Assembly (NCBI RefSeq): GCF_030518155.1 | Contig: NZ_JAULRU010000836.1 | Span: 1-64,000 of the forward strand | DNA from: Gilvimarinus gilvus | Lineage (GTDB): Bacteria; Pseudomonadota; Gammaproteobacteria; Pseudomonadales; Cellvibrionaceae | Direction: 5' to 3' | Length of the DNA stretch: 64,000 nt | Shown here: in pieces, positions 1 through 64,000 of the stretch | How positions within the stretch are numbered: position 1 is the stretch's first letter | How the letters are laid out: every line of letters starts with the position of its first letter | Notes under the pieces: model-generated | Seen by the model: only the letters and a program-made list of their open reading frames with translations | The model's database searches: none | Told to the model about the DNA's origin: nothing | Position numbers and translations under genes: made by a program

Positions 1-57
1 AAGGTCGGAGAAGTTAAAGAGATCACTTAGGTCGAGAAGGTCTTGTTGAAAAGCCAT

Positions 58-92
58 AAAAAAATCCGATTCCATGCTTGAAATCGGATTTT
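58..92 (-). terminator. Rho-independent terminator of the lyase-like gene
   Basis: An 11-bp perfect inverted repeat (61-71 pairs with 82-92) with a 10-nt loop is followed on the minus strand by a run of seven T. It lies 96 bp beyond the stop of the minus-strand gene that ends at 188 and is the most likely end of that transcript. Confidence 0.6.
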
Positions 93-187
93 CTACTAGG
101 CCACGCTGTACTTCAAATGCTTAAGTGAACAGCATTGCGCCCCTGGGCGGCCTTTTTTATGACAGTTACAACGTCGAACACTCTGTA

Positions 188-1027
188 CTATTGGCTGAAG
201 GCAAAGCCGTTGATAAGCAGACTGGAGTCTTTCGAGGGTGCCCAATCTCTTGTATTGCCGCCGTGAAAAGTTGAAAAGTACATTCCCCCAATTTTACCGG
301 CGTTATTATCTTGGGTACGGTAGGTTATGTTATTGAGGCTAAGCACTTGCTCGCCATCAAACCAAACCTGCAGTTGCCCGTTTTCTTCACCTATATCATT
401 AATCACAACACGCTGCTTAAGGCAGTGCCACTGCTCGGGTATAAAAGTGCGGTTTAATGCAATGTCCTGCCCCCAGGTTGCACTGCCATAGCGGCCATTA
501 GGGGAGGGGGGCAGGTAGGCATAAATGACCGCCTGGCCACCAGTACGCCACATGTAACGCAAAGTCCATCCGTTGCTGCCATCGGGCTGATTGCCGCCTG
601 AGCGCGTCCAGGAATCTTCGCCGCCGATCAGTCCTGGCAGTTTGCCACCCATTACAAAATCAAAGTCTTCGTTAAATTTTAAGCAGTAACTGAGGGTCAG
701 ATCTTCGTAGTGATCATTCATCCCCTGCCATTTTCGAAACAAGAGCGGGAATTGGGCTCCACCTTCGCCAGGGCCCACCGCGCCTTTGGGGAAATGTACT
801 TCCAGGGCGTGGGGAAACTGCGCGGCATCCGGCGCGGGTACGACGCGAGTGGTTTCGAGACGGCTGTGCCAGGCCGGGGAAAGCTCTTCGAGCCAGTTTG
901 GCTGAAAGGTCAGTGCTTTTATAACGCGGCTGTCGGCGTGCTCTGGTATTGGTGTGTCGGCAACAGCTAAGAGATTAACCGATGAGAGCAGCGTTACAGA
1001 TGTTAGTAATCGCATTATTTTTTTCAT
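188..1027 (-). CDS. Secreted polysaccharide lyase-like protein (PL14-type fold)
   Basis: A 279-residue protein with a Sec signal peptide (about residues 1-23: KK, a hydrophobic core, then AVA before Asp24). The rest looks like one beta-jelly-roll domain. The motifs GGKLPGL (127-133), GWTLRYMWRTGG (153-164) and YFSTFHGG (250-257) resemble secreted lyases related to family PL14, which cleave uronic-acid polysaccharides such as alginate or glucuronan by beta-elimination. The match is from memory of these motifs, so family and substrate are inferred. The protein should act in the periplasm or outside the cell. It stands alone on the minus strand, 23 bp after the transglycosylase gene, with a terminator downstream. 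It could instead be a non-catalytic polysaccharide-binding relative. Confidence 0.65.
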   Translation of the reverse strand: MKKIMRLLTSVTLLSSVNLLAVADTPIPEHADSRVIKALTFQPNWLEELSPAWHSRLETTRVVPAPDAAQFPHALEVHFPKGAVGPGEGGAQFPLLFRKWQGMNDHYEDLTLSYCLKFNEDFDFVMGGKLPGLIGGEDSWTRSGGNQPDGSNGWTLRYMWRTGGQAVIYAYLPPSPNGRYGSATWGQDIALNRTFIPEQWHCLKQRVVINDIGEENGQLQVWFDGEQVLSLNNITYRTQDNNAGKIGGMYFSTFHGGNTRDWAPSKDSSLLINGFAFSQ

Positions 1028-1050
1028 GGTAAGCCCTGTTCTGCTGTTGA

Positions 1051-1635
1051 TTAACGCCAGTTATCCCAGGCGTCCATTACCTTAGCCGAATAACGGTAAC
1101 TGCCGTAGCTGCCGTTGTATCTTGCGAGTGCTTCGGCTAGGTGACCGTCTGCCCGGTCAATGTAGTGTTTTAGAATAATACAGCCGTAGCGCAGGTTGGT
1201 GGTTAGATCGATCAGGTTGTCTTCCGGGCGACCAATTTCGTGCTTCCAGAACGGCATAATTTGCATCATCCCTTGTGCGCCGACAGGGGAGAGGGCAAAC
1301 CGGTCAAAGTGACTTTCCACTTCTATAACCGCTAGTACTAGTTCGGGCTTCACGCCCGCTGCTGTCGCCTCTTTATGTACGGTGCGCAACAGTGTCAGGC
1401 GTTCATCGCTGTCTTTAACGTAACGTTTTAGCCTGCCATCCATAAGCATTAGCCAGGCCTCAGCGTCAAACCGATCGATAAAGCTATCCGCTTGTTCGAT
1501 GTGATTTTTTAGTAACTCGGCCAGTTCGGCGTCGATTTTTTCAGGTGTTTGCGCGAGAGAACTCTTGCTGAGTGCGAATACCAATGCGCCCAGCAAGAGA
1601 AGTTTCAGTGATTTACTGAGTGAGCAGCTTTTCAC
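1051..1635 (-). CDS. Lytic transglycosylase (SLT domain), periplasmic
   Basis: A soluble lytic transglycosylase-type enzyme that cleaves peptidoglycan glycan strands to 1,6-anhydromuropeptides. The SLT core runs from about residue 80 to the end. The catalytic Glu is expected at E107 in the ES-x-F motif, followed by [13 protein letters not shown] (116-128) and the later ARYNG motif (171-175). At 194 residues it is a minimal, single-domain form. The start is placed at GTG 1635 because this puts a signal peptide (hydrophobic stretch 10-22, cleavage near SLAQ) at the N terminus. The frame is open further upstream inside proS, so an earlier ATG is possible, but it would bury the signal peptide. 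The gene overlaps the 3' end of proS by 23 bp, which suggests co-transcription and translational coupling. Confidence 0.85.
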
Positions 1636-3346
1636 GTAACATTGAACCAATATCTTGTAGTGGTACTTCTTGCTTGTCTGCATCGCGACGGCCTTTGTAC
1701 TCGACCATACCGTTTTCCAGGCCGCGCGCGCCAATCACTACCCTGTGCGGAATTCCAATAAGATCGGTGTTGGCCAGTAGCACGCCTAGGCGAGCATTTT
1801 TTTCGTCCATAAACAACACATCAATGCCCGCTTCACTCAGCTGTTGATAAAGTGCTTCGCAAGCTTCAGCCACTTGCTCAGACTTATGCATATTAATAGG
1901 CACAATGGCAACGTGGAATGGGGCGATGTTGTCGGGCCAGATTATGCCGTTCTCGTCGTAGTTTTGCTCGATGGCCGCAGCGACAACCCGGGTAACGCCA
2001 ATACCGTAGCAGCCCATCATCATTGGCAGGTCTTTGCCATTCTCATCGAGTACTTTAGCGCCCATAGCTTCGGAGTACTTAGTGCCTAGCTGAAAGATAT
2101 GCCCCACTTCGATGCCGCGTTTAATCTCGAGTGTGCCCTGACCACAGGGGCTAGGGTCGCCCGGTACAATATTGCGAATATCGGCCGCTTCAGTTGGCTC
2201 TAGTTCCCGCTCCCAGTTTACGCCAGTCAAGTGATAGCCATCTTTATTGGCGCCACAGGCAAAGTTGGCGACGGTTAGGGCGCTGTGATCGGCGATAACG
2301 CGGATGTTCAGTCCAACCGGCCCTATGGAGCCAACACCCACACCGAGTTCAGCTTTAATACGCTCTTCTGGCGCAAACGTCAGAGGGTTGGCTATGCCCT
2401 CAAGTTTCTCAGCTTTTATGTCATTGAGCTCGTGATCGCCGCGTAAGACTAACGCTACCAGCGGTTGTCCGGAGTCTTCCGTCTCAGCTTCGCCCAGTAC
2501 AATCAGGGTTTTTAGGGTTTGCGCTGCGCTAAGCTCCAGGTATTGCGCTACCTCTTCGATACTGTGCTTGCCCGGAGTTGCAACCTCTGCGCATGCACTC
2601 GTCGCCGCAGGGCGCGCTTCGCTGGGGGGGAGAGCATCGGCCTTTTCAACGTTGGCAGCGTAGTCGGAACCGCTACTAAAGGCGATGGCGTCTTCACCAC
2701 TTTCGGCCAGTACGTGAAACTCGTGAGAGAATGCTCCACCGATGGAACCGGTATCGGCGAGCACAGGGCGGTAGGCCAGCCCGATGCGATCAAAAATGTT
2801 GCAATAGGTTTGGTGCATAACCTCATAGGTTTGCTGTAAGCAATCCGCCGAGCTGTGGAAAGAGTAGGCGTCTTTCATAATGAACTCACGTGAGCGCATC
2901 ACCCCAAAGCGAGGACGAATTTCGTCGCGAAATTTAGTCTGAATCTGGTAAAAATTAGCGGGCAATCGCTTGTAACTGTTAAGCTCGCTACGAGCCAGAT
3001 CCGTGATCACCTCTTCATGCGTGGGCCCCAGACAGAAATCGCGCTGGTGGCGGTCACTGATTCGCAGCAATTCGGGCCCGTATTGCTCCCAACGGCCGGA
3101 ATCTTGCCAGAGCTCAGCGGGCTGCACCACAGGCATCAAAACCTCCTGGCCGCCTGACTTGTCCATTTCTTCGCGAACAATGGTCTCAACCTTGCGTAGA
3201 ACGCGAAGGCCCAGAGGCAGCCAGGTGTATAAGCCGGAGGCGAGCTTGCGAATCATACCGGCACGCAGCATCAGCTGATGGCTAATGACTTCGGCGTCGG
3301 CAGGTGTTTCTTTCAATGTGGCAATTAAATAACGGCTAGATCGCAT
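1613..3346 (-). CDS. proS: Prolyl-tRNA synthetase
   Basis: Class II prolyl-tRNA synthetase of the bacterial type, which charges tRNA-Pro in the cytoplasm. The 577 residues match the usual length (E. coli about 572). It starts with the family's characteristic [20 protein letters not shown] terminus, so the start is set at ATG 3346 although the frame stays open to 3496. Motif 2 ([21 protein letters not shown]) and motif 3 (GCYGIGVTR) are present. Between them is the YbaK-like editing insertion (roughly residues 225-400) that removes misacylated Ala/Cys-tRNA-Pro. It is transcribed divergently from the HIT-protein gene, and its 3' end overlaps the transglycosylase gene. Confidence 0.97.
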
Positions 3347-3467
3347 AATAGGGTTCTGGCTTACTATAATGATAGGTGAGTTTGTTGGTTTTGTAGGTTG
3401 GGCTATTTTACGCAGCTTCACAGTCTGGGTACAGACCAATAGAGCAAAGTGTTTAAAGGAGTTACTT

Positions 3468-3944
3468 ATGTTTTCACTGGATTCGCGCTTACGCAATGAC
3501 AGCTTTGTTATTGGGCGTTTTGATCTGTCGCTGCTGCTTCTGGCGCGCGATGCTAATTATCCCTGGTGCATCTTGGTGCCGGAACGGGGCAATACTTATG
3601 AGCTCTACCACCTATCCGACGAGGAACAGGTTCAGCTAATCCGTGAATCCAGCCGTTTGGCTGAGGTAATGCACAATATTTTTGACGCGGATAAGATGAA
3701 TATAGCGACTTTGGGCAATATAGTGTCGCAGCTGCATGTTCACCATGTGGCGCGCTATGAGACTGATCCCGCTTGGCCCGGCCCAATTTGGGGCAAGGTG
3801 CCGCCGAAAGAGTATACGCCTGAACGGCTTGAAGAGATTGTTGGAAAAATAACCAACGCTCTGGCGGGTGAAGGATTTACGGCTTTAGGTGAAGGAGATG
3901 ATTTTACCATCGGCAATTCACCCAAGCCGACTATTGATTGCTAA
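3468..3944 (+). CDS. HIT family nucleotide-binding protein
   Basis: A 158-residue histidine-triad superfamily protein. The catalytic region is QLHVHHVAR (88-96), the variant with Gln in place of the first His of the H-x-H-x-H triad. This is common in a proteobacterial HIT subgroup that also carries the following PAWPGPIWG motif (101-109). These proteins hydrolyse nucleotide phosphoramidates or dinucleoside polyphosphates, but the substrate here cannot be read from sequence. The start at ATG 3468 is supported by AAGGAG at 3456-3461. The open frame reaches back to 3369, but the extra residues do not look like the family. It is divergent from proS and ends before a strong bidirectional terminator. 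Confidence 0.9.
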
Positions 3945-3974
3945 GTAGCACCTTATTGAGCCTGGAAAGGCCAC

Positions 3975-4003
3975 AAAAAAGCCCGCAACAGCGGGCATTT
4001 TTT
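3975..4003. terminator. Bidirectional terminator between HIT gene and HU gene
   Basis: A 6-bp GC stem (3981-3986 with 3991-3996) has a 4-nt loop and is flanked by six A on the left and a T run on the right. It can therefore work on both strands. The HIT gene (plus) ends at 3944 and the HU gene (minus) ends at 4024, so one site serves two convergent genes. Confidence 0.85.
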
Positions 4004-4023
4004 AATGCAAAACAGGGGGCTGT

Positions 4024-4431
4024 TTACAGTGCCATTTCTTTCAGCTTCTTCAGCGGGCGCACTTTTACCTGAGTAGTGGCGGGCTTGGCTTTGAACATGG
4101 TTTCTTCGCCTGTGAAGGGGTTGATGCCTTTACGAGCTTTTGTTGCAGGCTTCTTAACGGTCTGAATTTTTAACAGGCCTGGCAACACAAATTCACCACA
4201 GGCACGTTTTTTGATATGACCTTCAATGACATCTGATAGCTCGTCCAATACGGCTTGAACTTGCTTCTTGCTCAGTTCGGTATTTTCAGCAATTTGGTTC
4301 AGAATTTGGGTTTTGTTATAGCGTTCGCGAACGGCGGTCACTTTTTTAACCGGAGCGGCTTTGGCTGCTGGTTTCTTGGCAGCGGCTTTCTTGGCGGGTG
4401 CTTTTTTTGCTGTAGCTTTTCTGGCGGCCAT
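4024..4431 (-). CDS. HU/IHF-family DNA-binding protein with Lys/Ala-rich N-terminal tail
   Basis: A nucleoid-associated protein of 135 residues. Residues 1-33 are a low-complexity KKAPAKKAAAKKPAAK-type tail resembling eukaryotic histone H1 tails. From about residue 38 comes the HU/IHF fold, including the DNA-embracing arm motif KGINPFTGEE. Ordinary HU proteins are about 90 residues, so the tail is an addition. The HU part should bend or wrap DNA, and the tail should add nonspecific, possibly modifiable, charge contacts (inference). The start at ATG 4431 has AAAGGAAAAAG just upstream. It is monocistronic, with a shared terminator downstream and about 280 bp without a gene upstream. It is not a standard hupA/hupB, so no symbol is given. 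Confidence 0.9.
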   Translation of the reverse strand: MAARKATAKKAPAKKAAAKKPAAKAAPVKKVTAVRERYNKTQILNQIAENTELSKKQVQAVLDELSDVIEGHIKKRACGEFVLPGLLKIQTVKKPATKARKGINPFTGEETMFKAKPATTQVKVRPLKKLKEMAL

Positions 4432-4712
4432 TTCTTTTTCCTTTGGGGTTAGTGAGTTGAAAAGGTGTGGATTGACAGGTGTTTGCCCGCTTGCCTATCA
4501 CCTATCCGCAACCGTAGACAACTTGGCGTCGATAAACAACAGAAGCGAATGACACTATATATAAAGGATTAAAATCCAAGCAGCAAGAAAAAAGTGCGTG
4601 AAACTGCAGAAAAAATGCTTATTTTCAAAAATGCACACTTTTTGCCCGCAGTTCCCCCGTCGCAGACGCCATTACTCACAATCGGTTCTCGGTGTATGTC
4701 TGTGGCTTAAGC

Positions 4713-5231
4713 TCACAAGTGTAGCGTGCGAAGGTCGGGTATTTCGTTGGCAAATTCCCAAATTCGCAGGAACTCTTCGGCAATTGGTTTAACTTCACTG
4801 CCGGCAGCGTAATTGGCAAAACCTTGGTGAACCATGTCATCATTTTTATAGACTAAAAGGTTGCTGTCGGCTAATAAATAAGCCATTTGACTGTTGCCGG
4901 GCTCAATTGTCATTATGCGCAGCTTTACTTTGGTGCTGAGCCTTTGATGCAGTCGGGCCAGTCGATGGCCCCGCTCAACCAAGTCATCGCTATCGCGTAC
5001 CAGCATTCTTAAGTCGCTGTTGCGCGAGCGTCTGGCAAATGCAGACAGTGCTGTCGTCATATCATCGCGATCGTACAGGTGAGGGTCGAGGGTGTCGCTG
5101 AGTAAGAAAATTCGACGCCTGGCCTTTTCAATGACCGCAATGCTGTGCTCAACCAGATCGTCCAGAGACTCGAGTAGTATAAGTTGCTTACTGGATTGCG
5201 ATACTCTGCTCATGGCTATACCTAAAGACAT
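4713..5231 (-). CDS. Conserved protein of DUF7931 / phospholipase-D-like type
   Basis: A 172-residue cytoplasmic protein with no signal peptide or membrane segment. The pattern (an N-terminal helix, RRIFLLSDTLDPHLYD, ALSAFARRSRNSDLRMLVRD, then MAYLLADSNLLVYK) resembles the DUF7931 family. This family sits beside or is fused to GNAT acetyltransferases in gammaproteobacteria and looks like a degenerate phospholipase-D fold without the HKD catalytic motif. The family name is recalled, not searched. It lies 16 bp after the GNAT gene and is probably co-transcribed with it. Two in-frame starts exist (5231 and 5213). Neither has a clear Shine-Dalgarno, and 5213 has a weak TAGG upstream. Function is unknown. 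Confidence 0.7.
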   Translation of the reverse strand: MSLGIAMSRVSQSSKQLILLESLDDLVEHSIAVIEKARRRIFLLSDTLDPHLYDRDDMTTALSAFARRSRNSDLRMLVRDSDDLVERGHRLARLHQRLSTKVKLRIMTIEPGNSQMAYLLADSNLLVYKNDDMVHQGFANYAAGSEVKPIAEEFLRIWEFANEIPDLRTLHL

Positions 5232-5247
5232 TTAAAAATTTGAATTA

Positions 5248-5724
5248 CTACTTATTGAGTAGCATAGTGCGATGTGGAATACCCGCGTCCATAAATTCAT
5301 CGCTGACCGGCTCAAAGCCCAGTTTCTGATAGAATGCCATGGCATCGATCTGAGAGTGCAAAAAAACCGGGCATTGAGATCTGCGCGGTGCAGCGCACCA
5401 ATCCAGCATGGAGGACATTAGGTAGCGCCCCACACCTTGCTTGCGCCAATTTTTGATAACGGCAACGCGCCCGATATGTAGGCCGCGGTTACCCCGCCAG
5501 GTTTCGTCCACAATGCGCGCGCAGCCAATGACGGAAGGTTGCGGTTTGGCACAATATTCAACGCAAAAGTGCCGCGCGCTTTGGTCTTTACCATCCCACT
5601 CCTCATCTTCACTGACTCCCTGTTCGTCAATGAACACGGTCTTGCGAATATCGCATAACTGTTGGCTATCTCTCCCCCACTGTGCCTGGACAAAGCGCAG
5701 TGGCGGGCTGGTCAAATCTATCAT
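5248..5724 (-). CDS. GNAT family N-acetyltransferase
   Basis: A 158-residue acetyl-CoA-dependent N-acetyltransferase. The N-terminal IRKTVFIDEQGVSEDEEWD segment and the acetyl-CoA pyrophosphate loop in VIKNWRKQGVGRYLM (about residues 89-103, R/Q-x-x-G-x-G/A type) are typical of the ElaA/YjcF-like branch. The C-terminal DAMAFYQKLGF stretch is the usual beta6/alpha5 end. The acceptor is unknown. It precedes the DUF7931-like gene by 16 bp, a pair conserved in related bacteria, which suggests a shared role. The start ATG 5724 is the only good candidate. Confidence 0.88.
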   Translation of the reverse strand: MIDLTSPPLRFVQAQWGRDSQQLCDIRKTVFIDEQGVSEDEEWDGKDQSARHFCVEYCAKPQPSVIGCARIVDETWRGNRGLHIGRVAVIKNWRKQGVGRYLMSSMLDWCAAPRRSQCPVFLHSQIDAMAFYQKLGFEPVSDEFMDAGIPHRTMLLNK

Positions 5725-5809
5725 TGTGTTTGCCGGATTAAGCTGAAGCCAATCAATACTTTAGAACATTAGCGCGGGGTGATCTACAGCTATGGGACGG
5801 TTTATTGTT

Positions 5810-6961
5810 TTACGGTGTTTCGAGCAATGAACCTGTCGCAAGCAACTCGAGTAATAGATTTTGATCACATGCATTGGGAGCACAATCAGCCAACTTTTGC
5901 CACTTCCAGCGTCTGCCATTGCACAATGTAGAGGCTAAGTTGAGGCTACACGCGTAGCTATGACCGTCGACGAAAAGCTTGACGTTGGAGTCCACCTCGC
6001 TATAACAAAAACGCGAGGCTGCATTGACTTCTATCCAGGGGTTAGTTTGTTTTAGCCCCACGACTTCGCTGTCGCTTAATGGCTGCAAATCACCGTCTTC
6101 CTGAGGGTACTTCGGGGTCGTCATATAGGAGCCAAACCAACTCGCAATAGATCGATCGTCGAGATGTTGAACGATAATTTTTCTAAGTTCATCGATCGTG
6201 GCGTTAGTAATTAAACCCGAAGGCTCACGGGAATCAACAATCCTGTCTTTAAAGCGCTTATCGTTATCGAGTTTAGACGCAACTTCCTGCGCGAAATCAC
6301 AGAGGATATCGGCGTGGCTAGGAGCGCGAAAGCCAATTGAGTAGGTTACGCAGTCTTCGCTTGCAGCTTTGCCCCAGTGTGCAACACCCGGCGGAATATA
6401 GAGAATGTCGCCGGGTTTGGCCAAATATTCGGCCGCCGGGGAAAAGTCTCGCAAAATTTTGAGATCAGTGCCTTCTCGCAGCGGTGACTGACTGTCGCAC
6501 ATTTGCCCCAATTGCCATTGGCGCTCACCAGCGCCTTGCAGTAAGAAAACATCGTAGTAGTCAAAGTGTGGGCCAACGCTACCTCCGGGTGGGGCGTAGC
6601 TGACCATAATGTCGTCGAGGCGCCAGTTCGCGATGAAACGAAATTTGTGTAATAACTCGGTGAGCTCGGGCACCCAGTGATCCACCGCATTGACCAGCAA
6701 GCTCCAGTTGCTGTCGGGTAGTTGGGCAAAACGAGTTTCACTAAAAGGCCCACTTTCTAACTGCCAAGGAGCTTGCTCGGTATCGACGACAAGACGCGAT
6801 TCGATATCGGCTTCGAGTGCCAGCCCAGCTATTTCATTGGGCGTTAGCGGTGAGCGAAAGCCGGGAAGGGCGCCGGGTAAAAAAACAGCTTGTTTTTGCC
6901 AGTGATTTTGTAAAAAATCTTCTACCGATAAAGGGCCCAGCTGGGTGAGACGAGGAGTCAT
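5810..6961 (-). CDS. roxA: Ribosomal protein uL16 3-hydroxylase (JmjC/cupin oxygenase)
   Basis: A 2-oxoglutarate/Fe(II) oxygenase of the YcfD/RoxA family, which hydroxylates an arginine of ribosomal protein uL16. The 383 residues match the family. The iron ligands are visible as H132-x-D134 (PHFDYYDVF) and H195 (PGVAHWG), at nearly the same spacing as E. coli YcfD. The N-terminal two-thirds is the JmjC double-stranded beta-helix. The C-terminal part (from about 225) is the dimerisation and winged-helix region. It sits 54 bp downstream of purB on the same strand. In E. coli the same gene lies near purB, which supports the assignment. Confidence 0.93.
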   Translation of the reverse strand: MTPRLTQLGPLSVEDFLQNHWQKQAVFLPGALPGFRSPLTPNEIAGLALEADIESRLVVDTEQAPWQLESGPFSETRFAQLPDSNWSLLVNAVDHWVPELTELLHKFRFIANWRLDDIMVSYAPPGGSVGPHFDYYDVFLLQGAGERQWQLGQMCDSQSPLREGTDLKILRDFSPAAEYLAKPGDILYIPPGVAHWGKAASEDCVTYSIGFRAPSHADILCDFAQEVASKLDNDKRFKDRIVDSREPSGLITNATIDELRKIIVQHLDDRSIASWFGSYMTTPKYPQEDGDLQPLSDSEVVGLKQTNPWIEVNAASRFCYSEVDSNVKLFVDGHSYACSLNLASTLCNGRRWKWQKLADCAPNACDQNLLLELLATGSLLETP

Positions 6962-7015
6962 AGGCAGTAATTTGAGATGGTTGCGGGAAGCAAAGCTCCC
7001 CGCAAATTGATCAGA

Positions 7016-8425
<1,410 letters not shown>

Positions 8426-8504
8426 TTACACCGGCCAGAATCATAAAGGCGCTATGATACCGTATTAGTGACCATTTTTCAGGCATTAATGATGCCGTAC
8501 ACGG

Positions 8505-9137
8505 TTAAAGTGGTATTTGCTGCAACAGACGCTCGGTCTCTGCCAATAGCTTTTTTCGATGCAGCAGGATTTGCAGTCGGGAGCCTCCCACCTGGCGCCA
8601 AAGCATGGCTGACCGTATCGCTGCCAGTAATAAAGCTCTGACTTGGTTGGCGACTCTTTGCTGCTGCAAATAACTTGGATCTCCGGCGACCTGAATGCGA
8701 AAACGAAAACGACTCAGTGTGTCACTGTAGATATCGGCCAGGTTGGCAACCACGTTGTCATGGGTGGGCCCGAAATGCTGCGCTTGAGACGTCGCAGTAC
8801 CGATTCGGCTCGAGATTACCTGCAGCATGTCTTTGCGTTTACGCAAGCGCCCCTGCAAATGCAAGATGCCGGCACTGTAGCGTACGGTGTCGTTCTGTAG
8901 CTGGCGGCTAGATCGCAGCAAGTCGCGCAATGTTTCTAGCCCTAGACGCATGTCTGCCAGTTCACCGTATACACTCAGAGTGTCGGTCGGGTTGGTCTGA
9001 AATAAGCTATTAATGCTACAAGAATAGGCGTCGCTGGGAATAAACCCGGTACGGGCGAGCTGATCCACCAGAGCGGTTGCCTGCAATATGCCGGCAGCTG
9101 CCAGAGTGACGTCTTGCCATTTGTTTGATTGTGCCAA
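8505..9137 (-). CDS. hflD: High frequency lysogenization protein HflD homologue
   Basis: A 210-residue, mostly helical protein of the HflD family, peripheral to the inner membrane. In E. coli it binds the lambda CII activator and affects the lysis-lysogeny decision; its housekeeping role is unclear. Recognised by length, by the N-terminal VTLAAAGILQATALVDQLARTG segment, by the central LGLETLRDLL region and by the constant position between mnmA and purB. The start ATG 9137 lies 50 bp after the mnmA stop, which supports co-transcription. Confidence 0.92.
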   Translation of the reverse strand: MAQSNKWQDVTLAAAGILQATALVDQLARTGFIPSDAYSCSINSLFQTNPTDTLSVYGELADMRLGLETLRDLLRSSRQLQNDTVRYSAGILHLQGRLRKRKDMLQVISSRIGTATSQAQHFGPTHDNVVANLADIYSDTLSRFRFRIQVAGDPSYLQQQRVANQVRALLLAAIRSAMLWRQVGGSRLQILLHRKKLLAETERLLQQIPL

Positions 9138-9187
9138 GGGTTACATCCTACTTCGAGTGTGCTTGTTGAACCATTTCGGGTTGCGCC

Positions 9188-10282
9188 CTAACGGTTGCCG
9201 GCGTATTCGATGACCGCCCCGCCCAGGCAGACGTCGCCGTTGTAAAATACCACTGACTGGCCCGGGGTGACGGCGCGCTGCGGCTCGTCAAAAACGACGT
9301 CTAGGTTGTCATCACCTACAGCAACGGTACAGGCTTGGTCGGCCTGCCGGTAACGGGTTTTCGCGGTGCAGCGCAGCGTCTTATGCGCGGGCACCTGATT
9401 GATCCAATGTGGTTGCGTGGCGTGTAAAAAGTTGGTGTACAGCAATGGGTTTTCTGTGCCCTGGGCCACAAGTAGAACATTGCGCTCAAGATCCTTACCC
9501 ACCACAAACCAGGGGTCGTCACTGGCGCCCTTAACGCCGCCGATTCCCAACCCCTGACGCTGGCCAATGGTGTGGTACATCAGGCCACTGTGGGTGCCAA
9601 TGGTGTGGCCGGCTTCATCTTCAATATTGCCGGGCTGGGCGGGTAAGTACTGTTCGAGAAAATCTTTAAAGCGGCGCTCGCCGATAAAACAAATACCGGT
9701 GCTGTCTTTCTTGCTGTGAGTGATTAAATTATGGGCCTCGGCAATTTTTCGAACCTCGGGTTTTTCTAATTCTCCTATCGGAAACAACGTTTGTGCGAAC
9801 TCGGCTTCACTCACCGCATGGAGAAAGTAACTTTGGTCTTTGTTGCTGTCTAAGCCGCGCAATAGGTAGGTCTGGTTATCTCGGTCTGAACGGCGCACAT
9901 AGTGGCCGGTCGCAATTGTTTCGGCTCCGAGCATTTGGGCGTACTCGAGGAAGACTTTAAATTTTATTTCGCGATTGCACAGGATGTCTGGATTTGGTGT
10001 ACGGCCAGCTTTGTACTCCGCCAGAAAGTGCTCGAAGACGTTGTCCCAGTACTCAGCGGCAAAATTGGCGGTGTGCAGGCGAATGCCCAGGGTTTCGCAA
10101 ACTTGTTGCGCGTCGGCCAGATCTTCCTTGGCCGTGCAGTAGTCGGTGCCGTCGTCTTCCTCCCAGTTTTTCATAAATAGCCCTTCGACTTCGTAGCCTT
10201 GCTGCTGCAGAAGGAGGGCGGAAACGGACGAGTCAACACCGCCGGACATGCCGACAATGACTTTTTTAGCGCAATGATTCAT
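9188..10282 (-). CDS. mnmA: tRNA 2-thiouridylase MnmA
   Basis: Transfers sulfur to C2 of U34 in tRNA-Lys, -Glu and -Gln, the first part of the mnm5s2U wobble modification. A 364-residue protein. The ATP-pyrophosphatase P-loop SGGVDSS is at 13-19. The two catalytic cysteines are visible: C102 in [11 protein letters not shown] and C198 in [10 protein letters not shown], at the positions known for E. coli (102 and 199). The tRNA-binding and C-terminal beta-barrel domains follow. It depends on the IscS-Tus relay for sulfur. It sits between a Nudix gene and hflD in the order conserved in gammaproteobacteria. Confidence 0.98.
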
Positions 10283-10321
10283 ACATCGTAGGTTCTTTGG
10301 TGAGCGTTACTGGGCGCTATT

Positions 10322-10768
10322 CTAACCTTGCCCGCGCGTTACCTCCAAGGGGAAACACCGCCCGGCTAAATAGTCCTCTATTACCGAGAGCACCATTGGG
10401 CTGCGCAATTGTGCGGTGCGCTCGCGTATTTGTTCCAGGGTGAGCCAGATCGGGCCAATTATGCCGGTATCCAAGGGGGCGTCGTCGAGATGACGTTTGG
10501 CGCGAGCGATGAAGGTGGTGCGGACATAGGTGACACCATTGGCAGGTGCACGGTAGAGGTCGATGCCGACCACGCCGGTGGCCTCAACAATCCAGCCGGT
10601 TTCCTCCAGCGTTTCCCGGGCGGCGGCCTGTTCCAGGCTTTCGTTTTCCTCCAGGTGGCCCGCGGGTTGGTTAAGTTGTTCTATGCCATCGATTAGTTCG
10701 CGTACCAACAAGAATCGACCATCCTGTTCAACGATGGTGGCGACGGTAACGTGTGGTTGAAAACCCAT
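10322..10768 (-). CDS. nudJ: Nudix hydrolase (NudJ-like)
   Basis: A 148-residue single-domain Nudix hydrolase. The complete Nudix box GX5EX7REUXEEXGU spans G37 to W59, with the metal-binding RETLEETG core. The NudJ branch is a (deoxy)nucleoside tri/diphosphatase that also releases thiamine monophosphate from HMP-PP. Here that assignment rests on position between rluE and mnmA, as in E. coli, and on length, so the substrate is inferred. It lies 33 bp from the pseudouridine synthase gene and 39 bp from mnmA, which fits an operon. Confidence 0.85.
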   Translation of the reverse strand: MGFQPHVTVATIVEQDGRFLLVRELIDGIEQLNQPAGHLEENESLEQAAARETLEETGWIVEATGVVGIDLYRAPANGVTYVRTTFIARAKRHLDDAPLDTGIIGPIWLTLEQIRERTAQLRSPMVLSVIEDYLAGRCFPLEVTRGQG

Positions 10769-10801
10769 AAGTTGTCCTGTAATGCCCTGACTGTGCAGGT
10801 G

Positions 10802-11395
10802 CTAACGGCGCTTTCGGTTGCCGGGCGCGCGCTGCGCGGCCGGCGACTGTGGCAAATGTATGCGCTCTTCCCGCGATTGACCACTGGCTAAATCCCCCAG
10901 TTCCCACTGGCCGACGCGGGCCCGTACCAGCCGCAAAGTGGGCAGATCCACAGCGGCTGTCATGCGGCGCACCTGACGGTTGCGCCCCTCAGTTATGGTA
11001 ATCGATAGCCACGACGTCGGTATTTGCTGTCGCTCGCGTACAGGAGGGTTGCGCGGCCAGAGTGTGGGGGGATCAATGAGCTCCACGATGGCAGGGCGGG
11101 TGGGGCCATCCTTTAAGGTCAAGCCGCGGCGCAGCCGGTCGAGGGCTTGAGTACCGGCAGTACCTTCCACTTGCACCCAATAGGTTTTGGGGAGCTTATT
11201 GCGTGGGTGAGTAATGCGTTGTTGGAGGGCACCATCGTCAGTGAGCAGCAACAGCCCTTCTGAGTCGAGGTCCAGCCGTCCGGCAGCGTATATGCCTTTT
11301 TGTTTGACGTAGTCGGCGAGCGTGGGCCGGCCTTCAGTGTCGGTAAATTGGCACAAAACCCCATAGGGCTTGTTGAAAAGCACTAATTTGGCCAT
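10802..11395 (-). CDS. rluE: 23S rRNA pseudouridine synthase RluE
   Basis: A RsuA/RluB-E family pseudouridine synthase. E. coli RluE modifies U2457 of 23S rRNA. The catalytic Asp is D42 in [14 protein letters not shown], and the later [10 protein letters not shown] motif is the family's conserved RNA-binding segment. At 197 residues it lacks the N-terminal S4 domain of other family members, as RluE does. The start is placed at ATG 11395 ([12 protein letters not shown]). The frame is open to 11449 but the extra residues do not resemble the family. The C terminus is very basic (GNRKRR). Confidence 0.92.
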
Positions 11396-11520
11396 AGATA
11401 TAGAGTGTTCGGTGCTGAAAGCGGGCCAGTGTAGCCCATGGGCGAGCATTACTAAAGAGCACCGTGTGACCTTTGGCGCTTGGCGCCTGTGCGCCCATCA
11501 AAGGCCACCGGAGAATGAGA

Positions 11521-11745
11521 TCAGGAGCTGGCAGCCCTAGGCTCGGGCAGAGTGATATTAACGGCGTGCAGGCCTTTATCACCTTTTGAAATATCAAAAT
11601 TAACAGATTGGCCAGCTTTTAGAGTTTTGTAACCGTCCATGTCGATGGCAGAGTAGTGAGCAAATAGGTCTTCATCGCCTTCGTCAGGGAGAATAAACCC
11701 GTAACCTTTGGCATTGTTGAACCACTTGACGGTACCTGTAGGCAT
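11521..11745 (-). CDS. cspD: Cold-shock-domain protein CspD-like
   Basis: A 74-residue single cold-shock domain binding single-stranded DNA or RNA. RNP1 KGYGFI (13-18) and RNP2 DLFAHY (26-31) are intact. Length and the MDGYKTLKAGQSVNFD segment match E. coli CspD, a stationary-phase inhibitor of replication, rather than CspA. It is divergent from clpS-clpA exactly as in E. coli, where CspD is degraded by Lon. The start ATG 11745 has a purine-rich AGAAGGACT just upstream on the minus strand. Confidence 0.92.
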   Translation of the reverse strand: MPTGTVKWFNNAKGYGFILPDEGDEDLFAHYSAIDMDGYKTLKAGQSVNFDISKGDKGLHAVNITLPEPRAASS

Positions 11746-12287
11746 ATTTTTAGTCCTTCTTATTACAGGCGCGGCAACGGTCAGTTTACGCGCGATCGTT
11801 ATTATTAGAGTTTGTTCGTCCCCAAGGTACGCAAAATGATCACGAAATATCGCGATAGAGCGTCAAAAAGGCGACGATCAAAGCTGGTGGCGAAGAAATG
11901 ACCACCACATTACTTTTTATCTGACAGGCCGCGCCTTGTCAAGTGAGCTGGCAGGCTGTTGATAAACCCCAAGCGTACACAGGCTTTCAGGCTGGCTCTT
12001 AAGCTAGGCGGCCTTTTGACCGTGTGTGCCCACCCATCGAAAAAAGACAACGACGAGTGCGGGCCGGCCAGAAAGCGCCGGAGGGCGTGGCCTGAAGCGC
12101 ACATCTGTTGCGCCTTGCCTCTAGCAAAGGGAACCACCCTGTCCGTCGAGACAAGACGCAACATCTGCACGCTGCAGGCTACGCTGAGCATGCATGGGGT
12201 TTTTCAGTAGCCTGCTAGTCTCAGCGCAATGAGGTACAATGTTATCTCACCGAAATTATGTAAGTTATCCAGTTCTTGTGTGTGACT
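11746..12287. other. Divergent intergenic region between cspD and clpS (540 bp)
   Basis: It holds promoters for both directions and no convincing gene. The only open frames, on either strand at about 11910-12210, lack ribosome sites and conserved-looking sequence. A TACAAT box at 12235-12240 is a candidate -10 for clpS, with no good -35. The stretch 11930-12190 is G+C rich and has a small inverted repeat near 12060-12080 (CCGGC with GCCGG). It could hide a small RNA. Confidence 0.4.
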
Positions 12288-12677
12288 ATGGGAAAGTTTG
12301 AAAACTATCGACTAACATTAAATCAAGTGCGTTGTCACAGTAGTGACGACGAATATGACCACGATGACGGAGTGGCGGTGCAAGAGGCGCCGCCAGAGCT
12401 TAAAAAGCCCTCCATGTACAAGGTGATCATGCATAACGACGATTATACGCCTATGGAGTTTGTGGTTTTGACTCTGGAATCGTTTTTTGGCATGAATCGT
12501 GAGCAAGCCACTAATGTGATGCTGACGGTTCATACTCAGGGCAAGGCGGTTTGCGGAATTTTTACGCGCGATATAGCTGAAACCAAGGCGGCGCAAGTAA
12601 ATCAGTTCTCAAAGGACAATGAGCACCCATTGTTGTGTGAAATCGAAGCAGTAGAAGGGGACGATGACGGAGATTGA
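12288..12677 (+). CDS. clpS: ATP-dependent Clp protease adaptor ClpS
   Basis: The N-recognin that binds proteins with N-terminal Leu, Phe, Tyr or Trp and hands them to ClpAP. The core fold is present from about residue 43 ([19 protein letters not shown]), including the [11 protein letters not shown]-degron pocket strand and the HTQGKAVCG helix region. The start is uncertain: ATG 12288 gives 129 residues, TTG 12276 adds four, and the usual ClpS N-terminal tail is shorter. It overlaps the open frame before clpA, and the clpA start follows 57 bp after the clpS stop. Confidence 0.93.
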
Positions 12678-12733
12678 GAAGTCACCCGGTGACAAAATTC
12701 CGGTGTGTTGGGCTCCCTAGAGAGGTACCGTTG

Positions 12734-15016
12734 ATGTTAAGTAAAGATCTAGAAGTAACCCTGAACATGGCCTTTAAAGGGGCTCGCAGTAAGCGGCATG
12801 AGTTTATGACCGTGGAGCACTTGCTATTGGCGTTGATCGACAATGAATCGGCGGCCAATGTCTTGCGCTCCTGCGGTGCTGATTTGGTCGTTCTTCGACG
12901 GGAATTGATTGAGTTTGTCGACTCCACGACGCCGTTACTCCCGGAAAACGACGATGAGCGCGAAACCCAGCCAACCTTGGGTTTCCAGCGGGTGCTGCAG
13001 CGCGCGGTATTCCATGTGCAGTCCTCGGGTAAGCAAGAGGTTACCGGGGCCAATGTTTTAGTGGCAATTTTTAGCGAGCAGGAAAGCCAGGCGGTCTATT
13101 ACCTGAAGCAGCAGAGCATTGCGCGTATTGATGTGGTGAATTACATCACTCATGGCATTCAAAAAGTGGCTGGCCACGAGCACGGCTCTGAAGAGCCGTC
13201 ACAGGATCAAGCCGACGAAGAGACGTTGGGCGTTGAACAGCCCTCGCAAAGCCCGTTAGAAAATTATGCGGCGAACCTCAATGAGTTGGCTTCTGCAGGT
13301 AAAATTGACCCGCTGATTGGTCGTGCTTATGAGCTCGAACGAGTGGCGCAAATTTTAACGCGTCGGCGCAAAAATAATCCGCTGTTGGTGGGGGAGTCCG
13401 GTGTTGGTAAAACAGCAATCGCGGAAGGCCTGGCCAAACGTATTGTCGACGGCGAAGTGCCAGAGGCGCTGGCATCAAGTGTTGTGTACTCATTGGATAT
13501 GGGGGCGTTGCTCGCCGGCACCAAATACCGCGGCGATTTTGAAAAGCGTTTTAAAGGCTTGTTGCAAGAGCTTAAAAAACAGAAAGATTCGATTCTTTTT
13601 ATCGATGAAATACATACGATCATCGGTGCCGGCGCGGCATCGGGCGGGGTAATGGATGCGTCCAATCTGCTGAAACCTCTGTTGAGCTCAGGCCAGTTGC
13701 GCTGTATGGGCTCGACAACTTATCAAGAGTACCGTGGGATCTTTGAAAAAGATCGGGCGCTATCTCGTCGCTTTCAAAAAGTGGATGTGGTTGAGCCTAC
13801 AGTGGATGAAACTTATCAAATTCTCAAAGGGCTGAAAAAGCACTTTGAAGAGCACCACGGGCTGCGTTTTACCGAGCCCGCGTTAAAGGCTGCGGCGGAA
13901 TTAGCCGAGCGCTATATCAATGATCGATTCTTGCCCGATAAAGCGATTGATGTGATCGATGAAGCGGGAGCCTACCAACAGTTGCAGCCACCCAGTAAGC
14001 GCAAGAAAACTGTTGGCGTGACCGACGTTGAGGCGGTTGTGGCAAAAATTGCCCGTATTCCTCCCAAAAGTGTGTCAGCGAATGATTTAGAGCAGCTGCG
14101 CAAATTGGAAGATAATCTCAAGTTGACGGTGTTTGGTCAGAACGAAGCTATTGAAACTTTGGCCACGGCTATTAAATTAGCGCGGGCAGGTCTGCGTACG
14201 GGCGACAAACCCATAGGCTCATTCTTGTTTACCGGGCCTACGGGCGTGGGTAAAACGGAAGTCAGTAAGCAGCTGTCGAAGTGCTTAGGGGTGGAGTTGG
14301 TTAGGTTTGATATGTCGGAATACATGGAGCGCCATACCGTATCGCGTTTGATTGGTGCCCCACCTGGGTATGTTGGTTTTGATCAAGGAGGGTTGTTAAC
14401 CGACGCCGTGACCAAAAACCCGCACTGCGTGGTGTTGCTGGATGAAATCGAAAAAGCTCACCCCGATGTATTCAATTTGCTGCTGCAGGTTATGGATCAC
14501 GGTACCTTGACGGACAATAATGGGCGCAAAGCGGATTTTCGCAATGTAATACTGGTTATGACAACCAATGCGGGAGCCGAGGAAGCCAGCAGGGCGTCTA
14601 TTGGGTTTACCAAGCAAGATCATTCCACCGACGCGATGGAAGCGCTCAAGCGTATGTTTACGCCGGAGTTTCGCAACCGGCTTGATGCGATCGTGCAATT
14701 TGGCTCACTGCCCATGAGTGTCGTTGAAACAGTGGTCGATAAATTTCTCACTGAGTTACAAAGTCAGCTGGACGATAAAAAGGTCACCCTCGAAGTTACT
14801 GAGCGCGCTCGCAAATGGTTAGCCGTAAACGGTTACGATGAAAAAATGGGCGCAAGACCAATGGCACGCTTAATCCAGGAGAAAGTTAAAAAGCCGCTGG
14901 CCGAAGCGGTACTGTTTGGTGATTTATCCGGTGGCGGCGTGGTCGAAGTTGATGTGGCAGAAGGGCGCGATGAACTGGCGCTGGAGTATGAAACCAATGA
15001 GTTAGAGCACGCGTAG
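12734..15016 (+). CDS. clpA: ATP-dependent Clp protease ATP-binding subunit ClpA
   Basis: AAA+ unfoldase of 760 residues that feeds ClpS-bound and ssrA-tagged substrates to ClpP. It has an N domain (1-145) and two AAA+ modules. The first has Walker A GESGVGKT and DEIHTIIGAG. The second has GPTGVGKT and LDEIEKAHPDVFN, with GARPMARLIQ near the end. The ClpP-docking loop reads IGF (E. coli ClpA has IGL). The start is ATG 12734 (MLSKDLEVTLN) with GAGAGG at 12720-12725 upstream. The longer frame from 12674 is not like the family. clpP is not in the window. Confidence 0.98.
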   Translation: MLSKDLEVTLNMAFKGARSKRHEFMTVEHLLLALIDNESAANVLRSCGADLVVLRRELIEFVDSTTPLLPENDDERETQPTLGFQRVLQRAVFHVQSSGKQEVTGANVLVAIFSEQESQAVYYLKQQSIARIDVVNYITHGIQKVAGHEHGSEEPSQDQADEETLGVEQPSQSPLENYAANLNELASAGKIDPLIGRAYELERVAQILTRRRKNNPLLVGESGVGKTAIAEGLAKRIVDGEVPEALASSVVYSLDMGALLAGTKYRGDFEKRFKGLLQELKKQKDSILFIDEIHTIIGAGAASGGVMDASNLLKPLLSSGQLRCMGSTTYQEYRGIFEKDRALSRRFQKVDVVEPTVDETYQILKGLKKHFEEHHGLRFTEPALKAAAELAERYINDRFLPDKAIDVIDEAGAYQQLQPPSKRKKTVGVTDVEAVVAKIARIPPKSVSANDLEQLRKLEDNLKLTVFGQNEAIETLATAIKLARAGLRTGDKPIGSFLFTGPTGVGKTEVSKQLSKCLGVELVRFDMSEYMERHTVSRLIGAPPGYVGFDQGGLLTDAVTKNPHCVVLLDEIEKAHPDVFNLLLQVMDHGTLTDNNGRKADFRNVILVMTTNAGAEEASRASIGFTKQDHSTDAMEALKRMFTPEFRNRLDAIVQFGSLPMSVVETVVDKFLTELQSQLDDKKVTLEVTERARKWLAVNGYDEKMGARPMARLIQEKVKKPLAEAVLFGDLSGGGVVEVDVAEGRDELALEYETNELEHA

Positions 15017-15042
15017 TTTTTCAAGCTGCGCGGCTTCGAAAT

Positions 15043-15070
15043 AAATCCCGGCTTTGGCTGGGATTTTTTT
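15043..15070 (+). terminator. Terminator of clpA
   Basis: The inverted repeat 44-52 / 57-65 (offset 15000), with one G-T pair and a TTTG loop, is followed by a run of seven T, 27 bp after the clpA stop. It separates clpA transcription from the downstream repeat array. Confidence 0.8.
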
Positions 15071-15098
15071 GTTCTGGTGTACAACTTACCTTTTGTCC

Positions 15099-15236
15099 AC
15101 ATTCGGGGCCATCTATGCACAATGCGCTGCCGATCATAAGTGCGCGAGCGCCAAGTGGTAAAGCAACAATCGATCGCGGCGGCCCGCTGTTATCACCGGG
15201 TAAATATCACCGGGTGTATTCAGCAATGGCATCTTG
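15099..15236. repeat. Possible decayed copy of the 138-bp repeat
   Basis: Upstream of unit 1 the sequence keeps the order of landmarks in degenerate form: GCGAGCG near 15143, CAACAATCG near 15164, GCCCGCT near 15182, GTAAAT near 15200, GTATTCA near 15215, and ATGGC with GGCCAAT just before unit 1. The hairpin-B segment appears deleted. This suggests an older, shortened copy. The alignment is by eye. Confidence 0.4.
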
Positions 15237-15298
15237 GCCAATGCGAGCGACTGAAGAGCAAGCAATTTGCGACAATTGCGCCCGCTCGTCGTGGCGAC

Positions 15299-15331
15299 GA
15301 TAGGAATGGGTTGGGGCGATCCATTCCTATC
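15299..15331. repeat. Hairpin B of repeat unit 1
   Basis: An 11-bp perfect stem (15299-15309 with 15321-15331) and an 11-nt loop. The same hairpin recurs at 15437-15469 and, in extended form, at 15575-15607. Confidence 0.85.
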
Positions 15332-15340
15332 AGTAGGTAA

Positions 15341-15361
15341 ATGAATACAGGAGGTATTCAT
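15341..15361. repeat. Hairpin C with AGGAG loop
   Basis: An 8-bp perfect stem (15341-15348 with 15354-15361) encloses the loop AGGAG, so an anti-16S-like AGGAGG is displayed at the tip. It recurs 138 bp later at 15479-15499. Confidence 0.8.
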
Positions 15362-15368
15362 CATTGGC

Positions 15369-15482
15369 ATGTTTGCCAATGCGAGCGACTTAAGAGCAAG
15401 CAATTTGCGACAATTGCGCCCGCTCGTAGTGGCGACGATAGGAATGGGATGGGGCGATCCATTCCTATCAGTAGGTAAATGA
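15369..15482 (+). CDS. Candidate 37-residue mini-ORF of repeat unit 2 (uncertain)
   Basis: An ATG in hairpin D opens a frame of 37 codons (starting MFANASDLRASNL, with a hydrophobic LVVATIGMGWG centre) that ends in TGA exactly where hairpin C of the next unit starts. AGGAGG lies 14 nt upstream, longer than the ideal spacing. Unit 3 has the same start but stops at TAG after 25 codons, and unit 1 has no matching ATG. Copy-to-copy decay argues against a conserved peptide. Listed because the ribosome-site sequence is striking, not because translation is shown. Confidence 0.2.
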   Translation: MFANASDLRASNLRQLRPLVVATIGMGWGDPFLSVGK

Positions 15483-15574
15483 ATACAGGAGGTATTCATC
15501 ATTGGCATGTTTGCCAATGCGAGCGACTTAAGAGCAAGCAATTTGCGACAATTGCGCCCGCTCGTAGGGGCGAC

Positions 15575-15607
15575 GATAGGAATGGGTTAGGACAACCCAT
15601 TCCTATC
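15575..15607. repeat. Hairpin B of repeat unit 3 (extended stem)
   Basis: A 14-bp perfect stem (15575-15588 with 15594-15607) and a 5-nt loop AGGAC. Compared with units 1 and 2 both arms have changed so that they still pair and pair further (GGGTT with AACCC). Confidence 0.85.
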
Positions 15608-15622
15608 AGTAGGTAAAAAGCC

Positions 15623-16021
15623 TCAATAGCTGTCGCGAATTATGCTGATGCCTGGCTCTATCGCGCGACGCCAGGACTGTTCGATGTCGTTGTTAAACTG
15701 CGGGTCAAACTTCGCCAGCGTTTCAAGTAGCGCGTCAAACCACAGAGAGTACCAGCGTGGTTCGATATTGTAACCCGTGCGGGAGTGGCTTTCGCCTAAC
15801 GCCTTCAGCTTAGTGGCAGGCATGCCCCTGGCATGCAGTACTAGCTGCATAATGCCGTTGCGTAAAAGGTGGCGTTGAGCTGACATGTCAGTGGCGCGGA
15901 ATAGGTTTCTAATTTCGTCGGATTTCCCCATAAAACGGTCGTAGAAATCAACGAAAAAGGCGTCCTGATTACAGCAGCGGCCGTAACTTTGAAAGACGAT
16001 ATCTGAATCCGGTGTGATCAT
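15623..16021 (-). CDS. Single-domain globin
   Basis: A 132-residue heme-binding globin. CD1 Phe is probably F41 (RNLFRATD) and the proximal His H79 in LGESHSRTGYNI, with the following RWYSLWFDALLETL helix. Bacterial globins of this group bind O2 or NO and are linked to nitrosative-stress defence or sensing; the specific role is not readable here. The start is ATG 16021, with CAGGAG ideally placed upstream. The frame is open to 16042, but that extension would include the ribosome site. The gene is monocistronic. Its 3' end touches the 138-bp repeat array, which may act as its transcript end. Confidence 0.85.
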   Translation of the reverse strand: MITPDSDIVFQSYGRCCNQDAFFVDFYDRFMGKSDEIRNLFRATDMSAQRHLLRNGIMQLVLHARGMPATKLKALGESHSRTGYNIEPRWYSLWFDALLETLAKFDPQFNNDIEQSWRRAIEPGISIIRDSY

Positions 16022-16124
16022 GGTTTTCGCTCCTGAGGTCAAGGCAATGGCCGTTTCAATACTGGCCGGGCAATATACCTTAGGCTGCAGAGCTTGTATT
16101 TGACCCTCGTCAATCCGCAGATAC

Positions 16125-16153
16125 GAAAAAGCCCCTCAGCAAGGGGCTTTTAC
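16125..16153 (-). terminator. Terminator of infA
   Basis: GCCCCT (16131-16136) pairs with AGGGGC (16142-16147). The hairpin is flanked by A-rich sequence that gives a T run on the minus strand. It is 24 bp beyond the infA stop. Confidence 0.85.
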
Positions 16154-16176
16154 TAAAGCGGATGCGGATCGCGCAA

Positions 16177-16395
16177 TTAACGAGCGCGGTAGGTTATGCG
16201 ACCTTTGCTCAAATCATAAGGTGTCATTTCCACTTTTACTTTATCGCCAGTCAAAATACGAATGTAGTTCTTGCGCATTTTGCCGGAAATATGGGCAGTG
16301 ACGACGTGACCGTTTTCCAGCTTTACGCGGAAGGTGGTATTTGGCAGTGTGTCAATCACTTCGCCTTCAAATTCGATATTGTCTTCTTTCGCCAT
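16177..16395 (-). CDS. infA: Translation initiation factor IF-1
   Basis: A 72-residue S1/OB-fold protein that binds the ribosomal A site during initiation with IF-2 and IF-3. It shows the near-invariant sequence [19 protein letters not shown] and ends in GRITYRAR. It is monocistronic with its own terminator. As in E. coli it lies close to clpA and aat, but the tRNA-Ser gene found there is not seen here. Confidence 0.99.
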
Positions 16396-16545
16396 TCGGC
16401 AGAGTCCTCTACTTGGCTAAGCTTCTCGCTGGGGTTGTCTAAAAAGGCGTGAATTGTGCCTGAAAAGACCCCATTAGCCAAGCCTAGGCGGCTAAATAGT
16501 AGACAAAATAGGGTAAAAATAACGTGATTGGTGATTCTTCAGCGC

Positions 16546-17253
16546 TTAATTCAGGCGAACCCAGCGTTTGTTGACCAGCAACTCCAGTGGCCGATACTGT
16601 GTTTTATAGCTCATTTTTTGGCAATCTCTGATCCAGTACCCCAAATAAATGTAGGGGAGCGCCAATTCCTGAGCCTTTTCGATCTGTTTTAAAATGGCAA
16701 AAGCCCCCAGGCTTCGCCGCTCATGATCGTTCTCGAAAAACGTATAGACAGCCGAGAGTCCGTCGAGTAGTTGGTCGCAAACTGAAACGCCCACCAATTG
16801 GCCATCCAGGCGGTACTCAATATATTGGGTCGTATCCCATTCGGCGCTTAAAAACGTCTGATATTGTTCGCGGGTCGGCGGGTACATATCACCATCGCGG
16901 TGGCGCGACTCTATGTAGCGCTGATACAGCTGGTAGTGCTCATCGGTATCGATGGTGTCGGCCCAGGTTATTACCAAGTCCTGATTGCGTTTTAAACACC
17001 GCTTTTGGGTTCGGTTGGGGCGGAACAGTTGCACGGGTATTCGGCAGGATATACAGGCTTGACAGTTAGCGCAGTGGGGGCGATATAGGTGTGAGCCACT
17101 GCGACGAAACCCTAATTGCGACAGTTCGGTGTATAACCTACTGTCTATGTTTGCCGCGGGGTCGATAAATACCGTGGTGGCTTCCTCACCGTCGAGATAG
17201 CTGCAGGGGTGTGGCGCTGTGGCAAAGAGCTTTAATGTTGATAAATCACTCAC
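16546..17253 (-). CDS. bpt: Aspartate/glutamate leucyltransferase (Bpt)
   Basis: An arginyltransferase-family (ATE) enzyme that in bacteria moves Leu from Leu-tRNA onto N-terminal Asp or Glu, creating a primary N-degron for ClpS. The 235 residues match the family. The N-terminal cysteine-rich motif [15 protein letters not shown] and the C-terminal [20 protein letters not shown] segment are typical. The start is set at GTG 17253 ([10 protein letters not shown]), with GGAGG six bases upstream. The frame extends to 17265, but that would include the ribosome site. It is 91 bp downstream of aat, the other leucyl transferase. Confidence 0.95.
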
Positions 17254-17344
17254 GCGTACCTCCACGTCCGTTACTGCTATTTTTGTTTACTCTAGAGTAT
17301 TTAATCCGCTTTGTCTTCCCCAGTCAGACAGATTGCACGGCCCT

Positions 17345-18052
17345 TTAGGCCGAAACCAGCTGCGCGTGGCGCGGCCAGTTCGAAGCACTGTTGCTGCCAA
17401 TCAGCTCTGTCAGGCGTTCGGCAAATTCTTCGCGTTGCATGTTGCTGGCACCCAGCGATGTTAGGTGATTACTGTGTACCTGACAGTCGATCAGTTCAAA
17501 GCCCCACAATGCGAGGTTGTGTCCAAGTGTAGCAAAGGCAACTTTGGAGGCATTACTCATTCGGCTGAACATGGATTCGCCAAAAAACACCTTGCCGAGA
17601 GAGACACCATAAAGCCCACCAACTAACTGGTCTTGGTAAAAGACTTCCACCGAGTGAGCTATCCCCAATCGGTGGAGCTCAATATAGGCCGAGCGCATCT
17701 CTTCGGTTATCCAGGTGCCCCCTTGCTCACTGCGAGGCTCAGCACATGCATCGATCACGCGCTCGAAACAGCTGTCACAGGTAACAGAAAATACATTTTT
17801 ATTCAGTTGTTTGCGCAACGAGCGGGAAACGTGCACTGCGTCGGGAGTGACCACCGTGCGCGGGTTAGGGCTCCACCACAGTATCGGTTGGTCGTCTTCA
17901 TACCAGGGAAAAATCCCCTGAGTATAGGCGTTGACCAGGCGGCTCGGGGTTAGGTCGCCGCCCGCCGCCAGCAATCCTTCAGGATCACTCAATGCTTCCT
18001 CAAGCGGAGGAAAAAGGGATGGGTTGGGGCCGAGCCAGGGTAATTGAATCAT
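17345..18052 (-). CDS. aat: Leucyl/phenylalanyl-tRNA--protein transferase
   Basis: Adds Leu or Phe from tRNA to N-terminal Lys or Arg of proteins, making them ClpS/ClpAP substrates. A 235-residue GNAT-fold enzyme with the family motifs FPPLEEAL, GLLAAGGDLTP, AYTQGIFPWYE and WWSPNPR near the N terminus, and GGLYGVSLGKVFFGESMFS in the centre. It is transcribed toward bpt, probably as one unit, and lies beside clpS-clpA. The start ATG 18052 fits the family. Confidence 0.97.
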   Translation of the reverse strand: MIQLPWLGPNPSLFPPLEEALSDPEGLLAAGGDLTPSRLVNAYTQGIFPWYEDDQPILWWSPNPRTVVTPDAVHVSRSLRKQLNKNVFSVTCDSCFERVIDACAEPRSEQGGTWITEEMRSAYIELHRLGIAHSVEVFYQDQLVGGLYGVSLGKVFFGESMFSRMSNASKVAFATLGHNLALWGFELIDCQVHSNHLTSLGASNMQREEFAERLTELIGSNSASNWPRHAQLVSA

Positions 18053-18071
18053 GCAAGCCTAGAGTTGCGGA

Positions 18072-18100
18072 TAATAAAAAGCGGACCAAAGTCCGCTTCA
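18072..18100 (-). terminator. Terminator of trxB
   Basis: An 8-bp perfect stem (18079-18086 with 18091-18098) and a 4-nt loop, followed on the minus strand by a T-rich run, 27 bp after the trxB stop and just upstream of aat. It implies that aat has its own promoter or is read through. Confidence 0.8.
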
Positions 18101-18126
18101 ATTGTATCGCATGCTTGATTGACGCG

Positions 18127-19391
<1,265 letters not shown>

Positions 19392-21731
19392 TTGACTAAA
19401 AGCAGCGCCAAACAGGTAAAAAATGATGCAAGCACCGGGAACGCGTTTGCCGCACGTATATTGCGTGAAGGGGCTCTGATTGGGTTGGCGAGCGCCTGTG
19501 TGCTCATTTTAATCATTTTGCTGACCTATGACTCGGGCGATCCGGGATGGTCGCGGACCGGAGAAAACCTGCACGTCAAAAATGCAGGAGGGCCCGCGGG
19601 CGCTTGGTTTGCCGATGTCTGTTTTGCGCTGTTTGGCTATCTCTCCTTCCTCTTCCCCCTGATGTTGGGCTATCGCGCCTGGCTTATTTTTCGTGACCGT
19701 GCGCATCCTGCCGAGTTCGATCCGGTTTTGGTGGGATTGCGCGCCGTTGGTCTACTTCTCGTTATGGTGGCAGGTACCGGCCTTGCGGTACTGCGCATAG
19801 GCGGGCGGGAATCGGCGTTGCCTTTTTCTGACGGTGGCTATCTTGGGCTTTCCGTGGCGGACGCTGTTGCGGGCGCTTTCAGTCATACCGGTGGCACGCT
19901 GTTGCTGTTTGCGGTGTTCTTTTTCGGCTTAACGATTTTTACTGATTTGTCCTGGCTGGGGCTTATGGACCGGATTGGGCAGTGGGTGCTTCACGGCTGT
20001 CGGCTTACGACTGAAAAGTGGTCGCACTGGCGTCAACACCGGGTTGAGCAGCGTGAAGCGGATAAGCAACAACGCGAGCGTAAAGTAGCCATTGAAACAC
20101 GCAAAAAAGAAGAAGCTAAACGTGTTCCGCCTAAAATCACCGAACCTGTGCGCAAGCCGGCTCCGGCCAAACGAGCGCCGCCAGCGAAACAAGCCTCTCT
20201 ATTTGACAAAAGTGAAGGGCCGGTCGGCGAATTGCCGGCTATTAACTTGCTCGATCCAGCCGACAAGCACAGCGACAAAGCCTTTTCCAAGGAGTCCCTT
20301 GAGGCAATGTCCAAGTTACTGGAGCTTAAGCTCAAAGATTTTGGTATTGAGATTGAGGTGACCTCGGTGCAGCCGGGCCCAGTAGTAACGCGGTTTGAAA
20401 TTAAGCCGGCGCCGGGGGTAAAGGCTAGCCGTATTACCAACCTGGCAAAAGATTTGGCCCGTTCGCTTGCGGTGATCAGTGTTCGGGTGGTGGAGGTTAT
20501 TCCCGGCAAGTCAGTCATGGGTATCGAAATTCCCAATGAGCACCGCGAAATCGTACGCTTAAGTGAGGTGTTGGCCTCTGAGAGTTACGATCGCTCCCGG
20601 TCTCCTCTGACGATGGCATTAGGGCACGATATTGCCGGTGAGCCGGTGATTGCAGATCTCGCCAAAATGCCGCACTTGCTGGTAGCTGGTACCACGGGCT
20701 CGGGGAAATCGGTAGGGGTTAACGTCATGCTCCTGTCGTTACTGTATAAGTCGACACCGAAAGATGTTCGTTTAATATTGGTTGACCCAAAGATGCTGGA
20801 GCTTTCGGTATACGAAGGCATCCCCCATTTGTTGACCCCCGTTATTACCGACATGAATGATGCCGCCAATGGGCTGCGCTGGTGCGTGGGCGAAATGGAG
20901 CGGCGCTACAAATTAATGGCCGCGATGGGTGTGCGAAATTTGGCGGGCTTTAACCGCAAGGTAACCGAGGCGGAAAAAGCCGGTGCGCCAATTGCTGATC
21001 CGCTGTTTGTACCCGATGAACACTTCGAAGCGGGTAGTGCTGACGCAACAGCGCCAAACCTTGAAACTCTGCCCGCGATCGTTGTCGTTATCGATGAGTT
21101 TGCCGATATGATGATGATTGTCGGTAAAAAAGTGGAACAATTAATCGCCCGCATTGCCCAAAAGGCGAGGGCTGCTGGTATTCATTTGATTCTTGCCACT
21201 CAGCGTCCATCGGTGGATGTTATTACCGGTTTAATTAAGGCGAATGTACCGACGCGTATGGCGTTCCAGGTATCGAGCAAAATTGACTCGCGTACCATTC
21301 TCGATCAGGGCGGCGCAGAGCAGTTATTAGGGCACGGTGACATGCTGTATTTGCCACCGGGTACAAGCGTACCCGAGCGGGTTCACGGAGCGTTTGTGGA
21401 CGATCACGAAGTGCACAATGTCGTGTCCGACTGGAAAAAGCGCGGCGAGCCAGATTATTTAGAAGATGTGGTAGACGATAGTACCAACAGTATCCCCGTC
21501 CCCGGCTTGCCGGGCGGCGATGAAAATAGCAACGATGAGGCTGATGCGCTCTACGATGAAGCCGTGGCGTTCGTAATAGATTCTCGCAAGGCTTCGATTT
21601 CTTCGGTGCAGCGCAAGTTGCGAATCGGTTACAACCGCGCCGCCCGGCTCATTGAAACTATGGAGGCGGCAGGGGTCATTTCTGAGGCCGGTCACAATGG
21701 CAGTCGTGAAGTGTTGGCGCCAAAAGCTTAG
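19392..21731 (+). CDS. ftsK: DNA translocase FtsK
   Basis: Couples chromosome dimer resolution to septation. 779 residues. The N-terminal part has four or so membrane helices within about 25-205. A short, charged linker (about 205-300) replaces the very long linker of E. coli. The alpha/beta RecA-type motor has Walker A GTTGSGKS and Walker [12 protein letters not shown]. The C-terminal gamma winged helix (about 710-770, [15 protein letters not shown]) reads KOPS sites and contacts XerD. The start codon is TTG at 19392, as no in-frame ATG exists nearby. lolA follows after 8 bp. Confidence 0.97.
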
Positions 21732-21739
21732 GAGCATTA

Positions 21740-22354
21740 ATGATAATTTTAAAGAGTGTTGGAGCTGTGGTTTTCGGTGTGTTGCTGCTAAGTTCTGCGC
21801 AAGCACAAACCGCAGCGCAGGAGTTGGTTGATAAGTTGGCAGATTTGACCAGTCTGACCGGTAACTTTGAACAAACTCTGATTGATGAAGCCGGCGAGGT
21901 AATCGAAAGTAGCTCTGGCCAATTTGTGCTGCAAAAGCCAGGGCGGTTTTACTGGTTGACGACACGACCTTACGAGCAGCAGCTTGTTTCCAACGGCGAA
22001 ACGATTTGGCTCTATGATCCGGATTTGTTTCAGGTAACTGTTCGCCAGGTGACCGCTGATTTAGAAAAGTCGCCTGCCTTGTTGTTGAGTGCGGATGCTG
22101 ACCAGCTGTCCACCAACTATGACGTTGCTGCAGCGCAAGACGACGGTTTTACTCTTACACCTCGACAACCGCAGGCCTTGTTTGATTCTCTGTATCTTGG
22201 CTTTGCAGGCGGCCAAATTCAAACGGTTCGTCTTAATGATGCGTTAGGGCAGGCTACCGTAATCGCCTTCACCGACACGCAAGCCAATGTGCCTGTGGAC
22301 GAGTCGCGCTTTCATTTTGTCGTGCCTGACGATGTTGACGTATTGATCGACTGA
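21740..22354 (+). CDS. lolA: Outer-membrane lipoprotein carrier protein LolA
   Basis: A periplasmic chaperone that takes lipoproteins from LolCDE and passes them to LolB. 204 residues with a signal peptide (about 1-22, ending AQA). The [20 protein letters not shown] and [17 protein letters not shown] segments are family hallmarks, forming the open beta-barrel that holds the acyl chains. It is 8 bp downstream of ftsK and 1 bp upstream of rarA, in the same order as E. coli. Confidence 0.96.
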
Positions 22355-22355
22355 C

Positions 22356-23696
22356 ATGGCTGATTTGTTTGCTCAAGAAGGGCCGTTGCCACCATTGGCT
22401 GCCCGTATGCGGCCGCGTTCTCTCGACCAATATATTGGTCAGGAGCATATACTTGGGCCGGGTAAACCGCTGCGTGAGGCGGTCGATAAAGGCCAGCTGC
22501 ACTCGATGATTTTGTGGGGGCCGCCGGGAGTTGGTAAAACATCACTGGCTCGTCTGTTTGCCGAACGTGCAGATGCCCGTTTTGAGAGCATTTCAGCGGT
22601 TTTAGCTGGCGTAAAAGATATCCGCCAGGCGGTGCATATGGCGCAGCAAGAGCGACAGATGCGCGGCCGCCCCACCATTCTTTTTGTCGATGAGGTTCAC
22701 CGTTTTAATAAATCACAGCAGGATGCCTTTCTGCCTTTTGTGGAAGATGGCACCTTTATTTTTATTGGTGCAACGACGGAAAACCCCTCATTTGAGCTCA
22801 ACAACGCCTTACTTTCGCGCTGCCGGGTGTATGTGTTGCGCTCATTGGGTGAGGACAGTATTCAGGCTGTTCTGCAACAGGCGTTAGTTGATGACAAAGG
22901 CCTCGGAGGGGAATACAGCCTCAGTGAAGAGACATTACAGAGGCTGGCGGTAGCGGCCGACGGTGATGCGCGCCGCGCCTTGAACCTATTGCAGGTCGCG
23001 GCAGATTTAGCCGTAGATGCCGAGGGTGTGAAGCGTATCGATAGTGGGGTATTGGCGGAAGTGCTCGGTGGCGATGTGCGCCGTTTCGATAAAGGCGGCG
23101 ATCTTTTCTACGAGCAGATATCGGCCATGCATAAATCTGTGCGAGGCTCCTCTCCCGATGGCGCCCTGTATTGGATGGCGCGTATGCTCGATGGCGGTTG
23201 CGACGCACTGTACATCGCCAGAAGAGTTGTGAGGATGGCCAGTGAGGACATTGGCAATGCCGATCCGCGCGGATTGTCCCTCGCGCTGGCGGCATGGGAC
23301 ACCCAGGAGCGCCTCGGCAGCCCGGAGGGTGAGCTGGCCATAGCGCAGGCGATTACCTACCTCGCCTGCGCCCCTAAAAGTAACGCTGTGTATAATGGCT
23401 TTAAGCAGGCAATGGCTGATGTGCGCGCAGACCCAGCCTACGATGTTCCTATGCACCTGCGCAATGCGCCTACAGCAATGATGAAAGACATGGACTTCGG
23501 TGCCGAATACCGCTATGCCCATGATGAGCCCGAAGCTTATGCGGCCGGTGAAGTTTACCTACCCGAAGAAATAGCATCGAGGCGCTATTACCAGCCCACA
23601 GGCCGCGGTTTAGAGCGAAAAATTGGTGATAAGCTTCAACACCTGCAGACGTTGGATCTGGCCAGCCGGCAGAGGCGCTATTCAAGCGAGGAATGA
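22356..23696 (+). CDS. rarA: Replication-associated recombination protein A (RarA/MgsA)
   Basis: An AAA+ ATPase related to the clamp loader and to RuvB, acting at stalled forks and SSB-coated DNA. 446 residues; N-terminal [11 protein letters not shown] box, Walker A GPPGVGKT, Walker [16 protein letters not shown], and sensor [11 protein letters not shown]. The C-terminal tetramerisation domain ends with the typical [17 protein letters not shown]. It starts one base after the lolA stop, and its stop overlaps or abuts crcB. Confidence 0.97.
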
Positions 23697-23698
23697 AC

Positions 23699-24076
23699 AT
23701 GCAGTGGCTGTTTATAGCCTGTGGCGGCGCTCTGGGAGCTATGCTGCGTTTTTTTATTACCGCTCAGCTCTATCCGGTTACCGGTAACAAGTTTCCCTTG
23801 GGAACCCTTGTAGTTAACTTATTGGGGTGTGCGCTGGTGGCTTTTTGTTACGTGTTTATTGTTGAAAAGGCCATGATTTCGCCGCATTGGCGGCATTTAT
23901 TGATAGGCGGTTTTTTAGGCGCCTTGACGACTTTTTCGACGTTTTCGCTCGATGCCTTGCTGCTTTGGCAAAATGGGCTTCATTCGGTCGCTCTAATTTA
24001 TGTTCTGGCCAATGTCTTCGGTTGCCTGTTGGTGGTGGCCGGGTCGTGGTATTTGGCCAACTTTATGTTATCTTAA
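23699..24076 (+). CDS. crcB: Fluoride efflux channel CrcB/Fluc
   Basis: A small dual-topology fluoride channel with four membrane helices, about 125 residues. Conserved motifs are GGALGAMLRF at the N terminus, GTLVVNLLGC in helix 2 and GGFLGALTTFSTFS around the Na+/F- pore. Two ATGs compete. 23693 overlaps the rarA stop as ATGA, but 23699 has GAGGA at the right distance and gives the family's usual N terminus, so it is preferred. There is no room for a fluoride riboswitch; expression follows rarA. Confidence 0.95.
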   Translation: MQWLFIACGGALGAMLRFFITAQLYPVTGNKFPLGTLVVNLLGCALVAFCYVFIVEKAMISPHWRHLLIGGFLGALTTFSTFSLDALLLWQNGLHSVALIYVLANVFGCLLVVAGSWYLANFMLS

Positions 24077-24106
24077 CCGCCCTTAAAATCACCATCCAAC
24101 CGTTAA

Positions 24107-25399
<1,293 letters not shown>

Positions 25400-25415
25400 T
25401 TAACAAGGTATCACC

Positions 25416-26816
25416 GTGGATTATTTCCCCTTCTTTATGCGTTTGCGAGGCCAGCGGGTGTTGCTGGTCGGTGGAGGGGATATCGCTACGCGTAAAGCGC
25501 GTTTACTGGCCAAGGCGGGCGCCAAATTGCATGTGGTCAGCCTTGCAATAGAGTCGGAGTTAGAAGCGTTAGTTGCGCGTACCGAAGGCTCTCTAAGGCT
25601 GGGCGAGTTCGTCGACACTGATCTCGACGGGGTCGTGCTGGCCGTCGCCGCGACGGACGATGCCGGCGTTAACCAGCGTATATCCGAGCAAGCTCAGGCG
25701 CGCCACTTACCGGTAAATGTGGTGGATAGCCCAGAGTTGTGTACCGTCATTACCCCAGCCATTGTAGATCGCTCTCCCTTGGTCATTGCCATTTCCAGCG
25801 GCGGTGAAGCCCCCGTTCTGGCGCGTCGAGTGCGCAGCAAGCTGGAACAAATGCTGCCAGCCAGTTATGGCCGTCTGGCCGGTTTGGCGAGCCGATTCAG
25901 GCAGGCGGTAAAGGATAAGTTTGGCGATGGTGATCAACGTCGCCGCTTTTGGGAAAAGGTATTAGAAGGGCCGATCGCGGAGCAAGTTTACGCCGGCAAT
26001 GAGGCCGAAGCCGAATCGATGTTGGCAAACGAACTCGCCTCAGAAACCGGTCAGACCGGCGGCGAGGTCTATTTAGTGGGTGGTGGGCCGGGAGATCCCG
26101 AGCTGCTGACACTCAAAGCCCTGCGTTTAATGCAGCAAGCTGAAGTGGTCCTCTATGATCGTTTAGTCTCTTCTGAAGTAATGGAGCTGGTGCGCCGTGA
26201 CGCGGATCGAATCTATGTGGGAAAACGGCGCAGTGAGCACAGCCTACCGCAACCCGAAATAAATCAATTGCTGCTGAATCTGGCTAAGCAGGGCAAGCGT
26301 GTCCTGCGCCTCAAGGGAGGAGATCCGTTTATCTTTGGGCGTGGTGGTGAAGAAATTGAGCTGCTTGCCGCCAATGGTATACCGTTTCAGGTTGTGCCGG
26401 GCATTACCGCCGCGTCAGGTTGTGCGGCCTACGCCGGTATTCCACTCACCCATCGCGATCACGCTCAATCCGTCCGCTTTATAACCGGTCATTTAAAGAA
26501 CAATGACCCCAACCTAAGTTGGCCTGAGCTCGCGATGCCTGGTCAGACGTTGGTGTTTTATATGGGCCTGATGGGGCTGGAGGAAATCGCCCAAATGCTG
26601 CTAAAAAATGGGCGTTCGCCGCTCACACCGGTCGCGTTGATAGAGAAGGGAACAACTCGTGAACAGCGTGTCATAGTGGGAAATTTGCAGACGATTACGG
26701 CAAAAGTCGAAGAGTTTGCCGCGAAAGGGCCAACCCTGATTATAGTGGGTGAGGTGGTGTCACTGCGCGGACATCTGGATTGGTTTGGCGATAGAGACCG
26801 CCAAAATGTGAATTAG
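25416..26816 (+). CDS. cysG: Siroheme synthase CysG (trifunctional)
   Basis: Makes siroheme for sulfite/nitrite reductase from uroporphyrinogen III. The N-terminal precorrin-2 dehydrogenase/ferrochelatase part has [16 protein letters not shown] (about 17-32). The C-terminal SUMT methyltransferase (from about 215) has [18 protein letters not shown] and the [17 protein letters not shown] motif. 466 residues, the full fused form. The start is GTG 25416, giving MDYFPFF, the typical N terminus. It lies next to serS, as in several Pseudomonas-related genomes. Confidence 0.97.
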
Positions 26817-26902
26817 GCGAGATTTCGCGCTAAAATTTGTACAGTTTTGCAGCAGGTTGGCCGATAGCCATTGCACACAATCACCAAGGATTCAGTGCCA
26901 GC

Positions 26903-27139
26903 ATGGTTTATTTAGGACCCATTACACGTCTTTCGCCAGTGAGCAAGCCGAAGCCTGCCACGGGCTATGAGCCAGATAAGGATCTGGTGATAGACAAGCG
27001 TTTGCCTGAGCATGTGTCTCCCAAGTTGGAGCGGCGTCGTAGCGATCGCCGCAAAAACGCGAAAAATGCCGTGCTAGATTCTCGCAGTGGTCGCGACCGC
27101 CGTCGTAATAAGCGCTCCAGCATCGACCTCGAAGTCTAG
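26903..27139 (+). CDS. Small, highly basic conserved-looking hypothetical protein
   Basis: 78 residues with no signal peptide or membrane helix. The C-terminal half carries two Arg-rich clusters, ERRRSDRRKN and SRSGRDRRRNKR, after a Pro-rich N-terminal part (LGPITRLSPVSKPKP). The D-R-R repeats suggest RNA or acidic-surface binding, but no function is known to me. The start at 26903 has only a distant AAGGA (13 bp). The frame also opens upstream at 26837. It lies between cysG and gor. Gene status is moderately supported by its biased composition and tidy fit in the gap. Confidence 0.55.
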   Translation: MVYLGPITRLSPVSKPKPATGYEPDKDLVIDKRLPEHVSPKLERRRSDRRKNAKNAVLDSRSGRDRRRNKRSSIDLEV

Positions 27140-27211
27140 TAACGCGCCTACCTGGCTGCTCGCGCCTCTTAATCAGAATCGCAATTTTAACTATTGTCTG
27201 GAATATACTCT

Positions 27212-28567
27212 ATGGAAACATATGACTTGCTGGTGGTGGGAGCCGGCTCTGGTGGTGTTCGCGCAAGTCGTGTCGCGGCCAGCCTGGGGGCGAAAGTTGC
27301 AGTCGTTGAAGAGCGTGCGTTGGGTGGTACGTGTGTCAATGTCGGCTGTATTCCCAAGAAATTATTTGTCTATGCCAGTCAGTTTCGCGAACAGTTTGAG
27401 CGAGGGCGCTCTTATGGTTGGCAGGCGGACAATATTCGCTTTGACTGGTCCGTTTTACGCGATAACACACAGCGGGAAATACAGCGCTTAAATGGCGTGT
27501 ATGGGCGAGTGCTAGAGAATGCGGGCGTGACCCTGTTGCAAGGTCATGCGCAACTGTTAGGCAATGGTCGCGTACGGGTGAATGACAGGGAATACACGGC
27601 CGGGCGGATTATATTGGCGGTCGGTGGTTGGCCGTTTGTACCGGACGTACCCGGCCGCGAATACGCAATTACATCTAACGAAATCTTCAGCTTACCGGAG
27701 CTACCTGCCTCGGCGGTGGTTGTGGGCGGTGGTTATATCGCCTGCGAATTCGCCAGTTTTCTCAATGGGATGGGGGTAGAAACCCATCTGGTTTATCGCG
27801 GCGAGCTGATATTACGCGGCTTCGATACAGACATTAGGCAGATGATGCTCGAGCAGATGAAAGGCAAGGGTGTCCACTTGCACCTGGAATCTGATGTTAC
27901 CGAAATCAAGTCTGAGGGGGCAAACCTTGCGGTGACTCTTAATGCTACTAAGTTACTGAGCAGTGAAGCGGTCATTTATGCCACGGGGCGCAAGCCGCTG
28001 CTCGACGACTTGGGCATTGAAAATACGTCTATTGAGCTTGACGGTAACGGGGCTATCTCGGTTGATCAGAATTATTTAACCGCAGAGCCCAATCTCTACG
28101 CCATTGGCGATGTCATTGGGCGAATGGAGCTAACCCCGGTGGCTTTGGCTGAGGGTATGGATTTAGCGCATCGCCTCTTCGGTGAAACTAATGGTGGCCC
28201 CGGGCCGGTTGATTATCCATTGGTCCCTACGGCGGTGTTTACGCAGCCGAATATTGCCACGGTGGGCCTAACGGAGCTGGACGCAAAGAATACTGGCGTA
28301 AACTATGATGTTTATCGTGCCAGTTTTACCCCCTTACCGTTGTCATTGACTACAAGTACTGAGAAGGTCATGGTAAAAGTAATCGTGGATAAGTCCAGTG
28401 ACAAGGTCATCGGGTGCCACATGGTTGGGGCGGATGCCGGAGAGGTTATTCAAGGCTTAGCCGTCGCCATGTCAGCGGGGGTGACTAAAGCGGATTTTGA
28501 CCGAACCATTGGGATTCACCCAACCGTGGCAGAAGAGTTTGTGACTTTACGTGAACCTGTGTCATAG
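27212..28567 (+). CDS. gor: Glutathione-disulfide reductase
   Basis: An NADPH-dependent FAD flavoenzyme keeping glutathione reduced. 451 residues; FAD-binding GAGSGGVRASR (10-20), redox disulfide C41-VNVG-C46, NAD(P) domain VVVGGGYIACEFA, and C-terminal catalytic IHPTVAEEF. The lack of an N-terminal extension and the K-K after CIP fit Gor rather than dihydrolipoamide or mercuric reductase. The start ATG 27212 is preferred over TTG 27194. No terminator is seen downstream. Confidence 0.93.
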   Translation: METYDLLVVGAGSGGVRASRVAASLGAKVAVVEERALGGTCVNVGCIPKKLFVYASQFREQFERGRSYGWQADNIRFDWSVLRDNTQREIQRLNGVYGRVLENAGVTLLQGHAQLLGNGRVRVNDREYTAGRIILAVGGWPFVPDVPGREYAITSNEIFSLPELPASAVVVGGGYIACEFASFLNGMGVETHLVYRGELILRGFDTDIRQMMLEQMKGKGVHLHLESDVTEIKSEGANLAVTLNATKLLSSEAVIYATGRKPLLDDLGIENTSIELDGNGAISVDQNYLTAEPNLYAIGDVIGRMELTPVALAEGMDLAHRLFGETNGGPGPVDYPLVPTAVFTQPNIATVGLTELDAKNTGVNYDVYRASFTPLPLSLTTSTEKVMVKVIVDKSSDKVIGCHMVGADAGEVIQGLAVAMSAGVTKADFDRTIGIHPTVAEEFVTLREPVS

Positions 28568-28690
28568 TTTGTAAGCTTTTAATGTGTATTCTATTGGGCA
28601 CGAAGTTTAAAATCTGCACATTGCATTACGTGTCAGCGCAAGTCTTAGATTAATGATGTGAACATTTGAAAAAGAGAAAGGAGATCACTT

Positions 28691-29137
28691 ATGGCTATTC
28701 GCTTAAATAAACCTCTAGCAATAATCGCAGCAACAGCGCTCACCTTTGGAGCTCTGCAGGCTGAAGCTCGCGATGATGCTCTGATGTTGCCTATTCAGGA
28801 TGTTATGACTGAGTATGAAGATAGGCTCAACAGCGATGTTAAAATGTACTTTGGTGAACAGTCTTACCCAGAGCCGGGTAAAAAAATGGGCACCTTCGTC
28901 AGCAACAAAAAAACCAATGCGTTTAACAAGACTGATGAAGAAGCGTGTAAGTGGGTAATGTTGTCGGCATTGTTGTCTCTGCAGGAGCGTGCTGTACGTG
29001 AAGGTGGTAATGCCGTGGTTGATATTGTTAGCTACTACGATAAAAACACAATGAGTAGCGAAACAGAATATGAGTGTCATGCCGGCGCCATTATGGCCGG
29101 TGTTGCACTGCAGGGCCGCGTTGTCACGATGGACTGA
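28691..29137 (+). CDS. Small secreted protein, RcsF/YbjQ-like appearance, unknown function
   Basis: 148 residues with a clear signal peptide (1-26, ending AEA). The mature part has two cysteines (C86 in EEACKW, C129 in YECHAG) that could form a disulfide, and the GGNAVVDIVSYYDKN and AGAIMAGVALQGRVV segments. Similar proteins are common in gammaproteobacteria and have, as I recall, sometimes been labelled excinuclease subunits by error. The alternating strand/helix pattern and Gly-Asn-Ala-Val motif recall RcsF/YbjQ-type domains (inference). AAAGGAG before the ATG is a strong ribosome site. It is monocistronic with a terminator. Confidence 0.85.
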   Translation: MAIRLNKPLAIIAATALTFGALQAEARDDALMLPIQDVMTEYEDRLNSDVKMYFGEQSYPEPGKKMGTFVSNKKTNAFNKTDEEACKWVMLSALLSLQERAVREGGNAVVDIVSYYDKNTMSSETEYECHAGAIMAGVALQGRVVTMD

Positions 29138-29169
29138 ACTTTCTAACGCTGTAAAAGTGAGTTCAGTTT

Positions 29170-29199
29170 AAAGGCGCTCTTGCATAGAGCGCCTTTTTT
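29170..29199 (+). terminator. Terminator of the small secreted protein gene
   Basis: An 8-bp perfect stem (29172-29179 with 29187-29194), a 7-nt loop and a run of six or more T, 33 bp after the stop. Confidence 0.9.
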
Positions 29200-29203
29200 G
29201 TTT

Positions 29204-29644
29204 CTGTGCATATTTTTGGCTAATCACAATATGTTTAAATTAGGCAAATGCATACTTCTAGTGCGCTCCAAAAATAATGCACTACCACATTTGGGCATCG
29301 CTGGTGCAAATCTCGTGCGTTAGAGTGATGCGTTTTCTCTAAAAGATTCGCAATATCGTGCATCCCCGCAAATCGACCTTCCGCTAAGGTTTGCTCTTTG
29401 ATCTCCTTTGTTTGATTTCCTTGGAATCTATAACGCTTTGAATATATTGAATAAAAAAATATCTTCAGGGTGTGATTAGACGACTGGCATAGGCTTTGCT
29501 CTAACCCTACTGCCGATGTGAGCCGGTTAAAACAACACAATCAACACGCACAGAAAAGGCTCACGAAATAAGTCCAGAGGCCTGAAGACAAAAAAGTGCG
29601 GCGGGAAGAAAACAAAACCTAAACAACGAGCTAGGAGAGAAACA
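29204..29644. other. Intergenic region upstream of the porin (440 bp)
   Basis: No credible gene; a 101-codon minus-strand frame at 29235-29540 lacks coding character. The region holds GCAC/GGTGC half-palindromes around 29275-29330 that could be regulator sites, and the sigma-54-like promoter described separately. Confidence 0.4.
29485..29500 (+). promoter_or_regulatory. Candidate sigma-54 (RpoN) promoter for the porin
   Basis: TGGCATAGGCTTTGCT matches the -24/-12 consensus TGGCAC-N5-TTGCW at all but one position, with the essential GG and GC exactly 10 nt apart (29486-29487 and 29498-29499). A transcript would start near 29511 and give a 134-nt leader before the porin ATG. Found by eye; chance matches occur. 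Confidence 0.4.
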
Positions 29645-30841
29645 ATGAAAAAGCAATTGGTTTTGGCCTTGGGGGCCGCCGGTTTGGTGGGAGCGGTTTC
29701 AGCGCAAGCGCAAGAGGCTGCCAGCATTAAAGATGCGTTGGTTGATGGCGATATTAAACTTAATCTGCGCCTGCGTTACGAAGACGTGAGTTGGGATGGT
29801 TTGGAAGATTCTGATGCGTTGACGCTACGTACGCGCTTGTCTTTCACCTCACAAGAGTACAAAGGTTTTGGTTTAACCTTAGAGATGGACGATGTGAAGG
29901 AAGTGGGTGATGTTGACTATCGCACCGCGCCTAACGATCCGAATAACCCAGGTACAGCCGTCATTCCTGACCCTGAAGGTACCGAGGTGAATCAGGCCTA
30001 TTTGTCTTACAGTGGTCTGGGGAAAACAACGTTTAAGTATGGGCGCCAACGTATTTTACTGGATAACCAGCGTTTCGTGGGGGGCGTGGGATGGCGTCAA
30101 AACGAGCAAACTTACGATGCCTTCTCGGTAACCAACAAGGCAATAGAGGACGGTACTTTCTTCTATGCTTATGTCACCAACGTCAATCGTATTTTTGGTG
30201 AGCAAAATCCTATTGGTGACCACAAGCATGAGTCACACTTGGTGAACTTTAACTATGCCGGGTGGGGCGCGGGCAAACTATCGGCCTATGCCTACTTGCT
30301 AGACAACCAAACAGCGGCGGCATTATCCAGCGATACCATGGGTGCGCGTTGGGTAGGTAAAGCGGGTGATATGTTTTCCTACACATTGGAGTACGCAACT
30401 CAGACCGAGGCGGGTGATAACCCTACATCGTACGATGCGGATTATATGCTAGGTGAGGCGGCATTCAAATTCGGTGGGGTTAGTTTAACGGGGGGTTACG
30501 AGCTGCTAGGGTCTGACGACGGTGTTGCAGCGTTTAGTACTCCGTTGGCGACTTTGCATAAGTTCCAGGGCTGGACGGACCGCTTTTTAAGTACGCCAGC
30601 GGCGGGCGTTGAGGATATTTACGTAGGAGCTTCTGGTGCTTTCGGTGGCGTAAAACTTTCTGCCACTTATCATGAGCTGGCGTCCGATTACGGCAGCACT
30701 GATTATGGTCAGGAACTCGATGTGTCCGCCGCTAAAAAGTTTGGCCCGGTGCTTGTTCTGGTTAAATATGCAGATTACCAAGCAGATGATTACGGTTCAG
30801 ACACTCAAAAATTTTGGTTGATGCTTAATGCTACCTTCTAG
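29645..30841 (+). CDS. Outer-membrane porin, alginate-export (AlgE-like) type
   Basis: 398 residues with a signal peptide (1-22, SAQA) and a beta-barrel of alternating amphipathic strands ending in aromatic Phe (LMLNATF), the signal for Bam-mediated insertion. The early LNLRLRYEDVSWDGLEDSDALTLRTRLSF and the KYGRQRILLDNQRFVGGVGWRQNEQTYD segment are typical of the alginate-export/OprD-like porin group in Cellvibrionales and Alteromonadales. The substrate is unknown; it may be a general or sugar-related channel. GGAGAG lies 6 bases before the ATG. It is monocistronic with a terminator and a possible sigma-54 promoter. Confidence 0.88.
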   Translation: MKKQLVLALGAAGLVGAVSAQAQEAASIKDALVDGDIKLNLRLRYEDVSWDGLEDSDALTLRTRLSFTSQEYKGFGLTLEMDDVKEVGDVDYRTAPNDPNNPGTAVIPDPEGTEVNQAYLSYSGLGKTTFKYGRQRILLDNQRFVGGVGWRQNEQTYDAFSVTNKAIEDGTFFYAYVTNVNRIFGEQNPIGDHKHESHLVNFNYAGWGAGKLSAYAYLLDNQTAAALSSDTMGARWVGKAGDMFSYTLEYATQTEAGDNPTSYDADYMLGEAAFKFGGVSLTGGYELLGSDDGVAAFSTPLATLHKFQGWTDRFLSTPAAGVEDIYVGASGAFGGVKLSATYHELASDYGSTDYGQELDVSAAKKFGPVLVLVKYADYQADDYGSDTQKFWLMLNATF

Positions 30842-30890
30842 AGTGTAGCGAAGCTAAGGAGCCTGATTAAGTAAGTCTCCAGTCGTCTCT

Positions 30891-30924
30891 GCGCCACCAC
30901 TCGTACTGAGTTGGTGGCGCTTTT
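30891..30924 (+). terminator. Terminator of the porin gene
   Basis: A 9-bp perfect stem (30891-30899 with 30912-30920) and a 12-nt loop, followed by four T, 50 bp after the stop. Confidence 0.75.
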
Positions 30925-31090
30925 GGTTGCAGCTGTTCGATTTTGTATTGATCGCGGTGCGTTGCTGTAATCTGACAGTGCCAATATTCGAGGTAAATGT
31001 AAGTGCAGCGTTGGCAATAGGAGGGGTAATTGGTGAGATCAGGGCGGGCCAGCTATCCAGCCATTAAAATATCAATACGCTTTTAGTTTG

Positions 31091-31130
31091 GCGCATTAAA
31101 AAAGGCCCCGAAGGGCCTTTTTTAATGCGC
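31091..31130 (-). terminator. Terminator of gltA (18-bp perfect stem)
   Basis: 31091-31108 pairs perfectly with 31113-31130 around the loop CGAA. Six A/T pairs flank a GGCCC core, so it gives a T run on both strands. It begins one base after the gltA stop and can also stop read-through from the porin side. Confidence 0.9.
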
Positions 31131-31131
31131 T

Positions 31132-32406
31132 TTACTCTGGGTAGTCGCGCTTGGCGTAGCCGGTGTAACGCTGGCGAGGGCGGCCAATTTTGTACGGTTG
31201 GCTTACCATTTCATCCCAGTGTGCATACCAGCCAACGGCGCGGCCGGTGGCGAAAATAACAGTAAACATTTCAGTGGGGATGCCAATGGCTTTCATGATG
31301 ATGCCAGAGTAGAAGTCGACGTTGGGGTAAAGTTTCTTCTGAATGAAGTACTCGTCTTCCAGGGCGATTTTTTCTAGCTTCTTGGCGATAGCCAGAAGTG
31401 GATCGTTTTCTAAGCCGAGTTCGGATAGCACTTCGTCAGCCGCTTGCTTCATAACTTTGGCGCGCGGGTCAAAGTTTTTGTAGACGCGATGACCGAAACC
31501 CATTAGGCGGAACGGATCGGCTTTATCCTTAGCTTTTTCAACATAGGTGTCGATATTCTCGACCGAGCCTATCTCTTCCAGCATGTTGAGTACGGCCTCA
31601 TTGGCGCCACCGTGGGCGGGTCCCCACAAGGTGGAAATGCCCGCGGCTATCGCGGCAAATGGGTTGGTGCCTGAAGATCCGGAGAGGCGAACGGTTGAGG
31701 TAGACGCGTTTTGTTCGTGGTCGGCGTGCAGCAGGAAGATGCGATCCATGGCCTTGGCCAGAGTTGGACTTACCTTGCTGGCGGCGGAGTTGCCGAACGT
31801 CATGTTCAAATAGTTTTCGGCGTAGTCGAGGGCCTTATTGGGCTCTACGAAGTCCTCACCCTTGAGGTGTTTAAACGTCATCGCTGCCAGTGTCGGCATT
31901 TGACCGATAAGGCGATAGGCTGTGGTGTCGCGATCCTCTGCTTTGGCGATGTCGGTATCATCGTTATAAACAGCGGCTAAACCCGCTACAGCGCTACACA
32001 GTACGGCCATTGGGTGCGCTTCTTTTGGGAAGCTTTGAATCAACTTGGCAATGGAAGGAGCGACTGCTGAGTTGTCTTTAACCGCTTGAACAAACTGTTG
32101 TTTTTGCTCGGCGTTTGGCAGTTCGCCTTTAAGCAGCAAGTAGCAGGTCTCAAGGTAATCTGAATGCTCTGCCAGCTGGTCAATAGGATAGCCTCTGTGA
32201 AGCAGAATGCCTTTGCCGCCATCGATGAAGGTGATCTTAGACTCGCATGAAGCTGTCGACATGAAGCCTGGGTCGTAAGTAAAAAAACCGTTCTTGGTCA
32301 AGCTGGTAACATCAATAACGTCAGGACCGGCTGTGCATGCATATATAGGCAGCTCAACTGAAGTGTCCTGGCCGTCGACCGTTAAACGTGCTTTTTTGTC
32401 AGTCAT
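31132..32406 (-). CDS. gltA: Citrate synthase (type II, hexameric)
   Basis: Condenses acetyl-CoA and oxaloacetate to citrate, the TCA entry step. 424 residues with the Gram-negative hexameric-type N-terminal domain. Active-site residues are visible in [14 protein letters not shown] (His), [14 protein letters not shown] (His) and [15 protein letters not shown] (Asp). It is divergent from sdhCDAB, the usual gltA-sdh arrangement, so the two are likely co-regulated from the shared 760-bp region. The start ATG 32406 has AGGAGT in front on the minus strand. Confidence 0.98.
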
Positions 32407-33165
32407 TACGGACTCCTGTAGTTACTTTGCAAGGTCGGCGGTAATTGGCCGAGCTCATCATTCAGTGGCGCAAAACTGCCTAGCTAGGCGCCTTTTGAGG
32501 AGGTGCCAGCGAGATAGGCCCACTGCGAATTAGTGTTGGGGGCAAGTTGAAGCTGCTAGTACTGCATACAGACTCGCCTCGGGTGTTGCTGCGGCCCTTT
32601 ATAAAGGCTCTGCTGTTTCCGGCTTCGGGTGGCTGCTATTATAGCGGCGGCATTTGAAGCTTCGTGGCTCTTTGTGATACCCGCAGGCAACACGTCCCCT
32701 GGCTAGTAAGTGCTACCTCGTCAGTGGGAGGCGGCATTATAGATGAGATTGGCCGTCGAGGCATAGCGTTGACCAGCAATTGCGCATTAATTTAAGCAAC
32801 TTTTTGTGCATGCGCAGCGTAAAAGTATGGTGCGTGGGCGGTATTGGTGCAGAGGGCTTGTCCATGTTGGGGCGATGGCGTGTTTTTGCACGCCGGTGGC
32901 GCACAAAACCTGTCTGTAGAGTGCCGTTAACGGTCTGGAAGTGCTTGGAAAATCAGCAAAAAATGCAAATTCTAACCAGGTCAATTTATTTGTGTTTCGT
33001 CCCTCAAATCCCTATAATACGCCGCGACTTGCAGGATGTGGCTGGCGGCAAATCTAATGCGCACTTTTTTGGCGCACGACAAATTAACCCTCCTAAATCA
33101 TTGGGATGGCTGCCCGCTCTTACTTCTTAAAACCGGCCCTTTGGGCATAAAGGTGATTAGCTACC
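32407..33165. other. Divergent control region between gltA and sdhC (759 bp)
   Basis: No gene is supported; open frames at 32780-33130 on either strand lack coding character. It contains a strong promoter for sdh at 32990-33018. Two ATTATA boxes at 32638-32643 and 32736-32741 could be -10 elements for gltA on the minus strand, but neither has a good -35. The unusual length leaves room for several regulator sites or a small RNA. Confidence 0.45.
32990..33018 (+). promoter_or_regulatory. Sigma-70 promoter of sdhCDAB
   Basis: TTGTGT (32990-32995), 17-bp spacer, and perfect TATAAT (33013-33018), about 148 bp upstream of the sdhC start. Consensus spacing and position make this the likely main promoter of the sdh-suc block. 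Confidence 0.65.
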
Positions 33166-33540
33166 GTGAACAAAAAAAGACCTGTCAATCTCGAGCTCTC
33201 TACCATCAAGCTACCTATTACCGCACTGGTTTCCATTACCCATCGGGTGTCCGGCGTCGCGCTTTTCGCCGGTGTTGCTGTGCTGCTTTGGATGCTTGAT
33301 TCCAGCCTAAGTTCCGAAGAGGGGTTCGCCGCGGTGCAAGATGCACTGGCAAGCCCGCTGTGTAAGTTCATTGTTTGGGCTGTGCTTGCGGCCTTGGGCT
33401 ATCACACGGCCATGGGGGTTCGTCACCTCATTATGGACTGTGGTGTGGGTGAAACCTACGAAGGTGGTCGCCTTGGTGCCAAAGTGGCGCTGGTGGTGGC
33501 TGTTGTACTGATCGTATTGGCAGGAGTCTGGGTATGGTAA
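33166..33540 (+). CDS. sdhC: Succinate dehydrogenase cytochrome b556 subunit
   Basis: A membrane anchor of complex II with three helices, 124 residues. SITHRVSGVALF in helix 1 (Ser/Arg at the quinone site) and the ALGYHTAMGVRHLIMDCG segment with the heme-ligand His are diagnostic. The start is GTG 33166 (MNKKRPVNLEL), with AAAGGTG about 10 bases upstream. It overlaps sdhD by 7 bp. Confidence 0.96.
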   Translation: MNKKRPVNLELSTIKLPITALVSITHRVSGVALFAGVAVLLWMLDSSLSSEEGFAAVQDALASPLCKFIVWAVLAALGYHTAMGVRHLIMDCGVGETYEGGRLGAKVALVVAVVLIVLAGVWVW

Positions 33541-33902
33541 CGTCAATTACAAATTTAGGCCGCAGTGGACTTTACGACTGGTTGATCCAGCGTGTTAGTG
33601 CGGTTGCTATGACCGCTTATGTGTTGTTTCTGGTTGCCTACCTGGTGATCAATCCCGATGTTGATTTCAGTCAGTGGAGCGCGCTGTTCGATCAGTTGTG
33701 GGTGCGTGTTTTCAGCCTGATAACCTTATTGTCGATTGTGGCGCACGCCTGGATCGGCCTGTGGGCTGTATTAACTGACTACATTACTCCTATGACGCTC
33801 GGTGGCAAGGCCACCGCGGTGCGCGTTTTTGTTCAGCTGGTGCTGGGTATTGTCGCGATCACCTACACCGTCTGGGGTTTCGAAATTATTTGGGGGCTTT
33901 GA
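33534..33902 (+). CDS. sdhD: Succinate dehydrogenase membrane anchor subunit SdhD
   Basis: 122 residues with three membrane helices. The N-terminal SGLYDWLIQRVSAVAMTAY and the SIVAHAWIGLWAVLTDY segment (heme-ligand His and quinone-site Tyr) match SdhD. It overlaps the sdhC end and is followed 3 bp later by sdhA. With SdhC it holds heme b and the ubiquinone site in the inner membrane. Confidence 0.95.
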   Translation: MVTSITNLGRSGLYDWLIQRVSAVAMTAYVLFLVAYLVINPDVDFSQWSALFDQLWVRVFSLITLLSIVAHAWIGLWAVLTDYITPMTLGGKATAVRVFVQLVLGIVAITYTVWGFEIIWGL

Positions 33903-33905
33903 TTA

Positions 33906-35678
33906 ATGGCTAATATGCGTACGATTTCCTTTGACGGTATTGTGATTGGCGGCGGTGGCGCCGGCATGCGCGCAGCCTTGCAGCTCGCTCAGTCTGGTTA
34001 CAAGACAGCCGTTATTACCAAAGTATTCCCGACGCGCTCTCATACGGTGTCCGCGCAAGGCGGCATTACCTGTGCGATTGCCAGTTCCGACCCGCAAGAT
34101 GATTGGCGTTGGCATATGTATGACACCGTTAAAGGGTCTGACTATATCGGTGATCAGGATGCGATTGAGTACATGTGTTCTGTTGGGCCCGAGGCTGTTT
34201 TCGAGCTAGAGCATATGGGGCTGCCGTTCTCGCGCACTGAGAACGGACGAATCTACCAGCGCCCATTTGGTGGTCAGTCAAAAGATTTTGGTCGCGGTGG
34301 CCAGGCTGCGCGAACATGTGCTGCTGCGGACCGCACCGGTCATGCGCTGCTGCATACCCTGTATCAGCAGAATGTCCAAAATAACACAGTGTTTTTAAAC
34401 GAGTGGTTTGCCGTTGATCTGGTGAAAAACCAGGACGGAGCGGTCGTGGGTGTTATCGCCATTAATATTGAAGATGGTGAAGTGGTTTTTGTTAAATCAA
34501 AAGCGACTGTTTTTGCCACCGGCGGTGCAGGGCGCATATATGCCTCTACAACCAACGCTCACATCAATACCGGTGATGGTATTGGCATGGCGCTGCGCGC
34601 AGGATTCCCTGTGCAAGACATTGAGATGTGGCAGTTTCACCCCACCGGTATTCACGGTGCAGGTACCTTGGTTACTGAAGGGTGCCGCGGTGAAGGCGGC
34701 TATTTGGTGAATAAAGATGGCGAGCGCTTTATGGAGCGTTACGCGCCCAATGCCAAAGACTTGGCCGGGCGTGATGTCGTAGCGCGCTCTATGGTCCTTG
34801 AGATACTTGAGGGGCGTGGTTGCGGCGAGAATGGCGATCATGTTTATCTGAAGCTAGACCATCTGGGTGAAGAAACCCTGAATGCGAAGTTGCCGGGTAT
34901 TCTGGAATTATCGCGCACTTTCGCTCACGCTGATCCGGTAAAAGAGCCGATTCCAGTGGTCCCAACCTGTCACTATATGATGGGCGGCATTCCAACCAAT
35001 GTGAGCGGGCAGGCGTTAACTCAGGATGCGGACGGCAACGATCACGTCATTCCGGGTTTCTACGCGTGCGGAGAAGCGGCCTGTGTGTCGGTACATGGAG
35101 CCAATCGCCTGGGCGGTAACTCGCTGCTCGATTTGGTGGTGTTTGGTCGCGCTGCCGGTCAGTATATTGAAAAGAGTTTGCGTGAAGGTATCGAGTTGCG
35201 TGAGCCCAGCCAGTCGGACATCGATGCGGCCATGTCGCGGCTTGATCGACTGAATAACTCTGAGGGCGGGGAGTCCACAGCCCAATTGCGTACAGAGTTG
35301 CAAAACGTCATGCAGAATCACTTCGGTGTTTTCCGCAAAGGCGAATTTATGGAAGAGGGCATTAAGAAGTTGGCCGATCTGCGTGATCGTATCGCCAACG
35401 TAACCTTGTCCGATAAGAGTAATGCGTTCAATACGGCGCGGATCGAAGCGCTTGAGCTGCAGAACTTGCTTGAAGTGGCAGAGGCTACAGCAATTACCGC
35501 CGAAGTGCGCAAGGAATCCCGTGGTGCTCACGCTCGCGAAGACTTCCAGGAGCGCGACGACGAGAACTGGTTGTGTCACTCGATGTTCTTCCCCGTTGAT
35601 AAGCGGGTAGGCAAGCGCAGTGTAAATTTTGCGCCCAAGTCGATGGACGCGTTTGAGCCAAAAGCTCGTACTTATTAA
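33906..35678 (+). CDS. sdhA: Succinate dehydrogenase flavoprotein subunit
   Basis: Catalytic subunit oxidising succinate to fumarate on the cytoplasmic face. 590 residues. The FAD-binding [14 protein letters not shown] (15-28) is followed by H46 in [11 protein letters not shown], the His that bonds FAD covalently. Substrate-site motifs include [16 protein letters not shown] and the C-terminal [24 protein letters not shown] attachment needs SdhE, which is not in this window. It is between sdhD and sdhB in the normal order. Confidence 0.99.
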
Positions 35679-35693
35679 TGGGGTGGATAAGTT

Positions 35694-36398
35694 ATGTTGA
35701 AAGTAGAAATTTATCGCTATAACCCGGAGACTGACTCCGCGCCCTATATGAAGTCTTACGAGGTTGACACTCAGGGCAAAGATTTAATGGTATTGGATGT
35801 CATGGAGTTGCTGAAAGCTCAAGACACCTCTTTGGCGTATCGTCGCTCGTGCCGTGAAGGTGTGTGCGGCTCTGATGGCGTTAACATCAATGGTAAGAAT
35901 GGGTTGGCTTGTATTACACCGCTTTCTGAGTGTGTGAAAAACAACAAGCTGATACTGCGCCCACTGCCTGGATTGCCGGTAATTCGCGATCTGGTGGTGG
36001 ATATGTCTCAATTTTATGCACAGTACAAAAAAATTGAGCCTTATTTGCAGAATAATAGCCCCGCTCCTGCCATTGAGCGGTTACAATCACCGGAAGATCG
36101 AGCTAAGCTCGACGGGCTCTATGAGTGTATACTTTGTGCCTGTTGTTCAACCAGCTGTCCGTCTTTCTGGTGGAACCCCGACAAGTTTATCGGCCCTGCC
36201 GGCTTGCTCCAGGCGTATCGATTCCTGGTAGATAGCCGCGACGAGGCGACCGAGAGTCGCTTGTCTAAACTGGACGACCCGTTCAGCGTTTTCCGCTGTC
36301 ACGGTATTCAAAATTGTGTTGCAGTGTGTCCCAAAGGTCTCAACCCGACCCGGGCCATTGGCCATATCCGGTCTATGCTATTGCGCAGTGCGACCTAA
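35694..36398 (+). CDS. sdhB: Succinate dehydrogenase iron-sulfur subunit
   Basis: Carries electrons from FAD to ubiquinone. 234 residues. [2Fe-2S] ligands C53, C58, D61, C73 in SCREGVCGSDG and GLAC. [4Fe-4S] and [3Fe-4S] ligands lie in ECILCACCSTSCPSFWW (145-155) and CHGIQNCVAVCPKGLNP (202-212). The length is normal. It is 15 bp after sdhA. The 237-bp gap to sucA shows no terminator, so read-through into sucA is likely. Confidence 0.99.
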   Translation: MLKVEIYRYNPETDSAPYMKSYEVDTQGKDLMVLDVMELLKAQDTSLAYRRSCREGVCGSDGVNINGKNGLACITPLSECVKNNKLILRPLPGLPVIRDLVVDMSQFYAQYKKIEPYLQNNSPAPAIERLQSPEDRAKLDGLYECILCACCSTSCPSFWWNPDKFIGPAGLLQAYRFLVDSRDEATESRLSKLDDPFSVFRCHGIQNCVAVCPKGLNPTRAIGHIRSMLLRSAT

Positions 36399-36635
36399 GC
36401 GGTTCTCGACTGCTTTTGAGTCACGCGATGCGCTGTTTGAGGGGTAACCCGCATGCAGCGCATTTGTGTATGTGCCAGACTCTGAATTGGCATACTTTAA
36501 GCGGCGTGTTCGGCCAAAAGCTGAGCGCGTTATTGGAAGCTAACGGCTATTAATGAAATAGCTGGGGAGCCCAGGTTATCGCCCGGGCCGAGTCGGTAAC
36601 TAGGCCGGCCGAATCCTCTTTACAAGGTGGGTGGA

Positions 36636-39467
36636 ATGCAAGACAGCATTATGGAGCAGCTTTGGAGCACGTCCCATATTTCTGGTGGGAACGCTTCATA
36701 TGTGGAAGATCTCTACGACATATATTTACACGACCCCAATGGCGTACCTGAGCAATGGCGCGATTACTTTGATCAGTTACCTCGCGTAGAGGGGGTCGTT
36801 TCTCAAGATACACCACATTCGGTGATTCGCGAGCAATTTATTCAGTTAGCCAAAGCGCGATCAAGCGCAGCGTCACCGACAGTGGCTGGCTCAATCTCGG
36901 TTGAGCACGAGCGCAAACAGGTCAAGGTGCTGCAGCTAATTAGCTCCTACCGATTTCGCGGGCATCAAAAGGCCCAACTCGACCCGCTCGGATTGATGGA
37001 GCGCGAGCAGGTTCCCGACCTGGATCTTGCGTTCCACGGACTAACCTCTGCCGACCTCGATACTGTTTTCCAAACCGGCCCACTGTTTATCGGCCGCGAA
37101 GAAGCCCCTCTGAAAGATATAGTTGCCGCCTTAGAGCAGACTTACTGCGGTCACGTTGGCCCTGAAATCATGCACATTACCAACCTTGCGGAAAAGCAGT
37201 GGTTGCAGCAGCGTCTGGAAAGTGTGCGTTCTAAACCGACCTATAGCCCAGAGCAGCGTCTCGCCGTGCTGGAGCGACTGACCGCCGCCGAGGGGCTGGA
37301 GCGTCACCTCGACAGCAAATACCCTGGCACCAAGCGTTTTGGTCTGGAAGGTGGTGAAAGCTTCATTCCATTGGTGGATGCTTTGGTTAAGCGTGCCGGT
37401 GGTTATGGCGCCAAAGAAATTGTTCTGGGTATGGCTCACCGTGGGCGTCTCAACACTTTGGTGAATATCTTCGGTAAAAGCCCGGCGGAACTGTTTGGTG
37501 AATTTGAAGGCAAGCGTTTGGTGGATACCTCCGGTGATGTGAAATACCACCAGGGTTTCTCGTCAAATGTGATGACACCGGGCGGCGAGTTGCACATGGC
37601 GATGGCCTTTAACCCGTCTCACCTCGAGATCGTGTCGCCAGTGGTGGAAGGCTCTGTACGTGCTCGCCAAGATCGTCGTGACGACAAAGTAGGCCAGACT
37701 GTCGTGCCGATTGTGGTTCACGGCGACGCCGCGTTTGCCGGTCAAGGTGTGGTTATGGAGACGTTCCAGATGTCTCAAACCCGCGCTTATAAAACCGGTG
37801 GAACATTGCACCTGGTAATCAACAATCAGGTGGGCTTTACGACCAGCTACCGTGAAGATGCGCGCTCCACTGAGTACTGCACCGATGTAGCGAAAATGAT
37901 CGAGACACCCATTTTCCACGTCAATGCCGATGACCCAGATGCGGTGCTGTTTGTCGCGCAGTTGGCGATGGATTATCGCTACGAATTTAAGCGAGACGTG
38001 GTGATCGATTTGGTTTGTTACCGTCGTCGCGGTCACAACGAGGCCGATGATCCATCATCGACTCAGCCTTTGATGTATCAGGCCATTCGCAAACAGAAAA
38101 CCGCGCGCACCTTGTATTCAGATACGTTGGTCAATGACGGTGTGCTCAGCGCCGAAGACTCAGCCAAGATGATGGATGACTATCGCGCATCATTGGATCG
38201 CGGCGAAAGTGTCGCCAGCGGTTTGGTTAGCGAGCCCGACAGTTCGCTGTTTGTCGATTGGTCGCCTTATATTGGTCACGATTGGCAAACACCGGCGGAA
38301 ACTGGCTACGAACTCAAGGCCCTGCAGGCTGTCGCTCACAAAATGTGTGAAGTACCAGACGGCATGGTGCTGCAGCGTCAAGTGTCGAAAATTTATGACG
38401 ATCGCCGGAAAATGGCCGGCGGCGCACTGCCAATCAACTGGGGCTTCGCCGAGACTTTGGCCTACGCTACTTTGGTTGAGCAGGGGCATCAAATCCGCAT
38501 GACCGGTCAAGATGTGGGCCGCGGCACTTTCTCGCACCGTCACGCCGTACTGCACAGCCAGAAAGATGGTCGGCGCCATACGCCGTTGGCGAATATGAGC
38601 GAAAACCAACCTACCTTTGACCTCTACGACTCGTACCTGTCTGAAGAAGCTGTACTGGCTTTTGAGTACGGTTACGCGACAACAACCCCCAACGCCCTAA
38701 TTATTTGGGAAGCCCAGTTTGGTGATTTTGCCAACGGCGCACAGGTTGTGATTGATCAGTTTATTACCAGTGGTGAACATAAGTGGGGTCGTTTGTGCGG
38801 TCTGACCATGTTGCTGCCTCACGGCTACGAGGGGCAGGGGCCGGAGCACTCTTCCGCGCGTCTTGAGCGCTTTATGCAGCTGTGTGCAGAGCACAATATT
38901 CAGGTGGTTATACCCACCACACCGGCTCAGGTTTTCCACATGTTGCGTCGCCAGGCGATACGCCCCATGCGTCGCCCATTGGTGGTGATGAGTCCAAAGT
39001 GGATTCTGCGCCACCCTCTGGCGACCTCAAGCCTGGAAGATTTGGCGCAAGGTAGCTTCCAAAATGTTATTGGTGACACCGAGCTCGAGCCTTCCAAGGT
39101 TAAGCGCGTCGTGTTGTGCAGCGGTAAGGTTTACTACCACCTGCTGGAAGAGCGCAATAAGCGTGAACAAGACGACGTAGCGCTGGTTCGCCTGGAGCAA
39201 CTCTACCCATTCCCGGAAGAAGAGCTAAAGGCCGCTTTGGCGCCATTTACCAAAATCAAGGATGTTATGTGGTGTCAGGAAGAGCCAATGAACCAAGGTG
39301 CTTGGTACTCAAGCCAGCATCACATGCGCCGTGTGGTGTATGACCTGAACCCGAATTTGTACCTGGGCTATGTAGGGCGTGATCCTTCTGCTGCACCTGC
39401 ATCCGGCTACGCTTCGGTTCACCTTGAAGAACAGAAGCGCTTTATCAACGAAGCATTGAGTGTATAA
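36636..39467 (+). CDS. sucA: 2-oxoglutarate dehydrogenase E1 component
   Basis: A thiamine-diphosphate E1 that decarboxylates 2-oxoglutarate and passes the succinyl group to SucB. 943 residues. The N-terminal E2-binding segment (YVEDLYDIYLHDPNGVPEQWRDYF) is followed by the TPP domain with HGDAAFAGQGVV and INNQVGFTTS, and the C-terminal transketolase-like part with HGYEGQGPEHSSARLERF. The start ATG 36636 (MQDSIMEQLW) has AAGGTGGG upstream; GTG 36627 is also in frame. It is 45 bp before sucB. Confidence 0.98.
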   Translation: MQDSIMEQLWSTSHISGGNASYVEDLYDIYLHDPNGVPEQWRDYFDQLPRVEGVVSQDTPHSVIREQFIQLAKARSSAASPTVAGSISVEHERKQVKVLQLISSYRFRGHQKAQLDPLGLMEREQVPDLDLAFHGLTSADLDTVFQTGPLFIGREEAPLKDIVAALEQTYCGHVGPEIMHITNLAEKQWLQQRLESVRSKPTYSPEQRLAVLERLTAAEGLERHLDSKYPGTKRFGLEGGESFIPLVDALVKRAGGYGAKEIVLGMAHRGRLNTLVNIFGKSPAELFGEFEGKRLVDTSGDVKYHQGFSSNVMTPGGELHMAMAFNPSHLEIVSPVVEGSVRARQDRRDDKVGQTVVPIVVHGDAAFAGQGVVMETFQMSQTRAYKTGGTLHLVINNQVGFTTSYREDARSTEYCTDVAKMIETPIFHVNADDPDAVLFVAQLAMDYRYEFKRDVVIDLVCYRRRGHNEADDPSSTQPLMYQAIRKQKTARTLYSDTLVNDGVLSAEDSAKMMDDYRASLDRGESVASGLVSEPDSSLFVDWSPYIGHDWQTPAETGYELKALQAVAHKMCEVPDGMVLQRQVSKIYDDRRKMAGGALPINWGFAETLAYATLVEQGHQIRMTGQDVGRGTFSHRHAVLHSQKDGRRHTPLANMSENQPTFDLYDSYLSEEAVLAFEYGYATTTPNALIIWEAQFGDFANGAQVVIDQFITSGEHKWGRLCGLTMLLPHGYEGQGPEHSSARLERFMQLCAEHNIQVVIPTTPAQVFHMLRRQAIRPMRRPLVVMSPKWILRHPLATSSLEDLAQGSFQNVIGDTELEPSKVKRVVLCSGKVYYHLLEERNKREQDDVALVRLEQLYPFPEEELKAALAPFTKIKDVMWCQEEPMNQGAWYSSQHHMRRVVYDLNPNLYLGYVGRDPSAAPASGYASVHLEEQKRFINEALSV

Positions 39468-39512
39468 GCACGCAACTGAATAGAGAAAGCTAGCGAAAGC
39501 TAAGGAAACGTA

Positions 39513-40733
39513 ATGAGCACAGATATCAAAGCCCCTACATTCCCCGAATCCGTCCAGGACGGGACCGTTGCGACCTGGCACAAGCAACCCGGTGAAGCCT
39601 GTTCACGCGACGAACTGATTGTTGATATTGAAACCGATAAAGTGGTTTTGGAAGTGGTTGCCCCCGCTGACGGCGTGATTAGCGAAGTCATGAAAGGTGA
39701 GGGCGACACAGTGTTGTCAAATGAAGTGATCGCCAAATTTGACGCTGGCGCTGCTGGTGCTGCCGCTCCGGCCGAAGCCGCCGAAGCACCTGAGTCTGAA
39801 AGTTCTTCTGACGGAGCGCCTGATGACAAAATATTGAGCCCCGCTGCGCGCAAACTGGCCGACGAAAATAACGTTGACCCAAGCGCTGTGGACGGTACGG
39901 GCAAAGATGGACGCGTCACCAAAGAAGACGTGATGAATCACATCAGCTCAGCGAGTAGTAAGCCTGCCGCGGCACCGGCTTCGGCACCCGCCGCGGCTCC
40001 CGCGCCAGCGCCCATTGCTGCAGAAGGTGATCGTGTTGAAAAACGCGTACCAATGACACGTCTGCGTAAACGCATTGCTGAGCGCTTGCTTGACGCCACC
40101 AGCTCGACAGCCATGTTGACAACATTTAACGAAGTTAATATGGCGCCGGTGATGGAGTTGCGCAAACAGTACAAGGATAAGTTTGAGAAAGTACATAACG
40201 GCACTCGTCTAGGGTTTATGGGCTTGTTTGTTAAAGCTGCAACCGAAGCTCTGAAGCGCTTCCCAGCGGTGAATGCCTCACTGGATGGCGATGATATTGT
40301 GTATCACGGTTACCAGGATATCGGTGTTGCCGTCTCTACCGAGAAAGGCCTGGTAGTGCCTGTGTTGCGCAACAGTGAAAAAATGAGCGTAGCCGAAGTG
40401 GAGTCCACCATTCGTGATTTTGGTTTGCGCGCCCGCGACGGCAAGCTCTCTATTGATGAAATGACCGGCGGTACCTTCACCATCACTAACGGCGGTGTAT
40501 TTGGCTCGCTGCTTTCCACTCCGATTCTGAATTTGCCGCAAACCGCTATTTTGGGCATGCACAAAATTCAGGAGCGTCCGATGGCTGTGAATGGTGAAGT
40601 GAAGATTCTGCCCATGATGTATCTGGCTTTGTCTTATGACCACCGATTGATCGATGGTAAAGAAGCTGTACAGTTCTTGGTTGCGATTAAAGAGCTGCTG
40701 GAAGATCCCGCGCGCATCCTGCTCGAGATTTAA
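39513..40733 (+). CDS. sucB: Dihydrolipoamide succinyltransferase (E2)
   Basis: 406 residues. An N-terminal lipoyl domain has the lipoylated K43 in [10 protein letters not shown]. Next come an Ala/Pro-rich linker, a peripheral-subunit-binding domain (about 105-145, [12 protein letters not shown]), a second Ala/Pro linker, and the catalytic CAT-like domain ending with [16 protein letters not shown] (catalytic His and Asp). It forms the core of the 2-oxoglutarate dehydrogenase complex and binds both SucA and Lpd. AAGGAAACG precedes the ATG. Confidence 0.98.
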
Positions 40734-40739
40734 GACTGA

Positions 40740-42281
<1,542 letters not shown>

Positions 42282-42449
42282 TTATTCCAACAATGAAAAA
42301 TGCAAATCCCCAGGTGACAGCTTGTGGGATTTGTGATTGCAGGTATTGAGCCACAACATCTGTAGTCGGGAAGAAAAGTAGGGGCGAGGTCGCACAAAAC
42401 GCGAGCTCGCTGTCGTTATTCAATTCACGTTAACGAACGGAAAAGTATC

Positions 42450-43616
42450 ATGAATCTGCATGAGTACCAAGGCAAACAGTTGTTTGCACAATACGGTTTG
42501 CCCGTGTCCACAGGTGTGGCTGCACAGACGTCAGCAGAAGCCGTTGCAGCGGCCGACACAATCGGCGGTGACGAGTTTGTCGTAAAGGCCCAGGTACACG
42601 CCGGTGGCCGCGGTAAGGCCGGTGGTGTAAAACTGGTTAAATCAAAGAGCGAAATCGAAGCCTTTGCCAAGCAGTGGCTGGGTAAGAATTTGGTTACCTA
42701 CCAAACAGATGAAAAGGGTCAGCCTGTTAGCCGCATTTTGGTAGAGAGCTGTACCGATATTGATCAGGAATTGTATCTGGGCGCTGTCGTTGATCGTTCC
42801 AGCCGTCGCATTGTCTTTATGGCGTCGACCGAAGGTGGCGTTGAAATTGAGAAAGTGGCAGAAGAAACGCCTGAGAAAATCATCAAAGCGACCATCGACC
42901 CTCTGGTTGGTCCACAGCCTTATCAGGCGCGTGACCTCGCGTTCAAGCTGGGCCTGGAAGGCAAGCAAATTAAGCAATTTGTGCAGATCTTCATGGGTCT
43001 TGGCAAAATGTTTAAAGAAAAAGATTTGGCTCTGGTGGAAATTAATCCGTTGGTTATCACCCCCGCCGGTGACCTGCACTGTCTGGACGCTAAAGTAGGC
43101 GTTGATGGCAATGCTATGTACCGCCACCCCGATTTGCACGAAATGCACGATCCTTCGCAAGAAGATGAGCGTGAAGCGCATGCGGCTCAGTGGGAACTAA
43201 ACTACGTAGCACTGGACGGTAACATCGGCTGCATGGTCAATGGTGCGGGTCTGGCTATGGGCACCATGGACATTGTAAAACTGCATGGCGGCCAACCTGC
43301 TAACTTCCTCGACGTAGGTGGTGGTGCCACCAAAGAGCGTGTGGTTGAAGCATTCAAAATCATTTTGTCAGATGACAACGTTCAAGCGGTGCTTATCAAC
43401 ATCTTTGGCGGTATCGTTCGCTGCGATCTCATCGCCGAAGGCGTAATCGGCGCTGTTGAAGAAGTCGGCGTAAAAGTGCCTGTAGTCGTGCGACTTGAGG
43501 GTAACAATGCGGAGCTGGGTGCTAAAGTATTGGCAGACAGCGGTTTGAACATTATTGCTGCGAACAGTCTGACTGACGCTGCCGAGCAAGTGGTTAAAGC
43601 AGCGGAGGGTAAATAA
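42450..43616 (+). CDS. sucC: Succinyl-CoA synthetase beta subunit
   Basis: ATP-grasp subunit of the ADP- or GDP-forming ligase. 388 residues starting with the invariant [12 protein letters not shown]. The [16 protein letters not shown] nucleotide-binding and [13 protein letters not shown] / [16 protein letters not shown] substrate motifs are present. The 168 bp before it lacks a clear terminator, so it may continue the suc transcript. sucD starts directly at the next base. Confidence 0.99.
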
Positions 43617-44489
43617 ATGAGCGTTTTGATCAACAAAGATACCAAAGTTATTTGTCAGGGTTTTACCGGTTCACAAGGTACTTTCCACTCTGAACAAGCT
43701 ATCGCTTATGGCACCAAGATGGTGGGTGGTGTAACGCCAGGCAAAGGCGGTCAAACTCACTTGGGTTTGCCGGTTTTTAATACTGTTGCTGAAGCCGTTG
43801 CTGAAACAGGCGCTACAGCGTCTGTTATCTACGTTCCTGCGCCATTTTGTAAGGACTCTATTCTGGAAGCGGCTAACGGTGGCATTAAGCTGATCGTTTG
43901 TATCACCGAAGGTGTGCCGACTATGGACATGCTTGACTGTAAAGTTAAGTGTGATGAGTTAGGTGTTACCTTGATTGGTCCTAACTGCCCAGGCGTAATC
44001 ACTCCGGGTGAGTGTAAAATCGGTATTATGCCAGGCCACATTCACAAGCCAGGTAAGGTCGGTATCGTTTCTCGTTCTGGCACCCTGACTTATGAGGCGG
44101 TTAAGCAAACCACTGATTTCGGCTTTGGTCAGTCGACTTGCGTAGGTATTGGTGGTGATCCGATTCCAGGCTCTAACTTCATTGATATTCTGAAGTTGTT
44201 TCAGGAAGATCCGCAAACTGAAGCCATTGTTATGATTGGTGAAATTGGTGGTAGTGCTGAAGAAGAAGCCGCTGCATTCATCAAGGACAATGTCACTAAG
44301 CCGGTTGTGTCTTACATTGCGGGTGTTACCGCACCTCCGGGTAAGCGTATGGGGCACGCAGGTGCTATTATCTCCGGTGGGAAAGGTACCGCCGATGAGA
44401 AATTTGCCGCTCTGGAAGACGCCGGTGTTAAAACCGTGCGAAGCCTCGCCGGAATTGGCGATGCGCTGAAGGAACTGACGGGCTGGTAA
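43617..44489 (+). CDS. sucD: Succinyl-CoA synthetase alpha subunit
   Basis: Binds CoA and carries the phosphohistidine intermediate. 290 residues beginning [24 protein letters not shown]. The CoA-binding GFTGSQG loop, [19 protein letters not shown] and the active-site His in [18 protein letters not shown] (near residue 245) are clear. It follows sucC with no gap (the sucC TAA is followed at once by ATG). A strong terminator follows. Confidence 0.99.
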
Positions 44490-44504
44490 GCCTTGTCAAG
44501 CGTG

Positions 44505-44532
44505 AAAAAGGCGGCCAATGGCCGCCTTTTTT
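44505..44532 (+). terminator. Terminator of the sdh-suc block
   Basis: GGCGGCC pairs with GGCCGCC around AAT (stem 44510-44516 with 44520-44526), with five A before and six T after, 15 bp from the sucD stop. Confidence 0.93.
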
Positions 44533-44663
44533 GTACCTTTGAATGCGGCGCCAGCACATACTAAAAAGGTGTAAAAAGCCTTTTCTTTTGCCAAGAAGTG
44601 TGGGAAATTGCGCGTCTTTTATGGGCGTACAGCGCTCTTTCGGTCCTCAGAGGAGATGAGCGA

Positions 44664-46580
44664 TTGAATGACTCTCAAGCTAACCTGTGGTCTGCCAAGC
44701 AATCGGCGGAACTCTACGGCATTGACGAATGGGGCAGCGGTTATTTTGGTATTAGCGACAACGGCAACGTTGAAGTGCGCGCCCAAGGTGATCACGGCCA
44801 GGTCGCGGTTCCGCTGACTGATATCATCGATGGCCTGTCACAGCGCGGGTTGCAAATGCCGGTGTTGTTGCGCATTGAAAACCTGGTGGACAGCCGGCTA
44901 AGTATTCTCAACGAATCTTTCGCTCACGCCATTGCAACAACGGGCTATCAGGGACAGTATCGCGGCGCTTTCCCCATTAAAGTGAACCAACAAAGCCATA
45001 TTGTTGAGGAAATTGCCCGCTTTGGTGAGCGCTATAACCATGGGCTGGAAGCCGGCAGTAAAGCCGAACTTATGATCGCGATGTCGGTTTTGCAAAATCG
45101 CGAAAGTCTGATTATCTGTAACGGCTATAAAGACGCTGAATTTATCGATCTTGGACTGCAGGCTCGCAAGCTCGGTTTCAAATGTATTTTTGTACTGGAA
45201 ACCGTAGCGGAAGTGAAGCTGGTAATCGAGCGCAGCCGCGCTCTGGATGTTGATCCGATTATTGGTGTGCGTTTGAAGCTTTCCACCAAAGTCGACGGGC
45301 ATTGGGCCGAAGACAGTGGCGATCGCAGTTTGTTCGGGCTTACCACCAAGGAACTGGTTGAAATCATTGATCTGTTAAGAGCGGCCGAGCTAATCCATAG
45401 TTTGCAGCTTTTGCATTTTCACCTGGGCTCACAAATACCCAATATTCGCAACATTCGGGCGGGTGTTTTGGAGGCATGTCGATACTATATCGAGATGGTC
45501 GGTGAAGGCGCACCCCTGAGCTACATTGACCTGGGGGGCGGGCTTGCTATTGATTATGACGGTACCTCCAGTGTGAGTGGGCATAGCCGCAACTACTCTG
45601 TTGAGGAATATTGTGTCGATGTTGTCGAGGCAATTGCGCAGCAGTTGGACGCACACGAATTACCGCATCCTACTATCGTGACCGAGTCGGGCAGGGCGAC
45701 AGTGGCGCATACTTCTGTGTTGCTTTTCAATGTGTTGGATGTGGGTCATTTTAACCCAGGCCCGATACCGGAGCAGCTCCCAGAGAAACTACACGAGCAA
45801 ATTTCGAATCTCTGGTACACAGTGAAGGGCGTGAAGCTCGAGAAATTACAGGAATGCTATAACGACGTTATCTACTACCGGGATCAGGTGCGCGACTGTT
45901 TTTTCAGTGGTGAAATTAATCTGCGCGATCGGGCGTTTGCGGAAAATCTTTGTTTGGTTGGATTGCAAAAAATTGTCGAACTAATCCCACAAATGAAGCG
46001 AATTCCACCGGAGTTGGAGGAATTGCCAGAGCAGCTGGCCGATATTTATTACGGTAACTTTAGCGTGTTTCAGTCTCTGCCGGATTCCTGGGCTATTAAC
46101 CAGGTTTTCCCGGTTATGCCTATTCACCGACTGGATGAAAAGCCGTCACGGCAGGCGACAATTGCGGATTTGACCTGTGACTGCGACGGTAAACTGGATA
46201 AATTTGCCGGCCCTGAAGGAGAAACCAATACTGTCTCTTTGCACCCGATCAATCCCGATGAAGAGTACTACCTGGGGGTATTTTTGGTGGGCGCCTATCA
46301 AGAGACGTTGGGCGATCTACATAATTTGTTTGGTGATACAAACGTCGCTAGCGTCAGAATAAACGGCGATGGCAGCCTCGATTTTGTCCATGAGCTGCAC
46401 GGTGATAGTATCTCCGACGTGCTTAGCTATGTCGAATACGACCCGCAATCCATGTTTCGCCAGTTTCGTATGGCCGCAGAGCAGGCCGTTCGCGACGGTC
46501 GTATTACCGTTTCTGATCGGCAACAAATGCTGGCCGCCTACTCGGAAAGTCTGCGCGGTTACACTTACTTTGAACGATGA
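44664..46580 (+). CDS. speA: Biosynthetic arginine decarboxylase
   Basis: A PLP enzyme making agmatine for putrescine synthesis. 638 residues, in the range of SpeA. PLP Lys is K106 in GAFPIKVNQQ. Later come HFHLGSQIPN, IDLGGGLAIDYDG, TESGRATVAHTSVL and the C-terminal NLFGDTNVASV segment with its active-site residues. The start is TTG 44664, chosen because GAGGAG lies about 8 bases upstream and the N terminus then fits the family; the frame extends to 44598. The next two genes continue toward spermidine, so this cluster is a polyamine operon. Confidence 0.93.
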   Translation: MNDSQANLWSAKQSAELYGIDEWGSGYFGISDNGNVEVRAQGDHGQVAVPLTDIIDGLSQRGLQMPVLLRIENLVDSRLSILNESFAHAIATTGYQGQYRGAFPIKVNQQSHIVEEIARFGERYNHGLEAGSKAELMIAMSVLQNRESLIICNGYKDAEFIDLGLQARKLGFKCIFVLETVAEVKLVIERSRALDVDPIIGVRLKLSTKVDGHWAEDSGDRSLFGLTTKELVEIIDLLRAAELIHSLQLLHFHLGSQIPNIRNIRAGVLEACRYYIEMVGEGAPLSYIDLGGGLAIDYDGTSSVSGHSRNYSVEEYCVDVVEAIAQQLDAHELPHPTIVTESGRATVAHTSVLLFNVLDVGHFNPGPIPEQLPEKLHEQISNLWYTVKGVKLEKLQECYNDVIYYRDQVRDCFFSGEINLRDRAFAENLCLVGLQKIVELIPQMKRIPPELEELPEQLADIYYGNFSVFQSLPDSWAINQVFPVMPIHRLDEKPSRQATIADLTCDCDGKLDKFAGPEGETNTVSLHPINPDEEYYLGVFLVGAYQETLGDLHNLFGDTNVASVRINGDGSLDFVHELHGDSISDVLSYVEYDPQSMFRQFRMAAEQAVRDGRITVSDRQQMLAAYSESLRGYTYFER

Positions 46581-46609
46581 GCTCAAATCAGTAAAAGGAC
46601 CTCAGAATT

Positions 46610-47812
46610 ATGGCTAAAGTGATCATTATTGGAGCCGGCGGTGTCGGCAGTGTGGTGGCGCACAAGTGCGCTCAGTTGCCAGACGTGTTTAACGAAATTG
46701 TCCTGGCGAGCCGAACCGAGTCGAAATGCAAAGCAATAGCGGCCGACTTGCCCCGACCGGTGAAAACTGCACAGATCGATGCCGACGATGTGGCCGCGAC
46801 TACAGCCTTGCTCAAAGCCGAGCAACCTGATTTGGTCATTAACGTGGCGCTGCCGTATCAAGATTTGGCGATTATGGATGCCTGCCTGGCCGCGGGTGTT
46901 GATTATCTCGATACCGCCAACTACGAGCCGCCAGAAGAGGCTAAATTTGAGTACAAGTGGCAGTGGGCGTATCAGGATAAATTTACCAGTGCAGGGCGTA
47001 TGGCCTTGCTCGGCTCAGGGTTTGATCCAGGTGTCACCAACGTTTACACGGCATATCTGAAAAAGCACTATCTGGACGAAATACACTATCTGGATATTAT
47101 TGATTGTAATGACGGGGATCATGGTCAGCCATTTGCCACTAACTTTAACCCCGAAATTAATATTCGGGAAGTAACGGCCAATGGTCGCTATTGGAGCAAT
47201 GGCGACTGGCAAGAAACCGGGCCGCTGGAAGAGAATCGTTCTTTTGACTTTCCGGCCGGTATTGGCCCCAAGCAAATATACTTGATGTATCACGAAGAGC
47301 TGGAATCGATCACTAAGCATTTGCCTGAAATAAAACGCGCCCGCTTTTGGATGACATTCTCTGACAATTACCTCAAGCACTTAGAAGTGCTCGGTAATAT
47401 CGGTATGACGTCGATTGAGCCGGTTGAATTCGAAGGCAAAGAAATTATACCGTTACAGTTTCTTAAAGCGCTGCTGCCAGACCCTGCCAGCCTCGGACCA
47501 CTTACTAAGGGTAAAACGTGTATTGGCTGTATTGCCCGCGGAGTTAAAGATGGCGTAGAAAAAACGTATTACATCTATAATATTTGCGATCACGAAGAGT
47601 GTTACGCCGAGGTAAAGTCTCAGGCAATCTCATACACTACCGGCGTTCCCGCAATGATCGGAGCAAAAATGATGCTGGAGCGAAAATGGGCCGGAGCAGG
47701 TGTGTGGAATATGGAACAGCTGGACCCAGATCCGTTTATGGAAGACCTCAACAAGTACGGGTTGCCCTGGCAAGTGGTTGAGTTGAACGAGCAAACAGGA
47801 ATGGAAGACTGA
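46610..47812 (+). CDS. Carboxy(nor)spermidine dehydrogenase (saccharopine-dehydrogenase family)
   Basis: 400 residues with N-terminal Rossmann IIGAGGVGSVVAHKCAQL and a saccharopine-dehydrogenase-like C-terminal domain. Members next to nspC condense aspartate semialdehyde with putrescine or diaminopropane and reduce the product to carboxyspermidine or carboxynorspermidine (CASDH/CANSDH). Lysine-pathway saccharopine dehydrogenase is the alternative, but the neighbours speA and nspC favour the polyamine role. Whether spermidine or norspermidine is made is not decided; there is no diaminobutyrate branch gene nearby, which favours putrescine as substrate (inference). It starts 29 bp after speA, with AAAAGGAC before the ATG. 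Confidence 0.92.
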   Translation: MAKVIIIGAGGVGSVVAHKCAQLPDVFNEIVLASRTESKCKAIAADLPRPVKTAQIDADDVAATTALLKAEQPDLVINVALPYQDLAIMDACLAAGVDYLDTANYEPPEEAKFEYKWQWAYQDKFTSAGRMALLGSGFDPGVTNVYTAYLKKHYLDEIHYLDIIDCNDGDHGQPFATNFNPEINIREVTANGRYWSNGDWQETGPLEENRSFDFPAGIGPKQIYLMYHEELESITKHLPEIKRARFWMTFSDNYLKHLEVLGNIGMTSIEPVEFEGKEIIPLQFLKALLPDPASLGPLTKGKTCIGCIARGVKDGVEKTYYIYNICDHEECYAEVKSQAISYTTGVPAMIGAKMMLERKWAGAGVWNMEQLDPDPFMEDLNKYGLPWQVVELNEQTGMED

Positions 47813-47833
47813 GCTATCAGTCAGTCGCCTAAA

Positions 47834-47856
47834 GCCCGTCACTGACGGGCTTTTTT
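47834..47856 (+). terminator. Terminator-like hairpin between CASDH and nspC
   Basis: GCCCGTC (47834-47840) pairs with GACGGGC (47844-47850), followed by six T. It lies in the 59-bp gap before nspC, so it should stop or attenuate transcription within the polyamine cluster. No room remains for a full promoter between it and the nspC start. Confidence 0.85.
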
Positions 47857-47871
47857 CTAACAGGTACCCCA

Positions 47872-49041
47872 ATGCAAAAACGCCGCTATTTCGATAACTT
47901 TGATGCCTCTCGTGTTCCGTCTCCATGCTTTGTTATAGATAGGGCGGCGGTGGAGGATAATTTAAAGATTTTGCATCGTGTCGGACACGAAAGCGGCGCT
48001 AAGGTTTTAGCGGCGTTAAAAGCATTCAGTTGCTGGTCTTTGGGGGATATGTTTCAGCAGTACTTGTCTGGCAGTTGCGCCAGCGGAGTCAATGAGGCCC
48101 GCTTGGCGCGGGAGTACTACGGTGGCGAAGTGCATACCTATTCTGCTGCCTACAAAGAGAGTGATCTGGTGCAGGTTCTGGCCTTGTCAGACCATGTTTT
48201 ATTCAACTCTTTGTCTCAGTGGGAACGTTTTAAGCCTATGGCGCTTAAGGCTAAGGAGCAACGGCCGGGGCTGGCGTTCGGTCTGCGAATCAATCCTGAG
48301 CACTCTGAGGGTGAGGTAGCAATTTACGACCCTTGCGCGCCTAAGTCCCGAATGGGGGTTCCTCGTTCAGAGTTTGGTGAAAGCCTGCCAGAGGGTATTA
48401 CCGGCCTGCATTTTCACACGTTGTGTGAACAGGATGTGCCGCCCCTGGCCAGAACCATTGAGGCGGTGGAAGAAAAGTTTCGCGAGTTTTTGGGCGAAGT
48501 GGAATGGGTCAATTTCGGCGGAGGCCATCATATTTCACGCGAAGATTATCAGGTTGATGAACTCATCGCGTTGATTCGCGGCTTTTCGGCAAAATACGAC
48601 GTACAGGTTTATATTGAGCCGGGCGAAGCAACGGCTATTCGCAGTGGCGTATTGGTGGCTGAAGTACTGGACACCTTTGTCAGTACCGTACCGCAAGCCA
48701 TCCTCGATACCTCGGCAACTTGCCACATGCCTGACACTCTGGAAATGCCTTACCGAGCTGAAATTCTCGGTGCCGGAGAACCCGCTGAAAAGCGCTATAC
48801 GTATCGTCTCGGCGGTATGACCTGTCTGGCCGGCGATGTGATTGGCGACTACAGTTTCGACGCTCCTCTGTATATTGGGCAGCGTTTGGTTTTCGACGAT
48901 ATGGCGCACTACACCATGGTGAAAACAACCACGTTTAACGGAATTAACCTGCCAGCGATTGCACTGTGGGACTCTCGTACGGATCAATTGGAGGTGATTC
49001 GTCAGTTCGGCTATGAAGCGTTTAGAGATAGGTTGTCGTAG
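47872..49041 (+). CDS. nspC: Carboxy(nor)spermidine decarboxylase
   Basis: A PLP fold-III (alanine racemase-type) decarboxylase of 389 residues that makes spermidine or norspermidine from the carboxy precursor. PLP Lys is K50 in KVLAALKAFSCWS. FHTLCEQDVPPL, NFGGGHHISREDY, YIEPGEATAIRSGVLV and the CHMPDTLEMPYR segment near the active-site Cys are typical of NspC. The start ATG 47872 has AACAGG 9 bases upstream. With speA and the dehydrogenase it forms the S-adenosylmethionine-independent spermidine route. Confidence 0.95.
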   Translation: MQKRRYFDNFDASRVPSPCFVIDRAAVEDNLKILHRVGHESGAKVLAALKAFSCWSLGDMFQQYLSGSCASGVNEARLAREYYGGEVHTYSAAYKESDLVQVLALSDHVLFNSLSQWERFKPMALKAKEQRPGLAFGLRINPEHSEGEVAIYDPCAPKSRMGVPRSEFGESLPEGITGLHFHTLCEQDVPPLARTIEAVEEKFREFLGEVEWVNFGGGHHISREDYQVDELIALIRGFSAKYDVQVYIEPGEATAIRSGVLVAEVLDTFVSTVPQAILDTSATCHMPDTLEMPYRAEILGAGEPAEKRYTYRLGGMTCLAGDVIGDYSFDAPLYIGQRLVFDDMAHYTMVKTTTFNGINLPAIALWDSRTDQLEVIRQFGYEAFRDRLS

Positions 49042-49102
49042 TGCATTGAGATGATTGCACTATCTGCAATCTAATTGTCATCATTCGCGCCTCAACTGCC
49101 TC

Positions 49103-49108
49103 TATAAT
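49103..49108 (+). promoter_or_regulatory. Candidate -10 box of udk-nupC
   Basis: A perfect TATAAT lies 24 bp upstream of the udk start. The best -35-like TTGTCA (49075-49080) is 22 bp away, so spacing is poor. It marks a likely promoter without a defined -35. Confidence 0.35.
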
Positions 49109-49132
49109 GAACCTCACTTAGGGGAGGTTTAT

Positions 49133-49741
49133 TTGAAAACACAGTTGTTGGCCATTGCAGGAGTCTCTGGCTCCGGTAAAACCTGTTTAGCGCGCTATTT
49201 AGCGGAACACTCCAGTGCGCTTAGTCAAGGCTCTGTTTGTGTCATTGCTCAGGATAACTATTACCACGATTATTCCGCCCGTAGCGATGCAGATCGCGCT
49301 CGTATTAATTTTGATCATCCCCATAGCTTTGACGTTCATGAATTGCTGTCAGATTTGACAGCACTTAAGTCAAATCGCACCGTCGCTATTCCGCAGTATG
49401 ATTATGTCAATCATAAACGTAAGTCCGAGCGGAGCCAGCAGAAGCCGGTTGATTTGATTATTCTTGAGGGAATTTTGGCCCTACACTGGTCACAGCTGCG
49501 GGCGCTGACCGATTGTTCCGTTTATTTAAACACGCCACTTTCAATCTGTCTGGAACGGCGCTTGCTACGTGATACAAGCGAGCGAGGCAGGACTAGGGAC
49601 TCAGTAATGACGCAGTATCGCCAGCATGTGTTGCCCATGTATGAGGCATATATTAGTGAGCAAGCCCAGTGGGCCGACATTCTTGTGGCTGATGGCGGAG
49701 CTAATCCGGTGGTGTTAAAGCAAATCAGGGAGAGGTTGTAA
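49133..49741 (+). CDS. udk: Uridine kinase (P-loop, Udk-like)
   Basis: 202 residues. P-loop GVSGSGKT (10-17), QDNYYHDYSARSDADRARINFDHP substrate lid region, PQYDYVNHKR, LIILEGILAL (Walker B) and a DTSERGRTRDSV lid match the uridine kinase/phosphoribulokinase family; salvage of uridine and cytidine to UMP/CMP is the expected role. The start is TTG 49133, where GGGGAGG stands five bases upstream; the frame extends back to 49055. The next gene, a nucleoside transporter, begins 3 bp later, which supports a nucleoside-salvage operon. Confidence 0.88.
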   Translation: MKTQLLAIAGVSGSGKTCLARYLAEHSSALSQGSVCVIAQDNYYHDYSARSDADRARINFDHPHSFDVHELLSDLTALKSNRTVAIPQYDYVNHKRKSERSQQKPVDLIILEGILALHWSQLRALTDCSVYLNTPLSICLERRLLRDTSERGRTRDSVMTQYRQHVLPMYEAYISEQAQWADILVADGGANPVVLKQIRERL

Positions 49742-49744
49742 GTT

Positions 49745-50956
49745 TTGCAGGTACTCATCAGTGCACTGGGTATGGTCACTTTAATGGGGCTCGCCTACGG
49801 TTTAAGTGAAAATCGACGCGGTATTAATTGGCGCACTGTCATTGTGGCCTTTGTGGTTCAGTTCGGTCTCGGCGCTTTGGTGCTTTATTCCGCCTGGGGG
49901 CGCGCCGCTCTAAAACATCTTTCCGATGGTGTCTACGGCATTATTGGGTATGGCCGGGCGGGGATTGACTTCATGTTCGGCGAGTTGGCAAGCAGTTCTC
50001 TGGGGTTTATTTTCGCGTTCAATGTACTGCCGGTGGTCGTGTTTTTCGCTTCGTTTGTAGCGGTGTTGTATCACCTCGGCATTATGCAGTGGATAATCCG
50101 GTTGCTAGGCGGTGCGCTGCGATTTTTGTTGCAAACCAGCCGGGCTGAATCTTTGTCTGCAACCGCCAACATATTTGTCGGTCATACTGAAGCGCCGATG
50201 GTTGTCAAACCTTATCTGCCAACGATGACGCGCTCCGAGCTGTTTGCCGTAATGGTTGGCGGTCTGTCTACTGTAGCGGGGTCCGTGTTGGCGGGCTATG
50301 TCGGCCTTGGGGTTGATCTGAAATACTTATTGGCGGCCAGTTTTATGGCTGCCCCCGGTGGCTTTCTAATGGCGAAGTTGATGGTGCCTGAAACACAGAC
50401 ACCGTGCGACGATCTCAATATTTGTGAAGCGCACGCGACTAGCGCGAATGTGTTTGATGCCGCCGCCACTGGTGCCAGCGATGGACTAAGAATGGCCGCC
50501 AACATCGGTGCTATGCTACTGGCTTTTGTCAGCCTGATTGCCATGCTCAATGGTTTGCTGAGTTTGATTGGTGGCTGGGTGGGGATGGAGTACCTGAGCA
50601 TGCAGTGGATTTTGGGAGGCTTGTTCCGGCCTCTGGCATTCTTGTTAGGTGTCCCTTGGGATGAGACCCGTCTCGTTGGTAGCTTGATAGGTCAGAAATT
50701 GGTTTTAAATGAGTTTGTCGCTTTTATTGATCTAGCCGCTAACAGAGAGGCATTGTCTGCCCGGTCTGAAGCTATTGCATCATTTGCTTTGTGTGGGTTC
50801 GCAAACTTTGGCTCTCTGGCGGTACTCTTGGGTGGTTTTGCAACGTTAGCACCGACACGCCGCGCCGAGGTGGCAAGCTTGGGGTTGAAAGCGGTGTTCG
50901 CAGGTTTTTTTGCCAATATGATGAGTGCGGCCATCGCTTCGATATTCGTCAGTTAA
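49745..50956 (+). CDS. nupC: Concentrative nucleoside transporter (NupC family)
   Basis: An inner-membrane nucleoside/cation symporter of 403 residues with about eight to ten helices. The gate motif [17 protein letters not shown] and later [29 protein letters not shown] and [15 protein letters not shown] are characteristic of NupC/CNT. The start is TTG 49745, supported by AGAGG nine bases upstream; there is no in-frame ATG near. It overlaps the same transcript as udk: import followed by phosphorylation. Confidence 0.93.
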
Positions 50957-50971
50957 ACCCGTAGGGTTTTT
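50955..50971 (+). terminator. Weak terminator after nupC
   Basis: A short AAACCC-GTA-GGGTTT hairpin with a five-T end directly at the nupC stop. The stem is only 6 bp, so termination may be partial. Confidence 0.4.
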
Positions 50972-51174
50972 CCGTCTAAAAAATATAGATCTGCATATTC
51001 TGGTTGTATTGATTTTGTAGTCTGGTTGTATGGGGCTGTTTACGGTTCTCGTGTGCTGTCAAAAAGCGCATGGTGCCCAATGAGGCCGATAGTCACGATA
51101 GATGCCAAATGCTTCAGCGTGCTACTATGCGCTGCACAATGGCTAATGGAATTCACGTTGGGGAGTTAAGCTTC

Positions 51175-51831
51175 ATGGCCGCGAAAGCAAAGGCGTCATT
51201 AAAAAAAGATACAAAGTTCGATCAACACTTTCATGTGTTGCACAATATTCATTTGCCGAAAGGCCAACATCCAGAAATTCGCCGCCTAAAGCGCGAGAGT
51301 GAAGAACCATCCTTGCATGGTAATAAGGTCTGGAGGTCCAGCGCAGTGTTGATGGACTATCTGCTGGAGAACCCGATTAAGAAGCGTGCAGGCGTAATGG
51401 AGATTGGCTGTGGCTGGGGCGGTTTAAGCTGTTTTATGGCAAAGCACTTTGATGCGAAAGTAACGGCACTCGATGCCGATGGCGCTCTTGCACCCTACGT
51501 AGAATTTGTGAAAACCCTGAATGCGGTTAAACGCGTAGAGTTTGTGACCCGTCGTTTTGAAAAAATAACCAAGAAAGATTTAAGTGGAATTCATACCTTA
51601 ATAGGCAGTGAAATTTGTTTTTGGGATGAAATGACCAAGCCGCTTTACAATCTTATTAAACGAGCGCGGGCGGCAGGCGTTAAGAATATCCTGATTGCTG
51701 ATCCCGGCCGAACGCCGTTTTTAAACTTGGTTGATCTGTGTGAAGATAAATTCGGGTGCGATCTGATTGAGCACCGAATCTCTAAACCGTGGAAAACATC
51801 AAAATTCATCCTGCAGGTCGACGGTAAATAG
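51175..51831 (+). CDS. Class I SAM-dependent methyltransferase
   Basis: 218 residues. SAM motif I is VMEIGCGWGGLSCF, followed by an acidic loop at TALDAD. The post-motif region IGSEICFWDEMTKPLYNLI and the ILIADPGRTPF segment resemble the lysine-methyltransferase-like group (ETFBKMT/METTL-type). The substrate is unknown. The start ATG 51175 has GGGGAG nine bases upstream; the frame opens earlier at 51070. It is convergent with sppA and has no functional partner nearby. Confidence 0.85.
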   Translation: MAAKAKASLKKDTKFDQHFHVLHNIHLPKGQHPEIRRLKRESEEPSLHGNKVWRSSAVLMDYLLENPIKKRAGVMEIGCGWGGLSCFMAKHFDAKVTALDADGALAPYVEFVKTLNAVKRVEFVTRRFEKITKKDLSGIHTLIGSEICFWDEMTKPLYNLIKRARAAGVKNILIADPGRTPFLNLVDLCEDKFGCDLIEHRISKPWKTSKFILQVDGK

Positions 51832-51855
51832 TCGGATTGTACCTTGTACGCTGGA

Positions 51856-51924
51856 CAAGCAATGCCCCTATTGCTTGTTGCAGTCCCAGCACTTTAAAGG
51901 CCTGTCTGTGCTTGCTGACAGGCC
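51856..51924. terminator. Two hairpins between convergent methyltransferase and sppA genes
   Basis: 51856-51863 pairs with 51870-51877, and 51899-51906 pairs with 51917-51924 (8 bp each, perfect). The second gives GGCC followed by TTTAAA on the minus strand and may end sppA. T runs are weak on both strands. Confidence 0.45.
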
Positions 51925-51947
51925 CTCTCAAGCGGGAGCATTGTTGA

Positions 51948-53791
51948 CTAACGATCCGACCACAAGGTGCAGTCGAGACACTGTGCGTATACAGTGTTAG
52001 CCTCGAGGCTGAGCGCGGGACTTATGCCCGCCGCCTGACTGAAGCTTTCGAGCGTGCTCAGAGATTGCTGAACACTCTCGGGTAAGGGCATAGTCACGTT
52101 TGAAAGCTGTTGCATAAATTGTTCGAACGGCGTGAGCGCGCGCTCGATGGTTTTAACGTCCCACTGTTTGAGTTCGGCATATTCGGCGGCAGCCTTGATG
52201 GTGTCGTCGAGCGTGCCCAGTTTATCCACCAAGCCTATTTCGAATGCTTTGGCACCACTCCAGACCCGCCCCTGACCGATTTGATCCACTTGCGCTTGTG
52301 TTAAGTCGCGGGCGTTGGCTACCGTTTTCAGAAAGCGTCGATAGGTTCCGTCGACTGTGCTTTGCAATACAAATGCCGCCTTTTCACTCATTGGCAGCGC
52401 AGGATTCATCGCGCCAGCGAGTGGGGTCGTGCCTATGCCGTCGGTGTGAATGCCGAGTTTTTTTAACGACTCGTTGAGCGTGGGAATGATGCTGTATACG
52501 CCAATCGAGCCTGTGATGGTACTCGGCAATGCCCAAATCTCATCGGCGCTGGTGGCGATCCAGTACCCACCCGAGGCCGCGACACTGCCCATGCTTACCA
52601 ACACAGGTATACCCGAGTCGCGCACCATTTGAATTTCTGAGCGAATCACTTCCGAGGCAAACGCGCTGCCTCCGGGGCTGTCTATGCGCACCACCAGTGC
52701 CTTTATATCGCTGTCATCGCGCGCTTGGCGCAATAGCTTAACAAAAGTTTCACTGCCGACGGTGCCGGGTGGTTGTTCTCCGTCATAGATTGTTCCGGTC
52801 GCATTAATCACACCAATGTATGTTTTGCCCGGTAGTGGCAGTGGTTGTTGATGATGTAAGTAGCGATACCAGTTCACGGATTTGAAACTGTCGGCGTTGT
52901 GATCGTAGCCGAACTGATCAATCAATTCGGCGCGTATCTGCTGACGACTACTGACCTGATCGACTAATCCCGCCGCTAACGCCATTTGTGCCGGATCGCC
53001 TTGGGCGTCGGTAAGTTGCTGTTGTGTGTTGCGAATAAGATTGTCGACAGCGCCAACCGGCAGTGAACGTTGCGTTTCGATTCGGCTCGTGTACAAGTCC
53101 CACAAATGGTTTATCCATTGGGAGTTGTGCTCGCGTGAAGCGTCCGACATATCGTTGCGAATATAGGGTTCTACCGCATCTTTAAATTGTCCCGCACGGA
53201 AAATATGAAAGTTTAGTCCGAGGGTGTCGATCGCATCTTTGTAGTAGGTGCGGTAGCTGCCGAAGCCCGTGAGCATGACGTGTCCCATATCGTGCAGGTA
53301 TATGTTGTCGGCGTGGCTGGCCAAGTAGTATTGGCTTTGACTGTATTGATCACTGATCGCTATGATCTGTTTCCCGCTATCTTTGAACGTCTGCAGCGCC
53401 AGGCCAATTTCATGCAGTTTACTGAGACCGCCTCCCAGTAAATGGTTTAAGTCCAGCACGATATGACTGACCCTCGAATCAGCCCGGGCTTGATCAATAG
53501 CGTTGACAACGTCCGTGACCAAGGTTTCTGATTCGTACTGATTGGTACCGCTAAGAGCCGCGAGAGGGGCCACGGGTTGGCGCTCATCGACCAGAAAGCC
53601 GCTTGGCGCTAAATACAAGGCAAACGAATCTGGCAACATATCCGTTTCGTGTTTACTGATGGCGACCACGATTACCACAATAATAACAAGAAGAATAATG
53701 TTCGCCAGGGCACGTCTAAGCCAGGTTAGCGCTCCCCAGATAAATGAAAATAATGCGCTAATAGGGTTTCGCGATGAACGTTTGTCACTCA

Positions 53792-53792
<1 letters not shown>
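51948..53792 (-). CDS. sppA: Signal peptide peptidase SppA, 67-kDa type
   Basis: An inner-membrane Ser/Lys protease that degrades leftover signal peptides. 614 residues with one N-terminal membrane helix (about 29-45) and two tandem S49 domains. The catalytic dyad is K204 (GQFKDAVEP) and S407 (AASGGYW), matching E. coli K209/S409. The start is GTG 53792, whose first base is the last base of the stop of the upstream DUF2069 gene, so translation is coupled. It is last in a minus-strand run with the WrbA and ArsC genes. Confidence 0.95.
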
Positions 53793-55163
<1,371 letters not shown>

Positions 55164-55314
55164 AGAGACTGGGCTCAAGGTCTGGGTGTTTGCGCCGATT
55201 ATATCGGTAAGCGGGGTGAGAAGGTAACCGCCATAACCCATCAAAATAGGCTAGAGTATTGCGGTAAGTGTTAAAAACCGTTTATTGTCTTGTGATTGAA
55301 GCGTACCTCTTAGC

Positions 55315-55320
55315 TATAAT
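55315..55320 (+). promoter_or_regulatory. Candidate -10 box for the receiver gene
   Basis: A perfect TATAAT lies 35 bp before the start of the receiver gene, with TTGTGA (55290-55295) 19 bp upstream as a possible -35. Confidence 0.4.
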
Positions 55321-55355
55321 GCATACATTGTCTGACATGGATTCTTATACCCTCG

Positions 55356-55721
55356 ATGAGTACACCGCTGTTAATTTGTGATGACTCGAAAATGGCTCGC
55401 AACCAGGTTGCCCGAGCCCTGCCTCCCGGATGGGACGTCGACATTACCTTCGCTACCAATGGTAAAGAGGCTGTGGAGGCCATTCGTGCGGGGAAAGGTG
55501 AAATGGTGTTTCTCGATCTCACTATGCCCGAAATGGATGGTTACGAGGTGCTGGAGGCTATTCAAAAGGAAAGCCTAAAGAGTGTCGTGATCGTCATTTC
55601 TGGGGACATACAACCCAGCGCACACGAGCGGGTCACAGGCTTGGGCGCGATCGACTTCATTAGAAAGCCCGTCAACGCCGACAAGCTGCAGGATACCTTG
55701 CGTCGCTTCGGCCTAATTTAG
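55356..55721 (+). CDS. Stand-alone response regulator receiver protein
   Basis: 121 residues, a single CheY-like receiver domain. Acidic pocket D9/D10, phospho-acceptor D54 in VFLDLTMPEMDGYEV, S82 in VISGD and K104 in FIRKPV are all in place. No output domain and no kinase gene is adjacent, so the partner is unknown; it may act by protein contact as CheY does. No strong Shine-Dalgarno precedes ATG 55356. avtA follows 18 bp later. Confidence 0.92.
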   Translation: MSTPLLICDDSKMARNQVARALPPGWDVDITFATNGKEAVEAIRAGKGEMVFLDLTMPEMDGYEVLEAIQKESLKSVVIVISGDIQPSAHERVTGLGAIDFIRKPVNADKLQDTLRRFGLI

Positions 55722-55739
55722 CCCGTTTGGGCATTTTCC

Positions 55740-57008
55740 ATGCAATTTTCTGAGTTTGGCCAAAGGCTGACGGCCGCCTCCGGTATTGTCTCGTTAATGG
55801 ACGATCTGGGCTGCGCCCTGCGTGAAAACCCGAATATGCTGTTTCTGGGCGGCGGCAACCCCGCTCGGATCGATGTTGTCGAGCGGCATTTGACGCAGGC
55901 TATGCAGGCCGTGTTGGCGCGCGGAGACGACTTACACCAGATGTTTGGGGTATACCAGTCACCGGCCGGCGATGCAGCTTTTCGCCAGGATTTGGCGGAG
56001 CATCTCAACCGCGAGTTTCATTGGCGGCTGAACGCGGGCAATATCGCGCTGGCAAATGGCAGTCAAAGCGCCTTTTTTACGTTGTTCAACCTATTGGCTG
56101 GTCGTCAGGGAAGTGGCCAAAATCGCAAAATTCAGCTGCCTTTGGTGCCGGAATATCTCGGTTACAGCGAATTGGGACTCACCACCGACTTTTTTCATGC
56201 TAACAGGCCCGCTATTGAACGCTTAAGTGAGCACGAGTTTAAGTACCACCTCGACCTGACGAGCTTCGCAGTAGAGCCTGATACGGCGGCCTTGTGCGTC
56301 TCCCGGCCCACCAACCCGACGGGCAATGTCATAACCGACGCCGAGATGGCTGAGCTCGATCGTGCAGCGTGTGAGGCTGGCGTGCCGCTTATTGTCGATG
56401 GTGCCTACGGTCTGCCATTCCCGTCCATCGTATTTACCCAAGCCAGTTGTCGCTGGAACGAAAACACAGTGTTGGTGCTGAGTTTGTCTAAGCTAGGGTT
56501 TCCCGGGGCGCGCACCGCCATTGTAATTGCCAGCGAGGAGCTTATTGATGCTTTCGCCAAAGCCAATACCGTTATGAGCTTGGCGGCGGGCAACGTGGGC
56601 CCGGCCGTCGCGCACGAGCTGCTGCGGCGGGAGCAATTGCTTTCTCTGGGCCGGCTTACGATTGCGCCGTTTTACCTCGAGCGTTGCCAGCAGGCAGTGA
56701 GGGTGCTGAATCGGGCCTTGGGACACCTGCCGTACCGGCTGCACAAGCCGGAGGGCGCGATATTTCTGTGGTTGTGGTTCGAAGGCCTACCGATTAGTTC
56801 GCAAGCGCTTTATCAGCGTTTGAAGGCCAGAGGCGTTTTAGTGATTGCCGGTGAGCACTTTTTCCCCGGCCTTGCCGAACCCTGGCAGCACCGCTATGAG
56901 TGTATTCGCTTGAGTTACGCGCAACCGGCGCAGGTGGTGGAGCAGGCTGCGCGCATTATCGCCGATGAGGTCACCCAGATATATGAGCGTCAAGGCGATC
57001 ATTGCTAA
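55740..57008 (+). CDS. avtA: Valine--pyruvate aminotransferase
   Basis: A PLP fold-I aminotransferase interconverting valine and pyruvate with 2-oxoisovalerate and alanine. 422 residues close to E. coli AvtA (417). N-terminal SGIVSLMDDLG and FLGGGNPARI, then VYQSPAGDAAFR, SRPTNPTGNVITDAEM, VDGAYGLPFP and the PLP Lys K251 in SLSKLGFPGAR. A C-terminal arginine region (CIRLSYAQP) holds the carboxylate. It is 18 bp after the receiver gene; any functional link is unclear. Confidence 0.94.
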   Translation: MQFSEFGQRLTAASGIVSLMDDLGCALRENPNMLFLGGGNPARIDVVERHLTQAMQAVLARGDDLHQMFGVYQSPAGDAAFRQDLAEHLNREFHWRLNAGNIALANGSQSAFFTLFNLLAGRQGSGQNRKIQLPLVPEYLGYSELGLTTDFFHANRPAIERLSEHEFKYHLDLTSFAVEPDTAALCVSRPTNPTGNVITDAEMAELDRAACEAGVPLIVDGAYGLPFPSIVFTQASCRWNENTVLVLSLSKLGFPGARTAIVIASEELIDAFAKANTVMSLAAGNVGPAVAHELLRREQLLSLGRLTIAPFYLERCQQAVRVLNRALGHLPYRLHKPEGAIFLWLWFEGLPISSQALYQRLKARGVLVIAGEHFFPGLAEPWQHRYECIRLSYAQPAQVVEQAARIIADEVTQIYERQGDHC

Positions 57009-57025
57009 ACCTTGGTAGATTGTGT

Positions 57026-57382
57026 TCAGTTGCTCTGATTGAGCCGGTACCAGGGGCGCGTGCTGCGGCATAGCTGCTGAAAGTGTTCGCGCTTGCGCTC
57101 CGCCGAGTCGTAAAAATAGTACTCTTGGGTGGGCGCGCGGTTAATCCAGCGTCTGGCGTTTTGAATAAGCTCGACATGCAGCTTAGGGACGCCGAGTTTG
57201 CGGTCGCTGTTGTAGCTCTGGTTCCAGTGAATAAGTATCTGATGGCAAGCGTGAACCGCGGCCTGTTCGGCATCTTGCGCGTCGATACGACGGCAAGTTA
57301 GAAATCCTGTGATGACACTTTCTGTATGATTTTCAATAAAAATATCCGTGCCGCAGACAATGACATCAAATAGTGTGGACAT
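57026..57382 (-). CDS. Hypothetical protein, function not recognised
   Basis: 118 residues, no signal peptide or membrane helix. The N-terminal LFDVIVCGTDIFIENHTESVITGFLTCRRIDAQDAEQ region may form beta strands, followed by a helix (AAVHACHQILIHWN) and a charged C terminus with PTQEYYFYDSAERKREHF. It is convergent with avtA, with a short gap. I recognise no domain. The frame is well formed and no better frame competes, so it is probably real. Confidence 0.6.
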   Translation of the reverse strand: MSTLFDVIVCGTDIFIENHTESVITGFLTCRRIDAQDAEQAAVHACHQILIHWNQSYNSDRKLGVPKLHVELIQNARRWINRAPTQEYYFYDSAERKREHFQQLCRSTRPWYRLNQSN

Positions 57383-57572
57383 AGGCGTCGCGCAACCTTA
57401 TTTACCGCAAACGTTACAACATGGCCGCTCGTTAAAGCGTACTCCTCCAGAGTAGACGACCTTTACGCCGGTGTCCGAGAAGTGGCGCGCATCATAACGG
57501 AAACAACTTATATCCTCTAGCGCCCTGTGTCAGGTCTTTTCCCTGAGCGTCGGATAGGGCATATTAGCGCTT

Positions 57573-57884
57573 ATGCCTTACATTGCGCTTGCCAAATTGC
57601 ACGAGCTTCACGACGGCTATCGCCAGTCATTGCGGCTCAACGGAAAAGACCTGCTGCTGTTGCAAGAGGGCGGCAGGCTCATGCTGCTGTTAAATCAGTG
57701 TCCGCATCAGCAAGCCCGTCTAGATCAGGCTACGGTCAACGGCCAGTGGTTGCGCTGCCCATTGCACGGTATCGAGTTCTCTCTCGATACCGGCCGGGCG
57801 GCAAACCCCGCCAGTTGCCAGGGCAGACTGCAGGGGTTTGCTCTGGTCTACGAAGGCAATACCGTCGGGGTGGAGGTGGATTAA
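57573..57884 (+). CDS. Small Rieske [2Fe-2S] protein
   Basis: 103 residues. Cluster ligands C43-x-H45 (QCPHQQ) and C62-x-x-H65 (RCPLHG) define a Rieske ferredoxin. There is no signal peptide or membrane anchor, so it is cytoplasmic, like the ferredoxin components of assimilatory nitrite reductase (NirD-like) or dioxygenases. No partner gene is adjacent. The start ATG 57573 fits the domain. Confidence 0.9.
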   Translation: MPYIALAKLHELHDGYRQSLRLNGKDLLLLQEGGRLMLLLNQCPHQQARLDQATVNGQWLRCPLHGIEFSLDTGRAANPASCQGRLQGFALVYEGNTVGVEVD

Positions 57885-58006
57885 CTCTCCGGCTTATCCC
57901 TTTGCCTGGCTCGGCCAGAGGCCGCCAACTCGGTTTTATTTCGAACAATAGCCTTTTCGTCTTCATAGAGCCTGAATACGCGGTTTCTCAGAGCCTGCCA
58001 CTGAGG

Positions 58007-58012
58007 TATAAT
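58007..58012 (+). promoter_or_regulatory. Candidate -10 box upstream of fmdB-like gene and aspS
   Basis: A perfect TATAAT lies 72 bp upstream of the zinc-ribbon gene. No good -35 is seen at 17 bp, so promoter strength is unclear. Confidence 0.35.
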
Positions 58013-58084
58013 TGCGCCCTTTTTGGCGGCCAGGGCTCCCTGGAGCGCTGTTTATTGGTAGGTTTTATTGCGAGGTATCGGACC

Positions 58085-58348
58085 ATGCCTATCTATGAAT
58101 ACCGTTGTGAAGGTTGTGGCCACGAGCTAGAGGCACTGCAAAAGCTAAGCGATGCCGCATTGATCGACTGCCCCGCCTGTGCGCAGGCGCAGTTGGTGAA
58201 GAAAATTTCTGCCGCCGGATTCCGCCTGAAAGGCGGCGGTTGGTACGAGACTGATTTCAAATCGGGCAAAAAGAAAAATATTGCAGGTGATACCGCCAAG
58301 CCGGTCGCCGGCAAAAGTGAATCGAAACCGGCGTCGCCGGCCAGTTAA
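58085..58348 (+). CDS. FmdB family zinc-ribbon protein
   Basis: 87 residues. A zinc ribbon with C8-x2-C11 and C29-x2-C32 (YEYRCEGCG and DCPACA) is followed by the conserved GFRLKGGGWYETDFK tail and a disordered Lys/Ser/Ala-rich end. FmdB-like proteins sit just upstream of aspS in many gammaproteobacteria; the function is unknown, probably regulatory. The start is ATG 58085 (MPIYEYRC). It is 52 bp before aspS. Confidence 0.93.
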   Translation: MPIYEYRCEGCGHELEALQKLSDAALIDCPACAQAQLVKKISAAGFRLKGGGWYETDFKSGKKKNIAGDTAKPVAGKSESKPASPAS

Positions 58349-58400
58349 ATCGGGGTTGGCAGACTGTTAGCTCCCCAAGCGAATAGACGGGAATACAATT

Positions 58401-60188
58401 ATGCGCAGTAATTACTGTGGCGCTCTCAATGCCTCTTTTATCGATCAAGAAGTGACCCTGTGTGGATGGGTTGATCGTCGCCGTGACCACGGTGGTGTGA
58501 TTTTTATTGATCTTCGCGACCGCGATGGCATCGTGCAGGTGGTCTTTGATCCGGACGCCAAAGAAAACTTCGCTCTCGCCGACAAGGTACGCGGAGAGTA
58601 CGTGCTGCAAGTAACGGGTAAAGTTCGGGCCCGCAATGCGGCCACAGTGAACCCCAATATGGCTACCGGTGAAATCGAGGTGTACGGTACCGGCTTAGAA
58701 ATTCTCAATGAAGCCGAAACCACCCCTTTCCCGTTGTCCGAGCACTCCAGTGTCGGGGAAGACGTGCGCCTAAAGTTCCGCTACTTGGACTTGCGTCGCA
58801 CCGATATGCAAAAGAGTCTGCAGTTCCGCTCCAAGGTAACGATTGCTATACGCAACTACCTGGACGAAAACGGTTTTCTCGACATTGAAACCCCTATTCT
58901 GACACGAGCGACTCCCGAGGGCGCCCGTGATTATTTGGTGCCGTCGCGTACTCACGAAAATAAATTCTTCGCGCTGCCGCAATCTCCGCAATTGTTTAAG
59001 CAATTGTTAATGGTTTCGGGATTTGATCGCTACTACCAAATTGCCAAATGTTTCCGCGATGAAGACTTGCGCGCTGATCGTCAGCCTGAATTTACCCAGA
59101 TCGATATTGAGACCTCCTTTATGGATGAAGAGGGCATCATGTCGGTTACCGAGGGTATGATTAAAACCCTGTTCAATGATTTGCTCAGTGTTGATCTGGG
59201 CGTGTTTCCACGCATGGATTACGCCACAGCGATTGCCAAGTATGGGTCAGATAAGCCAGATATGCGTATCCCGCTGGAGCTGGTCGATATCAAAGACCTG
59301 ATGACCGAAGTTGAATTTAAGGTGTTCTCCGGTCCGGCCAAAGACCCCAAAGGCCGTGTGACTGCGCTTAAAGTGCCCGGTGGTAACGAAGCACTGACCC
59401 GCAAGCAAATTGATGATTACACTAAATTTGTGAGTATTTACGGAGCAAAAGGTCTGGCTTACATTAAAGTCAATGATGCCAGCGATATGGAAAACGGTCT
59501 GCAATCGCCCATTGTTAAGTTTCTGCCCAATGACGTGCGCAAAGCCATTCTTGAGCGTGTAGAAGCAGCCAATGGTGACTTGATCTTCTTTGGTGCCGAT
59601 AAGGCCAATGTTGTGACCGAAGCGCTGGGCGCGTTGCGCTGTAAATTGGGCGAAGACCTAAATCTGTACACCTGTGAGTGGGCGCCTTTGTGGGTCGTTG
59701 ACTTCCCGATGTTTGAAGAGGGCGATGACGGTTCAATGCAAGCGTTACACCACCCGTTTACCGCACCATCGTGCTCGCCCGAGGCGCTTAAGTCGAATCC
59801 GGCAGAAGCCCTGTCGCGCGCTTACGATATGGTATTAAATGGCACGGAACTGGGCGGTGGTTCGGTTCGTATTCACGACCAACCCATGCAGCAGGCCGTA
59901 TTTGATATCTTGGGCATTAGCGCGGAAGAACAGCGCGAAAAGTTTGGCTTCTTACTGGATGCTCTGAAATACGGCGCGCCGCCACACGGTGGTTTGGCGT
60001 TTGGCCTGGATCGTTTGATCATGCTGATGATTGGCGCGTCGTCGATCCGCGACGTGATTGCTTTCCCTAAAACGCAAAGCGCGGCCTGTGTCATGACCGA
60101 CGCGCCGGGTGCGGTGGACGCGACGCAATTGCGCGAATTGCACATTCGTCTGCGCCAGAAAGAGAAACAGGAAAAAGCCCCCGAGTAA
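58401..60188 (+). CDS. aspS: Aspartyl-tRNA synthetase
   Basis: Class IIb synthetase of bacterial type. 595 residues with an N-terminal OB anticodon-binding domain (1-105), catalytic core with motif 2 ([18 protein letters not shown]), the bacterial GAD insertion (about 290-420) and motif 3 ([13 protein letters not shown]). The starting MRSNYCGAL is the family N terminus. A terminator follows. No asparaginyl-specific features or gatCAB genes are seen in the window. Confidence 0.98.
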
Positions 60189-60202
60189 CACTCGCTCGGG
60201 CA

Positions 60203-60234
60203 AAAGGTGGCCGGGCTTTGCCCGGCTTTTTTTT
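60203..60234 (+). terminator. Terminator of aspS
   Basis: GCCGGGC (60210-60216) pairs with GCCCGGC (60220-60226) around TTT, followed by eight T, 22 bp after the aspS stop. Confidence 0.93.
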
Positions 60235-60277
60235 GAGTTAAATTTGTCAAAAGGTAAACAAAAAAGCGGAGATCACT

Positions 60278-61024
60278 ATGGCTGGCCACAGTAAATGGGC
60301 AAACATTAAGCATCGAAAAGCCGCGCAGGATGCCAAACGAGGCAAGGCGTTTAGCAAAATCATTCGCGAGCTAACCGTGGCCGCCAAAGGTGGCGACAAT
60401 ACCGATGATAATCCGCGTTTGCGTGCCGCTGTCGATAAGGCGCTGGCGGCCAATATGAAAAAGGATACGATCGACAAGGCGGTAGCCAGAGGCGCCGGTA
60501 ATGCGGAAGGTGAAAACTACGAAGAGTGTACCTATGAAGGTTATGGTGTAGGCGGTGTGGCGGTTTTAGTCGAGTGTATGACTGATAATAAAAATCGCAC
60601 CGTGGCAGAAGTGCGCCATGCCTTCAGTAAGCGTGGTGGCAACCTCGGCACGGATGGCTCGGTCGCTTACTTGTTCAGCCGAATTGGCCAATTAGTGTTT
60701 ACCGGCGATGACATCGAAGGTGATACTTTGATGGAGGCCGCGCTTGAGGCTGGCGCCGAGGAGTTTATTGAGCACGATGATGGCAGTGTGGAGTTGGAGA
60801 CTGCGTTTGAAGATTATTTCGAGGTTAAGCAAGCGCTGAATGAGGCGGGCTTTCGCCCTGAAGTTGCTGAAATCACCATGAAACCTGCAACCACCGTTGA
60901 GCTGGATAAAGACGGCGCGGAAAAAATAATGGCCCTGGTGGATATGTTGGAGGAGCTGGATGATGTACAAAATGTATACACCAACTCGGATATTCCCGAT
61001 GCTGTATTTGCTGAAATGGAGTAG
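60278..61024 (+). CDS. yebC: YebC/PmpR-family protein
   Basis: 248 residues beginning [23 protein letters not shown], the TACO1/YebC signature. Family members are DNA-binding regulators (PmpR) or, as reported more recently, ribosome-associated factors that ease stalls at proline-rich stretches. The acidic C terminus and [13 protein letters not shown] are family hallmarks. It sits in the standard position between aspS and ruvC. Confidence 0.97.
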
Positions 61025-61105
61025 AGAATTTAATCTTTGCTCAGTTGTCAGATTCTTGCGACACTGTATATCGAAAACTTACAAATTAACCACTGAGCGT
61101 AGGCG

Positions 61106-61624
61106 ATGGCACTGGTAATGGGGATTGATCCCGGTTCACGCAAAACGGGCTTTGGTATCGTGAATGCCATTGGTGCGCGTTGCGAGTACGTCACCAGTGG
61201 GGTTATCCGTATTCCCGACATCGCGTTCCCGGAGCGGCTTAAGTTAATCTTTGATAGTGTTACCGAGCTGATCGAGCAGTACGTGCCACAAGAGTTTGCC
61301 ATTGAGCAGGTTTTTATGGCCAAAAGTGCCGGTTCGGCGCTCAAGCTCGGCCAGGCTCGGGGCGCTGCGATAGTCGCTGCGGTAAATCAGAATTTGCCCG
61401 TCAGTGAATACGAGGCGCGCAAGGTAAAACAAGCCATAACCGGCACCGGCGCCGCAGATAAGTTACAAGTGCAGCATATGGTGAAAACCCTGCTGAAATT
61501 ACCCGCAGCCCCTCAGGAAGACGCGGCAGATGCACTTGCCATCGCTCTTTGTCATGTAAACTCACAGCAACATTTGTTAAAAACCGCCAGAGCCCGCAGC
61601 TTTCGCCGTGGCCGTATGGTATAA
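61106..61624 (+). CDS. ruvC: Crossover junction endodeoxyribonuclease RuvC
   Basis: Resolves Holliday junctions as a dimer with RuvAB. 172 residues. The acidic catalytic residues appear in [12 protein letters not shown] (D8), [23 protein letters not shown] (Glu) and the C-terminal [14 protein letters not shown] (two Asp). The C terminus is basic ([10 protein letters not shown]). It is separated from ruvA by 36 bp without a terminator, so ruvCAB are probably one unit. Confidence 0.98.
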
Positions 61625-61660
61625 AGGGTCTTTCAACGAATTGGTAATACACTCGGCACA

Positions 61661-62266
61661 ATGATTGGACGATTGCACGGGACTTTGCTGGAAAAGCAGG
61701 CGCCTTTTTTACTCCTCGATGTCAGTGGTGTGGGTTACGAGCTGCAAGCTCCGATGACGACCTTCTACGCGCTGCCAGAATTAAACCAGACTGCGACCTT
61801 GTATACCCACTTGGCTGTTAGCGAAACCGCGCAACAGCTGTTTGGTTTTGCCCGCCGCAGCGATCGCGACTTGTTCCGTACATTAATAAAGGTCAATGGC
61901 GTAGGCCCTAAAATGGCTGTCGCTATTTTGTCTGGAATGGATGCCGGGCAAATTGCCCGCTGTGTTCATGAGGACAATGTCACCGCGCTGGTGAAAGTGC
62001 CGGGGGTTGGCAAAAAGACCGCCGAACGGCTGGTGATCGAGTTGCGCGACAAGCTTGCCGCGCCTGCCACAGGGGGCGACCTACTCAGCCCCGCGCCCAG
62101 CGCGGCGGCCTCAGTTGGTGCAGACAGCGAAGCGGAAAGCGCTTTGATTGCGCTAGGCTATAAACCCACAGAGGCCACGCGAATGGTGGCCGCGGCGAAG
62201 CGAGTTCAGCCTGAGGCCAGCGCGCAAGAGTTGATACGCCTGTCGTTGAAAAAGGTGGCCGGTTAA
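61661..62266 (+). CDS. ruvA: Holliday junction branch-migration protein RuvA
   Basis: The tetrameric junction-binding subunit. 201 residues starting MIGRLHGTLLEK. An N-terminal OB domain is followed by two helix-hairpin-helix motifs (VNGVGPKMAVAIL and VPGVGKKTAERLVIELRDK), a flexible Ala/Pro linker (about 140-155) and the C-terminal RuvB-binding helices. ruvB begins at the next base. Confidence 0.98.
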   Translation: MIGRLHGTLLEKQAPFLLLDVSGVGYELQAPMTTFYALPELNQTATLYTHLAVSETAQQLFGFARRSDRDLFRTLIKVNGVGPKMAVAILSGMDAGQIARCVHEDNVTALVKVPGVGKKTAERLVIELRDKLAAPATGGDLLSPAPSAAASVGADSEAESALIALGYKPTEATRMVAAAKRVQPEASAQELIRLSLKKVAG

Positions 62267-63289
62267 ATGATTGAAACGGATCGTCTGATTGCCCCCGAGG
62301 CCGGTGTAAAAGAAGAGCACATAGACCGGGCCATTCGCCCCAAATCGCTGGCCGAGTATGTCGGTCAGCCGGTGGTGCGCGAACAGATGGAAATTTTCAT
62401 TCAGGCTGCGCTCTGTCGCGACGAATCGCTTGATCATACCTTGGTGTTTGGCCCACCTGGACTTGGCAAAACGACCCTGGCCAACATTATTGCTCAAGAA
62501 ATGGGCGTCTCGCTTAAAAGTACATCGGGCCCGGTACTGGAAAAAGCCGGTGATTTGGCCGCTTTGATGACCAACCTTGAACCCGGCGATGTATTGTTTA
62601 TTGACGAAATTCACCGTCTGAGCCCGGTGGTAGAGGAAATTCTCTACCCCGCGATGGAGGATTTTCAGCTCGACATTGTGATCGGCGAGGGGCCGGCTGC
62701 ACGCTCTATAAAACTGGACTTGCCGCCATTTACTTTGGTTGGCGCAACCACAAGGGCCGGGCTGCTCACCTCACCGCTGCGCGATCGCTTTGGTATTGTG
62801 CAGCGGTTAGAATTTTACAATATCGCTGATTTGACGCGAATTGTGGCTCGTTCGGCCGGCCTGCTCGGTGTTGAAATGGACGAGCAGGGCGCCTGCGAGG
62901 TGGCCAAACGTTCGCGTGGCACGCCGCGTATTGCCAATCGCCTACTGCGGCGGGTGCGAGATTTCGCTGAAATAAAGGCCGACGGCAAAGTGACTAATGA
63001 CGTTGCCGACCGCGCCTTGAATATGCTCAACGTGGATGTGCGCGGGTTCGATCATATGGACCGGCGCTTGTTGTCGGCAATGATGGATAATTTTGCCGGC
63101 GGCCCGGTGGGCATTGACTCACTGGCTGCGGCGATAAGCGAGGAGCGGGGCACTATTGAAGATGTGATAGAGCCCTACCTGATTCAGCAGGGGTTTATTA
63201 GCCGAACGCCGCGCGGTCGTATTCTGACAGCTCACGCGTACGAACATTTCGGTGTCCCTACCCCCGATCGCTTTAAGGACCCCTCGTGA
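62267..63289 (+). CDS. ruvB: Holliday junction branch-migration helicase RuvB
   Basis: The AAA+ motor of branch migration. 340 residues; [11 protein letters not shown] box, Walker [14 protein letters not shown], Walker [18 protein letters not shown], sensor 1 VGATTRAG, arginine finger region [11 protein letters not shown], and the C-terminal winged helix with [18 protein letters not shown]. It directly follows ruvA and overlaps ybgC by four bases. Confidence 0.99.
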
Positions 63290-63708
63290 GTCAGCCCGGC
63301 TTTGCAATCCCGGTGCGAGTTTATATTGAAGACACCGATGCCGGTGGTATCGTTTATTACGTTAACTACCTCAAATTTATGGAGCGTTCGCGTACAGAAT
63401 TTTTGCGCCAATACGGTTATGATAAGCCCGCCATTCTCGAGGACGGCAAGCTTTTGGTCGTGCACCGCGCCGAGGTCGATTATCAGCGCTCGGCCCGACT
63501 CGATGACCTTTTGAGCGTGAGCACAGAAATAGAGAAGTTGGCGCGCACCTATGTGGTGTTTCGCCAAAGTATTCTCAGAGGGAACGAATTACTGTGTACC
63601 GGTCTAATACGTATTGCCTGCGTAGCGCCGGACACCATGAAGCCATGCGCCATGCCCGCCACGATGTGCGAGCAGTTGGCCAACAATACAATCACAGACA
63701 TAAGTTGA
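63286..63708 (+). CDS. ybgC: Tol-Pal system-associated acyl-CoA thioesterase
   Basis: 140 residues, hot-dog fold. The active-site region [27 protein letters not shown] has the catalytic Asp and the conserved His/Tyr neighbourhood of YbgC. It acts on short acyl-CoA or ACP and interacts with the Tol-Pal operon. The start is GTG 63286, overlapping the ruvB stop as GTGA, so translation is coupled. tolQ follows 6 bp later. Confidence 0.95.
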
Positions 63709-63714
63709 GTCACT

Positions 63715-64000
63715 ATGCCGAATGAACACTCATTATCCATTTGGGGGTTAATCGCCAATGCTAGTTTGCTGGTGCAATTGGTTATGGCCCTTTTGTTTTT
63801 GGCGTCGGTCATTTCCTGGGTAATGATCGTTCAGCGGGGAATGTATCAAAGCAGCGCGAGGGCCAAGTTTTTGGCTTTCGAGAAAAAATTCTGGTCCGGT
63901 ATCGACCTCAATCAGTTGTATCGCCAGAGTAATGGCAATACGGCGGTTGATGGTATCGAAAGTATTTTTCGCGCCGGCTTCAAAGAGTTCATGCGCTTGC
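63715..64000 (+). CDS. tolQ: TolQ, inner-membrane proton channel subunit (5' part)
   Basis: The first 95 residues; the gene runs off the window. MPNEHSLSIWGLIANASLLVQLVM is followed by a membrane helix to about residue 40 (LLFLASVISWVMI), the first TolQ helix, and the cytoplasmic AFEKKFWSG and IESIFRAGFKEF segments typical of TolQ/ExbB. With TolR it uses the proton gradient to energise TolA during outer-membrane constriction. Directly downstream of ybgC, as in most gammaproteobacteria. Confidence 0.95.
   Translation, partial: MPNEHSLSIWGLIANASLLVQLVMALLFLASVISWVMIVQRGMYQSSARAKFLAFEKKFWSGIDLNQLYRQSNGNTAVDGIESIFRAGFKEFMRL

Follow-up and report, generated by a model that had tools for sequence, protein, structure and literature searches.

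Organization of the array between clpA and the globin gene

The window, a 64,000-nt stretch of contig NZ_JAULRU010000836.1 of Gilvimarinus gilvus, carries a tandem repeat array between clpA, whose stop codon lies at 15016, and a globin-like gene on the minus strand that ends at 15623. Pfam confirms ClpA and IF-1; the globin assignment scores 21.5 bits, just under the 22-bit cut-off. A terminator-like hairpin (15043-15066) 3' of clpA precedes the array, which is therefore probably no routine part of the clpA message. A simple sigma-70 scan of 14950-15700 found no plus-strand promoter-like site. Two weak Rfam matches, BSnc120 and ncS54, correspond to the end of clpA and its terminator, score far under their thresholds and were rejected.

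TRF analysis gives a period of 138 with 2.9 copies and 95% matches over 15216-15617, bearing out the 138-bp tandem unit of the preliminary description. The unit starts given there (15237, 15375 and 15513) are exact, the lengths being 138, 138 and 105 with the third unit truncated, and the three differences counted there between units 1 and 2 are likewise correct; direct comparison of units 2 and 3 yields six differing positions. While these starts and the truncation stand, the register has to be revised, the repeat already beginning at 15209/15216. In the register of covariance model R2 (described below) the units occupy 15209-15346, 15347-15484 and 15485-15622, all on the plus strand. Unit 1 (repeat family D1; R2 score 116 bits, E 1.9e-40) consists of a degenerate hairpin C followed by hairpins D, A and B; unit 2 scores 126.4 bits; and unit 3 (131.5 bits) ends after hairpin B and the tail at 15617, the model match running to 15622.

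The four palindromes per unit claimed earlier are present, and the order 5' to 3' on the plus strand is C, D, CGA, helix A, GAC, B and a tail. Hairpin C of unit 2 (15341-15361, plus strand) reads ATGAATAC-AGGAG-GTATTCAT with GGA in its loop, and a second copy occupies 15479-15499 in unit 3. Hairpin D lies at 15362-15381 in unit 2, with copies at 15224-15243 and 15500-15519. Helix A, which has a conserved asymmetric internal loop and an apical loop, spans 15385-15433 in unit 2 between CGA on its left and GAC on its right, and recurs at 15247-15295 and 15523-15571. Hairpin B has a GGGG loop lacking GGA in units 1 (15299-15331) and 2 (15437-15469); in unit 3 (15575-15607) a perfect 14-bp stem carries the loop region AGGAC, with GGA. 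The tail or spacer AGTAGGTAAA is found at 15470-15479, with copies at 15332-15341 and 15608-15617, all of these features being on the plus strand. Folding of 15200-15625 gives a z score of -6.7 against shuffled sequences, none of 100 shuffles being equally stable.

A possible eroded further unit of about 70 bases (15137-15208, plus strand) precedes the array; 26 of 500 shuffles score as high, and model R2 misses it even with filters off. Two open frames within the repeat, one of 135 aa on the minus strand (15134-15541) and one of 66 aa on the plus strand (15140-15340), have no Pfam match and are taken as a consequence of the period of 138, which is divisible by three. Gene finders may annotate such frames as hypothetical proteins. 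Elsewhere in the window, at 4361-4404, there is a 15-bp tandem repeat of 2.9 copies with 79% matches.

A dispersed family recognized by structure

In the host genome, blastn matched the repeat at the clpA array only. Among 97 relatives it returned no convincing relative, with one short match beyond the genome's own copies, and in 369 genomes of the class it returned the own copies and three short matches; phages, plasmids and E. coli genomes gave no match. The one short match inspected (L005) looks coding and was taken as chance. Covariance models gave a different picture. R1, built from the three window units, matched 18 of 144 genomes of the host family, the own genome included, with E values down to 5.8e-20 in the others. 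R2, built from 62 matches that include the window units, found the element in 18 of the 38 nearest relatives (own genome included, E up to 0.01), with 34 matches in genome G012, 33 in G003, 14 in G015 and 13 in G010, some of them weak, and revealed a second, diverged copy in the own genome on another contig (40.6 bits). Scans of more than 40 genomes were run with strict filters, under which weak matches are lost. In the class sample, R2 matched 12 of 369 genomes, namely the own genome, eight from five other families (E at most 1.3e-6) and three with weak matches (G318, G331 and G421) that are not counted on; in the phylum sample it matched 3 of 398, two of these being relatives from the host family and the third the own genome.

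A pattern scan of named genomes yielded 61 stretches, ten of which match R2; the remaining 51, those from Pseudomonas included, do not. The named carriers are Microbulbifer donghaiensis, M. harenosus and an uncultured Pseudoteredinibacter, and further ones are a Cellvibrionaceae MAG, a Porticoccaceae MAG and an unplaced Proteobacteria MAG. Pattern matches in viral contigs look like chance: the one read out of four (L044) is a stand-alone terminator-like hairpin, and two further ones are a single contig, within an apparent Cys-rich coding stretch. The failure of blastn is explained by conservation of structure rather than sequence, and ordinary repeat finders may miss the family as well.

The unit matches none of the Rfam 15 families (CsrB, RsmY, RsmZ, TwoAYGGAY, HEARO and others), in searches of the window at E up to 1, of 12 loci at gathering scores and of six loci at E up to 1. 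Integron attC sites, CRISPR and self-cleaving ribozymes were considered by their motifs and set aside. Among the open-licence PubMed Central papers listed, nothing resembled the element, which is no proof that it is unpublished.

Tandem runs of two to five units occur at 19 of 103 loci. In Pseudoteredinibacter-like genomes, several contigs start or stop in an array or no more than a few hundred bases away from one (L081-L084, L088 and L090), so arrays may exceed their assembled length and number. A composite copy at positions 1001-1190 of L210 looks like a tandem pair collapsed through an internal deletion.

Of the searches that the preliminary description had proposed, those with covariance models have uncovered many dispersed copies with covarying stems, contradicting restriction to a single site. 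A purely local duplication of a neutral palindromic spacer would fit the one blastn site in the own genome and the short matches elsewhere, but it is contradicted by the covariance searches and by the covariation counts given below, and we consider it extremely improbable.

Covariation of the stems and the folding strand

Covariation was assessed in three ways, and each time the score was higher than in any of the 500 shuffles or any slid version. The first used a MAFFT alignment of 21 copies that was not fitted to structure, with the fold of L108 as the structure, hairpin C trimmed by one pair and hairpin B, which the alignment misplaced, excluded. Here 91.3% of cells are paired, both-sided changes occur in 27 of 32 pairs against a shuffled mean of 17.0, and the covariation score is 0.565, compared with 0.192 for shuffled and 0.086-0.164 for slid alignments. 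The second, a model-fitted alignment of 131 matches, scores 0.745 (shuffled 0.195, slid at most 0.123); its double changes in 38 of 38 pairs (shuffled mean 35.0; 9 of 500 shuffles attain 38) say little on their own, and the alignment is biased towards the structure. The third comprised 15 class-level rows, weak ones included, that took no part in model building, and these are 86.1% paired; double changes occur in 34 of 38 pairs, and the score is 0.371, compared with 0.122.

Mismatches carry information on the strand. With the innermost B pair left out, 86 non-redundant copies contain 131 G-T pairs versus 63 A-C mismatches, a ratio of 2.07 (bootstrap 1.48-3.0), an excess suggesting that the plus strand is probably the one whose folding is selected. 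When its innermost pair is included, hairpin B shows 30 G-T against 50 A-C, opposite to the other helices.

Comparison of loci sharing neighbours gave mixed results. The orthologous loci L100 and L108, whose neighbours are 90% and 96% identical, differ by five double compensations, four one-sided changes that keep pairing and two broken pairs. L194 and L210, orthologous by eye from their 3' flanks, differ by seven double changes, two one-sided kept, five broken and one pair changed on both sides and broken. An excess of compensation is lacking in L087/L093 (one double, one one-sided kept, three broken plus two) and in L086/L092 (none double, two one-sided kept, three or four broken). Part of the covariation could also stem from template switches that correct palindromes, instead of selection.

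The complete element and its mobility

The clpA-globin gap is 606 nt in the window versus 77 nt in G006, the closest relative examined, whose ClpA end is 93% identical to that of the window and in which R2 finds no element match anywhere. Judged from these two sequences, the array is an insertion relative to G006, of an approximate extent of 15073-15622 (no strand assigned).

The ends of the element are seen in relatives. In many of them the tail reads GCCGGGTTAATAG, and complete copies carry the inverted arm CTATTAACCCGGC upstream, which pairs with the next arm as a small palindrome, E. By position, the window tail AGTAGGTAAA would correspond to GCCGGGTTAATAG, the inverted-repeat arm at the 3' end of complete elements. 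Four copies in G018 have unrelated flanks and the same 15-bp inverted ends, one of them (L191) measuring 173 bp; the other three G018 copies share 95-97% identity with L191, part of which recurs at a fifth place with 92% identity. At 111 loci with sufficient flank, the inverted 5' arm was found at 37, the 3' arm at 48 and both at 28, compared with no inverted 5' arm at any of the 111 in a control stretch 530 nt further upstream. The exact end motif occurs 29 times in six of ten genomes and is absent from G000; its places are units (some weak), solo palindromes and, once (L226), a terminator-like hairpin. The solo palindromes, about 36 bp long, have the form CTATTAACCCGGC-N10-GCCGGGTTAATAG, some slightly changed, and stand without a unit (L224, L225, L230, L231, L229 and L232); that of L229 and L232 is apparently at the same place in two species, near the putative end of rpoC. 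Inspection by eye showed no target duplication at three of the G018 insertions and TA on both sides of the fourth (L192), and three further genomes of that genus yielded no empty site.

MITEs such as ERIC and Correia are small, non-coding sequences with terminal inverted repeats and intergenic locations. The present element resembles them in size, non-coding nature, inverted ends and intergenic sites, and in G018 it occurs in this short, non-coding, inverted-ended form at several sites; it departs from them in its multi-hairpin fold conserved through compensation. No consistent target duplication was seen by eye at the four G018 sites, and no parent transposon was found at the places of the exact end motif. 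With REP, BIME and REPIN sequences, which go with RAYT transposases, it shares a short palindromic, intergenic, dispersed and non-autonomous character, and the solo palindromes of about 36 bp add to the likeness; according to excerpts of two reports, REPs are found singly, in inverted doublets and in tandem (PMC3116915), and a REP is a single palindrome of 20-40 bp (PMC3733652). The unit described here, with at least 138 bp and four different hairpins, lies outside the REP size given in that excerpt (PMC3733652), and it further differs from REPs in its covarying stems, its GGA loops and the lack of a RAYT link at the inspected loci. REP tags are GTAG or CGTC at one end of the palindrome; GTAG occurs in the window tail AGTAGGT, and the family consensus tail is AGGT.AA.

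A mobile, tandem-prone element with conserved structure is well supported by these data. We call it a new family of bacterial miniature mobile elements with an unusual conserved multi-hairpin fold and GGA loops.

Orientation to genes and the transposase question

Among 103 loci, of which some are orthologous and for which open frames were called mechanically, 33 are sense and 31 antisense, 18 lie in convergent and seven in divergent gaps, one is in an open frame and 13 could not be assigned. The earlier idea of a 3'-end stabiliser, taken as acting in host mRNA, gains no support from the 33 sense and 31 antisense loci of co-directional gaps: so even a split tells against any function in host mRNAs and favours plain insertion in which divergent gaps receive fewer copies.

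The proposal of a dispersed structured family spread by a REP-associated transposase holds in its first part, through the covariance searches and the covariation, and finds no support in its second at the loci inspected. Eight of 40 Y1-transposase matches (six of them in carriers, with about 1.5 kb of flank each) were inspected, and neither a unit nor a pair of the inverted ends of the element was seen; three isolated one-arm matches with up to three mismatches are no more than chance.

These observations bear on the main rival to an RNA role, in which the element acts at the DNA level, its hairpins serving as single-stranded DNA for an HUH/Y1 or other transposase and its GGA as contacts. The palindromic ends, the solo terminal palindromes, the four G018 sites lacking a consistent target duplication and the random gene orientation would all suit such an element, and the excess of G-T over A-C equally fits one DNA strand. 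However, the eight Y1 loci speak against it, as does G007, where the element is matched four times and Y1 not at all. The compensations between L100 and L108 also argue against it, appearing as if structure were kept after insertion, although the other locus pairs are mixed. We regard this DNA-level account as possible, if somewhat unlikely.

GGA loops and a candidate link to CsrA

Loop contents, read from alignment columns, are uneven: an apical GGA is present in 114 of 130 B and 96 of 128 C hairpins versus 8 of 128 for D and 3 of 130 for A (with a slightly different cut, 95 of 124 for C), and the contrast persists in copies less than 80% mutually identical (B 74/85, C 57/83, D 7/83, A 3/85). 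In the window array GGA is left in three of the six C and B loops; the decayed ones are the C loop of unit 1 and the B loops of the first two units.

In the excerpted account of PMC7652899, the SELEX consensus of CsrA is RUACARGGAUGU, mostly with AC/GU pairing under a six-base loop, and the CsrB repeats CAGGA(U/A/C)G are located in loops. For the C region, 24 of 142 copies match the SELEX consensus with at most two mismatches, where shuffles predict 0.4, and two copies are perfect (12/12). In the B region the 12-base consensus is no commoner than expected (9 of 142 at up to three mismatches, 9.45 expected), and the longer D plus A region gives raw counts of 2 of 142 within two and 34 of 142 within three mismatches. 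The CAGGA(U/A/C)G motif occupies the B apex in 49 of 130 copies and the C apex in 18 of 128, and is absent from D and A. In the predicted fold, each RNA would display several GGA hairpin loops, as Csr/Rsm sequestering RNAs do.

Of 32 genomes searched for csrA, 30 yielded it, comprising G006 and 29 of 31 carriers; the own genome also has csrA. It was not found in the carriers G014, where each of the three copies fetched still has GGA in C and in B, and G520, in which each of two copies has lost one of the two GGA loops. Genome G010 has nine CsrA-family matches, several in open frames of at least 120 aa, beside its 13 element matches.

Two groups of known RNAs invite comparison. With CsrB/CsrC and RsmX/Y/Z the element shares multiple GGA in hairpin loops and the CAGGA(U/A/C)G motif, as far as the excerpt of PMC7652899 describes them, but it differs in being mobile and multicopy, in having two GGA loops per unit and a large conserved middle domain, and in matching no Rfam model. 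The TwoAYGGAY RNA (RF01731) shares paired GGA hairpins; in the excerpted report such RNA hairpins are generally paired and CsrA binding is proposed for TwoAYGGAY RNAs (PMC4333381). The TwoAYGGAY stem described there has tandem G-A steps (PMC4333381); in the present element, the CGA and GAC flanking helix A could form similar steps. In contrast to the present element, TwoAYGGAY is predicted for Clostridia in that excerpt (PMC4333381), and its Rfam model was unmatched in the loci scanned.

Proposed mode of action

It is proposed that the array is a tandemly expanded, non-autonomous MITE-like element whose transcript would bind CsrA/RsmA through the C and B hairpins, a reading to which we give about an even chance. 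The complete form of about 173 bp consists of a terminal arm and a second arm paired as a small palindrome, the hairpins C, D, A and B, and the other arm. Tandem expansion by unequal recombination or slippage would be possible because the arm is directly repeated on both sides of the unit. In the putative transcript, hairpins C and B would display A(N)GGA loops, and this pair might be bound by CsrA/RsmA dimers; arrays may then act as decoys for CsrA/RsmA, titrating the regulator, or binding may protect the RNA of the element itself. Several results given above count against the CsrA reading: GGA survives in half of the C and B loops of the array, the B region shows no consensus enrichment, hairpin B with its innermost pair reverses the G-T excess, sense and antisense loci are balanced, the sigma-70 scan gave no plus-strand site, csrA was missed in two carriers, and two orthologous pairs lack an excess of compensation. 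The structured small-RNA array named among the initial options is likewise possible.

The conserved loops of helix A have no explanation in the CsrA model. They lead to another rival, a structured regulatory or guide RNA with a different protein partner, in which helix A would be the active part and the GGA hairpins would bind a protein other than CsrA: a decoy would not require the degree of constancy seen in GCGAG, GCGCCAG, GGCGAC and the apical loop of A. Rfam families fail to match the unit, though, and neighbours vary by locus, all-against-all comparison grouping almost exclusively orthologous-looking loci, with a weak similarity among a few downstream genes as the sole exception. Such an RNA appears distinctly improbable to us.

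Returning to the MITE-like element with CsrA-binding hairpins, a further step would make it a mobile CsrA sponge, whose copy number and tandem expansion would tune the Csr regulon of the host, the level of free regulator being set in part by the parasite. We advance this extension with reserve and think it rather unlikely.

Whichever reading holds, a multicopy element with very strong covariation is distributed in spots across the Gammaproteobacteria and has no Rfam match. Binding of CsrA by its GGA hairpins would mean that mobile DNA disperses target sites of a global RNA-binding regulator; without such binding, the family would be a fresh case in which to study the movement of structured DNA repeats and the upkeep of their fold.
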